Below, piece by piece: positions 1-63,929 of a DNA stretch of 63,929 nucleotides. Origin of the DNA: a virus; IMG/VR virus record IMGVR_UViG_3300034117_000797, positions 1 through 63,929 of that record. One strand, written 5' to 3'. The position numbers were made by a program, and so were the translations under genes. The notes under the pieces are model-generated. The model ran no database searches and was not told the DNA's origin. It saw only the letters and a list, made by a program, of their open reading frames with translations. Numbering within the stretch: the first letter of the stretch is position 1; the number at the start of each line of letters is the position of its first letter.

Positions 1-127
1 TTGGCAATACCAATTCCTTAATAACCAACTACTTAACATTCTTAATCCCTATAAGTGTTCCTCTGCTATACGGGGTGCATGCGACTACGCCTGTGGGAGC
101 GACCCCCTTTTCCATATCCCTCCACCT
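1..127. repeat. Terminal direct repeat, left copy
   Basis: This stretch is identical to 63766-63892. After base 127 the two copies diverge but stay alignable to a shared GTACTA (155-160 and 63924-63929). No ORF is supported. The exact identity length of 127 equals a common assembler k-mer size, so it may be a circular-closure overlap rather than a physical terminal repeat. Confidence 0.9.
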
Positions 128-320
128 GTATATGCACGTAGCTACCCATCCACGGTACTACTATCCCTCCCCCTTTTTATTTCCGACCCCTATTCCTAAT
201 TAAACTTTTCTTTGGAGTTGGGCAGAAAACCGTATGTATACTGGGGGGTCTTTACCACGATTTGATATCCCCACCACTTTGCTGACCGAAAGTCAACTTC
301 CAAACTCCAACTGCTCCTTT
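128..320. other. Non-coding C/T-rich stretch
   Basis: No supported gene. The top strand is rich in C and T (for example around 164-200). It lies between the terminal repeat and the 17-bp repeat array and is treated as part of the control region at the genome junction. Confidence 0.5.
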
Positions 321-506
321 AGTTTAACTATCTTTTTCGTCATTAACTAGTTCATTCGTTCAACGGCTTTCATCGTTCAACTATTTTCTTCGTTCAACTA
401 ATTCGTTCGTTCGTTACCGATGACAAACTATTTATTTCGTTCAACTATTCATTACGTTACAACTAAATAATACGTTCAACTATTCGTTTCGTTCACCGGC
501 ACTACA
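321..506. repeat. Degenerate 17-bp tandem repeat array (iteron-like)
   Basis: About eleven imperfect units start at 321, 338, 357, 374, 391, 408, 424, 438, 455, 473 and 490. The core is CGTTCAACTA followed by a T-rich tail. Spacing is 17 bp for most steps (17, 19, 17, 17, 17, 16, 14, 17, 18, 17). The array is non-coding and sits beside the genome junction. Short-period direct repeats of this type often bind a replication initiator or segregation protein. That role here is inferred from position and pattern only. Confidence 0.75.
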
Positions 507-525
507 TAAAAAAACTTTATGACCT

Positions 526-547
526 GCATAAGATTATTTTATTATGC
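526..547. repeat. Inverted repeat GCATAA...TTATGC
   Basis: GCATAA at 526-531 and TTATGC at 542-547 form an inverted repeat. Another GCATAA follows at 550-555. It lies between the 17-bp array and the palindromic operator triplet. It could be a protein-binding site or an AT-rich melting element; nothing in the sequence decides. Confidence 0.4.
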
Positions 548-566
548 ACGCATAACTTATCCCTCA

Positions 567-619
567 TTCCCATTATGGGAAACTTTCCAAATATGGGAAC
601 ATCATTCCCGAAATGGGAC
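567..619. promoter_or_regulatory. Three tandem 15-bp palindromes, operator candidate
   Basis: TTCCCATTATGGGAA (567-581), TTCCAAATATGGGAA (585-599) and TTCCCGAAATGGGAC (605-619) share the half-site TTCCC/GGGAA. They start 18 and 20 bp apart, close to two helical turns, as expected for cooperative dimer binding. They lie about 170 bp upstream of the strongest promoter in the window. A small reading frame runs through them, but its first residues simply translate the repeat, so it is not called as a gene. Confidence 0.7.
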
Positions 620-684
620 ACCGGTTTTCCTTACTACAAAATAAAAACTACATTTCCAAATGTTTTGCTGTTTTTTTCAGAAAA

Positions 685-731
685 TACGTATTTATACTTA
701 GTCATTTGCCTTTTTTTCTACGTATTTATAC
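685..731. repeat. 13-bp direct repeat pair
   Basis: TACGTATTTATAC occurs at 685-697 and again at 719-731, 34 bp apart. Both copies are followed by TTTGC within 16 bp. The pair lies between the operator triplet and the 770-800 promoter and may be activator or repressor sites for that promoter. Confidence 0.55.
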
Positions 732-769
732 GTAATTTGCTACTTTTATCGAAAAAAATTAAAAAAAAG

Positions 770-800
770 TTTGGTATTGTTCAAAGTATCCCTACCTTTG
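770..800 (+). promoter_or_regulatory. Bacteroidota-type promoter for the first early operon
   Basis: TTTG at 770-773, a 19-nt spacer, then TACCTTTG at 793-800 matches the Bacteroidota sigma-A consensus (TTTG-N19..21-TAnnTTTG) completely. Transcription would start near 805 and give a leader of about 170 nt before the first gene. It follows repeat arrays that look like regulatory sites. Confidence 0.75.
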
Positions 801-802
801 TA

Positions 803-917
803 ATGTCAGCGAACGAGCTGTGAATGTAGCGAATAACGTCACAAAGTGACATGGGCAAGATACGCCCTTTTGAGAGCAACAATATCACATTGAGTAAATG
901 TGACCTTAAATTTAAGG
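803..917 (+). promoter_or_regulatory. Structured 5' leader with four consecutive hairpins
   Basis: Within the leader, GTCAC-AAA-GTGAC (838-850), GGGC/GCCC (853-867, followed by TTTT), TCACATT/AATGTGA (885-903) and the perfect palindrome CCTTAAATTTAAGG (904-917) follow one another. ATGTCA (803-808) can alternatively pair with TGACAT (847-852), which competes with the first hairpin. The GGGC/GCCC-TTTT element resembles a weak terminator. The layout suggests attenuation or RNA stabilisation for the gene at 978. Confidence 0.5.
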
Positions 918-977
918 ACTGCAGGATAAAGGGATAATTGTGCCTTGTTAGTAAGTAACCAATAAAACAAATATAAC

Positions 978-1532
978 ATGAATGCAATTTTTGTAAAATT
1001 AGAGCAAGTGAAAATTAAGACAATTACACTTGAAGGTGGTATCGCAAAGCTTGACAATGAAGGTAAAAAAGTCAAGGATGAAAGCGGTAAAGTAGTTTAT
1101 ACAATACCGCCTGTTAAAGAGAAGGTAAAAGAGTTAATATCTATCTCAACCAAACCAATCGAGGCGGACAAATTAACCACTATTCAAGGGCAAATTGAAG
1201 CCGTTACAAATGTAATGAAAGGCATTTTCAATGTACTTGATTATGCTAAACAAAGCGGTAGTTTAGTGGTAAATTTCGGTGGTAGTACTTTCAATTTAGG
1301 CGGAAAGTTTACTTTGTACGTGAACATTGATGGTGCTGATTATTCTTTTTTAACAGACGTTGACGTAACTTTTAACGGCTACGGAACAAATGCGGACGGA
1401 AGAAATGAAGTTAGCTTCAAAAAATTAGGCGACCTTCTTAACCAATTCTTCGCCGTTGTCCGCTCATCGCAAGGGCAAAGCTATCTTTTGCCCGAATCAA
1501 TCAAGAAAGAAATGTTAACACTTAAAGCGTAA
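978..1532 (+). CDS. Early protein of unknown function, 184 aa
   Basis: First gene behind the strong 770-800 promoter and a structured leader, so probably made early and in quantity. The 184-aa product is soluble, with no signal peptide or membrane segment. It has an alpha-helical stretch rich in K and E near residues 45-85 and a Gly/Phe-rich beta-like part near residues 90-140. I do not recognise the family. It is followed 4 nt later by a small basic protein, and the pair ends at a clear terminator. The start ATG at 978 is the first one in frame after the leader. Position suggests a host-takeover or regulatory role, which is inference only. Confidence 0.8.
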   Translation: MNAIFVKLEQVKIKTITLEGGIAKLDNEGKKVKDESGKVVYTIPPVKEKVKELISISTKPIEADKLTTIQGQIEAVTNVMKGIFNVLDYAKQSGSLVVNFGGSTFNLGGKFTLYVNIDGADYSFLTDVDVTFNGYGTNADGRNEVSFKKLGDLLNQFFAVVRSSQGQSYLLPESIKKEMLTLKA

Positions 1533-1536
1533 CATT

Positions 1537-1764
1537 ATGAGATTAGTAAAAATAACGGAACAAAAGCGATACATTGACCTTCAATGTACGCCCGTAGTAA
1601 CTGAATCAATCGAACGCTACAAACTAAAAAAGAAGGGCAAAAGTTCTTTGCGAATGAGACAAGCTGAAATGACTAACTTTATTCAAGGCGAGATAATTGA
1701 CCTTCGAGATGAGCGCAAAGCAAACCGCAAAAATGAGAAGCGTGCAAAGAAACGCTTTTACTAA
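1537..1764 (+). CDS. Small basic protein, 75 aa
   Basis: Very basic product with many Lys and Arg and a C-terminal tail ending KRAKKRFY, no recognised fold. It lies 4 nt after the 978-1532 gene in the same two-gene transcription unit, which ends in a GAAA-loop terminator 20 nt later. Its charge would suit nucleic-acid or ribosome binding, but nothing specific shows it. A minus-strand frame covering this gene is a shadow. Confidence 0.75.
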   Translation: MRLVKITEQKRYIDLQCTPVVTESIERYKLKKKGKSSLRMRQAEMTNFIQGEIIDLRDERKANRKNEKRAKKRFY

Positions 1765-1784
1765 AACAGGACACAACGAAAGGA

Positions 1785-1811
1785 GGGAATCGGAAACGGT
1801 TCCCTTTTTTT
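1785..1811 (+). terminator. Rho-independent terminator with GAAA loop
   Basis: Stem GGGAATCG (1785-1792) pairs with CGGTTCCC (1797-1804) with one G-T wobble, closes on a GAAA tetraloop and is followed by seven T. It ends the 978-1764 operon. Confidence 0.9.
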
Positions 1812-1829
1812 GTGAAAAAAATTCACTCT

Positions 1830-1839
1830 CACTCTCCAC
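1830..1839 (+). promoter_or_regulatory. Repeated intergenic motif CACTCTCCAC
   Basis: The same 10-mer also occurs at 6909-6918 and 10680-10689, and with one change at 3210-3219. Each copy lies 19-50 nt before a start codon (here 45 nt before 1885). A shared regulatory or RNA-binding site is possible. Confidence 0.4.
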
Positions 1840-1884
1840 AGCAAACGGAATTGAGGCAAACTAAATTGTAGAAAATTCAGTAGC

Positions 1885-2133
1885 ATGAAATCAAATAGAG
1901 AAAAAAATAATCTTATCGCAATGGGCTTGTGTTCCGTTGTGTTTTTAATTGCAAATCAAATCGCAGTCGAGGCAAATATAATCGACCCTTTTATATACTT
2001 CCTTGCTTTATTGGGCGGAGGAGGTGCGCTCGTGTTAAGCGTAGGGGAAATAATAGCACAGAAAGCCGAGCAAAGGCTAAATGAAATTGAGCAGGAAGAA
2101 TCGAAAGAAAATAGTTACACACCTAAATTGTGA
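1885..2133 (+). CDS. Small membrane protein, 82 aa
   Basis: Two hydrophobic segments near residues 10-28 and 36-54, the second glycine-rich (LLGGGGALVLSVG), then a charged C-terminal tail rich in Glu and Lys. This suggests a two-pass inner-membrane protein with a cytoplasmic tail. It opens a long run of small early genes. No family recognised. Small phage membrane proteins in early regions can act in superinfection exclusion, but there is no direct evidence here. Confidence 0.7.
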   Translation: MKSNREKNNLIAMGLCSVVFLIANQIAVEANIIDPFIYFLALLGGGGALVLSVGEIIAQKAEQRLNEIEQEESKENSYTPKL

Positions 2134-2137
2134 AATA

Positions 2138-2287
2138 ATGAGAACAAAGAACCAACCAGCAACAACGACTAAGGTAGTGCGTACCAATGTAAAGTACGTC
2201 ATCGTAGACAAAGTAGGGTTTTACGACATCATCGCAAAGATTGTAGATGGTCGTGAGATTAAACGATTCAAACAACGCAACTTCTGA
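2138..2287 (+). CDS. Small basic protein, 49 aa
   Basis: The ATG at 2138 lies 4 nt after the stop of the preceding gene. A longer in-frame start at 2081 would run back into that gene and is rejected. The product (MRTKNQPATTTKV...) is basic, with a beta-hairpin-like middle (KYVIVDKVGFYDIIAKIV). Its stop overlaps the start of the next gene (TGATG), typical of translational coupling. Function unknown. Confidence 0.65.
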   Translation: MRTKNQPATTTKVVRTNVKYVIVDKVGFYDIIAKIVDGREIKRFKQRNF

Positions 2288-2445
2288 TGAAGACATTTAG
2301 AATTGAGGTAACTGCCGATGACGGCACGGCCTCAACACACAAAGTAATGGCGTTCAATATTTGGCACGCCATAGACCTACTGTACTACAAATATGGTATG
2401 GAGAAAGTGCAACCAAATAGAAACAAATACAAACAAGCGAAATGA
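2287..2445 (+). CDS. Short ORF, 52 aa
   Basis: Starts in the TGATG overlap with the previous gene and ends in an ATGA overlap with the next, so it sits exactly in a coupled gene string although it is short. The product begins MKTFRIEVTADDGTASTHKV and looks like a small beta-alpha fold with a Tyr/Trp-rich helix, a pattern seen in small phage proteins. Not recognised further. No other plausible gene fills this interval. Confidence 0.65.
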   Translation: MKTFRIEVTADDGTASTHKVMAFNIWHAIDLLYYKYGMEKVQPNRNKYKQAK

Positions 2446-2657
2446 AAGATTTTTTAGTAAGTGGACGCACTCAAAACGTAGTAAATGTGGTAACTGGAGG
2501 TTATACACTATTAGGGATAATGGTGTTATTTATTGGCGGAAACCTAGCACCACTGTGGTGTGGGGTTTCAACACTATTCACGCTAATAACATTTCTAGTA
2601 TATAACATTTGGGTGTCAATGGAATTGGATAAGAAAAGAAGAGAACGAACATTTTAA
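2442..2657 (+). CDS. Small two-pass membrane protein, 71 aa
   Basis: Start overlaps the previous stop (ATGA). Two hydrophobic stretches around residues 15-33 and 38-58 with a short Gly/Asn/Pro turn between them, and a C-terminal tail (ELDKKRRERTF) that is strongly positive and so likely cytoplasmic. Role unknown. It is one of several tiny membrane proteins in this early region. Confidence 0.7.
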   Translation: MKDFLVSGRTQNVVNVVTGGYTLLGIMVLFIGGNLAPLWCGVSTLFTLITFLVYNIWVSMELDKKRRERTF

Positions 2658-2668
2658 TAAGATAGATT

Positions 2669-3064
2669 ATGTCAGAGAAAATTAAATCTTGGAGAGGTAG
2701 ACACGTTCGCCTCAAGCCAGAATACGTTGTAAGAAAAAAAGTATTTGATGGGGACTACGATGATGACGGCAACTGGGTAGAGGATAGAAGTCTACCTATG
2801 TTAGAAGAAGTAGAAATCAACTGTCCTTTATGTAATTTCATTGATGACCCAAACGAAGTATTTGGAGTATCCGCAGAAATATATGGAGTAGACCTATATA
2901 GATACTATAACAGCGAGTTTGAGATAGGTTCCGCAGAGCCTACACATCAAATTATCCTCAGACGTAATAGTGGAGAAGACTATCCGTATATATGGGACGT
3001 GAAATACTTTGAGGTGTTGAAGCGTACCCAAGTATGGGTAAAAGACGAAGAGTTTAACCAATAG
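2669..3064 (+). CDS. Hypothetical protein, 131 aa
   Basis: Soluble protein rich in aromatic and acidic residues, with a single CPLC pair (residues 51-54) that is not enough for a zinc ribbon on its own. Starts at ATG 2669, 11 nt after the previous stop. No known domain recognised. Operon context is the early string of small genes. Confidence 0.75.
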   Translation: MSEKIKSWRGRHVRLKPEYVVRKKVFDGDYDDDGNWVEDRSLPMLEEVEINCPLCNFIDDPNEVFGVSAEIYGVDLYRYYNSEFEIGSAEPTHQIILRRNSGEDYPYIWDVKYFEVLKRTQVWVKDEEFNQ

Positions 3065-3087
3065 TGTAATCAATAATCTAAAATAAA

Positions 3088-3201
3088 GTGAACAAGTTAA
3101 AAAACACAAAAAAAGAATGGGTACTATGGACGGTCTATGGTACTACAATGGTAACCATCCTTGTTGTGCTTGCATCGTGCGGGCTAATCGGGAAAAATTG
3201 A
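3088..3201 (+). CDS. Small predicted lipoprotein, 37 aa, GTG start
   Basis: GTG at 3088 opens a frame giving VNKLKNTKKEWVLWTVYG..., a basic N-terminus, one hydrophobic segment (TMVTILVVLASC) and a lipobox LASC with the cysteine at residue 31, then six residues. This is the architecture of a tiny lipoprotein anchored after signal peptidase II cleavage. Candidates are a superinfection-exclusion lipoprotein or a short outer-membrane partner in lysis. The true lysis genes are far away on the other strand, so the former fits better. It is the only coding potential in this gap. Confidence 0.55.
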   Translation: MNKLKNTKKEWVLWTVYGTTMVTILVVLASCGLIGKN

Positions 3202-3209
3202 GTGTCAAT

Positions 3210-3219
3210 CACTCTCCAA
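3210..3219 (+). promoter_or_regulatory. CACTCTCCAC-like motif (one mismatch)
   Basis: CACTCTCCAA, 28 nt before the start at 3248. See the copy at 1830-1839 for the family. Confidence 0.35.
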
Positions 3220-3247
3220 GCAAGTAAAAAAATTTAATTCAACCAAA

Positions 3248-3583
3248 ATGCAACAAGAACACATCAAACAAGTTAGAAGTATCGTAGAAGAACTTCAGTC
3301 AAGTACAAGGGAGTATAATATTTATGTGTCCCATAAAAGCATTGCCGTAGACTCATCATTCTCTTCGTCAGAATATGTGGTAGCAACAAGCCCAACACGT
3401 TTAGTTTCTATATGCTACGGGTATGACATAGGCTTTACAAAGTGGCACGAACTGAAGGGATGCACTTTATTATTGTCCGAAATACACAACCCTGATAGCG
3501 ATGATTGTTACGAAAAACTGTTCTTATCAATCGACCTAGACACGATGGAGTTAACAAAATTAGATATAAAAATAAAAGATTAA
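3248..3583 (+). CDS. Hypothetical protein, 111 aa
   Basis: Soluble, slightly acidic product with an N-terminal helix (residues 1-22) followed by alternating beta-like strands. Start ATG follows the A-rich leader ttcaaccaaa that precedes several genes here. No domain recognised. Followed 20 nt later by the next small gene. Confidence 0.75.
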   Translation: MQQEHIKQVRSIVEELQSSTREYNIYVSHKSIAVDSSFSSSEYVVATSPTRLVSICYGYDIGFTKWHELKGCTLLLSEIHNPDSDDCYEKLFLSIDLDTMELTKLDIKIKD

Positions 3584-3603
3584 ATCAATTAAAAACAACC
3601 AAA

Positions 3604-3801
3604 ATGGAACAAGGAACAAACTTAAAAAATGAAGTACTAACAAAGCGTGAATACTTCGCTGCCATAGCTGTACAAGGGATGATTGAGAAAGCAACACTTA
3701 GCTTGCACGGAAATGTATGGATAAATGAAGACAACAAAAAGAATATGGTAAGAATTGCCGTAGAGATAGCAGACAAGTTAATAGAAGAATTAAACAAATA
3801 A
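3604..3801 (+). CDS. Conserved small phage protein, 65 aa
   Basis: The ATG at 3604 follows the same accaaa leader used by neighbouring genes. An in-frame start at 3505 would overlap the previous gene by 79 nt and is rejected. The sequence KREYFAAIAVQGMIEKATL is a pattern seen widely in small proteins of gut and environmental phages, with no assigned function. Mostly helical, soluble. Confidence 0.75.
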   Translation: MEQGTNLKNEVLTKREYFAAIAVQGMIEKATLSLHGNVWINEDNKKNMVRIAVEIADKLIEELNK

Positions 3802-3812
3802 ACCAAAGAACA

Positions 3813-4121
3813 ATGAGAAATCTATTTACCTATGGGACACTGCAAAAGCACTATGTCCAAGAAGAACTAATCGGAAGAATCCAAGAAGGAGATGTTGATG
3901 CAATCGAAGGATTTGTAGTAACAAACGACTACTTTGTAGACGATGACTTTTACCCACGACTTATCCCCTTCTTAAACGGGATTGTGTATGGTAGAGTTAT
4001 GCAATTCACTGACGAGGAAATCGCAGTGCTAGATGAGTACGAATCCGAAGCATACGAGCGAGTAGTAATCAATACAAAAATGGGCAGAGAGGTAGAGGTC
4101 TATATGCCAGTTCAACAGTAA
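3813..4121 (+). CDS. Gamma-glutamylcyclotransferase (GGCT/AIG2-like) protein
   Basis: N-terminal FTYGTLQ (residues 5-11) is the signature substrate-binding loop of the GGCT/AIG2 fold. LDEYESEAYER (73-83) matches the conserved segment holding the acidic catalytic residue. At 102 aa it is the usual length for a stand-alone member. The family cyclises gamma-glutamyl amines to 5-oxoproline, or cleaves related gamma-glutamyl amide links. It lies directly before an amidoligase and a class II glutamine amidotransferase, enzymes linked to GGCT proteins in earlier comparative work on amidoligases. The likely role is to reverse or trim the modification made by that pair. Confidence 0.85.
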   Translation: MRNLFTYGTLQKHYVQEELIGRIQEGDVDAIEGFVVTNDYFVDDDFYPRLIPFLNGIVYGRVMQFTDEEIAVLDEYESEAYERVVINTKMGREVEVYMPVQQ

Positions 4122-4152
4122 TCAATTAAGTACAACCAATAAAACAACCAAA

Positions 4153-5883
4153 ATGGAAACAAAAAATTTCTTCGTAAAAAATGAGTTCTCTAACAGCGAT
4201 GCAGAGACATTAGCAAATGACAAATGGTCTAAGTTCATTCGCTGGATGAATAGCCTAAGTAGCACACAGTTCAGTGGCAATGTTCTTAATGACCACTATG
4301 GGGTTCGTGCTGACGGCTCAACAAACTCACGCAGTTGGATTAACGCAGGTGAAGAAGTGGTCTCGTTAGATGAAGCTTTATTGCGTATCAATTACGAACG
4401 ATTCAATCGTCGTAAAAGCTTTGTAGTAGAATGTACTGACACTACGAACACAGATTGGCGTAGGTTCATTGACCTACTTAATGACGCATACAATGTTAGC
4501 TATGACGGAGATTTGTTAGGGCATACTTATGGTCTAATAGAAAGCAACCCTAAGTGTCTGGGAGCAGTTGGTATGTCTAGCCACTGCCCTATGATATTGC
4601 CTGTAGATGAGGGCATAGCACTTCTTGAATGTATTGTAAACAAAAAAAGAATAGATATGGAAACAATGGTAACAACTTACAACGGTGATGAACACCCAGC
4701 ATCAGATTGCGTGGTGTTAGACAATGAATCAGGCAATGGCGGTGAGTATGCGCTCAAAAGCGAATGTTTATACAGCCGTGTACACAGCGGGTATATCTTG
4801 CAGTCTGAGGCCGTAGAAGATGCACGAGGTCACTTCTTCGTCGAAGACAATGCAGATGACCTAGATTATGTGTGGTCTGACTTCAACGATGCGTGGATTA
4901 ACACGAATTGGAATGATACTGTTTACGGTTACACTGGACACAGCGAAGAGTATTTTATGTCAGACGAATACGTCTACATCAATGGCACTTACTTCGTCGA
5001 CTCAGGTGTGGCCAATGACCACGGATACCACTACGACAGCGACGAGGATGAGTGGTACCACGAAGATGATGAGCGACCTGCTCGTGTGTCTAGATGCAAT
5101 AGTGGTTATCACTCAGGTCGTGGGCGTGAGTTCCGTGCAGGTAACGCCAAGTTCACGATAGGTGTAGAGATTGAGAAAGAAGATGATGTAGCAGGCCTCA
5201 TTCATTGGAGTAAGGTGTATAGCAATACTGGTTGGATTAAGGAGAATGATGGTTCTCTTGACTGCAATGGGTATGAGTTAGTGTCGCCTGTATTCGACTT
5301 GTTCAACGATGGTATGGACAAGGAGATTGACGGCTCAAGCGACCTTCAAGAGTTGATTGATGCAGAGTATTCAGACAACTGCGGTGGTCACATCAACCTT
5401 GGTGCTACTGACTATACTCCGGAGCAACTGTTCGAGGGTCTATCATCCTTTATGCCTCTATTGTATACGATGTATCCACATCGCATTGATAGAAGCTACT
5501 GCCAAGCCAAGAAGAAGTACAACTATCGCTCACCTGACAAGTACTCAGCTGTGTACATCAAGCACAATGTAGTAGAGTTCCGTATCTTCCCTGCTGTACG
5601 CAGTGTCAAGAATCTATTGTGGAGACGAGACTTGATTCGCATTATGTGTGACAACATCAACAAGTCCGAGCTTGATGTACTCAAGATGCTTGTCAATCAG
5701 AACAGCAAGTTGTACAAACATCTGCGTAAGATTTACTCGCAAGATGTACTACTTGAGCGCACCAAGCAGTTCATTATGTACACTGAGCGCTTCAATGACA
5801 AGAAGTTGCCACCTATTGACCCTAAGAAGTTCAAGAAGGGCGAGGACAATATCACTGATTCAACTGAAGACCTAGGGGCATAA
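4153..5883 (+). CDS. Amidoligase family protein (COOH-NH2 ligase), 576 aa
   Basis: The C-terminal part, about residues 333-520, has the hallmarks of the putative amidoligase family of the glutamine-synthetase-like fold: TIGVEIEKE, DGSL followed by GYELVSP, CGGHINLG, RSYC and HNVVEFRIFPAV. The glutamates, the histidine and the arginines would bind metal-ATP and the carboxylate. Residues 1-150 are helical, and about 230-310 is an acidic, Tyr/Asp/His-rich region of short repeated beta-like motifs. Such enzymes join a carboxylate to an amine using ATP. Here ammonia could come from the amidotransferase encoded 61 nt downstream. The substrate (cell wall, peptide, protein or small molecule) is unknown. 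Confidence 0.85.
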   Translation: METKNFFVKNEFSNSDAETLANDKWSKFIRWMNSLSSTQFSGNVLNDHYGVRADGSTNSRSWINAGEEVVSLDEALLRINYERFNRRKSFVVECTDTTNTDWRRFIDLLNDAYNVSYDGDLLGHTYGLIESNPKCLGAVGMSSHCPMILPVDEGIALLECIVNKKRIDMETMVTTYNGDEHPASDCVVLDNESGNGGEYALKSECLYSRVHSGYILQSEAVEDARGHFFVEDNADDLDYVWSDFNDAWINTNWNDTVYGYTGHSEEYFMSDEYVYINGTYFVDSGVANDHGYHYDSDEDEWYHEDDERPARVSRCNSGYHSGRGREFRAGNAKFTIGVEIEKEDDVAGLIHWSKVYSNTGWIKENDGSLDCNGYELVSPVFDLFNDGMDKEIDGSSDLQELIDAEYSDNCGGHINLGATDYTPEQLFEGLSSFMPLLYTMYPHRIDRSYCQAKKKYNYRSPDKYSAVYIKHNVVEFRIFPAVRSVKNLLWRRDLIRIMCDNINKSELDVLKMLVNQNSKLYKHLRKIYSQDVLLERTKQFIMYTERFNDKKLPPIDPKKFKKGEDNITDSTEDLGA

Positions 5884-5944
5884 GCCATTAGGTTCACCTT
5901 AATTAACCAACCAAATAATATCAACCAATAAACAAATAGAAATT

Positions 5945-6907
5945 ATGTGCATTGCGATTCTTAACACGAAGGGAGCTACCCTTAAAAAGCAACTATTGAA
6001 GAACTGTTGGGACAATAACAGTGACGGAGCAGGTATGCTCTATATCAATGACTATGGAATGATGGAGGTATTCAAGGAGATGAATTCCTTCGAGTCATTC
6101 TATGCTAAATACAGCGAGGTCAAGCGTATGTATGGTAAGCGCAATATCGTATTGCATTTCCGTATCAGTACACACGGAGGTGTCACAGAAGGTAACTGCC
6201 ACCCGTTTATGGTACACCAAGACTTGGGATTCGTTCATAATGGTATGATTTACAATGTGCCTACTAGCAAGGTTCATTCAGATACCTATATGTTTAACGA
6301 AGTTATACTTAAGAAACTCAAGGAAGGCTTCGAGTATGACGAGGATATCCTTGATATGATTGAGGTGTATATCGGTAGCGGCAGCAAGCTTATCTTCCTC
6401 AATGCTCAAGATGATTGGGCTATCGTTAATGAGAAGGCAGGTCATTGGGCTATGGATTGCTGGTTCTCTAACTCATCTTACAAGCAGGTTAACGATTGGG
6501 TTGACTATGGTGGTACGAAGAAGTACAAGTCTAATGTATATGGATATGGCTCGTATGGCTATGGTACATACAATACTAAATCATATTGGGGTGATATCCA
6601 TATGGATGAAAAGCCTGCTAGCAAGTCTTACTCATTGACTGACGACAACGATAGCAAGCTGTATGACCAATGCTCTGAGTGTGGCTGTCATCTATACGAT
6701 GCCAAGGAATTTACAGCAGGTAAGTGTGAATGGTGCATCGAAGAAGAATTGGTATTGGCAAATAAGCTTGACATAGACGAGATAGAGCATACCTGCGAAT
6801 GCTGCAGTACTTGGGCTAAGCTTAACTACAACGAGAACTATGATGCGTTCATCTGCCGTAAATGCGATGATGAATTGAAAAAAGAAATGGGTGACTACGG
6901 AGCGTAG
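5945..6907 (+). CDS. Class II glutamine amidotransferase with C-terminal zinc ribbons
   Basis: Starts MCIAIL with Cys2 as the N-terminal nucleophile of the Ntn-hydrolase glutaminase fold. HFRISTHGG, the substrate-contact region GFVHNG and a later SDTYMF also fit the family. After about residue 240 two Cys-rich modules follow, CSECGC...CEWC and CECC...CRKC, each with four cysteines spaced as treble-clef or zinc-ribbon ligands. It is expected to release ammonia from glutamine for the preceding amidoligase. The zinc ribbons may bind that partner or its substrate. The fusion and the 320-aa length suggest a dedicated subunit, not a host biosynthetic enzyme. Confidence 0.85.
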   Translation: MCIAILNTKGATLKKQLLKNCWDNNSDGAGMLYINDYGMMEVFKEMNSFESFYAKYSEVKRMYGKRNIVLHFRISTHGGVTEGNCHPFMVHQDLGFVHNGMIYNVPTSKVHSDTYMFNEVILKKLKEGFEYDEDILDMIEVYIGSGSKLIFLNAQDDWAIVNEKAGHWAMDCWFSNSSYKQVNDWVDYGGTKKYKSNVYGYGSYGYGTYNTKSYWGDIHMDEKPASKSYSLTDDNDSKLYDQCSECGCHLYDAKEFTAGKCEWCIEEELVLANKLDIDEIEHTCECCSTWAKLNYNENYDAFICRKCDDELKKEMGDYGA

Positions 6908-6908
6908 T

Positions 6909-6918
6909 CACTCTCCAC
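6909..6918 (+). promoter_or_regulatory. Repeated intergenic motif CACTCTCCAC
   Basis: Exact copy of the 10-mer at 1830-1839, overlapping the end region of the amidotransferase gene and 19 nt before the start at 6938. Confidence 0.4.
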
Positions 6919-6937
6919 GAACTAAATTCAAAAATTT

Positions 6938-7417
6938 ATGAAAAACTATTTTGTAAAAATGGAAGGCAAACTATTTCTAATGTACCGTGACAGATTCTTC
7001 CATTTTGATATGAATGATGTAGACCCAGACGATTTTTGGGACTCATTCACATACAATGGTGAGGAGTTAGATATTTACTACTACCCCGTATTAGATTCGT
7101 TGACGATATACAATGTACACGATGAGACAGGTCAAATAGACACATCTCAATTCGAGACGGCTGAATATCTTGGCAATCTAACTAATAAGTATGTAGTCAT
7201 AGATGTGGCACAAAGGTCTAATAGCGATGAATACATAAGAAGGTACAAGGACAGCGGAGACATAATTATGTATGATAGTTACACTTTGGCTCGTACAAAT
7301 GTTATCCCTACCGAAGCAGTAGTACTTGTAGCAGGTCTATATGAATTGAACTTAGAAACATTATTAACACAAATGAAAAACAATTATGAACGAGACAACG
7401 CATTTAGAGGTGCTTAA
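6938..7417 (+). CDS. Hypothetical protein, 159 aa
   Basis: Begins MKNYFVKMEGKLFLMYRDRFF and is rich in Tyr, Asp and Asn. It looks like a beta-rich acidic protein with no membrane segment. It follows the amidotransferase by 30 nt. Its start MKNYFVK resembles METKNFFVK of the amidoligase, but the rest does not match. The end overlaps the next gene by 32 nt. Function unknown. Confidence 0.75.
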   Translation: MKNYFVKMEGKLFLMYRDRFFHFDMNDVDPDDFWDSFTYNGEELDIYYYPVLDSLTIYNVHDETGQIDTSQFETAEYLGNLTNKYVVIDVAQRSNSDEYIRRYKDSGDIIMYDSYTLARTNVIPTEAVVLVAGLYELNLETLLTQMKNNYERDNAFRGA

Positions 7418-7568
7418 TGTAGCAGCATCTATTCGATACTCACTGATTGAGGCTCAGATTGAGTATGTAATCCAAAACTTTGACGAAATGGCTCAGAGAG
7501 ACCCGTCTGGAGATAGGATACTATGGATTGAGCAGTTAATTTATGAATTTGACGACCACTGCAGATGA
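7386..7568 (+). CDS. Small helical protein, 60 aa
   Basis: ATG at 7386 overlaps the preceding gene. The stop TGA at 7566-7568 overlaps the next start. Product is acidic and helical (ASIRYSLIEAQIEYVIQNFDEMAQ). No known family. Tight coupling on both sides supports that it is translated. Confidence 0.6.
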   Translation: MNETTHLEVLNVAASIRYSLIEAQIEYVIQNFDEMAQRDPSGDRILWIEQLIYEFDDHCR

Positions 7569-7846
7569 AAAACTTAGACAAAGCAATACTAGATACTTAT
7601 AGGCAACTGTATGCTAACTCAACTCCTCCTGCTGACTTCGATAAGCTATTAGATGAAGCACCGTTGAATGAACACGGACAAAAAGTAATAGACTTTATGG
7701 CTTACGAAATAGAGGAGGAGGTACACGATAGGATAATGCAGGATGCTATGAAGAAGTATAAGATTAAGCATAAGATATTGAAGAACGCATTCAAGTTTAC
7801 AATAGACTTAGGTTGTTCACCACGAATTAAAACAAATGAATTATGA
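7565..7846 (+). CDS. Small helical protein, 93 aa
   Basis: Start overlaps the previous stop (ATGA). Mixed-charge, mainly helical product. Ends in an ATGA overlap with the next gene. Unrecognised; part of a tightly packed string of small genes. Confidence 0.7.
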   Translation: MKNLDKAILDTYRQLYANSTPPADFDKLLDEAPLNEHGQKVIDFMAYEIEEEVHDRIMQDAMKKYKIKHKILKNAFKFTIDLGCSPRIKTNEL

Positions 7847-8058
7847 GACAGACAGCAGTAGAATGGCTAATTGAACAATTTGAAACCACAGAATTTATGT
7901 TTCATGATAGAAGCTCAATTATAAATGAAGCCAAAGAAATGGAGAGGCAACAAGTTATTGACGCTTATCAGACAAGTCATATATCAATGATGACGGCAGA
8001 GCAATACTATAATGAAACATTCAAACAACAACAAGATGGAAGTAATACTAACGAGTAA
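7843..8058 (+). CDS. TAVEWLIEQ-family small protein, copy 1
   Basis: 71-aa protein starting MRQTAVEWLIEQF and ending with a YYNETFK segment. Three more genes in this window (10740, 17407 and 17621) start with the same TAV(E/Q)WL motif, so this is a paralogous family. Members are helical, soluble and of unknown function. I have seen this motif in small proteins of many Bacteroidota phages. Start overlaps the previous stop by ATGA. Confidence 0.8.
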   Translation: MRQTAVEWLIEQFETTEFMFHDRSSIINEAKEMERQQVIDAYQTSHISMMTAEQYYNETFKQQQDGSNTNE

Positions 8059-8254
8059 AGAGTCACTGCTCAACGAGCTGACTAAGATGGACATTGTAAT
8101 GTATCGCAAGCGTGGGCTAGCAGACATAGGTAAGTATGCTCACGAACCACCAGGGTTTAGGGTAAAGCTGTACGATATATATAGCAAGTTGTCGCTCGAA
8201 GACTTACAAGTAATGTACGATATGAAACGTGAACGATATCAAATTAAAAAGTAA
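8036..8254 (+). CDS. Hypothetical protein, 72 aa
   Basis: The ATG at 8036 (MEVILTSKESLL) is preferred over an in-frame ATG at 8012, because it shortens the overlap with the preceding gene to 23 nt. Basic, helical product with a central KYAHEPPGFRVKLYD segment. Unknown family. Confidence 0.65.
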   Translation: MEVILTSKESLLNELTKMDIVMYRKRGLADIGKYAHEPPGFRVKLYDIYSKLSLEDLQVMYDMKRERYQIKK

Positions 8255-8258
8255 AATT

Positions 8259-8597
8259 ATGGGATTTTTTAGTTGGAAAACACAAGACACAAACCGTTCT
8301 ATATGCAATAACACATCTGGCCGAAATACATTTGTTGTGTTTATGATAGACGATAAAGGAAACTATTGGGTAGAAGATAACTACAATGGGTACGGTGATT
8401 TTGGAGGCAAAGATTTCTATGAATTGATTGCTGAAATGAATGGGTTAGACTCAGATAGGGAGCTAGGAATTAACTTAGCCTTTAGTGGGAATCCGTACAA
8501 GAGTCCAAATCTAATAGAAAGAAAGTCTGGCTGGACATACACAGAGAAAGAGCCTGATGGCTGTGATTATCAAGGATTCTTTTATGATGAAGATTAA
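8259..8597 (+). CDS. MGFFSW-type conserved phage protein, 112 aa
   Basis: The ATG at 8259 starts MGFFSWKTQDTNRSI, an N-terminus seen in many uncharacterised phage proteins. The in-frame ATG at 8229 would overlap the previous gene and lacks that conserved start. The middle is beta-rich with aromatic and Gly/Asp residues (WVEDNYNGYGDFGGKDFYEL). Function unknown. Confidence 0.75.
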   Translation: MGFFSWKTQDTNRSICNNTSGRNTFVVFMIDDKGNYWVEDNYNGYGDFGGKDFYELIAEMNGLDSDRELGINLAFSGNPYKSPNLIERKSGWTYTEKEPDGCDYQGFFYDED

Positions 8598-8625
8598 ATA
8601 AGTAACCAAGTAAACAGAGTAATAT

Positions 8626-8823
8626 ATGAATGAAAAAGAAGAAGCTCAATGGATTTTCGACAATATGTTGGAAATCATAGGCGATGAAGAGAAGGCTAGG
8701 GTAGCATCAGCTTTCCTTGCAGAGCAGATGGTATATGAGATTGTGGATAACGCAGGCGTAGCTGAGCGCTCACAAGGATGGCAACACATCTATCAGATGC
8801 TAATGAATAACGAAATCAAATAG
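8626..8823 (+). CDS. Small acidic helical protein, 65 aa
   Basis: Helical and acidic (MNEKEEAQWIFDNMLEIIGDEEKARVASAFLAEQM). Ends directly before another short ORF. A TTATCCACA DnaA-box-like string lies inside it on the minus strand (8752-8760), which may be chance. No family recognised. Confidence 0.7.
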   Translation: MNEKEEAQWIFDNMLEIIGDEEKARVASAFLAEQMVYEIVDNAGVAERSQGWQHIYQMLMNNEIK

Positions 8824-8824
8824 T

Positions 8825-9001
8825 ATGAGCAAAGACAAAGAACAAGCAAGTGTGAGAATGTGCGTAGGCGCAACACACGCAGACAGAAAGTATTGGTGGA
8901 CACAAGGTCGTGGAAGCTACAATACAGCGTTAATTAACAGAATAAGTGAAATCAAAAGAAACTATTATGACAACACAAAGAATCAAGCAGCAAGTAAGTA
9001 A
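8825..9001 (+). CDS. Short ORF, 58 aa
   Basis: ATG at 8825 is one base after the stop of the previous gene. The product MSKDKEQASVRMCVGATHAD... is basic and ends at 9001, overlapping the start of the next gene by 35 nt. Spacing fits a coupled gene, but composition gives no clue to function. It could be an accidental frame. Confidence 0.5.
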   Translation: MSKDKEQASVRMCVGATHADRKYWWTQGRGSYNTALINRISEIKRNYYDNTKNQAASK

Positions 9002-9590
9002 GTATGTATTCGCACTAGAGTATGTGCGTGACAAATGCGGTAAGAACGGTGGCAAGTTAGTCACCGCAGAGTTTAGGCGTGAGACTGGCCTCAATGCCGT
9101 AGCCGTCAAGGGTATGTTAGGCTTCGGATACATCAAGAAGATTAGTAGGGGTAAGTATATGTGGACAGCGCCAGATGTTGTTCAACCTATTATGGCTAGG
9201 AATGTGTACGAGTATGTCAAGGAATACTTTAGGAGTAACCACGACAAGCGTAACGGCAATGTAGTAGAGCAAGAAGTAGAGCAACCTATTGAAGATACAC
9301 ACGAAGAGCCTGACTATGTAGCAGGACTCATAGCAGAAGTTCAGATGCTTGAGCGTATGAATCAAGACTTGAGGGATGCATTCGAGAATGTTTCTAAAGA
9401 AAAGGATATGTACTGTTCATTGTATGATGCAGTATTTGAACAGCTGAGCGAGATGAAGGACAATCATAATGCTATTGTGAAAGATATTATGGACACACCA
9501 CAACTCATCTGCACATCGCTTGACAATGAACATACGTCTAGGACTTATTACTTCTTTGGATTGCCTATATGGTCAATTAAATTCAAATAA
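8967..9590 (+). CDS. Winged-helix and coiled-coil protein, 207 aa
   Basis: Residues about 10-65 (YVFALEYVRDKCGKNGGKLVT...) form a winged-helix-like pattern with a recognition-helix candidate near ETGLNAVAVKGMLGFGYI. A second part (about 100-160) is acidic and coiled-coil-like. A GTG start at 8946 would add 7 residues; the ATG at 8967 is chosen. Likely a DNA-binding regulator of phage middle genes. Target unknown. Confidence 0.65.
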   Translation: MTTQRIKQQVSKYVFALEYVRDKCGKNGGKLVTAEFRRETGLNAVAVKGMLGFGYIKKISRGKYMWTAPDVVQPIMARNVYEYVKEYFRSNHDKRNGNVVEQEVEQPIEDTHEEPDYVAGLIAEVQMLERMNQDLRDAFENVSKEKDMYCSLYDAVFEQLSEMKDNHNAIVKDIMDTPQLICTSLDNEHTSRTYYFFGLPIWSIKFK

Positions 9591-9591
9591 T

Positions 9592-9696
9592 ATGCTAGAT
9601 AAAATAGCGTTTGCAGTGGTAATCATATGTCACATTGTATTAGATGTGACTATGGTTGCTTTCTTAGTAACTTTATTCTGGAAGTTGATTGTTTAA
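9592..9696 (+). CDS. Tiny membrane peptide, 34 aa
   Basis: MLDKIAFAVVIICHIVLDVT... is almost entirely one or two hydrophobic stretches with few charges. It starts one base after the stop of the preceding gene. Comparable micro-membrane proteins occur at 11233 and 16671. Function unknown. Confidence 0.5.
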   Translation: MLDKIAFAVVIICHIVLDVTMVAFLVTLFWKLIV

Positions 9697-9720
9697 CATT
9701 AAATTAGATAGAAAAAAAAT

Positions 9721-10104
9721 ATGACAGTACTCGAATTGTTGGTAGACAATCTACCCGATGAATACATTCAAGCAGTAATCAACAACATCAAGGATAAGTC
9801 ATCGCTTCATAACGAGGCGACCAATATATCAGCTGAGTTGTTGTCGCTGTTTGATTGGGAATCATCGAAAGAGGGGTACGACTTTTGGGAAGAGGTATTG
9901 GAAGCCATACTGATAGCAGGTGAGCTTCCACCCTTACCCATAACGATTGGATACGCCCCATCCACAATGTTTTATTGCAAACATCAAATCTATTTGATGA
10001 ATGTCGGTGACACTGGCATTCACGTATCATTTGGATTACCAACCGACGCAATCAAGCACCTAGAAGGTGAAAGAAAAGAAAAAGTTTTAGCATTTATTAA
10101 CTGA
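9721..10104 (+). CDS. Hypothetical protein, 127 aa
   Basis: Acidic soluble protein with helical N-terminal half (residues 1-60) and a beta-rich C-terminal half. No known domain. It is the last gene before a 400-nt non-coding interval with its own promoter and RNA element. Minus-strand frames over it are shadows. Confidence 0.7.
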   Translation: MTVLELLVDNLPDEYIQAVINNIKDKSSLHNEATNISAELLSLFDWESSKEGYDFWEEVLEAILIAGELPPLPITIGYAPSTMFYCKHQIYLMNVGDTGIHVSFGLPTDAIKHLEGERKEKVLAFIN

Positions 10105-10119
10105 TATGAAAAATAATAT

Positions 10120-10127
10120 TACATTTG
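10120..10127 (+). promoter_or_regulatory. -7 promoter element TACATTTG of RNA element 1
   Basis: Matches TAnnTTTG; no good TTTG upstream. Transcription would begin about 4-6 nt later, at the foot of the first hairpin of the RNA element that follows. Confidence 0.55.
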
Positions 10128-10130
10128 TAC

Positions 10131-10233
10131 GTCTCACGCTACCAAGTTAGACACACAGACTAAGATTTTACTTGTTCTATTGGTTGGAACGAACCCTCAG
10201 TTGTGGCATGGTAGCGTGGACTGAGGGTTTTTT
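10131..10233 (+). ncRNA. Candidate kissing-loop RNA, element 1
   Basis: Three hairpins in order. H1 is GTCT (10131-10134)/AGAC (10149-10152) with a 14-nt loop. H2 is GTTC (10174-10177)/GAAC (10187-10190). H3 is a 9-bp perfect stem AACCCTCAG (10192-10200)/CTGAGGGTT (10221-10229) running into six T, like a terminator. The loop of H1 holds CACGCTACCA (10135-10144), which is perfectly complementary over 10 bp to TGGTAGCGTG (10209-10218) in the 20-nt loop of H3. A second element with the same layout lies at 55634-55731. It could be a stand-alone small RNA or an attenuator. No known family recognised. Confidence 0.65.
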
Positions 10234-10503
10234 ATTGCCCTTAACATAGGGTGTTGTATGCCATTGAACATCATTATCAAAAACAATGTCTCACAATGAA
10301 CGCTTGTTCCGAACAACAAACCCTGCTCTGTCTAACGCTTGACAACAGGTACTGCATACCGAAAGGTAATGGAATCAAGTGAGCCAAATAGCCCATTGCT
10401 TAGGCAAGAATAAATAAGAAAGGGTCGCAGAGGGAAGTGTCATTGGTTGGGAAATCTTAATTAAATGCTGTGTATGGTATATGCAGTATAAAAGCGAAGC
10501 TAT
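10234..10503 (+). other. Non-coding interval after RNA element 1
   Basis: 270 nt with no convincing gene. A 28-codon frame from 10296 has no support. CCCTTAACATAGGG (10238-10251) can form a small hairpin. It may be the 5' leader of the gene at 10504 if transcription reads through element 1. Confidence 0.4.
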
Positions 10504-10743
10504 ATGAAGAAAGAAAGAATAACAGTATGGGTAATGCTATGGGAATTAGTATGGTTCTCATCAGCAATGGTACTAGGAGCAATGTTAATGCTTATGTACC
10601 TTAAGACAAAAGAAAAGAAAGAAGATGCTAGACAATCAGCTTATCTCTTTGAGGAACCTAGGGACTGGTCAACAGACACCACTCTCCACAGAGACAAGCG
10701 TGACTACATCGAATATTTATTTAACAAAACAGAAGAACAATGA
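10504..10743 (+). CDS. Single-pass membrane protein, 79 aa
   Basis: One strong hydrophobic segment at about residues 8-32 (VWVMLWELVWFSSAMVLGAM...), then a charged tail of about 45 residues (KTKEKKEDARQ... KTEEQ). First gene after the 400-nt gap. It overlaps the next gene by ATGA and contains the CACTCTCCAC motif at 10680. Function unknown. Confidence 0.7.
   Translation: MKKERITVWVMLWELVWFSSAMVLGAMLMLMYLKTKEKKEDARQSAYLFEEPRDWSTDTTLHRDKRDYIEYLFNKTEEQ
10680..10689 (+). promoter_or_regulatory. Repeated motif CACTCTCCAC inside a gene
   Basis: Exact copy of the 10-mer at 1830-1839, here within the coding region of 10504-10743 and 50 nt before the start at 10740. Confidence 0.3.
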
Positions 10744-10958
10744 AGACAGCAGTAGAATGGTTAGAGCAAGAGATTGGCAAGAAGAATATGGGAGCATTCC
10801 TAGAGGATAAGATAAAGATTGCCAAGGAAATGGAACAGAATCAAATCGGGAGCGCTTTCCTAGCAGGAGGTCAATCAGCCTTTAGCTTTAAGGGTAATGG
10901 AGAATTCAAAACAATAGAAGAGTACATTGAAGAAACCTATAAAAAAGAAGAGCAATGA
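10740..10958 (+). CDS. TAVEWLIEQ-family small protein, copy 2
   Basis: 72 aa, MKTAVEWLEQEIGKKN at the start, IEEYIEETYKKEEQ at the end. Paralogue of the 7843, 17407 and 17621 products, with a middle containing the shared KEMEQNQI motif. Coupled by ATGA to both neighbours. Unknown function; soluble, helical. Confidence 0.8.
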   Translation: MKTAVEWLEQEIGKKNMGAFLEDKIKIAKEMEQNQIGSAFLAGGQSAFSFKGNGEFKTIEEYIEETYKKEEQ

Positions 10959-11233
10959 CCGTAGCAAAATTTTTAGAACACGTAGCAAGCAAAGTTCCAG
11001 TGGAATGGGATAGGTATGTGGAAGATGAAGGTTCATACAGTGTGTATGGATGGATACAGCGTAGCGATGGTAAGAGAGACTTCGTGTTGGTCAATATAAA
11101 GGAAGACCTTGGAACTTATGTAAGTTTCGTCACATCATCAGCTAAGTACAGCAGAACATTAACCGAAGTCATATATGGAGAAACATCAGACCATATTGAC
11201 TGTAAAAAAGTAGAAGATTTATACAAAGAATAA
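10955..11233 (+). CDS. Hypothetical protein, 92 aa
   Basis: Starts in an ATGA overlap and ends in a TAATG overlap. Helical start then beta-rich core (YSVYGWIQRSDGKRDFVLVNI). No membrane segment. No family recognised. Confidence 0.7.
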   Translation: MTVAKFLEHVASKVPVEWDRYVEDEGSYSVYGWIQRSDGKRDFVLVNIKEDLGTYVSFVTSSAKYSRTLTEVIYGETSDHIDCKKVEDLYKE

Positions 11234-11376
11234 TGAGAAGACTAATGATACTAGAGAAAATTGTAGCGTGGGGATTGGTAATCCTACTCGTTATGGGGTT
11301 TATTACAATGACAGCGCTAATGTTCTTCGGAGCATACACCGCATTTGAATTACTAATGAGTGTTAAAAATCAGTGA
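11233..11376 (+). CDS. Small membrane protein, 47 aa
   Basis: ATG at 11233 overlaps the previous stop (TAATG). The product is largely hydrophobic from residue 11 to 42 (VAWGLVILLVMGFITMTALM...), enough for one or two membrane passes, with a basic N-terminus MRRLMILEK. Function unknown. Confidence 0.6.
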   Translation: MRRLMILEKIVAWGLVILLVMGFITMTALMFFGAYTAFELLMSVKNQ

Positions 11377-11377
11377 A

Positions 11378-11518
11378 ATGGAGAAATTACAAATGGAAAT
11401 TGAGAAGACTAAGCAGAAGATTAAACACTGCAAAGTCAATGATATGCTTTATGACCTTGAGAGTTATGAGGCTAAGCTAGAGATACTAGAAGAAGAATTA
11501 AAAAAATATATTCAATAA
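11378..11518 (+). CDS. Small coiled-coil protein, 46 aa
   Basis: ATG one base after the previous stop. The product MEKLQMEIEKTKQKIK... is a heptad-like helix of Leu, Ile, Glu and Lys over its full length. Likely a small dimerising protein. It ends just before the promoter-like site at 11523-11553. Confidence 0.6.
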   Translation: MEKLQMEIEKTKQKIKHCKVNDMLYDLESYEAKLEILEEELKKYIQ

Positions 11519-11522
11519 ATCT

Positions 11523-11553
11523 TTTGGTAATCAAAAATATATTATTAACTTTA
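11523..11553 (+). promoter_or_regulatory. Promoter for the HTH/recombination genes
   Basis: TTTG at 11523-11526, 19-nt spacer, TAACTTTA at 11546-11553 (one mismatch to TAnnTTTG). The start codon of the HTH gene is 19 nt downstream. Confidence 0.5.
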
Positions 11554-11572
11554 CGGACAAATCAAATGAGTT

Positions 11573-11881
11573 ATGAACAAGGCGAAAGGAATCAAAGACT
11601 TAATGGAGTCTCAACGCTACAAAATCAAGCACCTATCTAAAGCATTAAAAGAAGCGAATATCCCTGGCAACTGGGACTCCACACAGAACCTATACAATCT
11701 AACTAATGGCGAGGTTGTACCAAAAGATGCATATGTATATGTAGTAATGTCAAACCTATTGAATGTAGACATTAAAACAATCCTTAACAGGTACACAGCA
11801 GTAACACAAGTAGAAGAAGAAAGGTTCACACCAACAATAGTCGAGTCATCAATCACAAGAGACATTGAACTTGACTGGTAA
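11573..11881 (+). CDS. XRE-like helix-turn-helix regulator, 102 aa
   Basis: A helix-turn-helix with the pattern SKALKEANIPGNWDSTQNLYNLTNGEVVPKDAYVY (about residues 20-56), where NLTNGEVVPKD is the loop seen before the last helices of Cro/CI-type domains. Residues 57-80 (VMSNLLNVDIKTILNRY) complete the domain and 80-102 is an acidic tail. It has its own promoter and precedes the recombination/replication genes, so it likely regulates them, possibly with autorepression. Confidence 0.7.
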   Translation: MNKAKGIKDLMESQRYKIKHLSKALKEANIPGNWDSTQNLYNLTNGEVVPKDAYVYVVMSNLLNVDIKTILNRYTAVTQVEEERFTPTIVESSITRDIELDW

Positions 11882-11907
11882 TTAGTAATCAATAAAAGCA
11901 AATAAGT

Positions 11908-12948
11908 ATGAATTTTAATGAGTTATCAAGACCATTGGATATTTCCGATGTAGACTTCCGTGTCCAATCTATTAACAATGGTGGCTATGCTACAATCCTT
12001 GCGTACAAAGACGCTAGGGTAGATATGAATAGACTAGATGAGGTATGTGGCATAGGCTACTGGAAGCGAGACTTCAAGGAAATCAATGGCAAATTGTATT
12101 GCGGTGTAGCCGTGTACAACAAGGAAATCTCTGAGTGGATATGGAAATGGGACGTAGGTACTGAGTCAATGACTGAGGCAACCAAAGGTCTAGCGTCAGA
12201 TGCATTCAAGCGTGCGTGCTTCAACCTAGGGATTGGTCGTGAGTTGTATGACTACCCAATCATCAGCGTTAAGCTTAACGAGAACGAGTGGACTAAGGAT
12301 GGTGGCAGGCCTAAGCAGACCTACAATCTACATATCCGTGATTGGAAATGGTATTCAGAGTTTACTGATGGTCGCATTACATTCCTAGCGGCTAAGGATG
12401 AGAACGGAAAGGTTCGATTCAAATGGGGCGTTATGAAGCCGAAAGAAGAAGAACCTGAGTACAAGGCTGCAGCAGCACCAGAAGTAGCAGCAGAACCTAT
12501 CGTAGAGGCTCCTGTAGAGGTTGTGGCAGAGGTTACACCTACACCAGTAGTAGAGGAAGGGAATGTGCAAGGTATGTTGAAGCAAGAAATTGAGGTGCTA
12601 AATGATACCGAAAGACAACAAGCAATCACTTATTACGAAGAGATGTTTGGTAAGAAACCACACCACAAGATGTCTACACTTCGTATCATTGAAGAGTATC
12701 AGCGTGAAGCTGAGAAGCGTGAAGCTGAGTTGAAAGAAGAAGCTACGGTTGAAGAGGCTGAGATTGTTCAGAATGAAGCATCAATCCTTGACTACTTGGA
12801 TATGGTAGATGATTTCAAAGACCCTGCTGAGTTTGTTAAGTGGGCTAAAGATATTGTCGCTCATTTTGATGGGGTAGACAGCGAAGCTGCTATTCAAGGC
12901 TTCAGACAAGTATGTAACGAACATTACTCAAAATTAGTTAAGAGATAA
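11908..12948 (+). CDS. Rad52-like single-strand annealing protein (Sak type), 346 aa
   Basis: Residues about 1-125 match the Rad52/Sak recombinase core: YATILAYKDARVDMNRLDEV, GYWKRDF, and the signature DVGTES...KGLASDAFKRACFNLGIGRELYD (82-115). After about residue 190 a Pro/Glu/Val-rich linker (repeats of AAEP, APVEVV) leads to a C-terminal acidic helical part (residues 290-346). It anneals complementary single strands during phage recombination. SSB, nucleases and helicase nearby support this. The long acidic tail is unusual for the family. Confidence 0.85.
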   Translation: MNFNELSRPLDISDVDFRVQSINNGGYATILAYKDARVDMNRLDEVCGIGYWKRDFKEINGKLYCGVAVYNKEISEWIWKWDVGTESMTEATKGLASDAFKRACFNLGIGRELYDYPIISVKLNENEWTKDGGRPKQTYNLHIRDWKWYSEFTDGRITFLAAKDENGKVRFKWGVMKPKEEEPEYKAAAAPEVAAEPIVEAPVEVVAEVTPTPVVEEGNVQGMLKQEIEVLNDTERQQAITYYEEMFGKKPHHKMSTLRIIEEYQREAEKREAELKEEATVEEAEIVQNEASILDYLDMVDDFKDPAEFVKWAKDIVAHFDGVDSEAAIQGFRQVCNEHYSKLVKR

Positions 12949-13424
12949 TGGATATATTCAAGGAAGATAATGATGTGCTGTCTATCGGGATAGACACCAT
13001 CACGAAGGCTAATCTAAATCAGATGGCTTCAAACATAATCCACAATGTATTGAATGGAAATGCTGACGCACTGCACGAGTATATCAAAGCAAAGGCATTA
13101 GCAGAGCTAGCATCAATAATGGTTGATGGATTGAAGGAGTCAGCTGTCGAAGAGGCAGATAAGTACGCAGGTCAGGAGAATATCTTCGGTTGTAAGGTGG
13201 TAGTTAAGTCTACCCCTACAACTTATGACTTCTCACACGATGATGAGTGGCGCATACTGAACGAGAATGTAGAGACTATGAAGGCTAAGATGAAGGAGCG
13301 AGAGGCTCAGATGATTGAGGCAACTAAGTATGCTGAGTTAGTAACCACGAGTGGAGAAGTTATACCGCCTGCGGAGGTAAAGAAACAAGGAGGTTCAACA
13401 TTATCTATAACAATACCAAGATGA
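12948..13424 (+). CDS. Recombination-module protein, 158 aa
   Basis: Start overlaps the stop of the Rad52-like gene (TAATG) and the end overlaps the next start by ATGA. Helical N-terminal two-thirds (MASNIIHNVLNGNADALHEYIKAK), then YDFSHDDEWRILNENVETMKAKMKEREAQM and a tail ending STLSITIPR. Similar small acidic/helical proteins sit beside Rad52/Erf-type annealing genes in phages. No enzymatic motif is seen. Confidence 0.7.
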   Translation: MDIFKEDNDVLSIGIDTITKANLNQMASNIIHNVLNGNADALHEYIKAKALAELASIMVDGLKESAVEEADKYAGQENIFGCKVVVKSTPTTYDFSHDDEWRILNENVETMKAKMKEREAQMIEATKYAELVTTSGEVIPPAEVKKQGGSTLSITIPR

Positions 13425-13954
13425 GTGAAGACAAAGATTTAAGAATGGAAACTGTTAATTTGTTGAGGGCCGTTATGAAACTATCATCGGCCCTTAATAA
13501 TCTTGACAACTTAAGTACACCAAAGAACAAGTACTTGAAGTATAATTTCAAACGGAAAGCCAAGGATTGGTCTACCGTTATGGAGAAGCAAACATCAGCA
13601 TTGATGATTGAGTTATTCAAAGAAGATGAAACATTGCTAATGGAAATCTATGACGCATTTGAAAAGTGTGATACGGTATGCGTATCTGACGATGAAGATA
13701 GACAGAACTTAGTTATCTTCTATGTCAAACTCAGGAGTGCTATGTGGGATATAGAGCAGATGAAGGAGTACAAAAACACTATGTATCCGTACATCATCTC
13801 TTTCTTCACAGGTGAGTTGCTTACTCAAATAGAAAAACAATACGCAGACATTCCTTTACTGCGAGATGCTGAAGGAAAACATATCAATGAAGTAATAAAA
13901 TATTACAATGAAGTTGGGGAAAAGATTATGCACTATGCTGACAGTGCTGAGTGA
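13421..13954 (+). CDS. Hypothetical protein, 177 aa
   Basis: Mainly helical, acidic protein with no catalytic motif recognised. Coupled to the preceding gene by ATGA. Position between the annealing and initiation genes suggests a replication or recombination accessory role. Confidence 0.65.
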   Translation: MSEDKDLRMETVNLLRAVMKLSSALNNLDNLSTPKNKYLKYNFKRKAKDWSTVMEKQTSALMIELFKEDETLLMEIYDAFEKCDTVCVSDDEDRQNLVIFYVKLRSAMWDIEQMKEYKNTMYPYIISFFTGELLTQIEKQYADIPLLRDAEGKHINEVIKYYNEVGEKIMHYADSAE

Positions 13955-14000
13955 TACTGTAGCGATACTAATTATTTATTTAGTTTATAGGGATATGTAG
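13935..14000 (+). CDS. Possible 21-aa membrane peptide
   Basis: ATG at 13935 in another frame opens MLTVLSDTVAILIIYLVYRDM, one hydrophobic stretch, stopping one base before the next gene. It overlaps the end of the preceding gene. Too short to be sure. Confidence 0.25.
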   Translation: MLTVLSDTVAILIIYLVYRDM

Positions 14001-14001
14001 T

Positions 14002-14322
14002 ATGGAAGAATGGGTTGAGTGGATTGATAGAGCCACATATGAACACACAATGACCGTCTATGATAAACTTGCAGAGCTGGCTGTATCAAGCTATGATTTG
14101 AGCCGTAAAAGCCGTAAGGCTGAGCTTAAAGACCAGTGCCAGTATTTTTTCAAATGGTGGTATGCGAACCGAAATAGAATGGCTAAGTACAAAACATACG
14201 AGAGAATTGCCGAACTACTTAGGAAAGACCATACCACCGTTGTTCACGCTCTCCATTATCGCAAGCCTACATTGTTCTATGATGAGAACGTAAGATGTTT
14301 AAGGGATTTTTTAAGAAGCTAA
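14002..14322 (+). CDS. DnaA domain-IV-like DNA-binding protein, 106 aa
   Basis: Residues about 62-100 hold YERIAELLRKDHTTVVHALHYRK, which matches the DnaA C-terminal DNA-binding signature (DHTTVLHA) that contacts DnaA boxes. The N-terminal 60 residues are helical and there is no AAA+ ATPase, so this is a stand-alone domain IV. It precedes a probable loader and DnaB, so it likely directs the helicase to a phage origin or competes for host DnaA boxes. Confidence 0.8.
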   Translation: MEEWVEWIDRATYEHTMTVYDKLAELAVSSYDLSRKSRKAELKDQCQYFFKWWYANRNRMAKYKTYERIAELLRKDHTTVVHALHYRKPTLFYDENVRCLRDFLRS

Positions 14323-14323
14323 T

Positions 14324-14734
14324 ATGGAATGGGTAAATTTGAACGAGACAATAGAGAAATACTTTGGCCCTTTTTGCGACGACAAGGTTCGTAATGATTT
14401 TATGAGGGCTGCCTCTGTAGACATTAAGAGTTTTGAAAAGACAGACAAGGAATGGATAATCAGCACATATAATTCTATCTTTGGCAAGAAGTCAAGGATA
14501 ATTAGTGCCGCTGTCAATAAGAAGTACAACACTGTACTCAAAGCTTTTAGTCGTGATGAACTTGAGAAGGCAATGAAAGCTGCGAAGCGGGATGACTTTC
14601 ACAAGAACAGCAACTACAAGTACTGCACCTTGGAATACTTCTCAAGAGTAGACCAAGTGGATAAGTGGTTGAACGCTTTCACCGAGACCGATAAAGAGCA
14701 ATTCGTTTTGCCTAAGTTTAACATTAAACAATGA
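14324..14734 (+). CDS. Replication protein, possible helicase loader, 136 aa
   Basis: The C-terminal segment NYKYCTLEYFSRVDQVDKWLN resembles the TPEF-R-K motif of phage replication-initiation/DnaD-like conserved C-terminal domains. The N-terminal part is helical with FEKTDKEWIISTYNSIF. Encoded 5 nt before DnaB helicase and 2 nt after the DnaA-IV-like gene. Position and motif suggest a primosome adaptor or loader. No AAA+ motif. Confidence 0.6.
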   Translation: MEWVNLNETIEKYFGPFCDDKVRNDFMRAASVDIKSFEKTDKEWIISTYNSIFGKKSRIISAAVNKKYNTVLKAFSRDELEKAMKAAKRDDFHKNSNYKYCTLEYFSRVDQVDKWLNAFTETDKEQFVLPKFNIKQ

Positions 14735-14738
14735 GTAT

Positions 14739-16136
14739 ATGAATCAAATGCAGATGCGTTCAGAGCAACTGGTAATCAATGCCGTGCTGACAGACCCAGA
14801 TACTATTCATGGTATTATGTCTGCCGTTTCTGCTGATATGTTTCATTTTCCTGTTAACCAACTAATCTTTAAGACGATTAGTGAGTTGTATATGGACAAC
14901 GAGCCAATCAATTTGCTCACCGTTTACAAAGGTCTTAGGTCATCAAAGTCTCTACATAAGACAGATGCATTGAGCGATGTTAGTCGAATACATTCAATGT
15001 TTACATCTGCTGAGAGGCTTGAGACTTCTACCGCAATATCAATGCTTATAGCCGAGAGTATTCGTCACGAGCATATTGATTTGGGTAAACACATTATGGA
15101 TGATGCAAACTCAGACTCGTACTCACCAGACAAGACGCTTGCCCTAATGCAAGACCACCTGCTTGACAATAAGTTCAAGGCTATACTCAACAAGAAGGAA
15201 TATTCTAACGAGTCATTGCTTGATGAACTTGACAAGAAGATGGAGCAAGCGGCATCTCAGGACGGTATCAACGGAATACGAACTGGATACGATAGGTTCG
15301 ACACTGTTACCTCCGGTATGCACGCCACGAACTTAATCATTGTGGCAGCGAGACCTGCGATGGGTAAGACACAGTTTGCATTGGGAATAATGAAGGCGGC
15401 TAGCATTCGTGATAACTACAAGGGATTGTTCATCTCCTGTGAGATGGATGAAGTTCAAGTAATGAAACGGATAATTAGTGTAGACAGCGGAGTGAAAGGT
15501 TACTCAATAAAGCGAGGAAGATTACAGCGTGATGAGGTTCTGAGATTTGAAAAGTCAAGGAAGCGAATTGCTCAATCAAAACTAAAGATTGTGGCAGGCT
15601 CATTCACGATATCAGATGTGCTTTCATTGGTGTACAAGATGAAACATTCAGAGGGCTTGGATTATGTTGTTATTGACTACATACAAAAGATAACATCGCC
15701 AGGCACACAGAATAGAACAAACGAGGTCGGAGATGTTTCTAGGAAACTCAAGGATATGGCAAATGAATTGAAGATACCCGTCATTGCATTAGCTCAGCTC
15801 TCACGAGCAGTTGAGCATCGTACTGATAGGAAACCTATCCTCAGTGATTTGCGTGAATCAGGAGACATAGAACAAGATGCAGACATTGTAACTTTCCTTT
15901 ATCGCCCAAGCTATTATATGTCAGTTGAGGAACGGGATAACAACCCGATGGCTCAAGATGGCTACTTGATAATAGCTAAGCATAGAGATGGAGAATTGGA
16001 GGATATACAGCTGAAGTTTGACTCAGATATTCCTGCGTGGTTAAATCCTAATAGAGATGACTACAAGGAAGAATATGTTCAATCAGCACTTACCCCTAAC
16101 ACTGGATTCGATTACCAAGGTTCACAACCATTTTAA
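14739..16136 (+). CDS. dnaB: Replicative DnaB-type helicase, 465 aa
   Basis: N-terminal helical DnaB domain (about 1-110), then the RecA-like core: Walker A ARPAMGKTQ (about 204-212), Walker B VVIDYIQ (about 310-316), a QLSR motif (LAQLSRAVEHRTDRKP) and the SGDIEQDADIV region with its sensor residues. The length is normal. It is the hexameric 5'-to-3' helicase of the fork and, with no phage polymerase visible, should recruit the host replisome. It lies in an operon with the DnaA-IV-like and loader-like genes. Confidence 0.93.
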   Translation: MNQMQMRSEQLVINAVLTDPDTIHGIMSAVSADMFHFPVNQLIFKTISELYMDNEPINLLTVYKGLRSSKSLHKTDALSDVSRIHSMFTSAERLETSTAISMLIAESIRHEHIDLGKHIMDDANSDSYSPDKTLALMQDHLLDNKFKAILNKKEYSNESLLDELDKKMEQAASQDGINGIRTGYDRFDTVTSGMHATNLIIVAARPAMGKTQFALGIMKAASIRDNYKGLFISCEMDEVQVMKRIISVDSGVKGYSIKRGRLQRDEVLRFEKSRKRIAQSKLKIVAGSFTISDVLSLVYKMKHSEGLDYVVIDYIQKITSPGTQNRTNEVGDVSRKLKDMANELKIPVIALAQLSRAVEHRTDRKPILSDLRESGDIEQDADIVTFLYRPSYYMSVEERDNNPMAQDGYLIIAKHRDGELEDIQLKFDSDIPAWLNPNRDDYKEEYVQSALTPNTGFDYQGSQPF

Positions 16137-16137
16137 T

Positions 16138-16671
16138 ATGAACAAGAGATTTTCAAAAGAACTATACGACGAATCAAACACAGTGGCTATGAGTACAGCT
16201 GTCACAATTTTAGAAACAATTTGTGACGGAAAAGCTTATAGACTTGACGTACCACTGCACATGCAGGAGGAATCATATAAGTCCCACGACTTTGTGATAA
16301 GCAGGCTACACGACACAGGAACTACCAATGTCTATGTGGAGGTTGAAAAGAAGCGTGTGTGGGGTACATCAGGTAAGTGGGAAGGGTTTAGTACGATTGA
16401 TGTTCCTTATAGGAAGTCAGAATCAAAGGCTAATCTATTTGTTATGGTAAACAACAATAATGATACTGCAGCCATAGCAAGAATGAGTGATGTAGTATCG
16501 TCTCCAATCGAATCAAAGCGGACCATTTATACAGACGATGAAAAGTTCTTCAAGGTTGGGCTAGACAAGTTCAAGTTCTATTACAACGTAGCCCCGAGAG
16601 GGAGTCACTTGTATATGCTTAACTATGTAGATAGTTGGATTGAGATTAAACCTAATGGAGATATATTCTAA
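16138..16671 (+). CDS. Possible PD-(D/E)XK-type nuclease, 177 aa
   Basis: ATG at 16138, one base after the helicase stop. An in-frame ATG at 16057 would overlap the helicase and is rejected. The middle holds SHDFVISRLHDTGTTNVYVEVEKKRVW then FSTIDVPYRKSESKANLFVMVNN, reminiscent of small phage restriction-endonuclease-like folds in which the V-E-V-E-K-K strand holds the catalytic E-x-K. The match is partial and the D of the motif is not certain. Otherwise a hypothetical protein. Confidence 0.5.
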   Translation: MNKRFSKELYDESNTVAMSTAVTILETICDGKAYRLDVPLHMQEESYKSHDFVISRLHDTGTTNVYVEVEKKRVWGTSGKWEGFSTIDVPYRKSESKANLFVMVNNNNDTAAIARMSDVVSSPIESKRTIYTDDEKFFKVGLDKFKFYYNVAPRGSHLYMLNYVDSWIEIKPNGDIF

Positions 16672-16778
16672 TGTATAAGAAAAAGCATTATCTATACGTG
16701 ATTATATGCATTTGCATATTATATGTATCACAATGGGTGTATTTATATGCTTTTGCATATTATATTGTCAGGTTATAG
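16671..16778 (+). CDS. Tiny membrane peptide, 35 aa
   Basis: TAATG overlap with the previous gene. The product MYKKKHYLYVIICICILYVS... is basic at the start then hydrophobic and aromatic. The coding region contains two palindromes (16704-16719 and 16745-16760), so codons here may be constrained by, or simply be, regulatory DNA. Moderate to low certainty. Confidence 0.4.
   Translation: MYKKKHYLYVIICICILYVSQWVYLYAFAYYIVRL
16704..16760. promoter_or_regulatory. Two palindromes ATATGCA-TT-TGCATAT, operator candidate
   Basis: ATATGCATTTGCATAT (16704-16719) is a perfect palindrome around TT. ATATGCTTTTGCATAT (16745-16760) is the same with one changed base. Starts are 41 bp apart, about four helical turns. 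They lie 90-150 bp before the GIY-YIG/HTH gene, whose HTH could bind them. Confidence 0.5.
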
Positions 16779-16823
16779 GCTGAAAAAAAAGCTGAATTAA
16801 CCTTAAAATTGAATTATTTTTTG

Positions 16824-16831
16824 TATATTCG
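16824..16831 (+). promoter_or_regulatory. -7-like element TATATTCG
   Basis: One mismatch to TAnnTTTG, 21 nt before the start at 16853. No clear upstream TTTG at 19 nt. Confidence 0.35.
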
Positions 16832-16852
16832 TAAGGCTAAAACCTTAAGTAT

Positions 16853-17326
16853 ATGATATATTTAATTTCACACGAAAACAAATTTTTGAAGATTGGGTAC
16901 ACTAAAAATATCCATAAACGATTAAGTCAACTACAAACTTCAAATCCAGTCAAATTAGAAGTCTTACACCTTATAGAAGGAAACACTGATTTAGAGAAAG
17001 AACTTCATCAATCATTTGGTCATTTAGTTGTAAGTGGTGAATGGTTTGAATTTCATGAATCTATACTAGATTACTTTAAGGATAAAGAATGCTTGATGTG
17101 GTCAGCAGGATTTACTATTAGTGAAAAAGTGTCAGTTACAGGATTGATAAAAGCAGAAAGATTAAAATTAAATATGTCATTAGAAACCCTTGGTGATATG
17201 TATGGATGCACAGCACAGTCAGTTCGTGAAATAGAACAAAGAGAAATTCAAGGCTCATTGACTCTAGGGATATTGTATAAGATGGCAAAATTATTTAACA
17301 AGAAGTTTGAATACAGATTCAAATGA
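16853..17326 (+). CDS. GIY-YIG (T5orf172-type) nuclease domain fused to HTH, 157 aa
   Basis: Residues about 1-85 match the T5orf172 variant of the GIY-YIG fold: MIYLISHENKFLKIGYTKNIHKRLSQLQTSNP, later LEKELHQSFG and GEWFEF. Residues about 98-150 form a Cro/XRE helix-turn-helix (LIKAERLKLNMSLETLGDMYGCTAQSVREIEQRE). Such fusions occur in phage genomes as regulators or site-directed nucleases. The catalytic status is uncertain, since the Tyr and Arg are present but spacing is the shortened type. It likely binds the upstream palindromes. Confidence 0.75.
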   Translation: MIYLISHENKFLKIGYTKNIHKRLSQLQTSNPVKLEVLHLIEGNTDLEKELHQSFGHLVVSGEWFEFHESILDYFKDKECLMWSAGFTISEKVSVTGLIKAERLKLNMSLETLGDMYGCTAQSVREIEQREIQGSLTLGILYKMAKLFNKKFEYRFK

Positions 17327-17406
17327 CCCTTAAAAAGTGCATTATGATACACTTTAACGTAAAATACTGTTTACAAAAACGAGTAAAAATGTAAAAACTA
17401 TTTAAC

Positions 17407-17619
17407 ATGAAGAAACAAACAGCAGTACAATGGTTGATTGAGCAATTAGAAAAAGAATATAATTCATTTCCATTACTTAATTCAGAAGCTTGTATTCAAG
17501 CTCTAGATATGGAGAAAGAGCAGATAAGAGATGCTTGGAAAAATGGAGATGGTGAATTTGATAAAGCCTCAGATTCATTATCTGAATTATACTACAATGA
17601 AACATATAAATCAGAATAA
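17407..17619 (+). CDS. TAVEWLIEQ-family small protein, copy 3
   Basis: 70 aa, MKKQTAVQWLIEQLEKEYN at the start, LSELYYNETYKSE at the end, with the KEQIRDAW motif in the middle. Adjacent to copy 4, so probably a recent tandem duplication. Soluble, helical, function unknown. Confidence 0.8.
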   Translation: MKKQTAVQWLIEQLEKEYNSFPLLNSEACIQALDMEKEQIRDAWKNGDGEFDKASDSLSELYYNETYKSE

Positions 17620-17620
17620 C

Positions 17621-17851
17621 ATGGAAGCAAAAACAGCAGTTCAATGGTTAATTGAACAAATCAAAGAAGACCAAAATGTAAAGGCAAAGTCAGGTTCAGA
17701 ATGGAAAAAGACATTTGACCAAGCATTAAAGATTGAGACTATACAGAGCCAACAGTACGCTGAGTTCTGTGTAAGGTGTGATAGAGACAAGCTACCACTA
17801 CTAGAGTTTGAATCGTACATTAACATTGAAGAAAAAGGAGAAGATGTTTGA
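17621..17851 (+). CDS. TAVEWLIEQ-family small protein, copy 4
   Basis: The ATG at 17621 (MEAKTAVQWLIEQIKED) lies one base after the stop of copy 3. The longer in-frame start at 17531 would run through copy 3 and is rejected. It differs from the other copies in its second half (EFCVRCDRDKLPLLEFESYI). 76 aa, unknown function. Confidence 0.8.
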   Translation: MEAKTAVQWLIEQIKEDQNVKAKSGSEWKKTFDQALKIETIQSQQYAEFCVRCDRDKLPLLEFESYINIEEKGEDV

Positions 17852-18155
17852 TATTTTCGCAGAGAAGGAGCCTCCCAAGTTGTACATAGCTGACCTTGAG
17901 ATTCAAGTTGTAATCCCTGGAAAGGCAAGGACATCTAAGCCTACGATTAGGAACATCAAGTTACCGAACAATCCTATTGTTCTTACCGACGGAAAGTTTC
18001 CTACAAGCAGGAGTGAGACAACCTTCTTTAGAAAGATACACTCAACACACATAGGAAGAGGAGAGTTTGATAAAATCAGATTCAAGATTACTAAGATGGA
18101 CAATGTTAGGTTCTCCTCAAACCTTATGTATAAATTCGATTACGACAAACATTGA
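17844..18155 (+). CDS. Hypothetical protein, 103 aa
   Basis: ATG at 17844 (MFDIFAEKEPPKLYIADLE) overlaps the previous stop. The in-frame ATG at 17808 would overlap more and is not used. A beta-rich basic product with SKPTIRNIKLPNNPIVLTDG. Unrecognised. Confidence 0.65.
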   Translation: MFDIFAEKEPPKLYIADLEIQVVIPGKARTSKPTIRNIKLPNNPIVLTDGKFPTSRSETTFFRKIHSTHIGRGEFDKIRFKITKMDNVRFSSNLMYKFDYDKH

Positions 18156-18167
18156 TAATAAATTTTG

Positions 18168-18175
18168 TATATTTG
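18168..18175 (+). promoter_or_regulatory. -7 promoter element TATATTTG
   Basis: Exact TAnnTTTG, 16 nt before the start at 18192; no convincing -33 element. Confidence 0.55.
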
Positions 18176-18191
18176 TAACAATAAATAAAGT

Positions 18192-18803
18192 ATGGAAAAG
18201 CAATTACTGCAAGTAAGAGATTTCCAAGCGGCATTTGGGGCAGAGATGCCAGATAAGCCTAAGATGCTTGGGAAAAAGAGAGCAAGACTTCGACAAACAT
18301 TACTACAAGAAGAAGTAACAGAGTTAGCCGAAGCAAAAGATTTAGTAGATGTGGCAGACGCATTGACTGACATCTTATACATCACCTACGGAACAATCCA
18401 TGAGTACGGATTAGCTGACCGAGCTGTGATGCTGTTCGATGAAGTACATCGTTCCAATATGTCTAAGCTTGACTTTGATGGTAAGCCTATCTTCCGTGAG
18501 GATGGAAAGGTCCTGAAGCCTGAGACATATCTTCCACCAAAACTTCAACCAATCCTTGAACGTGACTTCACGGTGTATAAGGAAAGCGAAGTGATGAAGG
18601 AGATTGCTGAAATCCAAAAGAAAGAGACAGAGAAGAGAATCATAAAAAGAATATATAACAAGTTAAATCTTTTTGATAGACTATTGTTCTGGCTGTACAA
18701 CAAGGCTGAGGATAAGCTCAAGAATAAGATTGAGGTTAAGTTCCCCAAGACGATTGACGGAGAGATAGTAGTCCGTGTCTATCACAAGGAGTATGGGGTT
18801 TAG
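18192..18803 (+). CDS. MazG-like all-alpha NTP pyrophosphohydrolase, 203 aa
   Basis: The metal-binding motif LLQEEVTELAEA (residues 38-47) with a partner DVADALTDILY (53-63) and the extended signature IHEYGL...FDEVHRSNMSKLDFDGKPIFREDGKVLKP identify the phosphoribosyl-ATP pyrophosphohydrolase/MazG-like superfamily. It would hydrolyse NTPs or alarmone-like nucleotides to NMP and PPi. Residues 140-203 form a basic helical extension. Phages may use these to lower nucleotide-based stress signals or remove modified nucleotides. It starts 16 nt after a strong -7 element. Confidence 0.8.
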   Translation: MEKQLLQVRDFQAAFGAEMPDKPKMLGKKRARLRQTLLQEEVTELAEAKDLVDVADALTDILYITYGTIHEYGLADRAVMLFDEVHRSNMSKLDFDGKPIFREDGKVLKPETYLPPKLQPILERDFTVYKESEVMKEIAEIQKKETEKRIIKRIYNKLNLFDRLLFWLYNKAEDKLKNKIEVKFPKTIDGEIVVRVYHKEYGV

Positions 18804-19176
18804 CAAAAGGAAATACGGAAACAAGAAGATAGAAGTTGACGGGGTTAAGTTTGATTCTAAATTAGAGATGAAATGCTATAACCTCCTTAAAGAGATGGGG
18901 TTCTCTTTTGAATTTCAGAAACAGATAACACTAGTAGATAAATTCAGATACAACAAGGAAGCAATCAGGGCAATAACAATAGTAGTAGACTTCGTTTTAG
19001 ACCACGACGGACATACAATCTACATAGACACCAAAGGATTCGCAACGGAAGTATCAAAGATTAAATACAAGATGTTACGCTATATACTGAAAGACGAAGA
19101 GAACACCGATGTGGTTTGGCTTCACACACAAAAAGAAGTCAGTGATTATTTGATTAAGTTAAAAGAAGAAAAATGA
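18793..19176 (+). CDS. DUF1064-like PD-(D/E)XK nuclease, 127 aa
   Basis: KRKYGNKKIEVDGVKFDSKLEMKCYNLLKE...FEFQKQITL...VVDFVLDHDGHTIYIDTKG matches the DUF1064 family, small restriction-fold nucleases of phages. The catalytic set is E in KLE, D in VVDF and D-x-K in YIDTKG. ATG at 18793 is preferred over a GTG at 18775. It overlaps the MazG-like gene by 11 nt and precedes SSB. A resolvase-like or repair role is likely. Confidence 0.75.
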   Translation: MGFSKRKYGNKKIEVDGVKFDSKLEMKCYNLLKEMGFSFEFQKQITLVDKFRYNKEAIRAITIVVDFVLDHDGHTIYIDTKGFATEVSKIKYKMLRYILKDEENTDVVWLHTQKEVSDYLIKLKEEK

Positions 19177-19574
19177 GTAGTTTGAACAAAGTGATGTTGC
19201 TTGGCAACGTCGGAAACGTAGATGTAAAAGACCTAGAAGGAGGTCGTAAATTAGTTCAGTTGTCATTGGCAACATCTGATGGTTACAAGAAAGATGGCGA
19301 ATGGGTAGACAAAACTGAATGGCACAAGTGTGTGTTTGCTATCCCAACTCTTGCTGAACGTGCTGCTAACATCAGCAAAGGAGACAAGATTTATGTTGAA
19401 GGAAGTATCAACACAAACAGTTGGACAAATAAAGAAGGAGAAAAGAAAGAGTTCAAAGAGATTTCTTGCGTGTCATTCAAGACATTCTCTAAGAACAAAA
19501 GCACAGAAGCGCCAAATGAAGCTCCTCAAGTAGCTATTAAATCAGCTACAGAGCCTGAGGATTTACCATTCTAA
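19173..19574 (+). CDS. ssb: Single-stranded DNA-binding protein, 133 aa
   Basis: SSLNKVMLLGNVGNVDVK opens the OB fold. VQLSLATSD, TEWHKCVFA, KGDKIYVEGSI and the beta strand NKEGEKKEFKEI follow in the order of bacterial SSB. The tail ends EPEDLPF, the acidic C-terminal tip that binds replication partners. It coats single strands at the fork and assists the Rad52-like protein. Overlaps the nuclease gene by ATGA. tRNA-like genes follow. Confidence 0.92.
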   Translation: MSSLNKVMLLGNVGNVDVKDLEGGRKLVQLSLATSDGYKKDGEWVDKTEWHKCVFAIPTLAERAANISKGDKIYVEGSINTNSWTNKEGEKKEFKEISCVSFKTFSKNKSTEAPNEAPQVAIKSATEPEDLPF

Positions 19575-19638
19575 GTATCTGCTGCAACCCAGATAATCAA
19601 GTGGCGTATCACTGACGAGAGTCATAAGTACACACTGG

Positions 19639-19707
19639 ACTCATGTAGCTTAATTGGAAAAGCAGATGCGATAGTTTCCGTTGTAGGTTCGAGTCCTGCC
19701 ATGAGTA
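19639..19707 (+). tRNA. Degenerate tRNA (anticodon not assignable)
   Basis: The acceptor ACTCATG (19639-19645) pairs with CATGAGT (19700-19706). The D arm is GCTT-AATTGGAA-AAGC (19648-19663) and the T arm GTAGG-TTCGAGT-CCTGC (19683-19699). Only 19 nt lie between D and T arms, where 23 are expected, and no 5-bp anticodon stem can be made. No CCA is encoded. This looks like a truncated or tRNA-mimic gene. Confidence 0.6.
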
Positions 19708-19824
19708 CGAGGGGTGAGGACCAACCACGCAGCCCCAATAGATAAGAGAGATAGCTTTTAGGAAGCAAACTCAAATTGATGCGCAAAGTTGCGAAAGGTG
19801 ACAAACGGGGAAAGACCCGTACAT

Positions 19825-19910
19825 AGTCAGGTGGCGGAATTGGTATACGAGTGCTTCCCTTTAGAACAGCACGCCTTTAACGGTTGCAGGTTCGAATCCT
19901 GTCCTGACTA
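19825..19910 (+). tRNA. tRNA-Leu (anticodon probably TAG)
   Basis: The acceptor AGTCAGG (19825-19831) pairs with CCTGACT (19903-19909). The Leu-type D arm GTGGCGGAATTGGTATACG, a 13-nt variable arm (19873-19885) and the T arm GCAGG-TTCGAAT-CCTGT (19886-19902) fit a class II tRNA. The anticodon stem GTGCT/AGCAC (19851-19855/19868-19872) encloses 12 nt, where 7 are usual. TTTAGAA within it would give anticodon TAG. CCA is not encoded. Confidence 0.8.
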
Positions 19911-19962
19911 CCGCTTTCATAAGCGCATATAAATAGTTTAAGTTTAGGTGATAGGTAAGGTG

Positions 19963-19987
19963 GCCACTACGGCTAGTGGCATTTTTT
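19963..19987 (+). terminator. Terminator after tRNA genes
   Basis: GCCACTA (19963-19969)/TAGTGGC (19974-19980), 4-nt loop, then ATTTTTT. Ends the replication/tRNA transcript. 19575-20000 holds no protein gene. Confidence 0.8.
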
Positions 19988-20000
19988 AACAAACATTAAC

Positions 20001-20231
20001 ATGGAGTACGAAGTAGAATTGACAGCAGAAGACATTGGAGAAATGGTAACAATCATTCGTGTACAGCATTTACGCATGCACGTTCAACCATTTGCCGAGA
20101 AGATTGGTATGATGGAGAAAGTTCTACTTGCTGTTGAGGACGGTAACGGCCCTCACGGCTTATTGGCTCTAAAGAAGATAGCGGCAGCATTTCCTAGCGT
20201 GCGAATCACAGTTAATGTTGACTTGAAATGA
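20001..20231 (+). CDS. Hypothetical protein, 76 aa
   Basis: Small acidic-to-neutral helical protein, starts 14 nt after the terminator T-run, so a start signal must lie within the hairpin region or it is read through. Coupled to the next frame by ATGA. Function unknown. Confidence 0.65.
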   Translation: MEYEVELTAEDIGEMVTIIRVQHLRMHVQPFAEKIGMMEKVLLAVEDGNGPHGLLALKKIAAAFPSVRITVNVDLK

Positions 20232-20494
20232 AAGGAAAGGTAAAGAAGAATCAATTTAGGATTGACAGAATCCAAAATAGGAACACAAAGTTCACAAGCT
20301 ATATCTATAATCGGTACTTTAGAACCGAACTGACGGCTCTTTTTGATGATGAACATGTTACGATTTCACACGGAAGAAGATTCGCTTCTTATCAGAACGA
20401 TTTTGACTTTGCTTCTGCTTCTTCGTTTTGTTCTTTGTTACGTGAGCTTCATCTATCCCGTCAAGATTCCCATGAGTCCCCTTCTTTCGGTTGA
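20228..20494 (+). CDS. Possible 88-aa protein, tail overlaps an opposite gene
   Basis: ATGA overlap with the previous gene supports translation. The first 40 residues (MKGKVKKNQFRIDRIQNRNT...) are plausible, but the last 137 nt overlap the convergent gene 20358-20651, whose product is a recognisable phage family. The C-terminal Ser-rich half may be an antisense shadow, or the two genes truly overlap. Confidence 0.4.
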   Translation: MKGKVKKNQFRIDRIQNRNTKFTSYIYNRYFRTELTALFDDEHVTISHGRRFASYQNDFDFASASSFCSLLRELHLSRQDSHESPSFG

Positions 20495-20651
20495 TAGCTT
20501 GTAAGATAGACCTGTGCTTTTGTTGCTCAGGATGCTTATTGAAATCAGCATCGTACTTCTGCTTCTTATCACGAGCCTCTGGATTACTATGGTAATATTT
20601 AGCGCTCTTGCTCTTACCTACTTTAGTGCCTGCCAATCTATTGCGTGCCAT
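20358..20651 (-). CDS. Small basic conserved phage protein, 97 aa
   Basis: The sequence NRLAGTKVGKSKSAKYYHSNPEARDKKQKYDADFNKHPEQQKHR is a pattern found in many phage genomes (KS-x-YYxxNPEARxKK...), basic and helical, with no assigned role. Last gene of the long late minus-strand transcript. Its 3' end overlaps the convergent plus-strand frame by 137 nt. Confidence 0.75.
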   Translation of the reverse strand: MARNRLAGTKVGKSKSAKYYHSNPEARDKKQKYDADFNKHPEQQKHRSILQAINRKKGTHGNLDGIDEAHVTKNKTKKQKQSQNRSDKKRIFFRVKS

Positions 20652-20657
20652 CTTTTA

Positions 20658-21335
20658 TTACTTTAGGGATTTCAACATCTCTACCATCTTAGGATGAGGG
20701 TAGACATCAGACTTATCTTTTCGATACGAGTTATGAGTAAACAAACCATTTTCGCCTTTCAACGCACGGTCAGTAACATTCCAAATGTCCTCATTGTATG
20801 TGATATCTATGCCATACTTTTCATGAAGATATATGACCAACTGACGTGTTGATTCAATCTGAGCATCGCTATAAGCATGATAATGCTTAAACCCTTTGAA
20901 AGGTTTATCAAGAGTACATACCTCATCAGGATGAACCTCTCTATCTACATAGTTGTAGAACTTCCCATTTTTCTCTTCTAGCGGCCCCCAATTACATATC
21001 TCTATCCCAATGGATAGTTTGTCAAGGTTCTGCCATTTAATGTCTCTAGAGGCAAATACTTCAGCCTTTACGCCTAAGTGGTATGCCCAATTCTTAGAGC
21101 TAAAGCATTGAACAATCTCTCCATCCTTACTATTAGTAGAATTCTTTCCAGAAATGCAAACAAACGTAGCAATACGACCACGGCTATCAGCGTTCCAAGC
21201 GTTGATTGTACTTACACCTGACCCATTACCTGCCGTGTGATGCAATACAATCTGTTTCTTGATTGTTGTCTCATTGAAAAACTGCCCATCCTTTAACGGA
21301 TATTGGCGAATAGTTGATAAGTCTAAATTTCCCAT
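20658..21335 (-). CDS. N-acetylmuramoyl-L-alanine amidase endolysin, 225 aa
   Basis: Amidase_2/PGRP fold: zinc ligand region LHHTAG (residues 31-36), core with WAYHLG (83-88) and the strand LSIGIEICNWG (107-117) followed by HYHAYSDAQIESTRQLVIYL. It cleaves the bond between muramic acid and the stem peptide. There is no signal peptide, so it needs the holin to reach the wall. It sits at the end of a lysis cassette with holin, spanin and peptidase candidates. The start overlaps the end of the spanin gene by 13 nt. Confidence 0.9.
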   Translation of the reverse strand: MGNLDLSTIRQYPLKDGQFFNETTIKKQIVLHHTAGNGSGVSTINAWNADSRGRIATFVCISGKNSTNSKDGEIVQCFSSKNWAYHLGVKAEVFASRDIKWQNLDKLSIGIEICNWGPLEEKNGKFYNYVDREVHPDEVCTLDKPFKGFKHYHAYSDAQIESTRQLVIYLHEKYGIDITYNEDIWNVTDRALKGENGLFTHNSYRKDKSDVYPHPKMVEMLKSLK

Positions 21336-21775
21336 CTCTTTGCGATTCTACTGATGATGTAAATGATTGCTGCTATAAAGATAAGCCAAAATGTTATCTT
21401 AACGTATTGACCTGCCTCAGCCCAAAATCCTTTCTTCTTCTCGTAGTATCTAACAGGAACCTTCCTTTCAACAATCTTGTCTACATACACAGTGTCACAT
21501 TCACCTGCAATGTAAACCTTATTGTATCTGTCTACATATACCTTAACTTTTAGTTGGTCTTTCTCCAAATAAACTGTGTCAAATAACTGTTGATAAGAAA
21601 CAACAGTGTCTATCTTAACCCCTGGCACATAGATGCGGATAGTATCATGCATTATGATAGTATCATTTGTTAGTAGATAAGGATACTTCTCTATTAACTT
21701 GGTAAATCTTCTTTGCGGAGAACACGATGCTGACAACATCAGCAACACGAACAAGAATTTATACAGTGACTTCAT
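21323..21775 (-). CDS. Unimolecular spanin (u-spanin) candidate, 150 aa
   Basis: N-terminal signal MKSLYKFLFVLLMLSASC with lipobox LSAS-C (Cys18), then a beta-rich, charged periplasmic part and a C-terminal membrane segment WLIFIAAIIYIISRIA (about 129-144). An outer-membrane lipid anchor plus an inner-membrane anchor in one chain is the layout of a u-spanin, which fuses the two membranes after the wall is cut. It lies between the amidase and peptidase genes, which supports it. A membrane lipoprotein of other function is possible. Confidence 0.7.
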   Translation of the reverse strand: MKSLYKFLFVLLMLSASCSPQRRFTKLIEKYPYLLTNDTIIMHDTIRIYVPGVKIDTVVSYQQLFDTVYLEKDQLKVKVYVDRYNKVYIAGECDTVYVDKIVERKVPVRYYEKKKGFWAEAGQYVKITFWLIFIAAIIYIISRIAKRWEI

Positions 21776-22247
21776 TGAAATGATTCATTTTACACCACTC
21801 ATACACGTCTTGTGGTGACATTCTATACGACTTCTCTACTCCATATACCCAAGCAACGAATTCAGAGCAGTACATGCGCTCCTGTTCGTTCTTTTTAATC
21901 TTCCATTTACCCGTAAGCAATTCGATTGGTTGCTTAAATATAAGGCCTTCGATGTCATATCCAGTGTGACCTACTCTTGTAAGCGCACGCATAGACAATT
22001 CTTTTTCATCAATGGATTCAGGTCGGCTTACCTCAAAGTCATATCCGTACATATCTTTCCACGCATCAAATGGTCTTACGTTAACGCCATCCTTTTGAGC
22101 ATCTATAATGTATGGCTGTCCCCAAATCTCTATGAACAGAGCAGTATGAGAGAACTTAGATTTAGTGACCTTTCTGATTATCTTGCTCAGGAGTTTCTTT
22201 CCCGTGCAGTGAAGAATGTCACCCGTTTTCAAATTTGTTGGATTCAT
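21759..22247 (-). CDS. Permuted papain-like (YiiX/C92-type) peptidase, 162 aa
   Basis: KTGDILHCTGKK is the typical GD-x-(hydrophobic) start. FSHTALFIE places His34 and YCSEFVAWVYG places Cys127, giving the circularly permuted NlpC/P60-like order (His before Cys). The family cleaves peptide or amide links, in phages often in wall peptides. Located between the holin-like and spanin genes, so it may be a second lysis enzyme or act at entry. No signal peptide. Confidence 0.7.
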   Translation of the reverse strand: MNPTNLKTGDILHCTGKKLLSKIIRKVTKSKFSHTALFIEIWGQPYIIDAQKDGVNVRPFDAWKDMYGYDFEVSRPESIDEKELSMRALTRVGHTGYDIEGLIFKQPIELLTGKWKIKKNEQERMYCSEFVAWVYGVEKSYRMSPQDVYEWCKMNHFNEVTV

Positions 22248-22482
22248 TGTCTTTCTTTTCTATTTTTTTACTCCAAGCGTCAGTGACCTTGATGCCCAAA
22301 GATACACAAACGAGCGTTACCCACACATCGAATGATAATCCATTTACAAAAAAATCCCAAAATGCCATGAATAAAACTGCCCCCCAAGCAGTGAACATAG
22401 TAAGGAATGTCTTTGACCACTTGCCGTTTCTCTTGAGTGTATCGGCTAATATATTCTTAAACAGAAAGAATGTGGTCGTCAT
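22219..22482 (-). CDS. Holin candidate, 87 aa, two membrane segments
   Basis: Two hydrophobic stretches near residues 24-44 (TFLTMFTAWGAVLFMAFW) and 48-66 (GLSFDVWVTLVCVSLGIKV), then a highly charged tail (SKKIEKKDNESNKFENG). Size, topology and place directly upstream of the lysis enzymes fit a class II holin that lets the endolysin through. Confidence 0.65.
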   Translation of the reverse strand: MTTTFFLFKNILADTLKRNGKWSKTFLTMFTAWGAVLFMAFWDFFVNGLSFDVWVTLVCVSLGIKVTDAWSKKIEKKDNESNKFENG

Positions 22483-22708
22483 CGGATTCTTTTTTAATCT
22501 CTATTTCCTTGGGTAGTATAGCAATAAGTTTGTCTCTTGATGTAATCACTTTGTTTGTTGAAATATCTGCCTTCATATGAGTGGCATCATCATAGCAATC
22601 GTAAAGCCTTGCTTCAACATCAGATAGCCTTGAGTTCATCCAAAAAAGGCATACACACAATAGTCCAGTGATGCCATGTTTGCTTATCAAATTAACAAAG
22701 TCTGTCAT
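22457..22708 (-). CDS. Small membrane-anchored protein, 83 aa
   Basis: One hydrophobic segment (about residues 10-25, HGITGLLCVCLFWMNS) and a helical tail. First of the lysis-gene string, overlapping the holin candidate by 26 nt. Could be an antiholin or holin partner. Unproven. Confidence 0.6.
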   Translation of the reverse strand: MTDFVNLISKHGITGLLCVCLFWMNSRLSDVEARLYDCYDDATHMKADISTNKVITSRDKLIAILPKEIEIKKESDDDHILSV

Positions 22709-22779
22709 AATATCATAACGATTGTGTTACTACATCAATTTCCGATTGTAAAAATACGGATAAATTGAAAACTATTTTG

Positions 22780-23019
22780 TTAGGTCGTTGGCACTTCGTA
22801 TTTGGTCAATTCGACAAAAGTCCAAACCTCTACCTCCTCATCGTTCCAATCATCAGTATAAGTAAACCCTGATAGAGTTATACCAAAGTTTGCTGTTGGA
22901 GTAGACAACAACACATCAACGCTACATGTCTTCTGTGCGATTGTATCGTGAATTGTTATCACTTGGATTGTAGGATTTACAATCTCTACGTTAAACTGTT
23001 CAAATTTATATGTTGCCAT
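22780..23019 (-). CDS. Small virion-associated protein candidate, 79 aa
   Basis: Beta-rich start MATYKFEQFNVEIVNPTIQVITIHDTI. Similar small proteins begin with this pattern in tail clusters of Bacteroidota phages. Between lysis and adhesin genes. Function unknown. Confidence 0.65.
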   Translation of the reverse strand: MATYKFEQFNVEIVNPTIQVITIHDTIAQKTCSVDVLLSTPTANFGITLSGFTYTDDWNDEEVEVWTFVELTKYEVPTT

Positions 23020-23022
23020 GTC

Positions 23023-23613
23023 TTATGATATTGTTGTTCCTGCTACTGTACATTCTCTTACCCACATTCCATATAGTCCACTTGTCTTTGGTGATGAACT
23101 AAATGGATTAACTCCTGCTAAATCAGTGATTACACCTGATGCCCCTGCGGGCTGTGTGCCTACCCAAAAGTAACGAAGGTTTGTATTGAAGGGTGGATAT
23201 TGTAATTGATAGTTTGCTAATCTACCCCAATCTAAAATATTTAACATCTCTTGCATGTTGGTTAAATGCCATCCAGTTAACCCATCAAATGTGCTTGAAA
23301 GATATTGAGTCATTTGAGTAGCAAGAGGTCTTGTAGCTGCCATGTCACCAAAGTAATATGCTAGCACAGTTTTACCATCATATGTAGACCAATCAAAAGT
23401 AACTGAAGTAGCATATGTGCTGCCTCCTGTTTTATTGGTAAAGCGATTGGTATTCCCAAATGGATTATTCTTTTCAAGAACTAATCTGTTTGTTGCTCTA
23501 CCACGTTGCGTATCGCCATCGTCACCTGTAGAATATGAAGTCGTTTGTCCCGTCTTTAAGAGCTTCATTCCTACTGAGGCACCATCTGCTTTTAATTCAA
23601 TCCTTGTACTCAT
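23023..23613 (-). CDS. DUF1566/lectin-like tail tip protein, 196 aa
   Basis: GDDGDTQRGRATNRLVL...NRFT and WSTYDGKTVLAYYFG...GWHLTNMQEMLNILDW...YFWVGTQP match the DUF1566/Lcl C-terminal type lectin fold often found at phage fibre tips. WVREC and similar Trp/Gly spacings agree. Together with 23613-25493 genes it probably forms the receptor-binding fibre complex. The substrate is unknown. Confidence 0.65.
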   Translation of the reverse strand: MSTRIELKADGASVGMKLLKTGQTTSYSTGDDGDTQRGRATNRLVLEKNNPFGNTNRFTNKTGGSTYATSVTFDWSTYDGKTVLAYYFGDMAATRPLATQMTQYLSSTFDGLTGWHLTNMQEMLNILDWGRLANYQLQYPPFNTNLRYFWVGTQPAGASGVITDLAGVNPFSSSPKTSGLYGMWVRECTVAGTTIS

Positions 23614-24167
23614 TAGTAAATCTTATTTAAGACAAATGTGTCAGAGTATATGCTATTGTTTGCATTGTTAGAACTCCATTCAACAGTTACGTCTAATGTG
23701 TTTGGAATAGTAGTATCAAACGTAGTGTTGTTGATTGTATTAAACCCAAAGCCTTCTTGAGTACCACTTGCTGCTTTTAATACATGAAAGTTACCCAAAG
23801 TAACAATCTCTGCTGTTCCTGCTGCACCTATTGCTCTAATGTTAAAGTTAATGCTTAGTAACCAAACTTGATTTGTAATCCCAGGCATTGTAAAAGCGGG
23901 AGTTTGACATAAAATAGTAGAACCTGCTTTTACTCTTATCGTAATAGTGTTTCCGCTGTGAGCAGAAATAAGCCCTCCAAACTCTGCTCTAAATGCATCT
24001 CCTAACTTAAACCCATTTGCAGGAACAGATAGAGTACCTACCCCACCATTTATCAATGTTCCTTCAGTTGTCGTAGCCGCAATAGGTGTGCTGTTTCCTA
24101 ATTGAGAAAACAACCCATAGTTAGTCGGTAATAACTGAAATGGATTTATGTAGATTGAGGTACTCAT
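23613..24167 (-). CDS. Beta-sandwich tail fibre protein, 184 aa
   Basis: Ser/Thr/Gly/Asn-rich beta pattern (GTLSVPANGFKLGDAFRAEFGG...TITIRVKAGSTILCQT) typical of jelly-roll modules repeated in phage tail fibres. Overlaps the 23023 gene by one base. No enzymatic motif. Confidence 0.65.
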   Translation of the reverse strand: MSTSIYINPFQLLPTNYGLFSQLGNSTPIAATTTEGTLINGGVGTLSVPANGFKLGDAFRAEFGGLISAHSGNTITIRVKAGSTILCQTPAFTMPGITNQVWLLSINFNIRAIGAAGTAEIVTLGNFHVLKAASGTQEGFGFNTINNTTFDTTIPNTLDVTVEWSSNNANNSIYSDTFVLNKIY

Positions 24168-24170
24168 CTA

Positions 24171-24800
24171 TTAAATGTTGTAAGTGATAATCAACTGTGA
24201 CCCTGCGTTTGTTGTCGTATCCCAATAAAATAAAGCGGCAGGATATTCATTAGCTATCCCACCTGCGTCCATGTTGATAGAGGTTCCTGCTGGAAGATTA
24301 ACATAAGTCAATCCACCATTAAAAGAAACTCTCGCATCAGCAGTACCATTGCTTGCAAAAGAAATAGAGCGACATGCAACCCCTAAGTCTCCATTTGCAG
24401 ACCCAACAGAAATTATATTTGGAGTTATACTCTGAGTCATTTGCTCGTAAGAAAGAGCTACAGATACAGAGCTAGCTAAATCTTGAGAACCAAATGGACC
24501 TGTAATAGTCGCACTAGTTATGTAGAGGTCTATATTTCTTTGTATATCTGCAGCAGCTGCGTATGAGCCAGAAGAATCATTTGTCCAAGTTGGCTGATTA
24601 GTTACTTGAGAAAGATTTAATCTTAAAGGATTCAATACGTCATTAGCAAAGAAATTGATAATCACATACCAATTTCCATCTGTATGTAAAGAACGACCTA
24701 CAGATTTGATTGCTCTATATTCAAAATATTCTAAAACGCTGTTTGCACCTCCGCCAACAACAATTGAAGCTGTTGTAAAATTTACGTCAAAATTTGCCAT
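24171..24800 (-). CDS. Beta-rich tail protein, 209 aa
   Basis: Beta-rich, Ser/Asn/Thr-rich protein of typical fibre composition. Opens MANFDVNFTTASIVVGGGANS. Part of the adhesin string. No domain recognised. Confidence 0.6.
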   Translation of the reverse strand: MANFDVNFTTASIVVGGGANSVLEYFEYRAIKSVGRSLHTDGNWYVIINFFANDVLNPLRLNLSQVTNQPTWTNDSSGSYAAAADIQRNIDLYITSATITGPFGSQDLASSVSVALSYEQMTQSITPNIISVGSANGDLGVACRSISFASNGTADARVSFNGGLTYVNLPAGTSINMDAGGIANEYPAALFYWDTTTNAGSQLIITYNI

Positions 24801-24812
24801 TTTTTTATATTG

Positions 24813-25493
24813 TTAATTTGTTAATCTAATTACAGGAACTGAGTCTAACATAAGGATTCCTGCCGCTCCATAAGGGCCTATATAAGACATAACTCCTGAT
24901 TGCACTCTAATCTTAACTGCACCTATCGTAGAGAAGTTCTCATAACACATAGTCTCAATAACACGAGTTATGCCAGCCATAGGAACTGAATTCCAAATTA
25001 CTGCACTCATAGAACTTAGCTCATCTGTTGCAATAGTCCCCTTCAAATACATTAAATCGTTTTGAATTGCATATTGTGGTGGATTATTCAAAAGGTCTGT
25101 CGCTTCCCATCCATATGCTAAAGGAATATCGTTCCATACAAGGTCATTGTTAGCTTCCAGCTCTAGCACTTGAAGCTCAAGTGATGTATATGAAGAATTC
25201 AGTGCGCAAAGAACAGAGATTATAGCATCAATCATTTGTTGGTAACTATAAGTCCCAGCATCTAACCCTAAACAGTTAGCATATGTAAGCTCATAATTAA
25301 CATTCAAGTCCCCAATGGAGTTCATTGTGAACGTCTCCATTAGCAACAACACCTCATTCAGCGTAGACCCTGGGGGTACAGGAATTGATGAGAACACCCC
25401 ATCAAACGTAAATTCAGAAGTCTTAGTAGGGCAGTTGTCTACGCACCCACAAGAACTCAATGAATTACCACCGTTACAACTACTACAAGCCAT
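24813..25493 (-). CDS. Cys-rich tail protein, 226 aa
   Basis: N-terminus MACSSCNGGNSLSSCGCVDNC has six Cys in 21 residues, suited to metal binding or disulphides. The middle resembles fibre connectors and the C-terminal part (about 120-226) is beta-rich like a carbohydrate-binding or trimerisation module. Likely exposed on the virion. Confidence 0.6.
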   Translation of the reverse strand: MACSSCNGGNSLSSCGCVDNCPTKTSEFTFDGVFSSIPVPPGSTLNEVLLLMETFTMNSIGDLNVNYELTYANCLGLDAGTYSYQQMIDAIISVLCALNSSYTSLELQVLELEANNDLVWNDIPLAYGWEATDLLNNPPQYAIQNDLMYLKGTIATDELSSMSAVIWNSVPMAGITRVIETMCYENFSTIGAVKIRVQSGVMSYIGPYGAAGILMLDSVPVIRLTN

Positions 25494-25494
25494 A

Positions 25495-26067
25495 TCAATA
25501 ATTACATTTATCAGTTAATTTTCCAATCAAACATTTTTCCTTCTCAACGGAAAGAACACCCGTAGGCATACATGATAGAGTATGAATAATCAAGTTCCTC
25601 ATGAATATATTTTCCCAAGCATCTCCACACTTGAATCCAAATATCTCTTTTTTACTTACTCCTGCAATATCCTCAGCCAACGCTCTTTTTTGCTTGTTCA
25701 ACAAGTTCTTATTTCTGCAAGCTTCTTGTAAACACTCCAAAGGATATTCTATAGTTGGAATATCGTAAGGCTCACCGCAAGGAACTGAATAAACTGTATA
25801 GGAATAAGTAATGTCGCCTTCATTTACAATGTTAAGACCACTTGGACATTCATTGTTTCCTTCATACGTTGAGCTACCAACAAAAACATCGCCAGCAAAT
25901 ATCTGCCACTCAGATGTCTCTTCATTGAAAACCAAGGAAAGGGTATCTACTTCTACTTCAAACGAAAACGAAGGGTACGCTCCAGTAATAGGAGATGTCC
26001 ACTCAAACACTGGGGCTTCAGAGCCTATAGTGCCTGACACATACATATTCAAACAGCAATTATCCAT
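25495..26067 (-). CDS. Cys-rich virion protein, 190 aa
   Basis: Beta-rich with many cysteines (MDNCCLN, CPSG, VPCG, LECLQEACR, FKCGD, SCMPTG, KEKCL, TDKC). One or more disulphides or metal sites are likely. Overlaps the 26060 gene by 8 nt. No known family. Confidence 0.6.
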   Translation of the reverse strand: MDNCCLNMYVSGTIGSEAPVFEWTSPITGAYPSFSFEVEVDTLSLVFNEETSEWQIFAGDVFVGSSTYEGNNECPSGLNIVNEGDITYSYTVYSVPCGEPYDIPTIEYPLECLQEACRNKNLLNKQKRALAEDIAGVSKKEIFGFKCGDAWENIFMRNLIIHTLSCMPTGVLSVEKEKCLIGKLTDKCNY

Positions 26068-27571
26068 TACAACAGCATATACTTTTTAATATGTCAATTT
26101 GCTCTTGAGCAGATACCCAATCGCTAGCGCATACAGCGAACTCTAAAGCATCCAATGTAACTCGGAACTTCATCGCATTCATAAACGCTTTATTGTCACA
26201 CATACTCTTACAAGGATTGTTCTTCATTCCGCAGAATGCATCAGCAACTAATTGCTTGTAGCACTTAAGCAGCGATACACATAGGACAACAATCTTTTCA
26301 GTCGTACAATAACGTGTATCATCACAAGTACCAGTACAAGTATAAAGCGTCCAATAATCAGCATTAGCAATATCAGCAGGGTCAAGATTCGTGCTGGAAG
26401 TTGTACACTTATATAATTTGCCATCTCGTCTTACTATTGTACCTAAGAATGATTCATAATACACTTCATTGCTCCAATCAGGATAAGTACAGATTTGGAA
26501 TGAATAGATACCATCCTCATCTATATTTGTCAATGTGTACTGAAATGTATTTGTAGAGTTGTAGTGCGGTTGAATCACCTGATTAGAAGGTGTCACATCG
26601 GCAGTCGCCCAAATGTATTGCTCTCCGTTCGGCTTTGTCATCGTAATCGTTCTACTCGTGAACAACTCTGGGTCATGCCCTGGCAAGTCATTCGTGTAGT
26701 AATTAGATGTGTCTGAGAACGTAATCGTTTTACAATCGCAAGAAATGCTCATAGTAGAGCATCCATCTGTTGATAGTGAAGATATGAATGGTACTGTATA
26801 TGTAGGACAAGATGTAATCTCCTCAATGGTATCGTAATCAAAGTTATACGACAAGAATGAGCTTACCTCTTGATATTGAGGCGCTCGTACAGGCTCTATG
26901 TCAATGATATTTATGCCATCAACGAAATGAGTAACAGTATCACCGTCAAACACATATCTATTTACCTCAGTAAAAGGACTTCCGTTATTGTCATAAACTA
27001 TTGACAATGTAAATTCAAAATTGTCGTTATAGTACTTCTCGAAAGCCAAATTTTCATATCGTGCAAAATCGTCAATTAACCACCAAGAAGGGTGGGATTT
27101 AACAACCTTTACAGGAATATCGTATAAATTAACAACCGACTCAACAAATACATATATATTGTTAACTCCAAACCCAATTTCAACATTACTATTAGCTATC
27201 GTTATGGCGTTTGCTACGTTGTTTGTGTATAGATATTCATTACCAAGAGTATATAATGGAAAAGCAGTTCTATTAAGAGTAGAATCTTGGTCTAAAGTTA
27301 AATTAGCAGGGGCAGAAATTACCTCGAATCCATTGAACTTCATTGAAGTAATGGAGTAAGTTCCAGAATATGAAAATCCTTCTTCTTGCTCTACTCCTGG
27401 ATGATAAAAACGACTTTGAACATTCCGCTTTACTTTGTATGACTTAGTAATGTCATCATCAAATCTTACGGTCATTCCGTTATACGAGAATAATGCAGCA
27501 GGATTTACGCTCGGAAGCGTAGGATATATCCTATTACATTTTATGAGGTCGTGGGTTGTGATTGTAGCCAT
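26060..27571 (-). CDS. Tail protein with Cys-rich C-terminus, 503 aa
   Basis: Large beta-rich protein (about 1-400) with many Asn, Tyr, Val. The C-terminal 130 residues hold CTGTCDDTRYC, CVSLLKCYKQ and ICCCNG clusters. Starts just downstream of TAAATTTG at 27588-27595. Role likely structural, as receptor-binding or tail hub. No family recognised. Confidence 0.6.
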   Translation of the reverse strand: MATITTHDLIKCNRIYPTLPSVNPAALFSYNGMTVRFDDDITKSYKVKRNVQSRFYHPGVEQEEGFSYSGTYSITSMKFNGFEVISAPANLTLDQDSTLNRTAFPLYTLGNEYLYTNNVANAITIANSNVEIGFGVNNIYVFVESVVNLYDIPVKVVKSHPSWWLIDDFARYENLAFEKYYNDNFEFTLSIVYDNNGSPFTEVNRYVFDGDTVTHFVDGINIIDIEPVRAPQYQEVSSFLSYNFDYDTIEEITSCPTYTVPFISSLSTDGCSTMSISCDCKTITFSDTSNYYTNDLPGHDPELFTSRTITMTKPNGEQYIWATADVTPSNQVIQPHYNSTNTFQYTLTNIDEDGIYSFQICTYPDWSNEVYYESFLGTIVRRDGKLYKCTTSSTNLDPADIANADYWTLYTCTGTCDDTRYCTTEKIVVLCVSLLKCYKQLVADAFCGMKNNPCKSMCDNKAFMNAMKFRVTLDALEFAVCASDWVSAQEQIDILKSICCCNG

Positions 27572-27587
27572 ATGCTCTTAATTGTTA

Positions 27588-27595
27588 CAAATTTA
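27588..27595 (-). promoter_or_regulatory. -7 element TAAATTTG (minus strand)
   Basis: Reads TAAATTTG on the minus strand and ends 16 nt before the start at 27571. No -33 element at 19 nt. See the short-leader finding. Confidence 0.5.
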
Positions 27596-27622
27596 CTTTT
27601 TTTATTGATTGATATTTTTTAG

Positions 27623-30600
27623 TTAAAAATTGCGTCTGAATCTGCTCCTTGCTTTTATCACATCACCTTCTTCTGCTGAAATTCCAGATTCATCTTCAGT
27701 GAACATATCAGGCTCTTTATCTTCGTCTGCAGGAGTATAGCTAGGCTCTCCATTCTTTTCAATGTATGGAATACCATAGAACATTTCAAATATTCTGTCG
27801 TTTTTACCTCTCTCTTTATTTTTCTCCATGTAATCCATATCCCAATTCATGATTGCATTTGTGAAGTCTTGCGCTCCATCCATCCATTCACCTATATTGG
27901 AAACCAAATCACTGACATTCTTTAATCCTATAGCTTTAGTTATATCGTCGTACTCTTTTTCTGTAGTCTTATTTATCCAAAATCTATCATTAAATTGTTC
28001 TGCATATCTATCGACGTTCTCTCCAGAATCAAAAGTCTTCTCACCTTCTCTTTCTAAGAAATCTTTTCTTTGAGCCGTTGTCATATTACCCCACCAGTCT
28101 CTTTTTGCTGCATCATACATTATTGGAGTAGTCTCCCAAAGACCTATCAATGTTTTTAAGATTGGAACATTATCCTTCCAGTCATCATCTCTCATGTGAT
28201 TTAAGAATCCATCTATTACAAATCCAGGCATTCCGTATCCTTGGAACATTGAACCTAAAGCATCCATTCCTGTGTCGTGAAGCGCTCGTTTCTTAGCATC
28301 TTCGTCGTCTCCCATAAGCACTGAAATAGCTCCATTGGCAATCACAGAGAACAACAGTGAAGCGGCAAGTGTATAGTATGTAATATCAACTGATGCTTTT
28401 ACAATCTCTCTATCAGATATTGCTTCTCTTCTTGCCTCAACGCCTTCTTCTTTTTGCATTCTATTTGCTTGATAAATAGTACGCATTCCTGTAACTACTT
28501 TCTTAGCCGCAGCCATTTGCCCTGTTCGGTACATACCAAGCATTCTAAATGTTTCATCAAGCTGTATGTTACTCGTTAAGTCAGCACGAGTAGACTGCTG
28601 AGACAATTCAGTCTCTGTGATGAATTGCTCTAATGCATAGGCTTTTGCTTCCTCATGAGTCATACCCTCTGATAAAGCATGTCTATAAGATGCAGTGGCA
28701 AAAAATAAACCACCTCCAGGCCCGTACAACAAGGCAAATTTATCACCATATCTTACTGGAGCCATTGCTGCTTGAGAGAACTTAGACCATACTTTAGCTG
28801 ATGTGCTATTTTGAGCCTGCTCCATCAATCTTTTCATTTCAACGTCAATATGCTGACCTGTCAATCGCTCTTTAACATAATCGCTACCAATTATGTCTTT
28901 TACAAGTTCTAATTCGTCTTTATTGACTGGCGCACCTTTCCATATTTGAAGAGGGTCTAATCCCTTATCTATACCAGCTACCCAATAGTGAGTAAATCCA
29001 ACAAACTGCTTAGCTAACGAGGAAGGCTTAAATCCAAGAGTAGTTACAACGGTATAATTCCTAATTCCCATCAATATGTTTCTTACCGAAGAACTTGGAG
29101 CTGAAATCCCCTGATTGCTAAGTACTCTTGCTGTATGTGTTTTGATGTCGTTGTAGTCATCAATTCCTAAATTCTTTATTAAATGTGGTGCATTGATTGC
29201 ACTAAATAATTCGTTGACTTTTTTGGCAATGGGCATAAAGTTTTTAGCATGCTCCATATTTTTTACATAGTCAAGATATTTAGCATGAGCGTCCATACCA
29301 ATATTGAAGTTACCTTGATAATTCTTTTTTGCCTTCATGTTATTAGAAGTGGCATTCATCATATTGAATGACCCATCATCCCCCATTAAGCTTCCTTCAT
29401 CTACAAAATTTTGAGTATAATCAGATGCATTAGCAGGGTAATAAGGAAAATCTCCAGAAGGGAAAGGAGTTCCTGTATATGCCACATATGTTGGCTCATA
29501 CTCAACTCCAAGCTCTTTGTATTTTTCCATTAAGAAATCAGCGTATTTTTTTAGCTGAGCATCTCCTTCAACATGAGCAATAACTGCATCTACATCAACA
29601 CCAGAATTTGTAAGTCTCTTAACTCCATCTTTAGTTTGAGCAAGATTGTAGTAATCAATAACGTGACCATTTGTTATATTGACTCCTTTTGCAACCTCAG
29701 AAGTAACAATTCCATCTACCGACTCAGATAACTTATCAATCGCCTTAGAGCCACGCTTGGCTACACCTGCTCTTTCCTTAGCTTTCTTAGCAGGATATGT
29801 TCCGAATATCTCATCTAATTTTTCGTAGTACTCGTTTACCTTTTTGCTATAAGCAATATCCCTAGCGACATAAGCCTTTTTAACTGGCTCCATTATATTA
29901 TCTCTAACAAATCTAGCTACAGCTGGGCTTTTAGACCAAGTTTTAGTGTATAATGAATACAAGTCGTTTATTGCTTTTGTTGGAGTAAGGAAATTGATTA
30001 CTCTATTGATTAGCTTCTTACTTTTTGCTCTTTCATTTAGCTTAGCCAATTCAGAATTTTCTTGCTTATATCCAGTCGCTCCAACAACTTCTACATCTGC
30101 ATTAGGCATAGAATCATATTTCGCTTGAGCCGTGCTTAATTGTTTATTTTTAGCGTTAATCTTTTTTGAAATAGCCTTCAAATCAGGGTCAGTAGATTCA
30201 TTACCTCCTTCGACTATAACCTCTTCCAGTCGAGTTTCATAATCTCTTTTTAGGTCAGTTATCTCCTCTTCAATATCTGCTATTTTCTCACCTTGCTTTC
30301 CTTTTTGAGTGTCTTTATTTATTAGTTGCGTAAATGAACCCTTATCATATAGTTTACCATCAACGACTACTTTTCCTCCCTTATCAAAGAAATCCATTAT
30401 CTCATCAACAGAATTAAGGGTAGTCCCCTGACCCTTAGCAAGACCTTGTATCAATGCAGCAGCACGTTCTCTTTTAGCATTATCGTCTAATGCTTTTAGT
30501 CGCTTGTAATCAGCTTTACCTTCAGATACTATTCCATCAATAATGTCATTTATCTCATCAAGCTCTTCTTGTGTCTTTCCATCAAGCTCATCCATGTTTA

Positions 30601-33600
30601 TGTTGTTGATAAACTTGAAATATTCCTTCTGAGCTTCCACAGTAGTCTTTCCAACCCATTTATTCCCTTGACGGCTAAGGATAGTTCTTTTACTTTTGGC
30701 CTTATCTCGAATTTCCTTGATGGTCGCCTTTCTATTTCTCTCAGCAGTCTTAGCATCACGCTTAGCTGTGCTTTCGTTTTTCTTGGCAATAATAGCATCA
30801 ATTCTATCCAATGCGGCCTCAAGGTCCTTAGCTTTTAGAGCTGCTGTAATCTTATTAAATTCAGCATTGGTATATTCACCTTTAGGAAGATTCTTCTTTG
30901 CATAGTCAAGGATTTGATTGCGCATTTTATTCATCCATATGCGAGTCTCTTTACCTGCCTTTTCCTTGTCTCTCAACTGCTTTCTTAATGCCTCAGATTC
31001 AGTCATCTGAATAGTCTTTTCATCTTTAGCAGTTCCTGTTGACTCAGCGACTTTTTTACCAAACTCTTTAGCCGCAGCTTTCTCAGCAGAAGTCATCTTG
31101 CCCTCGTCGAACAAGTTGTTCATTCCTGCGTTGTAATCAGCTGCTGCTTGTTGTTTTTGCGCTCTATTCAATCCTTTATACCAATCAGAATTCTTAACTA
31201 CCTTGAATCCTGCGTCTATTGCTTTTTGAACCGTTTCGGCAGACATACCTGCGGCTTCAACTACTTTGGCTGCAGCCTCTAATGACGTGTTCCATACAGC
31301 ATCAAATCCAGGGATAGATGATTTCAGTCCTTCACCGCCTAATTTACCTGCTCTAATCTTATTGGCAAAGTCCTTAGCAATTTGAGAGATAGTTCTTCCT
31401 TCTATTACTGGCTCAGCTGTTGTTTCAGTTTGAGTTTCCGTAACAGGCGCAGTCATTTTAGTTTCATCAACAGACGTATTTTCTAGCAACCTCTTTCTAA
31501 TGTCCTCCTGCATTTGATTGTATGCAGCATCAGGTATAGCATCAAATCGAACTTCATACTTGCTTCCTTCATTGTACTTATTATTGAAGTCATTAAGTAC
31601 TGCCTCAATGTCTTTCTTTGCTGCGTCAATATCCGTTCCTTTAGGAACAGAAATACTACCACCTATATATCCAGACCTTCCGCCTTGTCCTCCTCTTGAT
31701 TTTTCTAGGGCGCCTAACTTAAAGTGTATTATGTTTTCGTTCTCTTTTGTGTCATCTACAGCAAATCCTTTTTCATCAAATGGTATATCAACAGAGTTCT
31801 TACCGCCTTCAGTTTCTACTCTTACGAAAGGCATTCTGATGTCAGGTGCTTCTCCCTTAAAATTAGAGTTAGCCAAATCTTTTCGACCATCTGGAGTTCC
31901 ATGTATTGCAATTCCAACCTCTTCATCTTTTATTTTTCTCTTCTTAGCTGGAGCTTCAGCTGTAGGCTCAGTAGGAGTAGGAGTAATTGTAGGTTCAGTA
32001 GCTGTTTCAACCGTAGGAGTTTCAACGGTGCCTGTAGATGTAGGAGTTTCAGCTACTGTTGTTTCTGCTATTGGTGCGCTCGTTGCAGCTTCAGCAACAG
32101 GAGCCTCAGCGGCAGTTGTTTCAGCGGCAGGAGTTTGCTCAACCTTAACCATGTTAAGCTTTTTCCTTGTGTTAAATATGTTACCTAGAGCTGTTGAGCT
32201 GAGAGATTTATCAGCAGGAACATAACCCTGCTTAGCTAATTCTTGAGCTTCTTCTAGGCTTCGAGCAGTAGCCTTTTGTGGTTTAGGCGGTTTAGGAGCT
32301 TCAGCAGGTGTTTCAGTAGTTGCTTCGGCAGCAGGAGCTACTTGTTCAGCTTGCCCTTGTTCTTCTTGAACCACTCCACCAGTGCTAGGCGCTTCTTCGC
32401 TTGTCCCAGCGACAGGTTGTCCTTCGACAGGTTCTTGCCCTTCTCCGACTTGACCTGATACCCCTTCTTCGTCTTTTTTATCATTTTCTTCGATTGTTTG
32501 TTCTACCGCTTGTTGCTTACCCTTATTCTCAGCAAACTCTTCAACCTTGCTATCTGCCTCATTTAAGTCAGCTCTGATAGCTTCAATAGCAGCGTCTACT
32601 TGTTCCTTTGATTTTGGAGGTAATTTTTCATACGCATCTTTAGCACCTTTAGATTCAGTAAGACCAAATCCTGCCCCCATAATAAACGATGAAATCAAAA
32701 ATTCTTGAACTTGGTCAAAAGTACCAAACTGCTTACCCAATTCAGCCTTCATCTCTCCCCAACTATCAGTTCTTTGGTAGATTCCAACAAGCTCCTGCAT
32801 TGTTTCCTCCCCTGTCTCACCAATACCACGAGCAGTAGCTTCTCCTCCTTTTTTAATTACATTGATGGCCGCATCAACTTTGTTCCCAAATATACCTTGA
32901 AGATATTTGTAAACTTGGTCTTTAGGCATCTTAGAGAAAAATACTCCAAGAGACTCAGAAACCACTCCTCCTGCCATGAAAGACAAGAAGTTTAGTTCAT
33001 CTTCCTGAGAGGTAAAGATGTCCCCTGCAATCTCAGCTTTTACAGCCGATTCGATTGTTGGCTTTAGGAATCTACCAAATCGTGTAGATTGAAGTGCGCT
33101 ATTGTATATCTTCTCAGCAGTGCTTACAATCTTTGCTGTCTTCGTTACATTTGCGCCAGTGATAAGGCCTTCAATTCCTTTAACCACCCTAAGAGCTGTA
33201 GATGGAACTCCTGCGGTTAAAACCATTGGCGCTATGATTGCGGCAGTAGTACCAGTCATGCTACCCCATTTCTCCATGCTCCAAAAGTCAACCTTAGATT
33301 GCTCCTCCAATTTCTTAGCCATCTCAGGAGTAACAAAGTCATCTTCCTTGAATCCGAACTCTTGCAATTTCTGAGCAGTTACGGCAGAAGCCTCTGACAA
33401 GTTAGCAAAACCTTCAGCCTTAGCTGTATTAGGGAATAAAGTTGAATAGAATGAATTAGTAAATGATTCCCAAAATCCAGTACCATCATTTGATAGCATG
33501 TCGCTATTGTTGAAGTATAGAGGAGCCATTTTACTCAATGTCGCCTTATTCTGCAACCATTGTTTTTCTACTTTTGACAACGCATAGAATCCATCCCAAT

Positions 33601-36157
33601 CCACCATGTCTTTAACCTTCATGTTGGCATTGCCAAGTCCTTCGGTGTTTAATCCGTTCTCCTTAGCTATTCTGTCGTTCTCAGCGGCCAATCGCTCATA
33701 TATCAAGTCAAATTGTTGCTTAGGAGTAATATCCTTTGGTATAGCAGCTATGATGTTGTATGCGTCTTCTGACATGCTCAGAGCAAGTTGCTGAGCAGTT
33801 TTCTTAGGCTCAGTTAAGAACGCTGCATCCGTTGCGTATATCTTCTTGTCAATCAGCGTTTCATAATCATCTGCTTGGCTTTTCGACTTTTCAAGTTCAG
33901 AAACTACAGCTTGGTACTCAGTAGATTTCTCATCCACTCCATTTCGCTTCATCTCAGATAATGAACTCTCAAGCTTAACGATATTACGTTTTTCAGCGGC
34001 AAGCTTTTGTCTATCATCCTGTATCTTAGCCTGAGATTCTGCGTATTTCTCTCCTTGTAAAGCTGTATATGTATTAACATATTCAGCAAGTTTGCTTTCA
34101 AGGTATTGTCTTTCCGTTCCACTGATGTTTGGAGAGATTACATATTGACCTGCCTCTGGGTCGAATCGCATCTTTCCATTGTCGACATTACTCAATACAA
34201 AATCAGCCATCTGAGATGTATTGTTAAAAATCATTACATCTTCAGAAAATATATCAGTCTTCCCACTAGCAAGCAAATCATCAGCCATCTCCATTTTCTT
34301 CTCAAGCGAAACTCTTGATAAGCTTTTGTTTTCTGCTCTTGCCTTGTTTATCTCAGCGTTGATTTGTTTAGATTCGTTGAAATACGTTTCGGCTTGCTTA
34401 AGAACTTCTTCTACTTTTGATGCCTTAGCAACGGTATAAGAGCCGTCCCCAATGATGTCCTTAATTTTATTTTGGTACTCTAGGAAGGAAGTCATTTGGT
34501 CTCCAGTCAAAACTTGAATTGGCGAACCATCAGCAGCTTTAATAGTAAGCTGACTCATTATGTCAGTATTAGCAAAATTCTGAGCCTTATTAAATGATGC
34601 TTTCTTTTCTTGAGAAACAGTTGCTTTTTTCTCCATCATCAACTGCTCAACGGAAGGTGTAAGCGAATATGTACCTGGGATTACACCCTCATTAAGAACA
34701 CCTTGTCTTTTTATGATTGCACCTAAATCATTGTAATCCGAGGCTTTTACCGCTTCAAATGCTCTTAAGTCAAGCTGAGCTTTTCTCTTAGCCACATCCC
34801 CCTCTGTCATTTGGACATAGTTAGAACCACCCTTAGGGTCTATAAGCCAATCGCCGTTTTCACGTTTATATGAGGCTTTGCTTCCAGGATATATATAAAT
34901 ACCATCAGGTTTGTATTGTAATATAGCGCCAGTATTAAGCTTAGCTTTTCTGTACGTTACATCGCCTTTCGTCATAGGCACAAAGTTGGTTCCTCCTTTA
35001 GGGTCAATAAACCAATCTCCGTTCTTTCTCTGATAAGTCGCATTTGAATCAGGGTATCTATACACACCATCAAGCAACTCTCCTGCTTTTTTTGTCTCTA
35101 CACCAAATGTTTCTTTAGCCTTTGCAGTTTTAGGGTCGTAATTAAAGTTAATCGTACCATCTGCGTTATATTGCTCTGTATTACTCTTAGCTCCGCCCTT
35201 GGTGAAATCATCAAAAGTAAAGTTGTTTTCAGCAACTCTATTGCCCTCAACCTCTTTTCGCATATCACCAAATCTTTGATTGATGATTTCGTTTGCTTTT
35301 TTCTGTGTTTCAGATACAGTTGCTTGGGCATTGGACTCAAGATATTCAGCTCGAGACTCTAAATTATCTCCACCTATCGGCTGATAGTCTCCAGTCAAGT
35401 TAGCATCCTTGTACCATTTACCATCTATCTTTTGATAGTTAGCTGATTTACCTGCCAATCGGTAAGAACCATCAGGTAATCCTTGAGCGTCTTTCTTCTC
35501 TTCTGCACCTACAGTTATTTTCCCTAAGTCATCAATCTGAATACCTTCATTTTTGTATTTAGCATTGACATCTGCAAGGTTGATTTTTGGCTCAACATCA
35601 ATACCACCAACAGGTACTCCATCAGGAGTTTCATTAGGAATTATAGGTTCCTCAACAACTTCGCCTTCTTCGTCTTCTTTAATTATAGGCTGTTTTTCTT
35701 CTTTCTTTGGAATCTGAGGAGCAGCCACAGGAACTCCATCAGGAGTTGTTTCTGGTATATTTAAGGTTGGAGTTTCTACTTTGTCTTCGTCAAAAGCAGG
35801 CTCTACATTTTCCAATCCAAGCCTGTTGATAACATCTGTTTCTGTCTCAATAGGAGACTCAGGAGTAATAGGTTGACCTTCTGCAGGCTGTTCTGCATTA
35901 GGCTCTTCAGTTGGAACCATAGGAATAGCAGGCTGTTCCTCAGCAGTAAGTGGACCTTCTGCTGGAGGTGGCTCCTCATTTGCGACTTGCTCAGCAGGAA
36001 CCTCACTTGGAACTTCTGTCTGCGGAGTCTCTGCTTGTACTGGTGGTATATTCGCTTGGAATTCTTCTGGAGTTGCTTGAGTACTATTCTCAGCTTGAAT
36101 TGTCTCGCCTACTCCACCCGTCTGAGTAGACATTAAATTGTTAGAACCTGCGCCCAT
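27623..36157 (-). CDS. Giant 2844-aa internal virion or polyvalent protein
   Basis: About 310 kDa. Residues 1-200 are Pro/Glu/Thr-rich with two PDGVPV repeats. Three copies of a module of about 50 residues (DG-Y-...-YQ/K-x-G-W-...-YxPM/GGD, near 226-276, 361-408 and 416-464) follow. Then come long helical coiled-coil stretches, another Pro/Glu/Ala/Thr-rich linker near 1240-1440, Lys-rich helices, and a C-terminal region with hydrophobic segments (YTLAASLLFSVIANGAISVLMG). Some segments resemble the large polyvalent proteins of phages and conjugative elements, and the place suggests a protein packaged in the capsid and injected. No catalytic domain is certain. Confidence 0.7.
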   Translation of the reverse strand: MGAGSNNLMSTQTGGVGETIQAENSTQATPEEFQANIPPVQAETPQTEVPSEVPAEQVANEEPPPAEGPLTAEEQPAIPMVPTEEPNAEQPAEGQPITPESPIETETDVINRLGLENVEPAFDEDKVETPTLNIPETTPDGVPVAAPQIPKKEEKQPIIKEDEEGEVVEEPIIPNETPDGVPVGGIDVEPKINLADVNAKYKNEGIQIDDLGKITVGAEEKKDAQGLPDGSYRLAGKSANYQKIDGKWYKDANLTGDYQPIGGDNLESRAEYLESNAQATVSETQKKANEIINQRFGDMRKEVEGNRVAENNFTFDDFTKGGAKSNTEQYNADGTINFNYDPKTAKAKETFGVETKKAGELLDGVYRYPDSNATYQRKNGDWFIDPKGGTNFVPMTKGDVTYRKAKLNTGAILQYKPDGIYIYPGSKASYKRENGDWLIDPKGGSNYVQMTEGDVAKRKAQLDLRAFEAVKASDYNDLGAIIKRQGVLNEGVIPGTYSLTPSVEQLMMEKKATVSQEKKASFNKAQNFANTDIMSQLTIKAADGSPIQVLTGDQMTSFLEYQNKIKDIIGDGSYTVAKASKVEEVLKQAETYFNESKQINAEINKARAENKSLSRVSLEKKMEMADDLLASGKTDIFSEDVMIFNNTSQMADFVLSNVDNGKMRFDPEAGQYVISPNISGTERQYLESKLAEYVNTYTALQGEKYAESQAKIQDDRQKLAAEKRNIVKLESSLSEMKRNGVDEKSTEYQAVVSELEKSKSQADDYETLIDKKIYATDAAFLTEPKKTAQQLALSMSEDAYNIIAAIPKDITPKQQFDLIYERLAAENDRIAKENGLNTEGLGNANMKVKDMVDWDGFYALSKVEKQWLQNKATLSKMAPLYFNNSDMLSNDGTGFWESFTNSFYSTLFPNTAKAEGFANLSEASAVTAQKLQEFGFKEDDFVTPEMAKKLEEQSKVDFWSMEKWGSMTGTTAAIIAPMVLTAGVPSTALRVVKGIEGLITGANVTKTAKIVSTAEKIYNSALQSTRFGRFLKPTIESAVKAEIAGDIFTSQEDELNFLSFMAGGVVSESLGVFFSKMPKDQVYKYLQGIFGNKVDAAINVIKKGGEATARGIGETGEETMQELVGIYQRTDSWGEMKAELGKQFGTFDQVQEFLISSFIMGAGFGLTESKGAKDAYEKLPPKSKEQVDAAIEAIRADLNEADSKVEEFAENKGKQQAVEQTIEENDKKDEEGVSGQVGEGQEPVEGQPVAGTSEEAPSTGGVVQEEQGQAEQVAPAAEATTETPAEAPKPPKPQKATARSLEEAQELAKQGYVPADKSLSSTALGNIFNTRKKLNMVKVEQTPAAETTAAEAPVAEAATSAPIAETTVAETPTSTGTVETPTVETATEPTITPTPTEPTAEAPAKKRKIKDEEVGIAIHGTPDGRKDLANSNFKGEAPDIRMPFVRVETEGGKNSVDIPFDEKGFAVDDTKENENIIHFKLGALEKSRGGQGGRSGYIGGSISVPKGTDIDAAKKDIEAVLNDFNNKYNEGSKYEVRFDAIPDAAYNQMQEDIRKRLLENTSVDETKMTAPVTETQTETTAEPVIEGRTISQIAKDFANKIRAGKLGGEGLKSSIPGFDAVWNTSLEAAAKVVEAAGMSAETVQKAIDAGFKVVKNSDWYKGLNRAQKQQAAADYNAGMNNLFDEGKMTSAEKAAAKEFGKKVAESTGTAKDEKTIQMTESEALRKQLRDKEKAGKETRIWMNKMRNQILDYAKKNLPKGEYTNAEFNKITAALKAKDLEAALDRIDAIIAKKNESTAKRDAKTAERNRKATIKEIRDKAKSKRTILSRQGNKWVGKTTVEAQKEYFKFINNINMDELDGKTQEELDEINDIIDGIVSEGKADYKRLKALDDNAKRERAAALIQGLAKGQGTTLNSVDEIMDFFDKGGKVVVDGKLYDKGSFTQLINKDTQKGKQGEKIADIEEEITDLKRDYETRLEEVIVEGGNESTDPDLKAISKKINAKNKQLSTAQAKYDSMPNADVEVVGATGYKQENSELAKLNERAKSKKLINRVINFLTPTKAINDLYSLYTKTWSKSPAVARFVRDNIMEPVKKAYVARDIAYSKKVNEYYEKLDEIFGTYPAKKAKERAGVAKRGSKAIDKLSESVDGIVTSEVAKGVNITNGHVIDYYNLAQTKDGVKRLTNSGVDVDAVIAHVEGDAQLKKYADFLMEKYKELGVEYEPTYVAYTGTPFPSGDFPYYPANASDYTQNFVDEGSLMGDDGSFNMMNATSNNMKAKKNYQGNFNIGMDAHAKYLDYVKNMEHAKNFMPIAKKVNELFSAINAPHLIKNLGIDDYNDIKTHTARVLSNQGISAPSSSVRNILMGIRNYTVVTTLGFKPSSLAKQFVGFTHYWVAGIDKGLDPLQIWKGAPVNKDELELVKDIIGSDYVKERLTGQHIDVEMKRLMEQAQNSTSAKVWSKFSQAAMAPVRYGDKFALLYGPGGGLFFATASYRHALSEGMTHEEAKAYALEQFITETELSQQSTRADLTSNIQLDETFRMLGMYRTGQMAAAKKVVTGMRTIYQANRMQKEEGVEARREAISDREIVKASVDITYYTLAASLLFSVIANGAISVLMGDDEDAKKRALHDTGMDALGSMFQGYGMPGFVIDGFLNHMRDDDWKDNVPILKTLIGLWETTPIMYDAAKRDWWGNMTTAQRKDFLEREGEKTFDSGENVDRYAEQFNDRFWINKTTEKEYDDITKAIGLKNVSDLVSNIGEWMDGAQDFTNAIMNWDMDYMEKNKERGKNDRIFEMFYGIPYIEKNGEPSYTPADEDKEPDMFTEDESGISAEEGDVIKARSRFRRNF

Positions 36158-36172
36158 TCATTAAAGTTTTGA

Positions 36173-36180
36173 CAAATATA
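36173..36180 (-). promoter_or_regulatory. -7 element TATATTTG (minus strand)
   Basis: TATATTTG on the minus strand, 15 nt before the start of the giant gene at 36157. It lies just after a terminator for the upstream gene, so the giant gene has its own transcription start. Confidence 0.6.
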
Positions 36181-36215
36181 CCAATAAACGAGGTACATTC
36201 TTATTAAGTAGATAC

Positions 36216-36246
36216 AAAGAAAAAGCGACCCATTGTGTAGGTCGCT
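36216..36246 (-). terminator. Minus-strand terminator
   Basis: AGCGACC (36224-36230)/GGTCGCT (36240-36246) stem. On the minus strand it is followed by a T-rich run (complement of 36216-36223). Ends the transcript of the ferritin-like gene before the giant gene. Confidence 0.7.
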
Positions 36247-36264
36247 CATCTATATATAGGCAGG

Positions 36265-36732
36265 TTACTTACCCAATTCTTGGTCAACAAGAATCGGCTC
36301 GCTTGTTCTACTGAGTCGAGCGATTAAATCACCGTACTCACCAACGCTCTGAACCTGAATATCAATTAGCTCTTTTAAGAATGCTTTCATCTTTGGAGAT
36401 GATTTTTCCCATGCGAACTCATACTCTTCAAGTAGGTCTGATTCCATCTCTACAGCGTGAGTAAATGCCTGCATAAGGTCTCCAATTTCATCGTCAACGG
36501 CATCTAAAGAACGAACCTCTAATTGCTCGTTCATGTCATTCATAAATGCTTCTAATTTATCGTAATGTGAAAGTTCAGATAAGCATTCTGCATTGAAGAA
36601 TTTCTCAGCTCCAAAGAAACCGATTGTCTTCATGCTGTTTGCTAAATGTTTGTAAGTATGGCTTGCGACCATTTCTAAATTACCAAGATTGTTCATCATC
36701 TCAACTTCTTGGCTTGTAAGTAATTTCTTCAT
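36265..36732 (-). CDS. Ferritin-like diiron domain protein, 155 aa
   Basis: Helix A has ASHTYKHLANSMKTIGFFGAEKFFNAECLSELSHYDKL. The spacing E20...E53-x-x-H56 matches the ferritin/bacterioferritin diiron site, and E95/E97 with Q126/E132 could be the later ligands. A four-helix bundle of 155 aa is the normal size. In hosts, ferritins oxidise and store iron or protect DNA. A copy in a late structural operon between internal virion genes is unusual. It may be a virion scaffold or iron-linked protein. Ligand set is partly inferred. Confidence 0.65.
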   Translation of the reverse strand: MKKLLTSQEVEMMNNLGNLEMVASHTYKHLANSMKTIGFFGAEKFFNAECLSELSHYDKLEAFMNDMNEQLEVRSLDAVDDEIGDLMQAFTHAVEMESDLLEEYEFAWEKSSPKMKAFLKELIDIQVQSVGEYGDLIARLSRTSEPILVDQELGK

Positions 36733-36744
36733 TTCTTCTGTTTA

Positions 36745-39387
36745 TTATTGATTTGATGAATTGATAGTAGTCGTACTTGTAGTAGGAACTCCTTGAGCTT
36801 CCGCAGCTTTTGGAGCAGTGTATCCAAGAGTTCTGTCAAGGTACTGCTGACCAGCTGCATTGGCAATGTTTATCGTTTCCCCTGTAACAAAACCTGGAAC
36901 AGGTGAATAATAAATGACTTCATCTCCAGTGGCTTTATTCTCTATTGACTTTTGAATATACGCTTGATGCTGTATTGTTGCATATGTAATTCTTCCTGAT
37001 TCTGCTGATGCTTCATATGCAGCATTGTTTGAACCATCTGCCTTAAGATACTCCTGTTTCCCTGTCTGTCTATTTATGAAGGCAACACGAACCTCTGTAT
37101 TAACTGGCTTCAGTTTTATGTTTGCGTAATCAGTATTCTTTATAGGCTTTCCACCCATGTAATAATTCTCAGAAGATGATGCAATTTCAGAAGCGGTCAA
37201 TGTCTTATATCCCCAAGAGCCATCCGCATTCTTTACACTAACCCCAATCTTAGTAGTTCTAGGGTCTCCTGGTTCTGAAGTCGCACCCCTAACAGGAACA
37301 TATGTAACATAAGTGCCATTTCCGTCAATCTCAATCTTCCCATCTTGAACACCAAAGTAAAGTTTATACAAAGCTTCTTGTCTTCTTTTAAGCTCTGCTC
37401 CAGTCACTCCAGAAGCATTTAAGGCAGCTATCTCTTGATTAAATGTTTTTCCTGTACCAGGGTCTCCAATACTACCCACCTCATGAATTGTTCTTGCGTA
37501 GCTTTCATTTTCTTTTTTATCTTGACGATTCAAGTTGAACTGTCTTCTTCTTTCGGCTAACTCCGCCTGAGCCATTGCATTATTGTCTATAGACTTGTAT
37601 TTAAGCTCAATGCTTTCCTTAGGAATTCTACCCTCAAAGTACTTGATGGCATCTTGAGTCTGTTCTTCGCTAACATTTTGAGCAGCACATATAGCGGTAA
37701 TAGATTTGACGTAATCCCCCGTAAAGTACTTCTTAATTCCCTCAACGTATTCATTAGAGCCTTCTTGAATACCACCATTTTTAACCATAAGGAAAAAGTC
37801 TTCACGCTCAGCGACAAATTTATCGCTGTCATATTCTCCTCCAGTTTTGAGGTTAATAGGCATTTGAGTCAAGTTAGCAGGCTTCAATGCTTCTGTTGCA
37901 TATTCCTCAATCTGAGGCATGACATTCACATAAGACAACACTGCATTCAAACTGTTTATCAAAGAACCTTCTCCGTTCATTGCCTTTTTCCAATCATCAC
38001 CCGTAGCATACAACACCTCTAAACATTTGTCTCTCATGTTATCAGGAAGGTATGTTTTATTGTCAGAATATGTCTTAAGAGTAGATTCAGCCATTGACAC
38101 AGCCTTCGTGTAGTCACGGGCTATAGCATTGGCATTGGCGAAAAATCTTGCTCCTTCTGGGCTTGATAATATAGCATTAGGGTCATCTCCGTATTTTTCA
38201 CGAAGACCTTCTACTCCACTAAAAAAGTAATCATCAAACACTTGTTGATATTGTTCAGCAGTTTGTGGAGCAGTAAGAATCTTGTCGATAGCTTTCTGTC
38301 TGTCTGCGGCAGCCTCTTTCAATGAGCGCATATGGGCATCAAATAACCCAAAAGGTATTCTAGCTCCAGGCGCAGCAAATATCGTAGCATTACCAAGGTA
38401 CTTACCACTATAGCTCCCCACGTTTATGTCTTTCCCTGCGTTTGGAAAGTAATCTATAGCATCAAGTTTTTCAATAGCAGTTACAGGTGTATTAGAGAAA
38501 CCAGTAAAAGCTCCATTTGTTATTTGATTCTTGACATCATTCTTTGTCATGTTCTGAGCAAAGCCATAACCACCGCCTTGCATCTGCTGAACAGCAGTAC
38601 TTCCGTCTCCACCAACAGGAGCGCTTACAGCTCCTTCAGTTCCCGTAGCTCCTGTAGCTCCTGTAGTTCCTGCCGCAGGAGTTACACCCCCATCAACAGC
38701 ACCCTCAGCTTGAGCCGCAGTATTATCTACTTGTTGTTGACCTATAGCATTTCCAACTTGAGCGGCATCAGTAGCAGACTCAGCATCAATACCATTATTG
38801 GCGTTTACCGCATTATTAGCAATAGCATTATCATCTTGCTTTTCAGAAGCGTTTACCGCCGTAGCGGCATCTGGAAGCTTCTTCATATCAGTCATAGTAG
38901 CATTACTATTATTGCCTATAGCTGATATTATTGCAGCTCCTGCAGTCGGAGCAGAAGTTGCTTCAGATTTTATTGCTCCATTAGCTAATTGAGTGTTGTC
39001 TTTAGCATCAATTTCACCCAGACTTGCCTTATAGTCTAATTGGGTTCTGACAGCTTTATCGACAGCCTCTTGTGTATTATCTTTAGAATAAGCTTCTACA
39101 GAACCAGGGTCAAAAGATAGACTACCGTCATTAAGTCTGGTAGCTTGTTTATCCCTCATGACAACCGTTATAGGCGCTTTCTTTTTATAGCCTGGGTCTT
39201 GAAGGTTTTTATCAAGGTCGTATTCTTGTTTCTTGAAACCAATCTTCTTATCGTCCTCAGCTATAACCTCGCTTATCTTTCGACCTCTACGTTCTCTTTT
39301 ATTATCATATCGCTCAGAGCGTCGTGTATCCTGCCTAACGTCTCTATCAAATCGACGTTCTTCTCTTGTGCGTTTCTCTTTAGCCAT
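36745..39387 (-). CDS. Large late protein, 880 aa
   Basis: Begins with a very basic Lys/Arg/Asp-rich stretch (about 1-50), has a low-complexity Gly/Ala/Asn-rich middle (about 110-280, with TGATGATG), then long helical parts, and ends Ser/Thr-rich. No membrane segment. By position between the S74 protein and the ferritin-like protein it is probably an internal virion or tail protein. No family recognised. Confidence 0.6.
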   Translation of the reverse strand: MAKEKRTREERRFDRDVRQDTRRSERYDNKRERRGRKISEVIAEDDKKIGFKKQEYDLDKNLQDPGYKKKAPITVVMRDKQATRLNDGSLSFDPGSVEAYSKDNTQEAVDKAVRTQLDYKASLGEIDAKDNTQLANGAIKSEATSAPTAGAAIISAIGNNSNATMTDMKKLPDAATAVNASEKQDDNAIANNAVNANNGIDAESATDAAQVGNAIGQQQVDNTAAQAEGAVDGGVTPAAGTTGATGATGTEGAVSAPVGGDGSTAVQQMQGGGYGFAQNMTKNDVKNQITNGAFTGFSNTPVTAIEKLDAIDYFPNAGKDINVGSYSGKYLGNATIFAAPGARIPFGLFDAHMRSLKEAAADRQKAIDKILTAPQTAEQYQQVFDDYFFSGVEGLREKYGDDPNAILSSPEGARFFANANAIARDYTKAVSMAESTLKTYSDNKTYLPDNMRDKCLEVLYATGDDWKKAMNGEGSLINSLNAVLSYVNVMPQIEEYATEALKPANLTQMPINLKTGGEYDSDKFVAEREDFFLMVKNGGIQEGSNEYVEGIKKYFTGDYVKSITAICAAQNVSEEQTQDAIKYFEGRIPKESIELKYKSIDNNAMAQAELAERRRQFNLNRQDKKENESYARTIHEVGSIGDPGTGKTFNQEIAALNASGVTGAELKRRQEALYKLYFGVQDGKIEIDGNGTYVTYVPVRGATSEPGDPRTTKIGVSVKNADGSWGYKTLTASEIASSSENYYMGGKPIKNTDYANIKLKPVNTEVRVAFINRQTGKQEYLKADGSNNAAYEASAESGRITYATIQHQAYIQKSIENKATGDEVIYYSPVPGFVTGETINIANAAGQQYLDRTLGYTAPKAAEAQGVPTTSTTTINSSNQ

Positions 39388-39393
39388 TGTGAA

Positions 39394-40269
39394 TTACTTA
39401 ATTTTTTTCATAGTAAGACCAATCATATCATAGTAAACGGCCAAGTGTCCATCTTTAACGGTAACAGCATCAGGTCGACTTATCGCTACCTCCTGCGCCA
39501 TTACACCTCTGTATCGAGATGATGGGTCATTCTTATAGTTATATTCGTAAATGTTAAATCCATTTTCAACTCCTACATGAGAGATGTTTTCTTTAAGGTT
39601 TATGTCGGATGCAGCTGATGCGCCTTTGGCTATCATTGGCCCTACTTTCTTAATTATTCCAGAAAGCATTTTACCTTTACCTTTCATTCCACCGCCACCG
39701 CCGCCGCCGCCTGAGCCACCTCCGCCTCCAGCTGAACGGTCAATGCCTTTGATACCCGAACTCTTACCTTCAGCGGCCATAGCTGTAAGACCTGAGGCAA
39801 GATTGTCTTGACCTGCAGAAACATTCTGCTCAGCACGAGCCGCCATAGTTTGAGAACGATACATACCAATGTCAGACTTTCTTTGAGCCATTTCACTAAC
39901 TTGCGCAGCTTCTTGCTGAGCTAATTGACCCATTTCCTGAGCATTAGCAGTACGCATATTCTCTGCTTGTTGAGAAAGTAATTGTGATAGCACACCCGTG
40001 TTTACTTGTCCTCCCGCTTGGAATCCCGCATTACCCATGCTCTTCATTAACTGACGAACAGATGCACGGTCAGTATTGTTGGCTGTACCAGTTTGTAAAG
40101 CTCTGCGTCGACCTTGAATCATATTCAAGTATCCACGACTTAGCCTATCCTCTGGAGTAGGAAGCATTGCATCAGCTTTCTTGCGTTGTCTGAGACCTTG
40201 CGCCAACTGCGCACCCCCAGCGGTTACTGCCGCTGCGTTCTTAATAATTTTCATCCAAGGAACTGCCAT
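39394..40269 (-). CDS. Gln/Ala-rich protein with C-terminal S74 autoprotease domain, 291 aa
   Basis: Residues about 1-165 are Gln/Ala/Met-rich helix. A poly-Gly stretch with Ser breaks lies near 180-195. The C-terminal 70 residues begin SDINLKENI and continue YEYNYKNDPSSRYRGVMAQEV, the peptidase S74 intramolecular chaperone signature, where Ser of SD and the Lys five residues on form the dyad. The domain would drive trimer assembly, then cut itself off. It is shorter than usual S74 domains. Confidence 0.75.
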   Translation of the reverse strand: MAVPWMKIIKNAAAVTAGGAQLAQGLRQRKKADAMLPTPEDRLSRGYLNMIQGRRRALQTGTANNTDRASVRQLMKSMGNAGFQAGGQVNTGVLSQLLSQQAENMRTANAQEMGQLAQQEAAQVSEMAQRKSDIGMYRSQTMAARAEQNVSAGQDNLASGLTAMAAEGKSSGIKGIDRSAGGGGGSGGGGGGGGMKGKGKMLSGIIKKVGPMIAKGASAASDINLKENISHVGVENGFNIYEYNYKNDPSSRYRGVMAQEVAISRPDAVTVKDGHLAVYYDMIGLTMKKIK

Positions 40270-40283
40270 AATGTGCTTTTTTA

Positions 40284-40291
40284 CAAAAATA
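40284..40291 (-). promoter_or_regulatory. -7 element TATTTTTG (minus strand)
   Basis: TATTTTTG on the minus strand, 14 nt before the start at 40269. No -33. Confidence 0.45.
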
Positions 40292-40295
40292 TGAA

Positions 40296-43200
40296 TTATT
40301 TCAATGCCTTATATTGAACTCCAGTGCTTACCACTAAGAACTCTTCGTCTGTAGTGCTAACAACCTTGAAGATAAGTACACGGCCTTGTTGTCTATAATG
40401 TGGTGCTAAATCCTTTCGTGGGATATAACACTCGTATCCGTAGTAGTCTTTAATCGCTATTGGATTGGCAACTGCATCTACCATGGATGAATAGTTGTCT
40501 GACTTGTAGTCATCATAGCTATCGTAGAAATATATCTGCTCTGGCTTTGAATTTGAGTTAACCCTAATGCGAATAAACTCTTTATCAAAGTAAGCGTCTT
40601 TATCTGATACTCCTGTGATATAGCATGTAATGTCACCATCAAATAACGTGTTTCCAATCCCAAGCTCAAACGTCTGAGCATCACGCATACCGTATAACTT
40701 ATGCCCAAGCTGAAGGTACTTATCGTAATTGTATGAACTTTGACACTGTAGAGCTTTTTGGTCTACACCGTAAATCATAGTTGAATGATTGAGTTCAAGC
40801 TCAATGTTGAATATGTACTCTTTGTTTTTTACATTGTAAACGCCACATAGATTGCTTTCGTATAGAGGGTTAAGCTTAGATAAGAATTGTCTTTCAAACA
40901 GCTCGTAGAAGCCATTACGGCTAAGCTCAACAAGCTCATTCTCTGCGAATGCAAATACACCTCTATCGTTCATGAAAAACAATGAGTTTGAGTACTCCGC
41001 CCAACTTCTCCACGTTTCATCGGTCATTCCAATCGTTCTATCAATCCATAACTGATTAAGAATACCCCCAACGTCTGAACCAACTGTAGCTAGTTCATTT
41101 GCATTGATTTCGTGTATAATCCTTTTATCAACTAACAACAGGCATACTCCGCTGTCTGTAATAGCATAAAGGTTGTTACCCTTGTCGTTAGATAAACAGC
41201 TAAATGCAAACTTGATTTCTCCTGTATCATCAGAGATGTCATAGAAATTCTTAGCAGCAAAAGTCTTTACAGTTGGAGTATTCTGAATGTTTATTGGTCT
41301 TCTTTCTGACCAAATGATTCGTGTACAATACTCCGTCTGTTCTGTAAAGCCAACGGCAGGCGTTGATGTATATATGGTTGTGGTCTGACTCTTTGTGTAA
41401 TCAATGTTTGTTTGAGGGCTAAATCTAAAGCCTCCAAATGACCACCAATTCCATTCGTATCCGTACTTGCTATAGTACAATGGATTTATCTTATTGTTGT
41501 TTTCAAATGTAGTTCTATCATCTTCACTACCCGTCTGCCATTTGTAAGGACGAGTAATATAGTTGATTAACGGGAAATGCTGGTCTATATTTGCCTTCTC
41601 AGGAGATTCATTGTTAAACGCAAAAGACAAGTTAATTCGTGTCTCCGCTGTCCACATGGTAATCATTTGACGAATCCATGCCCCACGAATACCCGTTTCA
41701 TTGAACTTAAATTTATCCGAGTTGGATGCATAGTTCCATATCGAGCCTGCCTTCTGCCAAACTCTATATCCATCAGCGTACTCATAACTCTTAAAAGGGA
41801 ATGGAATGTTCCACTTGAATGTAGCTAAAGAATCTTTAGGCTCTCCTGCCGCACCATACTCATTGTCCATTACCGCCCATATAGACTCATTTACATAGGT
41901 ATCTCCATTGAATATACGAACAGGGATTCTATTGTCATACTTCACATATACTTTTGAGCCTAATGGTATTGTTGTGAATGGTATATAAGGGCCACTTACA
42001 AAGTTGAAGTTCAATGTAAATACAGGACACATATCTTCTTGTGTCTGAGTGTGCGTGTATATACCATAGATTTGATAAGTACCTGATGGGTCAGTAACGC
42101 TGTAAGAGCCTGAAGAAGCTAATGTCGATAAAATCGCAGCAATAGTGATTGGAGACTCATTCGTTACGTTTAACCATCTTTTTTCTATCAAGAATTCATC
42201 AACAACATATACAAATCTGTAATAGTTAGAATACATGTTGTTCACCTCCCCATTAAATGTAGGGATGCAATCTTCCCATCGCTCAGACACAAGTTTTGCT
42301 GACTGCGAAAGTGAACCATCAGAATCAAGAATTAAAGACTTGAATTTGATATAGTTAGCGCAGTACTTGTATTGAGTAGTAAGCCCAGGGTTTATGTCTG
42401 AATTTTTAATTAAATTAACCACATACATTGGCTCTCTCCATTCCATAACTCCAGAATCATCTGCATTTAAGTTAGGATTAAATCCAGAGTTAGGACCTGT
42501 TTCATTATATATTTGAGCATCTACTTTAATGTTCAAATAAGATTGTGAACCAGAATACGTAGTAACATTGCTTGTTTGTAAAATATCAAAAACTGCATTT
42601 CCGTTTGTATTAAAAGGAAACGCTGGAGTAGAGCTATTAGCTGTGTTAGTAAACTTACCGTATGGAATGTAGTTATATCCAGTGAACGGGTCTGTAATTC
42701 CAGTATTATTCTCTAATACAGGATTAAATATAGGCTTACCATCGTCTAAGTCTATTCCGTCACGAATAATTCGTGGATATACAATCATATCAGCTCCCTT
42801 ATCTCTAATGTCCAATACATCATTGATGTGAGAATACACCTCTGTAAAATAACCTAAAGGAGACACAAACTGTATTTGATAACTTGTAGGATTATTCAAT
42901 ACATCTTCATACACCTCAGGGTACAATAAATCCAAATCTGGGAAATATGCCCAAATTGAATCCGTACTCTTAGCTCCATCTGCCTGCCCAAGCTTCTCCG
43001 CTTCTGACAATGAATAAAAACCAAATCCTTGAGCTACTACACGCATAGCAGGGTCTGTTTGAACAACAGAGAATCCATCAGCCCATTGCGAAGGATAGTC
43101 TTGAATTCCCTTGAAGGCATACCCCATTGAGTAATAGTCTAATCCAAATGCTTTAGGATTAAAGTCTTCACTTGGAGTTCCATTTAATCCTACTTGTTGA

Positions 43201-44810
43201 TTTATTCTATATTGATATGTAGTGTCAGTGTCATTTTGAGAAGTAGGAGTCAATACATTAAAAGGGTCATTTTCTTTAACAGAGATTAAATAGTCTCCGT
43301 TGCTGTCATCAAAAACCTCTCTTCTTACTGAATCATAATGGTCAAATACCTCATGCGTTTGATTCATGTTGCCATCTACGTCACGAGCGTACACAGTACC
43401 CATATAAGACATACCAAGAGACTCTGATGATAGTGGCTCTCGTCTGTTAGGAAATTGATAGTTTACAGCATTCCCAGGGATTTGCTCTGCGTATGTTGAG
43501 CTATGTTTTTCATCAAACAATACAACTGCAAATGCATGCTTTTCTCCACGCATATAACTTTTGTATATAGCAGAGTTATACACGTTCTTATGCCCTGCTT
43601 TGAATAACTTCTGAAGAACAGGGAACACAGGCTCTGTATCATCAACAAATGTTATAGTTCCACCTAAGTCTTTAGGTTTATATGCAACATTCATTAAGTA
43701 CAGCCTATCATTAAAATAACGAATAGACTTAGCACGTTCAACTGAATTGAACTGATTTGTTTGCTCTTCTAAGTCAAGAATTACTGCGCCCTCAAATGTT
43801 CCACTTGCTCTATCAAGAACATCTATGATATTTAAGCCTGCGACAATCGGAACACTTCCGATTATCTCAGAGATTGGTGGCACATCTATGGGTGTGCCAG
43901 TGTACCAAGAGTCTCTCCTAATTTCTATGTATGAGAATTCAGCATTATTTTCATACTTAATTCTAATATGGTTTCCGTATGGTGTATTACTGTTTATATC
44001 AGGAACAGAAGAAAATGTCCGTGTATTTGGAAAGTACGGAGAAAAGGCGGTGCTGTTATTTCTCACAACGGGAATCAATTCTGTAAACGGAGAGAATGGC
44101 GTTCTATCCCCCTGCGTTGTTACATAACGGTACGAGTAAGAATAGCTACCAACAGGAACACCTGTACCACCAATTACTGAATCATAAAGTCCTGATACTG
44201 ATGAAGTCTGTTTGATAAATGATGGTTTATGCAATATACCAGTTGACTGAATAGTGTACTTTTCTATATTGAATAAATCAAAGTATGTAAGGTCACATTC
44301 CGTATCAGGCAGCATACCAGAGTGCGTCATCAAGTCTTTCAACGAGAACACCATCGGAGGTGTGTTGTTGTTTGTGATATAGAACTCACCACTCACGCAG
44401 TTTTCATTTTTATGATACTGCAACGGGTAGTCAAGGTCAACAGGAAAGTATTCGCTCATCAACACAATCTGACCATCTACACGCATAAATGGTGGATAGT
44501 CTTTGGGGTCTGGGTGCGCCCATATTTCAATGATGTGGTCATCAATTTCTTGAGTCATCATACAAACATATCCTTCATCAATGATTCCTGGAACTTCCAA
44601 GAAACATCTGTTGTCTATGTTTGGGTAGTTAAGGTCTTCTCCTTTGATTTTCTTGGCAGCAAGGTTGTTTCCATCCATAGGCATACTACGCATATTCAAT
44701 GCGTCTACATGTCCACCTTCCTCACTTGCTCCAAGGATTTCCTTGTTTGTATCAGAAGATATTCCCTTTTCGTATGTCTTAGTATCTGTAGGATGGTGCT
44801 GTTGCTTCAT
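40296..44810 (-). CDS. Large tail stabilisation/tail-tip protein, 1504 aa
   Basis: Beta-rich protein with many Tyr, Asn, Asp and Thr and regular turns (for example GTGVPVGSYSYSYRYVTTQGDRTPFSP). The composition and its place after the connector genes fit the large tail-tube, tail-spike-hub or stabilisation protein of short-tailed phages. No enzymatic domain was recognised. A tail adhesin identity is the alternative. Confidence 0.65.
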   Translation of the reverse strand: MKQQHHPTDTKTYEKGISSDTNKEILGASEEGGHVDALNMRSMPMDGNNLAAKKIKGEDLNYPNIDNRCFLEVPGIIDEGYVCMMTQEIDDHIIEIWAHPDPKDYPPFMRVDGQIVLMSEYFPVDLDYPLQYHKNENCVSGEFYITNNNTPPMVFSLKDLMTHSGMLPDTECDLTYFDLFNIEKYTIQSTGILHKPSFIKQTSSVSGLYDSVIGGTGVPVGSYSYSYRYVTTQGDRTPFSPFTELIPVVRNNSTAFSPYFPNTRTFSSVPDINSNTPYGNHIRIKYENNAEFSYIEIRRDSWYTGTPIDVPPISEIIGSVPIVAGLNIIDVLDRASGTFEGAVILDLEEQTNQFNSVERAKSIRYFNDRLYLMNVAYKPKDLGGTITFVDDTEPVFPVLQKLFKAGHKNVYNSAIYKSYMRGEKHAFAVVLFDEKHSSTYAEQIPGNAVNYQFPNRREPLSSESLGMSYMGTVYARDVDGNMNQTHEVFDHYDSVRREVFDDSNGDYLISVKENDPFNVLTPTSQNDTDTTYQYRINQQVGLNGTPSEDFNPKAFGLDYYSMGYAFKGIQDYPSQWADGFSVVQTDPAMRVVAQGFGFYSLSEAEKLGQADGAKSTDSIWAYFPDLDLLYPEVYEDVLNNPTSYQIQFVSPLGYFTEVYSHINDVLDIRDKGADMIVYPRIIRDGIDLDDGKPIFNPVLENNTGITDPFTGYNYIPYGKFTNTANSSTPAFPFNTNGNAVFDILQTSNVTTYSGSQSYLNIKVDAQIYNETGPNSGFNPNLNADDSGVMEWREPMYVVNLIKNSDINPGLTTQYKYCANYIKFKSLILDSDGSLSQSAKLVSERWEDCIPTFNGEVNNMYSNYYRFVYVVDEFLIEKRWLNVTNESPITIAAILSTLASSGSYSVTDPSGTYQIYGIYTHTQTQEDMCPVFTLNFNFVSGPYIPFTTIPLGSKVYVKYDNRIPVRIFNGDTYVNESIWAVMDNEYGAAGEPKDSLATFKWNIPFPFKSYEYADGYRVWQKAGSIWNYASNSDKFKFNETGIRGAWIRQMITMWTAETRINLSFAFNNESPEKANIDQHFPLINYITRPYKWQTGSEDDRTTFENNNKINPLYYSKYGYEWNWWSFGGFRFSPQTNIDYTKSQTTTIYTSTPAVGFTEQTEYCTRIIWSERRPINIQNTPTVKTFAAKNFYDISDDTGEIKFAFSCLSNDKGNNLYAITDSGVCLLLVDKRIIHEINANELATVGSDVGGILNQLWIDRTIGMTDETWRSWAEYSNSLFFMNDRGVFAFAENELVELSRNGFYELFERQFLSKLNPLYESNLCGVYNVKNKEYIFNIELELNHSTMIYGVDQKALQCQSSYNYDKYLQLGHKLYGMRDAQTFELGIGNTLFDGDITCYITGVSDKDAYFDKEFIRIRVNSNSKPEQIYFYDSYDDYKSDNYSSMVDAVANPIAIKDYYGYECYIPRKDLAPHYRQQGRVLIFKVVSTTDEEFLVVSTGVQYKALK

Positions 44811-44811
44811 G

Positions 44812-45036
44812 CTATTTGTTTTTGTATGGGAACGCTTTATTCAAAGTCTCTGCTCGGCCATCACAGCCACAGTCTTCAGCGCCCACTGCCTTAGCTGCAA
44901 ATTTAGCAACTTTATCAATACCTGTCGCTTTAGTGAATTTCGCTATAGTATCCCCTAATCCACGAGAAGGAGTACTCGTAGGTTTATTCCTTGAGTCTTT
45001 TCCTGCGTTCATAGCACCAGTTAAACTTCTTCTCAT
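44812..45036 (-). CDS. Small basic late protein, 74 aa
   Basis: Basic with a CGCDG segment (EDCGCDGRAETLNKAF). MRRSLTGAMNAGKDSRNKPTSTPSRGL at the start suggests nucleic-acid or virion binding. One of several basic small proteins in the late region. Function unknown. Confidence 0.65.
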   Translation of the reverse strand: MRRSLTGAMNAGKDSRNKPTSTPSRGLGDTIAKFTKATGIDKVAKFAAKAVGAEDCGCDGRAETLNKAFPYKNK

Positions 45037-45371
45037 GACATTGCTTTTTTAATTGCTTTACCTTTCTTTGCAAATCGTTCTCCTTTACCTGAGCTTTTGC
45101 CTTCACGATATACAGTTGAACCTTTGCTCCATAAATCATGGAACGCCCACCATCCTGCTGTCAGTTTAGATGAGTTCCCTTCACTTGCATGTCTTCTTCT
45201 GTATTGCTCTCGTGCCTCAGGGCTGTAGTTTGAACTGTAACCCTTAGCTCCGTATCGAACAATCTTTTCCTGCCCATTAGCGCAAGCCTTTACAACACGT
45301 TTATGCTTACCATCATTAGCAGGCCTTGGGCTATTACAAGGCATTGAGTCTTTATTAACTTTTGAAGCCAT
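45033..45371 (-). CDS. Small basic late protein, 112 aa
   Basis: Contains KHKRVVKACANGQEKIVRYGAKGYSSNYSPEAREQYRRRHASEG...WWAFHDLW, a sequence pattern known from small structural/unknown proteins in diverse phages. Basic. Overlaps its neighbours by 1-4 nt. Possibly virion-associated. Confidence 0.7.
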   Translation of the reverse strand: MASKVNKDSMPCNSPRPANDGKHKRVVKACANGQEKIVRYGAKGYSSNYSPEAREQYRRRHASEGNSSKLTAGWWAFHDLWSKGSTVYREGKSSGKGERFAKKGKAIKKAMS

Positions 45372-45763
45372 TATTTCCTGTATTTAGCTGTTTTCTCTTT
45401 AATGCTTTTTGGCTGTGGTACAAATTGTTTCCCCATTGCCATACCCAATCTCTTTGCTCTAGATGTTCTGCTGTATTCTTTAGAAGACAATGATTCTCTA
45501 GCCTCCTTTGGTAAATACCTCTCTCCAGTCTCTAGGCTTGGTTTACCACTCTTGGTTCCCCACTTTTCTTTAGTCCATTTTGATAAGCTGTTGTCAGAGC
45601 CTTTAGCCCCTTCGTATCCTCCACCTGCTTTCTTGTATTTAGCAACAGCTAGCTGAGCCTTTCGTGCAGACCATTGCCCAGGGTTTCCACCCTTAGAACT
45701 TGACTTAACCTCAGATACAATTCTGTTCCAAAGCTTTGGATTCGATTTCTTAGCAGTACTCAT
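45371..45763 (-). CDS. DUF5872-like basic late protein, 130 aa
   Basis: KLWNRIVSEVKSSSKGGNPGQWSARKAQLAVAKYKKAGGGYEG...WTKEKWGTKSGK...RYLPKEA matches the DUF5872 pattern, a small basic protein found widely in phages and large viruses. No proven role. Possibly DNA or virion binding. Confidence 0.75.
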   Translation of the reverse strand: MSTAKKSNPKLWNRIVSEVKSSSKGGNPGQWSARKAQLAVAKYKKAGGGYEGAKGSDNSLSKWTKEKWGTKSGKPSLETGERYLPKEARESLSSKEYSRTSRAKRLGMAMGKQFVPQPKSIKEKTAKYRK

Positions 45764-46038
45764 TTTACTTTTCTTCCGTATTTAAGTGTAGCCTGATTGG
45801 TCTTTGGGTCATAAGCGTAGTCTTCTGCGTCATTCTTAGAGAATCTAACTCTTCGTTCTATAGCACGTTCTTCTGCGCTCATATTATTTCTTTCAACTCC
45901 CTTTTCAGTAAGCTTAAGAGAATTAGGCTCTATCAATCCATTTTTACGCAAAATTCCTAATGCGTTTGAATAGGCGTTCTTATCACCCTTCTCTCTTAAC
46001 TGAGAGGTCAAGCGAATAAGGATTTTTGGCTTATCCAT
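45760..46038 (-). CDS. Small basic protein, 92 aa
   Basis: MDKPKILIRLTSQLREKGDKNAYSNALGILRKNGLIE looks like a small helical (winged-helix-like) domain, with basic tail GRKVK. Coupled to the connector gene start by one base. Role unclear. Confidence 0.65.
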   Translation of the reverse strand: MDKPKILIRLTSQLREKGDKNAYSNALGILRKNGLIEPNSLKLTEKGVERNNMSAEERAIERRVRFSKNDAEDYAYDPKTNQATLKYGRKVK

Positions 46039-46811
46039 TACTTATGGTACATTGAACTGATATACTCTTCCATGGACTCCTTTTCACGAGTATCCATAGC
46101 TTTAATTCTTTTACGAGCCTTGTTCCAGCTTCCGCTTGTCAAGTCGTTAAGCTTTGTAGAAGCATCAACCCACAATGGTCGGTACATTCTTGGGTCACGA
46201 GATTTCATTGCATTGTAAAATCTTTCTTCTACATAGTCAACTACAGCACGCTCAAAGAATCGTGGTATGATAGGTAGGTCTCCATTCGGAACACCCATTC
46301 CATTTAATCGCATTCTAACGTAAGGAAATTCCTTACACTCCTTGCTAAACATAACAATTCCGTCTCCACTAATGTTATAGTAGTACTTAGGCCCATAGAA
46401 CCCTTGAAGGTTATGTTGCATCAATCGTTGGTTAGGTTGGAACAAATCGACAGCGTTACTTCCGTCGTCCTTCACCTTTGCTGTATATCCCGTTCCATCG
46501 TAGCTGTTGTCAAACAATCGTTTCCAATAAACTACTTGAGTCTTTTGAGGATTACACAAAGTACCATTGTATAGGTAAATTTCACGAAGGTTAAATGTAT
46601 TCTCTGGCATTTTGATACGGCAATTCTCGGGCATCTCAAAGTCATGAGTCACCTTCTGCCAAAACGTATCAAAAGATAGCTCCTGCATCGCATCTTGGAT
46701 ACGAGAGATATACCATCCTTTGCTAAATCCATTTCTAAATTCTGTGTCGTTTACTGTCGCTGTAATCTCAGCAAGTAAGTGGTCTACTGATACAAAGTCG
46801 TGAGATGTCAT
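46038..46811 (-). CDS. Connector/tail protein candidate, 257 aa
   Basis: DHLLAEITATVNDTEFRNGFSKGWYISRIQDAMQELSFDTFW and later FFERAVVDYVEERFYNAMKSRDPRMYRPLWVDASTK resemble adaptor/ring proteins at the portal-tail junction of short-tailed phages. Follows two other candidate connector genes, coupled by single-base overlaps. Family membership inferred from pattern and place. Confidence 0.6.
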   Translation of the reverse strand: MTSHDFVSVDHLLAEITATVNDTEFRNGFSKGWYISRIQDAMQELSFDTFWQKVTHDFEMPENCRIKMPENTFNLREIYLYNGTLCNPQKTQVVYWKRLFDNSYDGTGYTAKVKDDGSNAVDLFQPNQRLMQHNLQGFYGPKYYYNISGDGIVMFSKECKEFPYVRMRLNGMGVPNGDLPIIPRFFERAVVDYVEERFYNAMKSRDPRMYRPLWVDASTKLNDLTSGSWNKARKRIKAMDTREKESMEEYISSMYHK

Positions 46812-47542
46812 TATTCTTCCATTTGTTGTGCTGATGAAGCATCAGGCAAGTTAATAGCTCTGTTTGCGTACATTTGATTATCAAGCTCCCCTCCGTCTTC
46901 ACCATCATTGATATTCTCTGTAGGCATCAACATAACGAATCGACCTAATTGCAATACCTGCATCATTAACTCTTGTATCAATTCATCAGGCAAGTTAACC
47001 TCCTCATCAAGGTCACAAAGAGTTTTGGGGTCTAATGTAGAGCGTATTGCTATCTCTACATCTTCAATGTTTATGCACTCTACCCCTAATAAATAAATTC
47101 TATTCACAGAAACTCCGTCAACAGATTGACCTACACGATAGAAGTAAGGAACCTTCACGCTTGGCTTAGTATATTCATCAAGATATAAATGCTGAACAGA
47201 ACCGATATTTGTAGGTGAAAACCACACTTGAGCAAAGTTAGGACCTTCGCACTTGCATGTGTCCACATTATATGTGATGTAAACTATACCTAAATTGTTA
47301 GGTAAGTCCATTACCTGAGACGGTAAATCTATGTACTTTCTACCTTTTGCATCCGTATGGACAGTAACGCTACTAAACGTAGAAACAAATAAGTCAGATT
47401 TTGTTGATAAATAATGCTGTGTCCGTAATCTATTAGACACAACCATTACCCAATACATAATTTGATTCAGCGTAAAATCGGCATCATCAAATGCTTGACT
47501 AAAATTCTTACTTAAATCGTAAACCAAATATCTATACGTCAT
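46811..47542 (-). CDS. Connector/tail protein candidate, 243 aa
   Basis: MTYRYLVYDLSKNFSQAFDDADFTLNQIMYWVMVVSNRLRTQHYLSTKS is followed by beta-rich parts. Overlaps 46038-46811 by one base. Part of a three-gene portal-to-tail adaptor block, as in many podovirus-like genomes. Confidence 0.55.
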   Translation of the reverse strand: MTYRYLVYDLSKNFSQAFDDADFTLNQIMYWVMVVSNRLRTQHYLSTKSDLFVSTFSSVTVHTDAKGRKYIDLPSQVMDLPNNLGIVYITYNVDTCKCEGPNFAQVWFSPTNIGSVQHLYLDEYTKPSVKVPYFYRVGQSVDGVSVNRIYLLGVECINIEDVEIAIRSTLDPKTLCDLDEEVNLPDELIQELMMQVLQLGRFVMLMPTENINDGEDGGELDNQMYANRAINLPDASSAQQMEE

Positions 47543-47543
47543 A

Positions 47544-48302
47544 TCACAAAGTGCTTATTAGTTGCTGAATGTCTGCATTTGAAACAGAATAAATAGAGGT
47601 CTGGTCTCCTTGCTTGTACGCTATGTAATTCAACGCTTTATCAAACAGCAACTGAAATACGCTATTAGGGTACTCTATGCTTTGAGAAAGAGATGTGATT
47701 ACAGATGGCTTTTTAGCCCAAAATACCGTCAATTCTTGATTCAATTCAGATGGTCTAACTTCAATCTCCGCCATCTTATTTGCGTCAGACGTTCCGTTAT
47801 AGTTATATGGAGCTAAATAGGCATATATTCTAAGGGCTGCACAAAGCTGTGTCCCTTGATACCCAGCTTCAAATGGATTTTCAGATGTTATAGACCATTC
47901 TTCTACATTCAGTCTTTTACACGCACTGTTTGACGATAAGTGGATTCTATTAGGAAGATAATAGCTTCTTGTAGAATCAGGCGTGGCTGGAACAGGAACC
48001 CCTGATGCAGCTTTTGTAACAGGATTTGCATAAACCCCTAATATAGTCCACACTTCATTTGGGAATACATTTAGAGATACTCGTGAGGTGTCACTTGTTA
48101 GAAACACCCCAGAGTATGCTAAATCTCTAAAAAACTCTTCGCTTAATTTATCTTGGCCATATGCAGCATTTACGATATTTGTTAGCCACTTTACCGCTGC
48201 GTTAATTGCAGGGATATAGTCTAAGTCATCCCTATAATGGTCTGACCCCTCCGCATCTAAAGCGAAAGCTAATTGGTCTCGTAAATCTTGCGCCAAAATC
48301 AT
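47544..48302 (-). CDS. Connector/head-completion candidate, 252 aa
   Basis: Starts MILAQDLRDQLAFALDAEGSDHYRDDLDYIPAINAAVKWL with two helices, then beta segments. Located right after the 48305 late gene and before the two other connector candidates. Likely part of the portal-tail ring stack. Confidence 0.55.
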   Translation of the reverse strand: MILAQDLRDQLAFALDAEGSDHYRDDLDYIPAINAAVKWLTNIVNAAYGQDKLSEEFFRDLAYSGVFLTSDTSRVSLNVFPNEVWTILGVYANPVTKAASGVPVPATPDSTRSYYLPNRIHLSSNSACKRLNVEEWSITSENPFEAGYQGTQLCAALRIYAYLAPYNYNGTSDANKMAEIEVRPSELNQELTVFWAKKPSVITSLSQSIEYPNSVFQLLFDKALNYIAYKQGDQTSIYSVSNADIQQLISTL

Positions 48303-48304
48303 GA

Positions 48305-49120
48305 TTACCCGATAGTTTTTTCTGTTATACTTCTTCCGTCTTTATCGAGAACTGAATTTCTCAAATTCCCGTAAAGCATTTTATCTTGTTGGTCAATAGA
48401 CCGTTTTGCCATGTTTTCAACAAGTTGTCGTCTCATAGACTCAGGGCTTTGAGATACAGAGATTCCTTCTTGTTTAGCTCGTGCAATCACTTGAATATCA
48501 GACAATCGTGTGATTGATTGTTGAGCTTCAACCATTTTTTGCGCCCATGTAGCATCTACACTCATAACCGAACCAACGCTCTCATAGAACGCAATTCCAA
48601 ATTGGCTATGGCTTCGTAAATAATTCATAAGCTGCTTGGACTGAACTTTTACCGAAGATACGGAAATTACTTGAATGCCTTTTTGGCCTCTACGCTTTGT
48701 GCGAATCAAAGGTTGGAATTTAACGGCTCCTCCTGGCGGTTCTTCCTCAATACCACGCTTCTTATCACCATGGATAGAGAAGTTAAAGGAGAAGGCAAAA
48801 AACACCACAGGAACGTCCAACCAATCTTCTTCTAATTCTGCAACATACGCAAGGTCTTCATCAAGCTGTTCAACTGCTTTCTTAGTCTTCAGTTTCTCAA
48901 GCTGGTTGGAGAACTTGTTCATCAACTTCTCTTCCATTTCTTTCATCATCTTCTGAACGAGAGACAATGGTAAAGACGTTTCTTTTTCTTCAACTACAGG
49001 CTTAGTTTCAACTACAGCTTCTTCATTCACTTCTTCAAAAAGTGACGTGTTGTGTGATTCCTCAAATACTGAATTTTCAGTTGGGGCAACCACATCTTTT
49101 TTTTCTTTTTTAATCGGCAT
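48305..49120 (-). CDS. Late protein with acidic coiled-coil N-terminus, 271 aa
   Basis: Residues 10-110 are acidic then coiled-coil (VEEKETSLPLSLVQKMMKEMEEKLMNKFSNQLEKLKTKK). The C-terminal half is helical with QSPESMRRQLVENMAKRS. Immediately downstream of the capsid gene and its terminator. Virion or assembly function likely. No family recognised. Confidence 0.55.
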   Translation of the reverse strand: MPIKKEKKDVVAPTENSVFEESHNTSLFEEVNEEAVVETKPVVEEKETSLPLSLVQKMMKEMEEKLMNKFSNQLEKLKTKKAVEQLDEDLAYVAELEEDWLDVPVVFFAFSFNFSIHGDKKRGIEEEPPGGAVKFQPLIRTKRRGQKGIQVISVSSVKVQSKQLMNYLRSHSQFGIAFYESVGSVMSVDATWAQKMVEAQQSITRLSDIQVIARAKQEGISVSQSPESMRRQLVENMAKRSIDQQDKMLYGNLRNSVLDKDGRSITEKTIG

Positions 49121-49131
49121 AATCTTAATGT

Positions 49132-49164
49132 TAAAATAAAGGGGAGAGTTTTATGCCCTCCCCT
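49132..49164 (-). terminator. Terminator after major capsid gene
   Basis: AGGGGAG (49140-49146)/CTCCCCT (49158-49164) stem of 7 bp with an 11-nt loop; the minus-strand run complementary to 49132-49139 is A/T-rich. A terminator right behind the capsid gene is a common way to keep capsid expression high. Confidence 0.7.
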
Positions 49165-49182
49165 ATTATATGTTTGTTGTTA

Positions 49183-50421
49183 TTACATTGGAATATCAAC
49201 GTATGCGCAAGCAAGTGGATTGTGGAATTTGATTCCCATGTTACAGTCAACCCATACATCACCATAACGCTTTGGAACTCCGTCTTCAAGTTTCAACGTG
49301 TCTCCAGAACGCTCACCCCAAAGTTGTGTACGCTTGATGTTTTTCATATCAAGGATACAGATACGGTTAGCGAAAGAGCTAGGGAATGATGCAGCATCTT
49401 CAAAACGCTTGTAAGGAACAAGAACGATACGAGAAGAACCGATGTTCACCTCTTTCAAGTTCAACAATGCGATTTCGTCGTTTGGTGCGTAACGAGTCAA
49501 TTCTTCTTTGTAAGCCAATGAAAGCATACGGTGGATACGAGGAGTCATGTACGCCATACGAGCAGCACCATACTCACCATATTCAGAAGAAAGAATCATG
49601 TCCTCGAATGCGTCAACCAAAGTACCTGATGTAGCAAGTGCGTTTGGAGAACCAGCCTCAAGCATAGCAGTGAAAACACCACCTGTTGTTTTAGCAGGAG
49701 TACCATTCTGAGTGATAACTTCACCTTTTTGTCCTGTCCAGAATGCGTTAGAAAGGTCAATACGGTGTTGGTTAAACATCGCATTACGCTCCATTTCAAG
49801 GAAGTTAGAAGTTGTACCCATGTTCTTCAACTTGTGAAGCTCAACCTCTGAGTAGCGGATAGCTTTGTTGAACAACTGAATGTAGTTGTTACGCTCGATT
49901 GTTGAAGCACGGAAGTACTGAGCAAAACCTTCAGAACCATCGTGGTCAACTGTAGATACGTTAGCAAGAACATCGCTGATAGCAACTGCTGGCAAAGTGT
50001 CTCCGTTGTAAGGAGAAACAGTGATTGTCAACAAAGATGTGTCAACAACAGTAACACTACCTTTCTGACCGTTAGGGTAAGAGATGATTGTGTTAGTAGA
50101 GATGTTGTCTACAGAAGCAACAGAGATAGTCTGCGTAGTAGGCCAAGAAACAGCTGCAGAAGCTGCAGTAGCTACAAGTGGCTCACGCTGATAACCCATT
50201 TCCTGATAGAAGAATTCGTCAGAATTCACTTGCTCTGCAGGAACCATGTTAAGGAGCTTCAAATCCATGAACTGCTGTGGAGCAGCATCAAAGATAGCTC
50301 GGTTAGTAAGTTTCTGTACCAACAACGAAATATCGTGTCCGTACAATGAAGCATACTCGGAACCTACGGAGTTAATGTTCTGGTTCGAGAACTTCGTTGA
50401 ATTGTCGTTGTACAATGACAT
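49183..50421 (-). CDS. Major capsid protein, 412 aa
   Basis: Long alpha/beta pattern with an N-terminal arm (1-40), a spine-helix candidate around 195-230 (VELHKLKNMGTTSNFLEMERNAMFNQHR), a Gly/Asn-rich loop (about 250-262) and a C-terminal core ending NMGIKFHNPLACAYVDIPM. This fits an HK97-fold capsid protein. Placement is between scaffold and connector genes, with a terminator behind it. The fold is inferred from length and context. Confidence 0.75.
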   Translation of the reverse strand: MSLYNDNSTKFSNQNINSVGSEYASLYGHDISLLVQKLTNRAIFDAAPQQFMDLKLLNMVPAEQVNSDEFFYQEMGYQREPLVATAASAAVSWPTTQTISVASVDNISTNTIISYPNGQKGSVTVVDTSLLTITVSPYNGDTLPAVAISDVLANVSTVDHDGSEGFAQYFRASTIERNNYIQLFNKAIRYSEVELHKLKNMGTTSNFLEMERNAMFNQHRIDLSNAFWTGQKGEVITQNGTPAKTTGGVFTAMLEAGSPNALATSGTLVDAFEDMILSSEYGEYGAARMAYMTPRIHRMLSLAYKEELTRYAPNDEIALLNLKEVNIGSSRIVLVPYKRFEDAASFPSSFANRICILDMKNIKRTQLWGERSGDTLKLEDGVPKRYGDVWVDCNMGIKFHNPLACAYVDIPM

Positions 50422-50451
50422 AGTTAAACAATTAAATTAGTTTACAATTTA

Positions 50452-51621
50452 TTAAGCGTAAGGGTCGTTTTTGAATACTCCACTCAAGTGACCATAGCCT
50501 TCCATTCCGCTAGGATTCATCGAACCCGATGACTTCTGCTTTCTGACTGACTTAGGACTTGAATCAACTATCTTCTGATTCGCCTTACTTTCACCTGACC
50601 TCTCAGCTACCTTCTTGACCGACTCCAACATTTTCTTGCCATAAACCGCATATGCGACTAGCTCTGCAGCATCATCGTTATACGACCCATCGGGCTTCAT
50701 AAACAGACTGTCCACCTTCCCCTCTACCAAGATGTTCCGAATTTTTGACACTTCGGACTTACTGAAGTTAGGGTAAGCCTTACTTAGATTCTCTGCGGAA
50801 AGGAGTGCGCTCTTCTTCATCATTTGAAATTCATTTCTCTGACGCTCAAGGAAATCCTCACGCTCTTCATCTAACGCTTGTTTCTCTCCCGAGAACAGTC
50901 GTCTTGTTGATTTCGCCAACAAAATCATTTTGTCTTCGAGTTCTTCGTCGTCGATTTCGCCATTTTCATAGGCATCAGCCAACTCGTCGTACTCATCAGG
51001 CAAATAGTGCTGAACGAGGCTCTCAACATCTTGGTCTTCAAAACCTGCTGAGAAGTCCAGTCTTTCCGTCATTTCAAATGCAGCCATATGGTCTTCACCA
51101 TTTGCCCACAATTCAACAGCGGTTTTAATCTCTGGTGGTAATGCTTGTAAGTCAGCTGTTAACGCATCAAAGCTCTTCTCAATTTCAGAACCCTGTTGTG
51201 CTTGCTGTCTCCAAGTATCTACCGATGAAAAGAACGTAGATGCATCCTTGATTCCATAATGATTATTTAAGAAACCAATCATCTCCTTGGTAGGCTGAAA
51301 GGTTAATTGGATTTCCTTCTGCTTCTGAGGCTTCATAACACCAAAGATGTCCTCTGGGTCTGAGTCTTCCTCTTCATCATCATAATCCTCTTCATCATCA
51401 TCGTCATCATCCGATGCTGCTTGACGGCTTGAATTCAAGCTTTTCATCAAGTCTTGGTACTCTTGGGAATTAGCGAATGACTCATCCATTCTTGCTAAAG
51501 CCTCAACTTGTCGTAGTTGTTCCTGCGATTCAGCGTCTAAATCAGACACGTCAAAAGAGTTATCATACTCCATTTGACCTGATGCAGCTTCAACTTCTCT
51601 TTCAAAGATGTCGTTGCTCAT
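50452..51621 (-). CDS. Scaffolding protein candidate, 389 aa
   Basis: Highly acidic, with a run of Asp/Glu (DDDDDDEEDYDDEEED) near residues 74-90, Gln/Ser-rich N-terminus and helical rest, ending in a basic-Ser/Gly tail. Acidic helical proteins directly between portal and capsid genes are typically scaffolds. No protease motif was seen, so a protease role is less likely. Confidence 0.7.
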   Translation of the reverse strand: MSNDIFEREVEAASGQMEYDNSFDVSDLDAESQEQLRQVEALARMDESFANSQEYQDLMKSLNSSRQAASDDDDDDEEDYDDEEEDSDPEDIFGVMKPQKQKEIQLTFQPTKEMIGFLNNHYGIKDASTFFSSVDTWRQQAQQGSEIEKSFDALTADLQALPPEIKTAVELWANGEDHMAAFEMTERLDFSAGFEDQDVESLVQHYLPDEYDELADAYENGEIDDEELEDKMILLAKSTRRLFSGEKQALDEEREDFLERQRNEFQMMKKSALLSAENLSKAYPNFSKSEVSKIRNILVEGKVDSLFMKPDGSYNDDAAELVAYAVYGKKMLESVKKVAERSGESKANQKIVDSSPKSVRKQKSSGSMNPSGMEGYGHLSGVFKNDPYA

Positions 51622-51637
51622 ACTTATTTATTTTTGA

Positions 51638-51645
51638 CAAAATTA
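51638..51645 (-). promoter_or_regulatory. -7 element TAATTTTG (minus strand)
   Basis: TAATTTTG on the minus strand, 16 nt before the start at 51621. It could drive the scaffold and capsid genes independently of the portal. Confidence 0.5.
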
Positions 51646-51650
51646 CACAA

Positions 51651-53858
51651 TTATTGCATGCTATCTATTTTAGCCTGCTCTCTTTCATTTTTTGCAGCCT
51701 CTTTTAGCTCAATTTTTTCCATGTCTTGTTGATGAGCTGCTTGTTGCATATCCATTGCCATCTGCTGTTGACCTTGTTCCTGTTGAGCCATTTGTTCAGC
51801 TTGTTGAGACTGCATAATGTTGTTTTGAGCTTGAGCTTTAGTAGCATCTTTCTGAGCCATAAAGTCAGCCTGCATCTTATCTCGTTGGAATCTACGAATA
51901 GCATTCGCAATAGAATCAGGTGTAGAGCGATTAAATAATTCAGCAAACATTTGTTGGTCAATCAACTGAGCTTGAAGAAGAGTGAACAGCAATGTATTTC
52001 CGTTGTTTATTCCTTGCTCTTGAGACTCAGCACGCTTAATGAAGATTCTGTAATCTTGTAGCAAATCATCCTCAGTGATATTTATTGTTTGAAAACCTTT
52101 GTCTCCAACAATTTGAGCCAATCTTCGTGGATTGTCATAGTAAACCATTTTACCAACAGTGGCAATATGTTCGTATGCTTGACGAAGGATTGATGTGAGC
52201 GCCCAATAGAACGGCTCTTGAACCAATGAACCACGCTGAATCTGAGCTTCAATAACACCCACAAGAACATCGCTACCACCTTGAGTTCCAGTCATCGCTT
52301 CGTTCACACCTGTAACATCTTGAATACTAGCTTGTACCTGTTGAATAACATTGAACAACTCCATGGTTCCTCCACCAATGTTTGTACCATACGTTCCGAT
52401 GGCATTCTGTACTGAACCAACACGGTCTGTGTCGACAAAGATTGGCTTTGAAGCGTTGATGTTTCTTGTGATGTCCGCCTCTCCATCTCTGTCATCTACC
52501 GCAGACTTAGAGATAACTGTACCTGTTCCACGCATGTTAGCCATGTGTGATTCAACTACAGATAGCGTTCTATTCAAGAATCTTTGTGGGTCAATAACAT
52601 CATCAAGAGGTGTTAATACATCTCCACGGTCATATACCCATGTATAGCATTTGTAAGGGAATCTTACGTTAGCTGGGTCATAAAGATTCTTCTCTTGGTA
52701 AGGAGCAATTCCGTACTCAAGGATAATATCTCCAAGACCATTCCCAATCTCTTCTTGTGGCAATAAGATGCAGTAACGAAGAACATCAACATAGATTGTA
52801 TGCTTCTTCTTATCGCCCATTTCTTTCTGATGCTTGTCTGTCGCAGGCTTAATCAAGTCTTTGTCAGTGTACTTTGAATCAGGGTGATTTACCATGGTGT
52901 AGTAAGGATACCCATATTCATCAAGCACCCATCCGTACTCACGCTTATCAAGGTCTTTCCAATACACTTCGTAAACAGGAACTTTACCTGCCGCTTGAGT
53001 GTAGATACCATTGATGATTTTGTGTACGTTGTGCGTATTTTGATTTCCGTAGTTCTCGATTGCCTCACGCTCTTGATTTGTCAAGTTCTGGAATCGCTCA
53101 AAGATGCTTGGCGCATCCATGTAATACCATTCCCCCATGAACTCAGCATCACGCAAGTCAGGCTTTTTAGCAGACATATCCCAAATGAAGAACAATGGAT
53201 TTACTGCGTCTGCGCAATAAATGTCATTCGCCTCATATCCTTTGTAGATACCTATACCACAAAGAGCAAGGTTACGAGTAATCTGAACCTTTAACTCGTC
53301 CATGTTTACCTCCTGCGCAACGAACTCGATGAGGTTATTTATGTCTTTTTCGTAGTCTTCAACAAATGTGTTATAGAACATCTGCTCTGTTTCAAACTCT
53401 GTATCTTGAATACCTTTATTGTCCTTAATCATATCCTTAAAGAACGGATGTGTGTCGGCAATCTTTTGGTATGTTTTAAGCTTTGCTAATTCAGCCTCAC
53501 GCTTGTTAATTACGAAGTCTGAAATACAAGTGGCTTTAGCGTCATATGCCAAACGAATAGCATTACCAACGTACTGCTGTACCATTGGTTTGATTACGTT
53601 TTTAGTCCACTTTAATCGGTTACGAATGTCACCTGATTCATCAAGAAAGAAGCTCTCGATGTCCTCATCAAAAATCCACTGACCGTCACCTCCTTTGAAG
53701 AATGACCAGTTGATAAGGCATTTGTTTATATATCTTCGGTAGATGTAATTACTCATCGCAGACAGACAGTACTTTGCATAGTCCTTGTGGTACGTCTTGT
53801 CTTTTTTGGAAGTCAACCTATTAGGTCTGATGTTTCCTGTGCTGAAAATATAACTCAT
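51651..53858 (-). CDS. Portal protein, 735 aa
   Basis: N-terminal YAKYCLSAMSNYIYRRYINKCLINW, a central wing-like part with DYEKDINNLIEFVAQEVNMDELKVQITRNLALCGIGIYKGYE, VNEAMTGTQGGSDVLVGVI and a C-terminal Gln/Met/Glu-rich helix (about 660-735). Length, composition and the terminase-portal-scaffold-capsid logic of the region identify the portal that gates DNA entry. The terminase is encoded apart, 3 kb away on the same strand. Confidence 0.8.
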   Translation of the reverse strand: MSYIFSTGNIRPNRLTSKKDKTYHKDYAKYCLSAMSNYIYRRYINKCLINWSFFKGGDGQWIFDEDIESFFLDESGDIRNRLKWTKNVIKPMVQQYVGNAIRLAYDAKATCISDFVINKREAELAKLKTYQKIADTHPFFKDMIKDNKGIQDTEFETEQMFYNTFVEDYEKDINNLIEFVAQEVNMDELKVQITRNLALCGIGIYKGYEANDIYCADAVNPLFFIWDMSAKKPDLRDAEFMGEWYYMDAPSIFERFQNLTNQEREAIENYGNQNTHNVHKIINGIYTQAAGKVPVYEVYWKDLDKREYGWVLDEYGYPYYTMVNHPDSKYTDKDLIKPATDKHQKEMGDKKKHTIYVDVLRYCILLPQEEIGNGLGDIILEYGIAPYQEKNLYDPANVRFPYKCYTWVYDRGDVLTPLDDVIDPQRFLNRTLSVVESHMANMRGTGTVISKSAVDDRDGEADITRNINASKPIFVDTDRVGSVQNAIGTYGTNIGGGTMELFNVIQQVQASIQDVTGVNEAMTGTQGGSDVLVGVIEAQIQRGSLVQEPFYWALTSILRQAYEHIATVGKMVYYDNPRRLAQIVGDKGFQTINITEDDLLQDYRIFIKRAESQEQGINNGNTLLFTLLQAQLIDQQMFAELFNRSTPDSIANAIRRFQRDKMQADFMAQKDATKAQAQNNIMQSQQAEQMAQQEQGQQQMAMDMQQAAHQQDMEKIELKEAAKNEREQAKIDSMQ

Positions 53859-53859
53859 A

Positions 53860-54423
53860 CTATCTCAATACATCGTTTATTCCAACCATGACTTGTTTCT
53901 TCGTTTTTCTGTCCGTAGTCTTGACTCCGTAAGAGGTCTCAAGTCTTTTTACCATATCGGGCAGTTGCTCGTGAACCTTTATCATAAGGTCGGTATATTT
54001 CTTTTTTTCGTCTATGTCCATAGATGCTAATGTTGATGCATCCAATACGACCATGTTGTTTAGCATTTCAAACATGTACTGACTAAGTAATTTTGCCCTT
54101 AATCTGTACTCGGGAGTGTACGTTTCCATACGTTTAATTCCCAATCGAATATGGTCTGGCATTTCTCCTGACGCAAGTAATTTTGCCTCAGAATGTCTGT
54201 CATAGTATTGACCATAAACAAGCTCAAGTGCTTTGCTTAGTCTGTCTCTTTTGCTCAGCTTGTAGATGGGTGATGTTCTATTCCCCAACAACCAACAGAG
54301 TCTTACTTCTTTAACCTTGAGATTCTTGAACTCTTCCGTCTCAGCAAGCTCGGGATATTCAAGTCTAAGGTCTCCTTCTGTTTCTAATCCGAAGAGGATT
54401 ACATCGACTTGTTTCTCTTCCAT
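53860..54423 (-). CDS. Conserved late protein, 187 aa
   Basis: Helical, charged protein starting MEEKQVDVILFGLETEGDLRLEYPELAETEEF. Placed just upstream of the portal gene (1-nt gap), as in other phage portal loci. Could be a head-tail or packaging accessory. No motif. Confidence 0.65.
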   Translation of the reverse strand: MEEKQVDVILFGLETEGDLRLEYPELAETEEFKNLKVKEVRLCWLLGNRTSPIYKLSKRDRLSKALELVYGQYYDRHSEAKLLASGEMPDHIRLGIKRMETYTPEYRLRAKLLSQYMFEMLNNMVVLDASTLASMDIDEKKKYTDLMIKVHEQLPDMVKRLETSYGVKTTDRKTKKQVMVGINDVLR

Positions 54424-54435
54424 ATTGTTAAATAA

Positions 54436-54460
54436 AGGGTGGAGGAGTTAACCCCCACCC
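54436..54460 (-). terminator. Terminator after the 277-aa virion gene
   Basis: GGGTGGAGG (54437-54445) pairs with CCCCCACCC (54452-54460), with one G-T wobble. On the minus strand the stem is followed by TTTATTT (complement of 54430-54436). Ends a one-gene late transcript. Confidence 0.7.
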
Positions 54461-54480
54461 CGTAAAGGTAATAAAATTTA

Positions 54481-55314
54481 TTACACAGCTGGACAACCAA
54501 GGTATGCTGCTGCATTTGCAACAGAACTTGCGAAAGAACCGTTCAAGATTGAAGTCAATCGAGCAACAGTTGCCGCAGCACCTGCATCACCAGAGTTAAT
54601 GTAAACAAGAGCGTTTACTGGCTTAACAACTTGTAATCCTGTTACAGCGCTGTGGCGAACCATTTTGCGGTAACGAATAATGTGACGGCTGTAAGTGTTT
54701 CCTGTAGCGTAAGGGTTGTTACCTGAGTAACCAACAACCTCATTGTTAGAACCAACTGGAGAAACCCAAGGAAGTGTGTTTGTAAGAGTAGCTCCAGCAG
54801 GTGCTGAAACCTCCAAAGAACCACCAAGAGCAGAATCAGCCATAATCAACAATGTATCAGTTGCGTTAGTGTAAGTCGCAGTGAAAGCAGCATTGTTGTC
54901 AGCGTTGATTTGAGCAGCAAAAGCAGCACCAATTCCATCAACAGTTGGAGGAGTAGTTCCACCATCTCCAAAACCAACTGTGTAAGTACGAGTTTGGTAG
55001 ATAGCTCCAGTTTCTTGACCACCTCCGAAGAAGTTAACAAGGTAAGGAACGTGTACAGTCAAAACGTAAGTTCTGTTAGGAGTCAATGTAACACCTGTCA
55101 ATACAACAGACCAGTTGTTTACTACTCCAGGGCTGTAAGCTGCATAGCTATAACTTAACAAGTCATTTGCTCGTACAACAATAGAAGAATTTCCACCTTC
55201 GTCCAAAACTGTTAAAACTCCCGCTGCAAGAGTAACGTCAACTCCAGAAGAAGGAGTGTTCAGAATCGTAACCGAATCTGCTGTGATTTGAGGCAATCTG
55301 TAATTAAAAGCCAT
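54481..55314 (-). CDS. Beta-rich virion protein (capsid decoration or similar), 277 aa
   Basis: Ala/Thr/Val-rich, no Cys in the first 270 residues, ordered beta pattern (SGVDVTLAAGVLTVLDEGGNSSIVVRAN), typical of a capsid decoration or fibre protein. First gene after the divergent control region with its own terminator, so likely produced at high level. Exact role unproven. Confidence 0.6.
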   Translation of the reverse strand: MAFNYRLPQITADSVTILNTPSSGVDVTLAAGVLTVLDEGGNSSIVVRANDLLSYSYAAYSPGVVNNWSVVLTGVTLTPNRTYVLTVHVPYLVNFFGGGQETGAIYQTRTYTVGFGDGGTTPPTVDGIGAAFAAQINADNNAAFTATYTNATDTLLIMADSALGGSLEVSAPAGATLTNTLPWVSPVGSNNEVVGYSGNNPYATGNTYSRHIIRYRKMVRHSAVTGLQVVKPVNALVYINSGDAGAAATVARLTSILNGSFASSVANAAAYLGCPAV

Positions 55315-55391
55315 GATAAAAATAAATTAAACACCGATGTTTCCATCTGTGTAGGTTAAAAATATAACCATGCACCGTGCATAGATTGAAG

Positions 55392-55399
55392 CAAAATTA
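55392..55399 (-). promoter_or_regulatory. -7 element TAATTTTG of the late promoter (minus strand)
   Basis: TAATTTTG on the minus strand, 77 nt before the start at 55314; the leader in between holds two small hairpins. Likely the main late promoter for the structural genes. Confidence 0.5.
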
Positions 55400-55459
55400 A
55401 GCATTATTTCATAGCAATTTTTTTAAGTTTTGGCGAATGTTCTTTTTTTCTTTTTGGAG

Positions 55460-55501
55460 TATATATAGAGTATATACGTAGTATATACGAATATATGTAC
55501 T
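55460..55501. repeat. 11-bp-period AT repeat
   Basis: GTATATA units at 55460, 55471 and 55482, then ATATATGTAC, phased at one helical turn. Could give curved DNA or a binding array for a late regulator. Confidence 0.45.
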
Positions 55502-55598
55502 CTTTTTCTTTTCTTTCTTTCTTTTACTCCACTTTTCTTTCTTTCTTTTCTTTTACTTTTTCTTTTTTTCTTAACTCGTAAAAAAAAATGATTAAAAA

Positions 55599-55629
55599 TT
55601 TGGTGGTTAAAAAAATGTGTCTAACTTTG
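55599..55629 (+). promoter_or_regulatory. Promoter of RNA element 2 and nuclease operon
   Basis: TTTG (55599-55602), 19-nt spacer, TAACTTTG (55622-55629): a full Bacteroidota-type promoter, as at 770-800. Transcription would start at the foot of hairpin H1 of RNA element 2. Confidence 0.75.
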
Positions 55630-55633
55630 CTAC

Positions 55634-55731
55634 ATCAGAATACGGACTGATTAAAGAATTTAGGTTTCGTTCTACCCAACGAAGTAACCCTTGCTCTTAT
55701 GTGCCGTATCACAGAAGAGTGAGGGTTTTTT
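55634..55731 (+). ncRNA. Candidate kissing-loop RNA, element 2
   Basis: H1 is ATCAG (55634-55638)/CTGAT (55647-55651), loop AATACGGA. H2 is TTCGTT (55666-55671)/AACGAA (55678-55683). H3 is a 13-bp stem AACCCTTGCTCTT (55686-55698)/AAGAGTGAGGGTT (55715-55727), with two G-T wobbles, then a T run. ATACGG in the H1 loop (55640-55645) is complementary to CCGTAT (55704-55709) in the H3 loop. Same layout as 10131-10233 although the sequences differ. The nuclease operon starts 11 nt later, so it may be an attenuator. Confidence 0.6.
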
Positions 55732-55742
55732 ATTTGAAAGAC

Positions 55743-56036
55743 ATGGAAACATTTAGAGTAGTGTGCGTTAACTCAAACGCAAGACCAGCAGACTTCCCTG
55801 CACACCTTTGGATTGATAAAGGAGAAATTTACACAGTAGTAGATGCAAAGTACCTAGCCAAGCAACACATGGCGATGGGATACAAACTGTCAGAGATTGA
55901 ATTGCCTGATGATTGCAAATACAAATTCTTTTTAGCAAACAGATTCAGACCATACACAGACGATGACGCAGAAGCAGAGGCTGCTGTTGAATCATTGTTG
56001 CAAGAGGTAGAAGAATTCCAAGCAGTAGAGCTTTAA
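55743..56036 (+). CDS. Hypothetical protein, 97 aa
   Basis: ATG at 55743 gives METFRVVCVNSNARPADFPAHLWIDKGE. A longer upstream frame crosses the RNA element and is rejected. Beta-rich start and acidic C-terminal helix. First gene after RNA element 2, so its expression may depend on readthrough. Unknown function, 2 nt before the nuclease gene. Confidence 0.7.
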   Translation: METFRVVCVNSNARPADFPAHLWIDKGEIYTVVDAKYLAKQHMAMGYKLSEIELPDDCKYKFFLANRFRPYTDDDAEAEAAVESLLQEVEEFQAVEL

Positions 56037-56038
56037 TT

Positions 56039-56788
56039 ATGTTTGAAGTATTCTCTGAGTTAAATAAGTTCAACGGAATTGTATTTGATGAGTCTGACCA
56101 CTCGTACTTCTACGATGGATTACGATGCACTTCCGTTACTACGTTGCTGTCTAAATTCAAAAAGCCATTTGAAACAGAAATAATCGCCGCAAGATATGCA
56201 ACGAAAAACGGTTTAATCGCCGCAGATGTAATTCAAGAATGGGAAGACATCAAGAACGCATCCACATCAAAAGGTACTGAACTGCATAAATACGCAGAGT
56301 TGAAGTTTACAAATAAGCACTATGAAGTAGACAGAAGCACTGGAGCGCAAGATTTGACTTTCATGATTGATAATTTCTACAAAGATTATATCAACACCCT
56401 ATTGTTAGTAAGAGCAGAGCTTGTGGTCGGAGACAAAGACCTGCGCATCTGCGGAATGCTTGACAAGCTATTCTATAATGTCGTTGATAGTGAGCTTCAG
56501 ATATGGGATTACAAGACAAACAAAGAGATGGCTACTCACAGTAAGTACAAGAATAAAATGACTAATGGTCTTCAACATCTTTCCGAATGTGAGTACAATA
56601 CATACTCACTACAGTTGGGGGTCTATAAAAAAATAATAGAGAAAAACACCAATTTAAGAATTGGAAAATCATATATTTGTTGGGTTAACGACAAGAACTC
56701 TAACTATGTAGTCATAAAGACTGCAGATTTAGATAAGGAAGTCGATATTGTTCTTAACTCATCAATAGACAATGACTACATCTTCTAA
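56039..56788 (+). CDS. PD-(D/E)XK (RecB/Cas4-type) nuclease, 249 aa
   Basis: SKGTELHKYAE (77-87) gives the upstream His83, RAELVVGD gives a likely Glu (126), GMLDKLF the Asp142 and LQIWDYKTNKE (153-163) the D-x-K (Asp157, Lys159): the usual order of the RecB/Cas4-like restriction fold. It would process DNA ends in recombination or repair, perhaps with the Rad52-like protein. No helicase domain and no 4Fe-4S cysteine cluster were seen. Confidence 0.85.
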   Translation: MFEVFSELNKFNGIVFDESDHSYFYDGLRCTSVTTLLSKFKKPFETEIIAARYATKNGLIAADVIQEWEDIKNASTSKGTELHKYAELKFTNKHYEVDRSTGAQDLTFMIDNFYKDYINTLLLVRAELVVGDKDLRICGMLDKLFYNVVDSELQIWDYKTNKEMATHSKYKNKMTNGLQHLSECEYNTYSLQLGVYKKIIEKNTNLRIGKSYICWVNDKNSNYVVIKTADLDKEVDIVLNSSIDNDYIF

Positions 56789-57134
56789 GTACTCAAGCAA
56801 TAAGATTATAGAGGTCATAGAAGACCGCACTCATCATTTTATCATGAAGAGTTATATCACCACAATATTTGAAACAGATAGAAAGAAACCAGAATATCAT
56901 TTGTATTGGTACAATGACAATAAGATGTGGGAAGACACAAGCATGATATACAAAAATCTATCTGCAAAGAAGCTTGGAAAGAAAGAGCTTAAGTACTTCT
57001 TCGATAATCAGGACATATTTGTTGAAGTTAAAACAAACAAACACGGAACTGTTTGGGAACACAAAGACATAGGGTTCGATAAAAGTAAAGTACAAAGAAA
57101 TCAGTACTTTCTTGACTTTAATCAAGAATCTTAA
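56772..57134 (+). CDS. Hypothetical protein, 120 aa
   Basis: Overlaps the nuclease end by 17 nt and the convergent terminase end by 17 nt. Basic, beta-rich and aromatic (EYHLYWYNDNKMWEDTSMIYK). Likely functionally linked to the nuclease. No family recognised. Confidence 0.65.
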   Translation: MTTSSKYSSNKIIEVIEDRTHHFIMKSYITTIFETDRKKPEYHLYWYNDNKMWEDTSMIYKNLSAKKLGKKELKYFFDNQDIFVEVKTNKHGTVWEHKDIGFDKSKVQRNQYFLDFNQES

Positions 57135-59184
57135 GCACCTTACCTGTATCCCTATCAACTCTTGCTCTTTTCATTCTGTAGTTTGTCTCTTTACATTGAA
57201 CAAATCTCACAACAACCTTCTTATCTGTACCTTCTCCCTTTATATTCTCTGGCTCATACTTCGCATGTGATACAGCATTGATATATGCAAACGTAATGGC
57301 AAATATGGCATCATCATAATCGTATCGTGAATCGGCAGCTTGGTATCTTGTCTGTCTATGACTATTCGTAGACTTCAAATCTTTCTCAACAAACGTCTTT
57401 AATTGCTCCCACAACCATGGAACGTCAATGTTTGGTCCATACGCATCAATCATCTCCTCTGTTTTAGCCATGATACGTGGCGCTGTGTTAGTTTTATTTG
57501 ATATTCCGAACCATTTACCACCAAATGTCTGTAAGTAGTCAGGAAGCTGAGCATTTGCAGTGAATTTATTCTTGAATCCATGTATTTCCTGGAAGTCGAC
57601 GTGCATATCGCCAATGTTATTCTCCACAAGTTCCTTTACGCCACCTCTTTTCTGTTGGTCGTAGTACAAACTCTGCAATAACACTTGAAGATAGGTGTAC
57701 TTAAACTTCTTATCACGGTGAAATACCACAGACGACACACAATTTGTGTATGAATCCCATATTGCGCTACACATCATGGAGTGTCCTGTTTCTGAGTTGA
57801 TGGGGTCAGTCCCTTGATACCAACGATTCTTCCATATCTCCCCCTCAGGTGGGTGGTGTATGATAATAGCTGACGTTGATACATCTTCTCGTGCCTCAGT
57901 TTTTACCCATCTCGCTCCAATAATCTTAAAATCAGTAATGAGGTCAGGAGTTGGCTGAGACATGTCAAGGATTGGTTCAAAATATCCATATTCAATAGGA
58001 ACATCTTTTCCATATATTTCATTTAGTCGCATGTTGCACATGTGAATTGGGTACAGCGTGCGTGATTTTCTGATGAACATGTCATCTATAGTGATAGGGT
58101 AGTGTTGGTGGAACTGTACCTTGGCTGTTTCACCCTTCTTTGTACCCTCTAATGCTAGATATGCCTTACGCTCGTTCTGAATATGATGGTCTGTAACACC
58201 TCTTCTTGCGTATGCATTGAAGAATATCGGTATAATTCCGTACTGATAGTTTTTTTCTCTCCATTGTTTAAGACACATCTTGAACTCTGACTCGAATACA
58301 GAACCACCCTTGTCCATTTCACCTCCCGTTCCCCAAGCGATGAACTGCTGTTGCATAGTCATTTTGCCTGTTTCTGGGTTAAACTTGAACAATGCAGGTC
58401 GACCTTCACGCATCATCTCACCGAAAATCTCGAATAGACCAATCTCATCCACAAACACTTTAGATGGAGAACCCCCGTTGATTGCATCTACGGCAGGAGT
58501 ATCTACTTGGAAGCGTGAACCACCACCTTCGTCACGACCTTTTCTGTCTCCCTTCTTATCAAAGTTCATGATTTGGTCAGTCCAGTTCTTAACTTCCTGC
58601 GCCATGTAATCAGGAATCTTAGTGTATGTCCACTTTACCTTATCACGGAAGATTTCTATACCCTTGTCTTTTGAGTGGGTAACGAACTTGATGAATAATG
58701 ATTTGTTTAGATTAGCGCTTTTCATTCCTGCAAGACACATGGTAGTGGTAAAACCAATCTGACGGGCCTTACCAATCATCATGGAATATCCGCAGTCGTA
58801 TAAGAATAGAAGAACCTTTTGTGCGTCCCAAGCTCTGTATGGTAACATACCATTCTCGGCACGGTCTTCTTTTATGAATCCATATTTGTTACAGAAGTAA
58901 AGAGTGTTGTCTTTACAGCGTTGAATTTCCGTGAAGAGCCAATCCATTTGGTCTTCTTCATTGTCGTAATCCAGTATCGCAGATGTATCCTCCATCCAGA
59001 GGTCTGCTTGTTTGCAATATAAGTCAAAGGGCTTGAACTTCAATTTGTTTTGCCACCCCGAGTTAATACTGTCTATCCAATCAACAAACTCTTTTGGATA
59101 TTCAAACTCTTCGTGGTTTGGCTTCCACTCCTGTGTAAGCACGCCCTTTGAACCAATATTGTCTTGAAATAAATCAAAACCCAT
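57118..59184 (-). CDS. terL: Large terminase subunit (TerL), 688 aa
   Basis: ATPase: atypical Walker A in MMIGKARQIGFTTT (RQIGFTT at 141-147) and Walker B KVFVDE (242-247). C-terminal nuclease region includes WYQGTDPINSETGHSM and RYDYDDAIFAITFAYINA, which supply acidic residues of the RNase H-like fold. It pumps DNA into the capsid through the portal. No small terminase was identified; one of the small basic proteins upstream in the operon may serve. Confidence 0.9.
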   Translation of the reverse strand: MGFDLFQDNIGSKGVLTQEWKPNHEEFEYPKEFVDWIDSINSGWQNKLKFKPFDLYCKQADLWMEDTSAILDYDNEEDQMDWLFTEIQRCKDNTLYFCNKYGFIKEDRAENGMLPYRAWDAQKVLLFLYDCGYSMMIGKARQIGFTTTMCLAGMKSANLNKSLFIKFVTHSKDKGIEIFRDKVKWTYTKIPDYMAQEVKNWTDQIMNFDKKGDRKGRDEGGGSRFQVDTPAVDAINGGSPSKVFVDEIGLFEIFGEMMREGRPALFKFNPETGKMTMQQQFIAWGTGGEMDKGGSVFESEFKMCLKQWREKNYQYGIIPIFFNAYARRGVTDHHIQNERKAYLALEGTKKGETAKVQFHQHYPITIDDMFIRKSRTLYPIHMCNMRLNEIYGKDVPIEYGYFEPILDMSQPTPDLITDFKIIGARWVKTEAREDVSTSAIIIHHPPEGEIWKNRWYQGTDPINSETGHSMMCSAIWDSYTNCVSSVVFHRDKKFKYTYLQVLLQSLYYDQQKRGGVKELVENNIGDMHVDFQEIHGFKNKFTANAQLPDYLQTFGGKWFGISNKTNTAPRIMAKTEEMIDAYGPNIDVPWLWEQLKTFVEKDLKSTNSHRQTRYQAADSRYDYDDAIFAITFAYINAVSHAKYEPENIKGEGTDKKVVVRFVQCKETNYRMKRARVDRDTGKVLKILD

Positions 59185-59199
59185 ATGGTCTATTTTATT

Positions 59200-59784
59200 T
59201 TATCTTGTTTGGCATTGCCCTTCTTTACAAACCATAACGTCTTTGTTTCGGCTTGTTGGTCCAGATGCATCAGCCATAGCTCTTCTACGACCTTTGTTTT
59301 GTTGTACGTTTAATTTTGCTTGGTTAATAGCATCACCAACCTTACGAACAGCTGATTCAGCTTTGTACAATAATGGGTTAGAGTATTTACCAAAACGACG
59401 CTCACCAGGTTGTCTTTTTGCATAGTACTGTCCTTTTCCTGCTTTGCTTTCTGCTTGTTCGCTGTTGTTTTCGCTTCCAGAAATCCCTTTGATAGTTCCA
59501 TCATAACCGTATTTGTCTGCTTTTCGATTATCTCTACGAGCTTCTCTTCGGTCTTGACGCATATCTCTTCGGTCTTCTCTTCGCTCTTGACGGTCTTCAC
59601 GATTAGAAGCAATATTACTTTTAAGGCTTCGGATTTCACGTTTAACATCACCAGCAAAATTGTGGAGCTTGTTACCTACTTTTCTTTTAATTTCTTTTGC
59701 TTTCTTTTTGATTCGCTTGCCAAGGTATCCGTTACCTGGCCCGCCTGACGCTTGATTAAGCGACATTTTTTCCATTAGTGCCAT
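59200..59784 (-). CDS. Arg/Asp-rich basic protein, 194 aa
   Basis: A long repeat of short basic units (RQERREDRRDMRQDRREARRDN) at about residues 62-87, basic throughout, helical. Similar charged repeats occur at the start of the 36745-39387 product (TREERRFDRDVRQDTRRSERY). Nucleic-acid or capsid-binding protein candidate. No known family. Confidence 0.6.
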   Translation of the reverse strand: MALMEKMSLNQASGGPGNGYLGKRIKKKAKEIKRKVGNKLHNFAGDVKREIRSLKSNIASNREDRQERREDRRDMRQDRREARRDNRKADKYGYDGTIKGISGSENNSEQAESKAGKGQYYAKRQPGERRFGKYSNPLLYKAESAVRKVGDAINQAKLNVQQNKGRRRAMADASGPTSRNKDVMVCKEGQCQTR

Positions 59785-59785
59785 T

Positions 59786-60040
59786 TTACTTCTTTTTTGA
59801 TTTTTTACTACGGTTAATTGCTGTATTTAGCTTTGACTTAACATCAGACCCTGGAGTCTTAAACATTGCATCAAGATTTTTGTCAATCAGTCTGCCTTGG
59901 AACGCAAGACCATTGCTCTTTCTGTTGTAATCCACATATTCATCCGTAGAGTACTTAGGCATAGGCGGCTTTACCTCGTCCTTGAACGAGGATTTAGGAG
60001 CCGAACATGTGAAGTCTATAGGTTTAATCTTGCGTGGCAT
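59786..60040 (-). CDS. Small basic protein, 84 aa
   Basis: Basic, Lys-rich end (NRSKKSKKK). MPRKIKPIDFTCSAPKSSFKDEV. In the basic protein operon with terminase. Function unknown. Confidence 0.6.
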   Translation of the reverse strand: MPRKIKPIDFTCSAPKSSFKDEVKPPMPKYSTDEYVDYNRKSNGLAFQGRLIDKNLDAMFKTPGSDVKSKLNTAINRSKKSKKK

Positions 60041-60453
60041 TATCCTTTCTTTTTTCCTACAACTTTGCTGTACGCTTTTTGCAACTTGCCTTTAACAGAT
60101 GCAACTGTCTCACGAAGATTCTTGCGTGGACCACTCTTAGACATTGATTTGCCAACCTGTGCCATTGACATTTGAGGAGTGTTAGACTTTACTCGTTCAG
60201 ACGGCAAATTAGTTTTGATTGATTCAGCTTTCTTTGGAGCCATTTTAGGTACGGCTCCTCTTCTCTGAAGTCTTGGATTATCGTTTTTCATATCCTCAAG
60301 GTTCATTTTATTTTTAGTAACGCCTGGAAGATTACCCATTTTATTGAAGAATTCTTCATTATATTTCTTCTGATACTCGGCTGCTGTAGACGGTTTTTCT
60401 TGTCTAGGCATGTTGAACTCTCTTCTTTGAATTTTTCCTGCACTTTTTCCCAT
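60040..60453 (-). CDS. Basic protein, 137 aa
   Basis: Lys/Arg-rich from end to end, no known domain. Overlaps the next gene by one base (60040). Part of the terminase operon. Confidence 0.6.
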   Translation of the reverse strand: MGKSAGKIQRREFNMPRQEKPSTAAEYQKKYNEEFFNKMGNLPGVTKNKMNLEDMKNDNPRLQRRGAVPKMAPKKAESIKTNLPSERVKSNTPQMSMAQVGKSMSKSGPRKNLRETVASVKGKLQKAYSKVVGKKKG

Positions 60454-60463
60454 GACTGTTTTT

Positions 60464-60889
60464 TTATTTGTTTTTTCTTGCAGCTCTTCTTGCTAAGATG
60501 TCGCTATCAGGGCCTTGCTTAGTAACCTTAATTTTCTTACCAGAAGCATCTCTATCTACGATACGTTGACGCTTAAGGTCTCCACCTGTTGTGTACACGT
60601 CAACAATTTTGCGTGACCCAAGCTCAGGGTTTTTCACCTTAACTACAGAGCGCTTTCCAACTTTCTCTGTTCCCGTGAATGTCTTACCATCCATCTCCAT
60701 AGAGATTGTTTTTCTTTTTGTAGCCTTGTTGTACAAGTTCTTAATTTTCTCAGAAACCTCTTTAGCTTTACCTAAGCCTTTAGCTATCTTTCCTACAATA
60801 GGAGATTTGCTGTTTCTTTTTCCTTTGTCGCCACCATTACCTTCGTTGTCGGCGAACATCATTGTTTTTTTTCTTGGAAAAGTTCCCAT
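60464..60889 (-). CDS. Basic protein, 141 aa
   Basis: Begins MGTFPRKKTMMFADNEGNGGDKGKRNSKSP. The rest is basic with a beta-like part (KTISMEMDGKTFTGTEKVGKRSVVKV). Resembles the 61076-61435 product (KTTSRSRDGKEVYRVEKIVTGG), so the two may be diverged paralogues. Unknown role. Confidence 0.6.
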   Translation of the reverse strand: MGTFPRKKTMMFADNEGNGGDKGKRNSKSPIVGKIAKGLGKAKEVSEKIKNLYNKATKRKTISMEMDGKTFTGTEKVGKRSVVKVKNPELGSRKIVDVYTTGGDLKRQRIVDRDASGKKIKVTKQGPDSDILARRAARKNK

Positions 60890-60892
60890 AAT

Positions 60893-61072
60893 TTATTCGT
60901 ATTTATTTTTTGTTTTGAAAATTTTCTTCCCGCCAGAAGCCTTACCATATTTATTTGCGTCTGTATCTACAGATACATTCTTTTCAGCATAAGCGCCGAA
61001 TTTCTTAGGGCTATTAGCTGCACCGCCATATACACGGTTTCCCTTCTGAATTAAGTGATTACAATTATCCAT
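60893..61072 (-). CDS. Small basic protein, 59 aa
   Basis: ATG at 61072, MDNCNHLIQKGNRVYGGAANSPKKFGAYAEKN... It fits the 180-nt gap between two coupled genes exactly, with 3-nt spacing on each side, so it is very likely real although short. Basic, Gly/Lys-rich. Function unknown. Confidence 0.65.
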   Translation of the reverse strand: MDNCNHLIQKGNRVYGGAANSPKKFGAYAEKNVSVDTDANKYGKASGGKKIFKTKNKYE

Positions 61073-61075
61073 AAT

Positions 61076-61435
61076 TTATGAGCTTCTTTTTTTGAAAATT
61101 CCCGCTGGATTCAAAGACTTCTTTGTATTTAACACATTACCATCAGAATCAAATTGAGTCTTTATGTATGTTCTGTCTTTTTTGAATGGCCCTCCAGTTA
61201 CAATTTTTTCTACTCTGTAGACTTCTTTTCCATCTCTGCTTCTGGAGGTAGTTTTAACCTTCATATTAGGAGAGACTTTTTTCTTAGAAACAGAGCGTAC
61301 TAATTCAGCACGATTATTTGGATTACGATTAAACATTTTTTCGTAAGCCCCACGAATCTTTTGCTTCAATCCCTTTTTAGCAAATGCATCTGACTTTGGA
61401 GTTTCATCATCAATTTTACCTCTACTTTTTCCCAT
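61076..61435 (-). CDS. Basic protein, 119 aa
   Basis: MGKSRGKIDDETPKSDAFAKKGLKQK... and a beta part similar to that of 60464-60889. Lys/Arg-rich. In the terminase operon. Unknown function. Confidence 0.6.
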   Translation of the reverse strand: MGKSRGKIDDETPKSDAFAKKGLKQKIRGAYEKMFNRNPNNRAELVRSVSKKKVSPNMKVKTTSRSRDGKEVYRVEKIVTGGPFKKDRTYIKTQFDSDGNVLNTKKSLNPAGIFKKRSS

Positions 61436-61438
61436 GAT

Positions 61439-61609
61439 TTATTTTTTACGAGTTGTGGCGAATCTCGCCTTTACATACAAGTCCCATATCTTTTTTTTTA
61501 GGACTTTATTGTCATTGGCATTGTTCCGTGCATCATCTGCATAGTCCTTGCGAATATCCTTATCCATACTGGCAACAGCATCGTAATATCTCTTATCCTT
61601 TGCGGCCAC
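61439..61609 (-). CDS. Small basic protein, 56 aa, GTG start
   Basis: The GTG at 61609 gives VAAKDKRYYDAVASMDKDIRKDYADDARNN... and overlaps the previous gene by 17 nt. A longer in-frame ATG at 61777 would overlap that gene nearly throughout and gives an unlikely Arg/Lys-only N-terminus, so GTG is preferred. Basic, helical. Moderate certainty. Confidence 0.5.
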   Translation of the reverse strand: MAAKDKRYYDAVASMDKDIRKDYADDARNNANDNKVLKKKIWDLYVKARFATTRKK

Positions 61610-61799
61610 GTTTTTTTCTTTTAGAAAGACGCTCTTCTTTAGCCTCTTGTTTCTTTCCCTCTTTCTTTTCATGACGAGCCATAGCTTTCTTAGAAGCATA
61701 CGTTTCTTCAGCCAACGAGCCTTTGTACTCTTTGACTTTTTTGCTACTGTAATCCTTCTTAAGCATCTTAGGGTCAATACCCATCATCTTTCCTAACAT
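61593..61799 (-). CDS. Small very basic protein, 68 aa
   Basis: MLGKMMGIDPKMLKKDYSSKKV then nearly pure Lys/Arg/Glu (EGKKQEAKEERLSKRKKRGRKG). First gene of the basic/terminase operon, starting 16 nt after a strong -7 element. Candidate nucleic-acid-binding protein. Confidence 0.6.
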   Translation of the reverse strand: MLGKMMGIDPKMLKKDYSSKKVKEYKGSLAEETYASKKAMARHEKKEGKKQEAKEERLSKRKKRGRKG

Positions 61800-61815
61800 A
61801 ATAGAATGTTTAGGA

Positions 61816-61823
61816 CAAATGTA
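61816..61823 (-). promoter_or_regulatory. -7 element TACATTTG of the terminase operon (minus strand)
   Basis: TACATTTG on the minus strand, 16 nt before the start at 61799. Gives a very short leader. Confidence 0.55.
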
Positions 61824-61854
61824 ATGAATATATTTTTACGAACTTTTTTGAATA

Positions 61855-61881
61855 AAAAAATGCCCCACCGAAGTAGGGCAT
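61855..61881 (-). terminator. Terminator with TTCG loop (minus strand)
   Basis: On the minus strand TGCCCTAC-TTCG-GTGGGGCA followed by seven T. A very strong terminator; it ends the metallophosphoesterase transcript or a small RNA. Confidence 0.9.
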
Positions 61882-61935
61882 CCCTTAAACATGAAAACCT
61901 AAAAAACCAAATATGCGAGAACAAATGCAATGAGG
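61857..61935 (-). ncRNA. Candidate small RNA of about 70-80 nt
   Basis: TATATTTG on the minus strand (61940-61947) is followed after about 60 nt by a strong terminator (61855-61881), with no ORF between. AAACC and GGTTT in the interval can form a loose hairpin. A stand-alone small RNA is possible, or the site is chance and the terminator serves the gene that ends at 61951. Confidence 0.35.
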
Positions 61936-61939
61936 TTTA

Positions 61940-61947
61940 CAAATATA
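61940..61947 (-). promoter_or_regulatory. -7-like element TATATTTG (minus strand)
   Basis: Exact TAnnTTTG on the minus strand immediately after the stop of the metallophosphoesterase gene (61951). See the small RNA entry. Confidence 0.4.
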
Positions 61948-61950
61948 CGA

Positions 61951-62835
61951 TTAAATTGGAAATTTTCTACTGTCTATTATTTTTGTTTTTAATTCTGAGC
62001 CATTTGACTGATTTCTTGCGCAGTGTATCTCCAAGATTCTACCTCCCAATGGCTTTGGTGGCGCACCTCTTTCAACGTGCCACCCACTAAATCCTTCACC
62101 GTATTCTTCTTTGTAAGTACCAGTAAGCATGAGGTGTATGTTCTTGTGTTTAACAACATACCCTGTCTTTGAGTGGAAGTAGATTGTTTCACGCACGTCA
62201 TTACGAGAAGAGTTTTCGTGTATATGTCCCATAGTAAATACATCCATATCCTCGTATGTTTCAAGCGCACGGGTCATGTTAATCGCCCCCTTGGTAACAA
62301 CACCGCCACCACCCGAGCCGTGGTAGTATTTAATCTTAGTAGATAGGGAAGTAGTAGTGCTTTCGCCAGGGAACTGATTGATGATAAGCCATCCACCATA
62401 TCCGCCAGTCTGTATATTCGACCCTGCCTTGTAGTTAAGCAAGTCAACGAATCGCTGTACAACGTCCGTCTCCTGCCACTTGATAATCCCCGTCTCGTGA
62501 TTACCGTATCCAATCACAGTTATTATGCGTGCATAAGGTTCAAACCAATCCACCGCAGTCTCAATCACAGAGTCAAGGTATCTAGCGTTGTTATGCTCAG
62601 GTCTGATATCACTTTTATTCCCACGTCTGTCGCCACGCCCCTGCATCAAACAGAATGTATCGCCATTCAGCATCACGGGGATTTCGTTTTCAAGGCAATA
62701 GTCAAGGTGACGTTTAAGTAGGTCTCTATCGCAATGAGGGTTATCCCAGTGTAAGTCCGAAAGCATAGCAATCCGAACTGTCATTCCATGCATCTGCATC
62801 TGATGTACGTTTCTGCTGTGGCGAGTTATCTCCAT
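61951..62835 (-). CDS. Metallophosphoesterase (calcineurin-like), 294 aa
   Basis: Metal-binding motifs in order: SDLHWD (Asp27, His29), NGDT (Asp59), GNHE (Asn112, His113), YYHGSG, GHIH. This is the two-metal phosphoesterase fold. Close phage relatives act as DNA/RNA or nucleotide phosphodiesterases, for example in recombination like SbcD, but no partner SbcC-like gene is here. In one operon with the winged-helix and HNH genes (overlaps the former by one base). Confidence 0.88.
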   Translation of the reverse strand: MEITRHSRNVHQMQMHGMTVRIAMLSDLHWDNPHCDRDLLKRHLDYCLENEIPVMLNGDTFCLMQGRGDRRGNKSDIRPEHNNARYLDSVIETAVDWFEPYARIITVIGYGNHETGIIKWQETDVVQRFVDLLNYKAGSNIQTGGYGGWLIINQFPGESTTTSLSTKIKYYHGSGGGGVVTKGAINMTRALETYEDMDVFTMGHIHENSSRNDVRETIYFHSKTGYVVKHKNIHLMLTGTYKEEYGEGFSGWHVERGAPPKPLGGRILEIHCARNQSNGSELKTKIIDSRKFPI

Positions 62836-63386
62836 TAGAAAATGTTTATGAGTTTACTTTCGATGACATTAAGTTCATAATCCCTCTTGGGCATGTTATT
62901 AAATTCTTTGGTAGAGTAAAGCATCTTCTTCATCGTTCCCTTATAGAACACTGTTGGGTTAACCATGTAATCTCTCCTACCTTTTTCGACTGTAAATCTA
63001 AGGATATCTTTCTCACATAATTGTTTGATACTGCTGATGACATAATCTGTCTTCAACCCCATAGCATTTACAATATCCCTAATCCCATACTTCTTCAAAT
63101 GATTTCCATACGCCATGTTCTTCACGAAAAATCGCAACGTCCTAAATGCCGACGGCTTTAACTCGTCCTGTAAATCAAAGGTGTCTATGAAGGCAACGCA
63201 ATAACGAAGCTTCTTCTTCTTAAGCAACATTCCAATTAGCTCATCGGACTCGTCGCTGTACGCCTCTCCAATAGCTGCGAAGTTACCCTGCGCATCCTTG
63301 TAGTAAAGGTCAAGTTCCTTTCTCCTATAATACGCAATCCTATCGGCCTCCATTAAGACCAAGTCGTAAACAATGTGATTATCCAT
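62835..63386 (-). CDS. Winged-helix protein, RepL-like, 183 aa
   Basis: The central part FRTLRFFVKNMAYGNHLKKYGIRDIVNAMGLKTDYVISSIKQLCEKDILRFTVEKGRRDYMVNPTVFYKG shows a winged helix and the ending NP-x-x-FYKG typical of plasmid RepL-type replication initiators. N-terminal part (1-75) is helical. May bind the 17-bp array at the junction or regulate early transcription. Repressor or initiator role not distinguishable by sequence. Confidence 0.6.
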   Translation of the reverse strand: MDNHIVYDLVLMEADRIAYYRRKELDLYYKDAQGNFAAIGEAYSDESDELIGMLLKKKKLRYCVAFIDTFDLQDELKPSAFRTLRFFVKNMAYGNHLKKYGIRDIVNAMGLKTDYVISSIKQLCEKDILRFTVEKGRRDYMVNPTVFYKGTMKKMLYSTKEFNNMPKRDYELNVIESKLINIF

Positions 63387-63388
63387 AA

Positions 63389-63691
63389 CTATGCTTTTCG
63401 TTTCTCGATAATAACATCAACATTAAGCTTAATCTTCTTCAGATGAGAAAGGCTTTCTTTATGCCTCGTATGCTCATAGAAAATCAATCCGCTTAACGCT
63501 CTGCTAAACTCCGCAACATTCATGTCGCCCTTCATCTTGTTACACTGACCGCAACAAGGTACCTTATTGTCATTGCTTAACTTACCGCCACGACTCTTGG
63601 GATATAGATGGTCTACAGTTCTTGAGTAGTCATCCAACGTGGTCTTACAATAAGCGCAAACACTAAGGTCTACACCACTTTTCGTAATCAT
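63389..63691 (-). CDS. HNH endonuclease, 100 aa
   Basis: CAYC (residues 12-15), SRTVDHLYPKSRGGKLSNDNKVPCCGQCNKMKGDM (about 23-57): treble-clef cysteines and His28/Asn42 give the HNH nuclease fold. A frame opening at 63721 has 10 more residues, but the -7 element at 63711-63718 falls inside it, so the ATG at 63691 (MITKSGVDLS) is chosen. It could nick DNA in packaging (beside terL in many phages), or be a mobile-type nuclease. Confidence 0.8.
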   Translation of the reverse strand: MITKSGVDLSVCAYCKTTLDDYSRTVDHLYPKSRGGKLSNDNKVPCCGQCNKMKGDMNVAEFSRALSGLIFYEHTRHKESLSHLKKIKLNVDVIIEKRKA

Positions 63692-63710
63692 AATAATACA
63701 TTTTATATAA

Positions 63711-63718
63711 CAAAGATA
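63711..63718 (-). promoter_or_regulatory. -7 element TATCTTTG (minus strand)
   Basis: TATCTTTG on the minus strand, 19 nt before the chosen HNH start. Drives the HNH - winged helix - metallophosphoesterase operon. The leader would be about 12 nt. Confidence 0.6.
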
Positions 63719-63765
63719 CACCTTTTCTTGTTACCACTAACCCCTAGAACAGTCTGTACCCCCTT

Positions 63766-63892
63766 TTGGCAATACCAATTCCTTAATAACCAACTACTTA
63801 ACATTCTTAATCCCTATAAGTGTTCCTCTGCTATACGGGGTGCATGCGACTACGCCTGTGGGAGCGACCCCCTTTTCCATATCCCTCCACCT
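63766..63892. repeat. Terminal direct repeat, right copy
   Basis: Exact copy of bases 1-127. The last 37 bases of the window (63893-63929) are a diverged version of 128-160. The repeat lies upstream of the HNH gene promoter on the minus strand and upstream of the left control region once circularised. Confidence 0.9.
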
Positions 63893-63929
63893 TTATATCT
63901 ACGCCTGGTGGTACCCACCCATAGTACTA

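Follow-up and report, generated by a model that had tools for sequence, protein, structure and literature searches.

A cassette that combines a gamma-glutamyl cyclotransferase (GGCT), an ATP-grasp ligase, a COOH-NH2 ligase, a glutamine amidotransferase (GATase) and an amidoligase is described for phages of the phiEco32, LUZ24 and RIO-1 types (PMC5498523, PMC3890496, PMC11945000), and its genes have been tabulated for a LUZ24-like phage (PMC3890496). The same accounts, which refer to Iyer et al. 2009, list phiEco32, LUZ24, PaP3, tf, RIO-1 and PSA-HP1 as carriers of a 'peptidoglycan modification' module. For cassettes of five to seven genes, modification of the peptidoglycan and prevention of superinfection have been hypothesised (PMC5498523, PMC10580990, PMC6256558, PMC11945000); the sections of PMC5498523, PMC10580990 and PMC11945000 drawn on here cite no experiment on the reaction or the substrate, and treat peptidoglycan as a hypothesis. 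Cellulophaga phage phi14:2, a Bacteroidota phage of the Crassvirales, carries the five genes contiguously, in the order GGCT, ATP-grasp, COOH-NH2 ligase, class-II GATase and amidoligase (NC_021806, 22025-27669). In the Methylophilales phages MEP401/402 and in Mycobacterium phage Marvin, a ligase is followed by an adjacent GATase, with no further cassette genes beside the pair.

Layout and genomic context of the locus

The window (the whole stretch of DNA analysed, 63,929 nucleotides, from a 63.9-kb IMG/VR virus record) encodes at 3813-6907 a GGCT (3813..4121), an amidoligase (4153..5883) and a class-II GATase with two Cys4 modules (5945..6907). All three ORFs are on the + strand, with intergenic gaps of 31 and 61 bp. 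This confirms the three adjacent genes of an earlier note made from the sequence alone, and every motif quoted there is present; the note had also flagged the neighbourhood link as known, in agreement with the fuller cassette published as a phage peptidoglycan-modification module in the accounts cited above.

The cassette is located in a long series of small early-type genes on the + strand, which also includes genes for a Rad52-type annealing protein, DnaB and a MazG-like pyrophosphohydrolase, and an SSB-like gene. Assignment of a host to the window phage is tentative, because a Bacteroidota-type promoter motif (e.g. at 770-800), sought as host evidence, does not occur in the window above chance, and because the only matches that phage collections provide for its portal protein (51651-53858, - strand) are weak and mostly to crAss-like phages. 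The portal protein does, however, strongly match the PHROG portal families. The terminase of the window is also very divergent, and the divergence of both proteins places the phage in a poorly sampled lineage. Further genes on the - strand include a ferritin-like protein (36265-36732; PF00210, E 2.9e-14), located within the late structural-gene strand, and a permuted papain-like amidase of the YaeF/YiiX C92 family (21759-22247; PF05708, E 3.1e-8), located near an amidase-type endolysin at 20658-21335.

A glutamine-synthetase-fold amidoligase

The 576-aa product of the second gene (4153..5883, + strand) is composed of an N-terminal and middle accessory region (residues ~1-320) and of a catalytic domain (residues ~330-540), whose approximate bounds on the DNA, 5125..5775, follow a profile-profile match and a fold match over residues 330-538. 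The protein has no significant match in Pfam, PHROG or NCBIfam, so that an identification by motif reading alone would be risky. It does not reach the gathering score of PF12224 (Amidoligase_2), for which three of 42 aligned members have an E value of 0.01 or below (best 0.0021). A profile-profile comparison of four close relatives with six Amidoligase_2-type phage proteins nevertheless supports the family assignment of the earlier note (97.2%, E 2.9e-11). Fifteen residues are invariant among 41 sequences (G337, E339, E341, K342, D366, S368, G373, E375, G411, G412, H413, R444, E475, R477 and R491), while E339, D366, S368, G373, E375, V377, G411, H413, R444, Y464, E475 and R477 are invariant across the window clade and the PF12224-matching proteins taken together. 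The protein shows the pattern ExE...H...ExR of the glutamine synthetase (GS) fold. When compared directly as a profile with E. coli GlnA, it did not align significantly; the residue match to glutamine synthetase is therefore one of fold and of the ExE/H/ExR pattern, not of aligned sequence.

The AlphaFold2 model has an overall pLDDT of 83.6, with values above 93 for most of residues 330-550 and of about 96 for the catalytic domain. In Foldseek its first match is the gamma-glutamylmethylamide synthetase GmaS (9qur, E 1.7e-4), followed by YbdK and glutamine synthetases, with Dop among the weaker matches below these. The VIA list is filled by GS-fold enzymes (residues 330-519 against human glutamine synthetase: Z 9.9, rmsd 3.5 over 174 residues), and many matches in a viral library carry the name amidoligase. 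GmaS, YbdK and glutamine synthetase share the fold and the ExE...H...ExR pattern with the window protein; they are, however, cellular small-molecule enzymes, and their accessory regions differ. Together, the conserved residues and the model confirm the predicted GS-fold amidoligase, with active-site-like residues intact.

The glutamine amidotransferase and the cyclotransferase

The 320-aa product of the third gene (5945..6907, + strand) scores above the Pfam cut-off for PF13230 (26.9 bits, cut-off 23), and an alignment of 34 sequences shows no variation at C2, H71, R73, H86-P87-F88, N99-G100 and D113. Catalytic residues, the loss of which the earlier note had considered as a risk, are thus intact after alignment of both enzymes (41 amidoligase and 34 GATase sequences). 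Residues 1-180 of the AlphaFold2 model have a pLDDT of at least 90; VIA matches the model to EgtC (Z 14.3) and to the GlmS glutaminase domain (Z 14.1), and the latter is the best match in Foldseek. On the basis of the Cys2 nucleophile, the glutamine-site residues and the modelled fold, the protein is predicted to be a class-II (Ntn) GATase. Since EgtC, which hydrolyses gamma-glutamyl amides, is matched by the model equally well as GlmS, the protein may in fact supply no ammonia. The protein ends, as the earlier note had described, in two C-terminal Cys4 (CxxC...CxxC) modules (residues 243-264 and 284-307; 6671..6865, + strand), both of which are kept in the nearest relatives (loci L002, L012, L013, L018, L020, L022, L023 and L024), while several other relatives have a GATase with one Cys4 module.

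The first gene (3813..4121, + strand) encodes a 102-aa GGCT / AIG2-like protein, an optional third component of the system, which exceeds the Pfam cut-off for PF06094 (E 6.3e-11, 43.3 bits, cut-off 22.8) and matches the AIG2-like structure 2g0q (E 1.3e-4). Its YGTL motif and the Glu of LDEYE are conserved and align with other GGCTs, in line with the family named in the earlier note.

Conservation of the amidoligase-GATase pair

Relatives of the locus were searched in IMG/VR with the amidoligase alone, used as a four-sequence alignment; the single window amidoligase as query did not suffice to find relatives, and a scan of genome contigs found no relative. The alignment search gave 127 relatives, the best of which were kept as 79 loci, each record being counted once and L002 being added. 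A GATase is encoded on the same strand as the amidoligase in 68 of these 79 loci; in the other 11, where no GATase was seen, just 0-3.9 kb of sequence is available downstream. The gap between the two genes is at most 70 bp in 40 of the 79 loci. Clustering at 80% amidoligase identity divides the loci into about 50 groups, and near-copies therefore do not explain the pairing count. The linkage is far beyond chance, and the pairing is also found in phages MEP402, Marvin and MW202733. Nine of the 79 loci possess two amidoligases. Locus L039 (885-5968) displays a tandem amidoligase-GATase-amidoligase-GATase arrangement, in which the second GATase is of a divergent type.

Two arrangements of the GATase were found. 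In the window clade it is a separate gene immediately 3' of the amidoligase; in a second clade (28 of the loci kept from the best of the 127 relatives) it is fused to a GGCT, the GATase-GGCT gene being located directly downstream of the amidoligase or, in most of the clade, 0.8-2.9 kb away. Because of this distance, a tight complex between amidoligase and GATase is not obligatory. The tree groups the two arrangements, requiring three changes compared with about 17 for shuffled labels. A GATase-GGCT fusion is also present in MW202828; this gene (MW202828.1, locus L003, 8923-10140) additionally encodes a C-terminal Cys4 module and is annotated solely as gamma-glutamyl cyclotransferase.

The conserved unit is thus the pair of amidoligase and GATase. 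Conservation of neighbours outside this phage, on which the earlier note had made its proposal depend, holds for this pair but not for the GGCT, which among the loci examined adjoins the amidoligase in this window only; the idea that the three genes keep their order was accordingly rejected. Among 19 relatives whose whole records were examined, 12 have no GGCT, four have it as a fusion and three as a separate gene elsewhere; in a few phages it is located about 10 kb away. Being found beside the amidoligase only here and being absent from the closest relatives of the window, the GGCT is not an obligatory part of the system; it is a recurrent but optional partner, which has been joined to it in more than one way. 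Support for its functional link to the amidoligase-GATase system comes from the GATase-GGCT fusions and from the five-gene cassette of phi14:2. The 'complete make-and-remove unit' of the earlier note was too strong a description, the GGCT remover being absent from the whole contigs of the closest relatives.

Comparison with the known cassettes

The window shares with the five-gene cassette a GGCT, a class-II GATase and an Amidoligase_2-like GS-fold ligase, and differs from it in two ligases. No match to the COOH-NH2 ligase type 2 (PF14395) was found in the window and 16 related IMG/VR contigs, while the phi14:2 positive control matched. No ATP-grasp protein (PF02222, PF14243) was found in the window or its relatives by profiles that match the controls phi14:2 and StenR_269 only below the cut-off, and the early region of the window showed no unassigned + strand ORF of a size that would suit an ATP-grasp protein. 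Since it lacks these two ligases, the window represents a reduced, divergent variant of a known phage cassette, not a full member, and the published 'three unusual linkages' are not simply transferable to it.

Like the window, phi14:2 has its GGCT, GATase and amidoligase genes on the same strand in a single run, and the two amidoligases have a short N-terminal stretch in common (BLASTP E 0.002). Their catalytic domains, however, are too divergent for BLASTP, the gene order differs, and the window GATase, shorter and bearing Cys4 modules, represents another form. The phiEco32/LUZ24-type module, as far as the cited accounts describe it, likewise unites a GGCT, a class-II GATase and an amidoligase in the midst of early and replication genes; in contrast to the window it comprises five to seven genes, with an ATP-grasp protein and two amidoligase types, and the window amidoligase escapes PF12224. 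MEP401/402 and Marvin resemble the window in their adjacent ligase and GATase, but their ligases match PF12224 weakly (~1e-3) and no GGCT is found among their annotated neighbours.

Proposed function and alternatives

Of the explanations considered, the most probable, with a probability of about 0.48, is that the pair forms a two-subunit glutamine-dependent amidotransferase, most likely altering the host envelope. The GS-fold amidoligase would activate a carboxylate at the expense of ATP, probably a glutamyl- or diaminopimelate-type carboxyl, and the class-II GATase would cleave glutamine at Cys2 and thereby provide the ammonia, yielding a carboxamide or a gamma-glutamyl-type amide; where a GGCT is present, it would trim gamma-glutamyl amides or recycle them to 5-oxoproline. 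The unit would be made early in infection. The target would most likely be the host envelope (peptidoglycan stem peptides) and the effect, for example, the exclusion of other phages, both of which we propose speculatively. This model is supported by the same-strand pairing, the GS fold with its ExE...H...ExR pattern, the full class-II GATase residue set and fold, the GATase-GGCT fusions and the phi14:2 cassette, and the functional link between amidoligase and GATase makes ammonia from glutamine, as the earlier note had suggested, plausible. The published wall-modification readings (PMC5498523, PMC10580990, PMC11945000) count for an envelope role. A somewhat unlikely alternative is that this Pfam-invisible clade of GS-fold ligases and its GATase, fused to a GGCT in one branch, is a minimal amidation or gamma-glutamylation system for a substrate other than peptidoglycan, for which ATP-grasp and second ligase are dispensable; a host defence protein, a nucleotide or a surface polymer may then be the substrate.

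The main rival to the amidotransferase model is ligation and removal of gamma-glutamyl groups, as EgtC and GlmS are tied in VIA as matches of the Ntn protein and the best Foldseek matches of the ligase are GmaS and YbdK. The amidoligase would join a gamma-linked glutamate to an amine, like GmaS, PuuA and gamma-glutamylcysteine ligases, an EgtC-type Ntn hydrolase would remove it and the GGCT would be a second remover, all three proteins thus acting on gamma-glutamyl groups with no transfer of ammonia. The GGCT, which is gamma-glutamyl-specific too and in 28 loci forms a fusion with the Ntn protein, fits this scheme, which we nevertheless regard as unlikely: the Ntn protein is near-constant and the GGCT optional, a ligase is likelier to be paired with its ammonia source than with its own eraser, and Foldseek places the GlmS glutaminase domain first for the GATase. 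It is improbable that the pair targets, by amidation or peptide-tagging, a host protein of defence or transcription or the phage's own DNA or proteins. Pupylation enzymes are GS-fold ligases and the Cys4 modules could bind nucleic acid or protein, but Dop ranks below GmaS, YbdK and GS, and neither a ubiquitin-like tag nor a protease partner was noticed in the vicinity. DNA hypermodification was considered; the window ORFs that were scanned included no recognisable base-modification gene. An auxiliary metabolic module that supports phage production by directing nitrogen to amino acids or compounds resembling glutathione is the reading given to a similar gene set of a Planctomycetes phage (PMC10945688); as presented there, the link is drawn from growth effects of the whole phage. 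For the present locus it appears very unlikely, given that the genes diverge from housekeeping enzymes, stay together as a fixed pair and encode accessory N-terminal regions and Cys4 modules.

The locus belongs to a known kind of phage cassette, which recurs in unrelated phages; what is new is a reduced, database-invisible variant. The window and its relatives reduce the cassette to a two-gene core, the simplest form for biochemical testing, and the GATase-GGCT fusion provides direct evidence for assigning the cyclotransferase to the same chemistry. As Pfam, PHROGs and NCBIfam miss this amidoligase clade, the system is under-counted.

Follow-up and report, generated by a model that had tools for sequence, protein, structure and literature searches.

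Two leader elements in a phage genome

The window, by which we mean the whole stretch of DNA analysed here, is a 63.9-kb virus record of a tailed phage, with portal and terminase genes found in it. One of its proteins matches CrAss_Ring_2 in Pfam (E 5e-4), which hints at a remote relationship to crAss-like phages, and its portal protein has no match among named phages. At 19639-19707 Rfam reports a tRNA that ARAGORN does not call. The subject of this study is a pair of short plus-strand elements, E1 and E2, in which a promoter is followed by three hairpins and a run of U. Directly after E1 comes a conserved noncoding RNA (class I below; 10237-10503, plus strand) that is not in Rfam, and E2 stands at the head of an operon with an exonuclease gene.

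E1 begins with a promoter -7 element, TACATTTG, at 10120-10127, which follows the TAnnTTTG consensus of Bacteroidota promoters (PMC6847099, PMC7366714). Mapping in F. johnsoniae places the last G of this element at -5 (PMC6847099), so we take the fifth base after that G as the predicted +1. The first hairpin, H1 (GTCT[CACGCTACCAAGTT]AGAC, 10131-10152), starts within 1 nt of this position. A middle hairpin, H2 (10173-10191), is followed by H3 (10194-10227), a terminator-like hairpin with the stem CCCTCAGT/ACTGAGGG, a large loop and a U run from 10228 to 10233. The initial annotation had claimed that H1 directly follows the TAnnTTTG element and that its loop is exactly complementary over 10 bp to the loop of H3, and both claims are borne out: segment a, CACGCTACCA (10135-10144), is the exact 10-bp complement of segment a', TGGTAGCGTG (10209-10218), within the H3 loop. 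In E1 the H3 stem itself can contribute 3 more bp to this pairing, and when 10121-10245 is folded the long-range helix is in competition with H3.

E2 lies at a divergent junction, with a gene on the minus strand (54481-55314) to its left. Its promoter has a -33 TTTG (55599-55602) and the -7 element TAACTTTG (55622-55629), the only plus-strand TAnnTTTG between the divergent gene and the E2 operon. H1 (ATCAG[AATACGGA]CTGAT, 55634-55651) begins exactly at the predicted +1 and is followed by H2 (55666-55683), H3 (55686-55727) and a U run (55728-55731, continuing from 55726). The operon opens with a gene for a 97-aa protein without a Pfam match (55743-56036, plus strand), whose start codon is about 15 nt past the H3 stem, followed by the exonuclease gene (phrog_298; 56039-56788, plus strand). 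As the initial annotation had it, the order of hairpins and the H1-H3 loop pairing recur in this second element (55634-55731), here as a 6-bp match between ATACGG (55640-55645) and the apical H3 loop sequence CCGTAT (55704-55709). This match is much weaker than the 10 bp of E1 and is unconvincing alone; because 6-nt matches are common, E2 by itself is weak evidence.

The minimum-energy folds of both elements beat dinucleotide shuffles (z = -2.8 for E1 and -3.7 for E2). As in an intrinsic terminator, a G+C-rich stem is followed by a U run in E1, in E2 and in the family described below, though terminator scans of the standard small-loop type call neither H3.

A family with compensated loop pairing

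We collected 152 loci from related virus contigs, using the portal and exonuclease as queries; metagenomic contigs may include chimeras. Matches to E2 by blastn are confined to close relatives, and at the equivalent position in distant relatives we find other leader sequences with the same architecture. Many more came from a search by layout: a TAnnTTTG, then within about 130 nt a terminator hairpin with a U run, scored by the complementarity of the first 30 nt to the terminator loop. The curated family comprises 74 non-identical elements from many Bacteroidota phages with 48 different pairing strings, a collection curated partly by hand in that clearly coding or random matches were removed by eye.

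For the statistics we use a separate, uncurated and dereplicated set of 56 promoter-plus-terminator units (from genomes that are related to one another). In 41 of the 56 the RNA 5' end is complementary to the terminator loop over 6 nt or more, compared with 7.6 (maximum 19 in 1000 rounds) when loops are swapped among units, while a direct-match control yields 7 units at the same length. With at least 7 nt required, the numbers are 33 units and, with loops swapped, 2.1.

The initial annotation had predicted further homologues with paired changes, and we find them in two groups. Among nine homologues of E1, all seven kissing pairs have changed on both sides, every one of the 63 cells is paired (63/63) and there are no one-sided changes, while the stems are mostly invariant; sliding the partners against each other destroys the pairing. 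In five leaders of HNH genes, 100% of cells are paired (35/35 for the kissing cells), with double-sided changes in H1, in the kiss and in H3. These sets hold related sequences, so the cells are not independent events, although distinct pair types are numerous. From the sequences at hand we conclude that the loop pairing is non-random across the family and that covariation is near total in the E1 homologues. The excess over swapped loops and the covariation together uphold the proposal of a conserved RNA structure in which a 5' hairpin contacts the loop of a terminator hairpin.

Going beyond the initial annotation, we find that the loops are the most variable part of the element. The p-distance is 0.50 in the kissing columns, compared with 0.07 in the H1 stem and 0.10 in the H3 stem, and in pairs of elements with 92% identity over the remaining sequence the loops agree at only 1-3 of 7 bases (L267 and L270, at 92%, have just 1/7 H1-loop bases in common). 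One exception is L243, where an H1 loop of CCTCACC faces an H3 loop with AGTGTGGAAAG and complementarity is incomplete; a natural recombinant, an assembly chimera and a tolerated mismatch are possible readings. This E1-type element sits about 280 nt upstream of a class II marker (see below).

The U run behind H3 is present throughout the family. A purine occupies the predicted +1 in 51/60 elements, and of the 52 elements that have H1, 32 begin its stem within 1 nt of that base. In about eight of the 60 we do not find H1, and in five of these eight the pairing segment itself starts at +1. The middle hairpin, described earlier as part of the structure, is present in E1 and E2 and is dispensable in the family: it is missing from the HNH leaders and from the subtype lacking H1. 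Segment a' lies in most elements inside the H3 loop, clear of the stem arms, and the loops either leave 8-10 nt spare on the 5' side or are just large enough for the kiss. Some H3 loops have a 5' half rich in pyrimidines; the idea that it mimics the 16S rRNA 3' tail was set aside, as mere pyrimidine richness is the likelier explanation. No third copy of the pairing segment is suggestive, except in one genome (G011, 7302-7411; L154), where a third copy, CATCTCAC, ends immediately ahead of the next gene's start codon, which would give the H3 loop a choice of two sites to pair with.

The statement that the element belongs to no recognised family agrees with our search of Rfam 15, in which neither gathering nor permissive thresholds give a credible family match for the elements (the only hits, elsewhere, are two tRNAs). 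DNA similarity to E1 is absent among named phages, a scan of half-genomes of Fpv1, phi14:2, phi38:1 and crAss001 finds no element, and the literature searched (without preprints and most subscription journals) contains no description of such an element. Two cultured phages of Flavobacterium columnare do carry it. FCL-2 (NC_027125, 37475-37595) has the H1 TGTAG[ATCATCCAC]CTACA with GTGGATG in the H3 loop; in FCV-1 the locus and the neighbouring gene upstream are shared with FCL-2, the pair is 8 bp long (GTAGAGAG/CTCTCTAC), the H1 stem differs and the U run is poorer. E1 and E2 are thus members of an undescribed RNA family found in many uncultured and some cultured Bacteroidota phages.

Genes and noncoding RNAs behind the leaders

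A second point beyond the initial annotation is that the elements are 5' leaders, placed ahead of either an operon or a noncoding RNA. The coding contexts include the small gene and exonuclease of E2 and its relatives, a small gene upstream of an exonuclease in another clade (L141-L150), HNH/NUMOD4 endonuclease genes (by Pfam), a helicase-like gene in L251 (judged by eye from the translation) and, in FCL-2, a Phg_2220_C protein. In most of these the start codon comes 9-20 nt past the terminator stem. HNH/NUMOD4 homing endonuclease genes with their own promoter and kissing-loop terminator leader occur in L063 (15824-16375), G009, G011, G012, G018 and L269 (3229-3330), and the L063 gene is on the strand opposite to the structural operon. 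Some relatives share the promoter and operon yet lack a leader hairpin (L080, L088), or their terminator shows no clear kiss (the L090/L104 group), from which we conclude that the element is not indispensable. The region upstream of the exonuclease gene in L090, L096, L097 and L104 has a different terminator, tRNA-like sequences and repeated blocks (CCCGAAGTACAAGGGATCGTAG...CAACTCTTTCGG).

In the E1-type contexts the next ORF is 273-334 nt away, and between lies a conserved noncoding RNA. Two such classes of about 270-330 nt follow E1 and its homologues, one class per locus. Class I (about 270 nt; the window, L265-L274, G003, G007 and G019) has the marker GGTCGCAGAGGGAAGTNTCA and conserved blocks, and its downstream genes vary among phages while the RNA stays. 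Class II occupies the same place with the pattern GATG..GGGT-hairpin, AACTCAACGGAAGYAA, hairpin, ATCTAACAAAAGYAA (G012, G020, G018, G017, G009 and G026; L217, L226, L234, L238, L239, L241, L245, L251 and L260), and is probably a novel structured RNA. Neither class matches Rfam, and named phages give weak short matches only. In about 85,000 prokaryote genomes the class II markers find nothing, and those of class I find one chance match in coding DNA (L275).

To obtain an independent view of the association, the noncoding RNA loci were fetched by these short markers and the upstream side was then inspected. With the loci from the G genomes included, a paired-loop element precedes each of the 10 class I loci and 15 of the 19 class II loci; of the remaining four, L243 has the mismatched element, while L222 and L253 (identical in sequence) and L227 have none. 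Near-identical E1 modules stand ahead of class I (L265) and of class II (L260), so E1 is a module separable from what follows it. In the four loci checked, no TAnnTTTG lies between the E1-type element and its noncoding RNA.

Candidate functions and known systems

How might such a leader work? On balance, we think that the leaders probably act as switchable promoter-proximal terminators, that is, attenuators. Transcription would start with H1 at nucleotide +1; about 60 nt on, the RNA would form an intrinsic terminator (H3 and the U run), whose loop would find its pairing partner in the H1 loop or, where H1 is absent, in the 5' end of the RNA. The default product is probably an RNA of about 100 nt with both ends in one kissing complex, and in the other state the polymerase would read through into a replication/recombination operon, a homing-endonuclease gene or a conserved noncoding RNA. 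The promoter, the hairpins, the U run, the compensated loop pairing and the place before genes or noncoding RNAs can be read directly from the DNA; from these we infer that H3 terminates, that read-through is regulated and that the loops pair on the nascent transcript, adjusting the balance between the two outcomes.

The argument for conditional termination comes from E2. Because E2 lies at a divergent junction and no other TAnnTTTG precedes the operon, every transcript of the E2 operon should contain H3; such transcripts must cross it, and H3 cannot then be an absolute stop. Yet the stem and U run are kept even where no ORF follows, which points to conditional or partial termination. What would throw the switch may be host factors or uncharacterised phage proteins. 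NusG (PF02357) is found in 0/15 phages searched and the two Q families covered, PF06530 and PF03589, in 0/14 (the records may be incomplete); the multi-subunit RNA polymerase motif DFDGD is absent from the window, and G025 alone has such a string.

The location of a' bears on how kiss and terminator relate. Since in most elements it keeps to the H3 loop and leaves the stem free, the two can coexist, unlike ordinary antiterminators, which are mutually exclusive with their terminators. In E1, where the pairing extends 3 bp into the stem, a mutually exclusive fold is also possible, and this leads to a second reading, to which we give a minor but real chance: the H1 loop seizes the emerging H3 loop and delays or prevents closure of the stem, such that the polymerase reads through by default and terminates if H1 does not fold or is already bound. 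The long-range helix that competes with H3 in E1 fits this, as does the fact that a' emerges ahead of the 3' stem arm, but spare or kiss-sized loops with a' off the stem are what most of the family has.

The fast change of the loops asks for a cause. One unlikely but appealing idea is that the loops are self/non-self tags, with terminated leader RNAs, each bearing the two complementary loops, kissing the nascent leaders of the same phage in trans rather than in cis. This would explain why the kissing loops change fastest of all parts and still stay complementary. Were it true, read-through would respond to the number of like genomes per cell, as in ColE1 copy control, and related phages would diverge in their loops to escape each other's RNA.

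A shade less likely still is an independent, stable, trans-acting small RNA of about 100 nt whose kiss locks the ends against degradation, with downstream genes served by leaky read-through. Both ends in the kissing complex, the length, and the RNA's own promoter and terminator suit this picture; the start codon 9-20 nt behind the stem, the E2 operon with no other promoter and the placement before unrelated genes do not, and since the loops are not conserved there is no conserved trans target. Improbable, in our view, is a 5' mRNA cap or translational control, in which the leader guards the 5' end and/or H3 limits ribosome entry and the U run is an unstructured initiation region. The short distance from H3 to AUG in coding contexts speaks for it, as does translation in F. 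johnsoniae, which is tuned by start-codon structure in the absence of SD sequences (PMC6847099), but loci in which a noncoding RNA rather than an ORF follows retain the U run just as well. Very improbable is a DNA-level role as the operator of a phage repressor beside the promoter, with the two segments as paired inverted half-sites: they do form an inverted repeat (+5 to +15 and about +80), but their positions are fixed relative to the RNA hairpins and the H1 stem covaries too, and we reject the model because the loop pairs differ between elements of one genome. Chance complementarity picked by eye, which could by itself account for the 6 bp of E2 (swapped loops reach at least 6 in about 14% of units), is refuted by the family-wide excess and the compensatory change and keeps a negligible probability.

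The family matters because its members stand before key operons, with strong compensatory evidence behind them, and little is known of regulation in Bacteroidota phages. As cultured phages, FCL-2 and FCV-1 make the element open to experiment, and loop change that is fast yet compensated raises a testable question: what drives loop diversification?

Several known systems share parts of this design. In phages P4 and P1, a short phage RNA, the immunity RNA, pairs in the leader and is linked to premature termination; these are separate RNAs acting in trans on repeated complementary sites. The put antiterminator RNA of HK022 is a hairpin at the start of phage early transcripts that influences RNA polymerase, and it is not known to have a terminator-loop kiss. 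In the lambdoid tR'/6S arrangement a short leader RNA is the default product, and we know of no kissing loop in the lambdoid pR' leader. As in that leader, whose terminator is under Q (for the antitermination mechanism see PMC7171158), a promoter and then an intrinsic-type terminator precede the operon here; here, however, the two Q families are not found, and several operons and a noncoding RNA carry separate modules. Operon antitermination of the NusG/LoaP type differs in that no phage-encoded NusG paralogue is found (0/15).

The short loops of ColE1 RNAI/RNAII are fully complementary, with specificity in a loop sequence able to diversify (PMC9458437), and our loops are likewise fully complementary, Watson-Crick and variable (7 nt in the E1 homologues). 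Unlike RNAI and RNAII, both segments lie on one strand within about 85 nt, pair in cis rather than as sense and antisense, and are tied to a terminator. Among riboswitches that attenuate transcription, those with loop-loop contacts or pseudoknots, such as the purine and preQ1 classes (PMC10907184, PMC11625349), share the 5' leader, the tertiary loop contact and the terminator platform. They differ in that here the kissing sequence is hypervariable and the terminator loop is one of the partners; moreover, no conserved ligand-binding core, such as the aptamer of a metabolite riboswitch, is shared by the E1, E2, HNH and FCL-2 elements, in which only the stems and the pairing are kept. The literature that we searched (again without preprints and most subscription journals) has no account of a terminator loop kissing the opening hairpin of its own transcript, nor of loops evolving in this way. 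On the features compared, the leaders belong neither to the lambdoid Q system nor to ColE1, and they are best placed among the promoter-proximal attenuators of phages.
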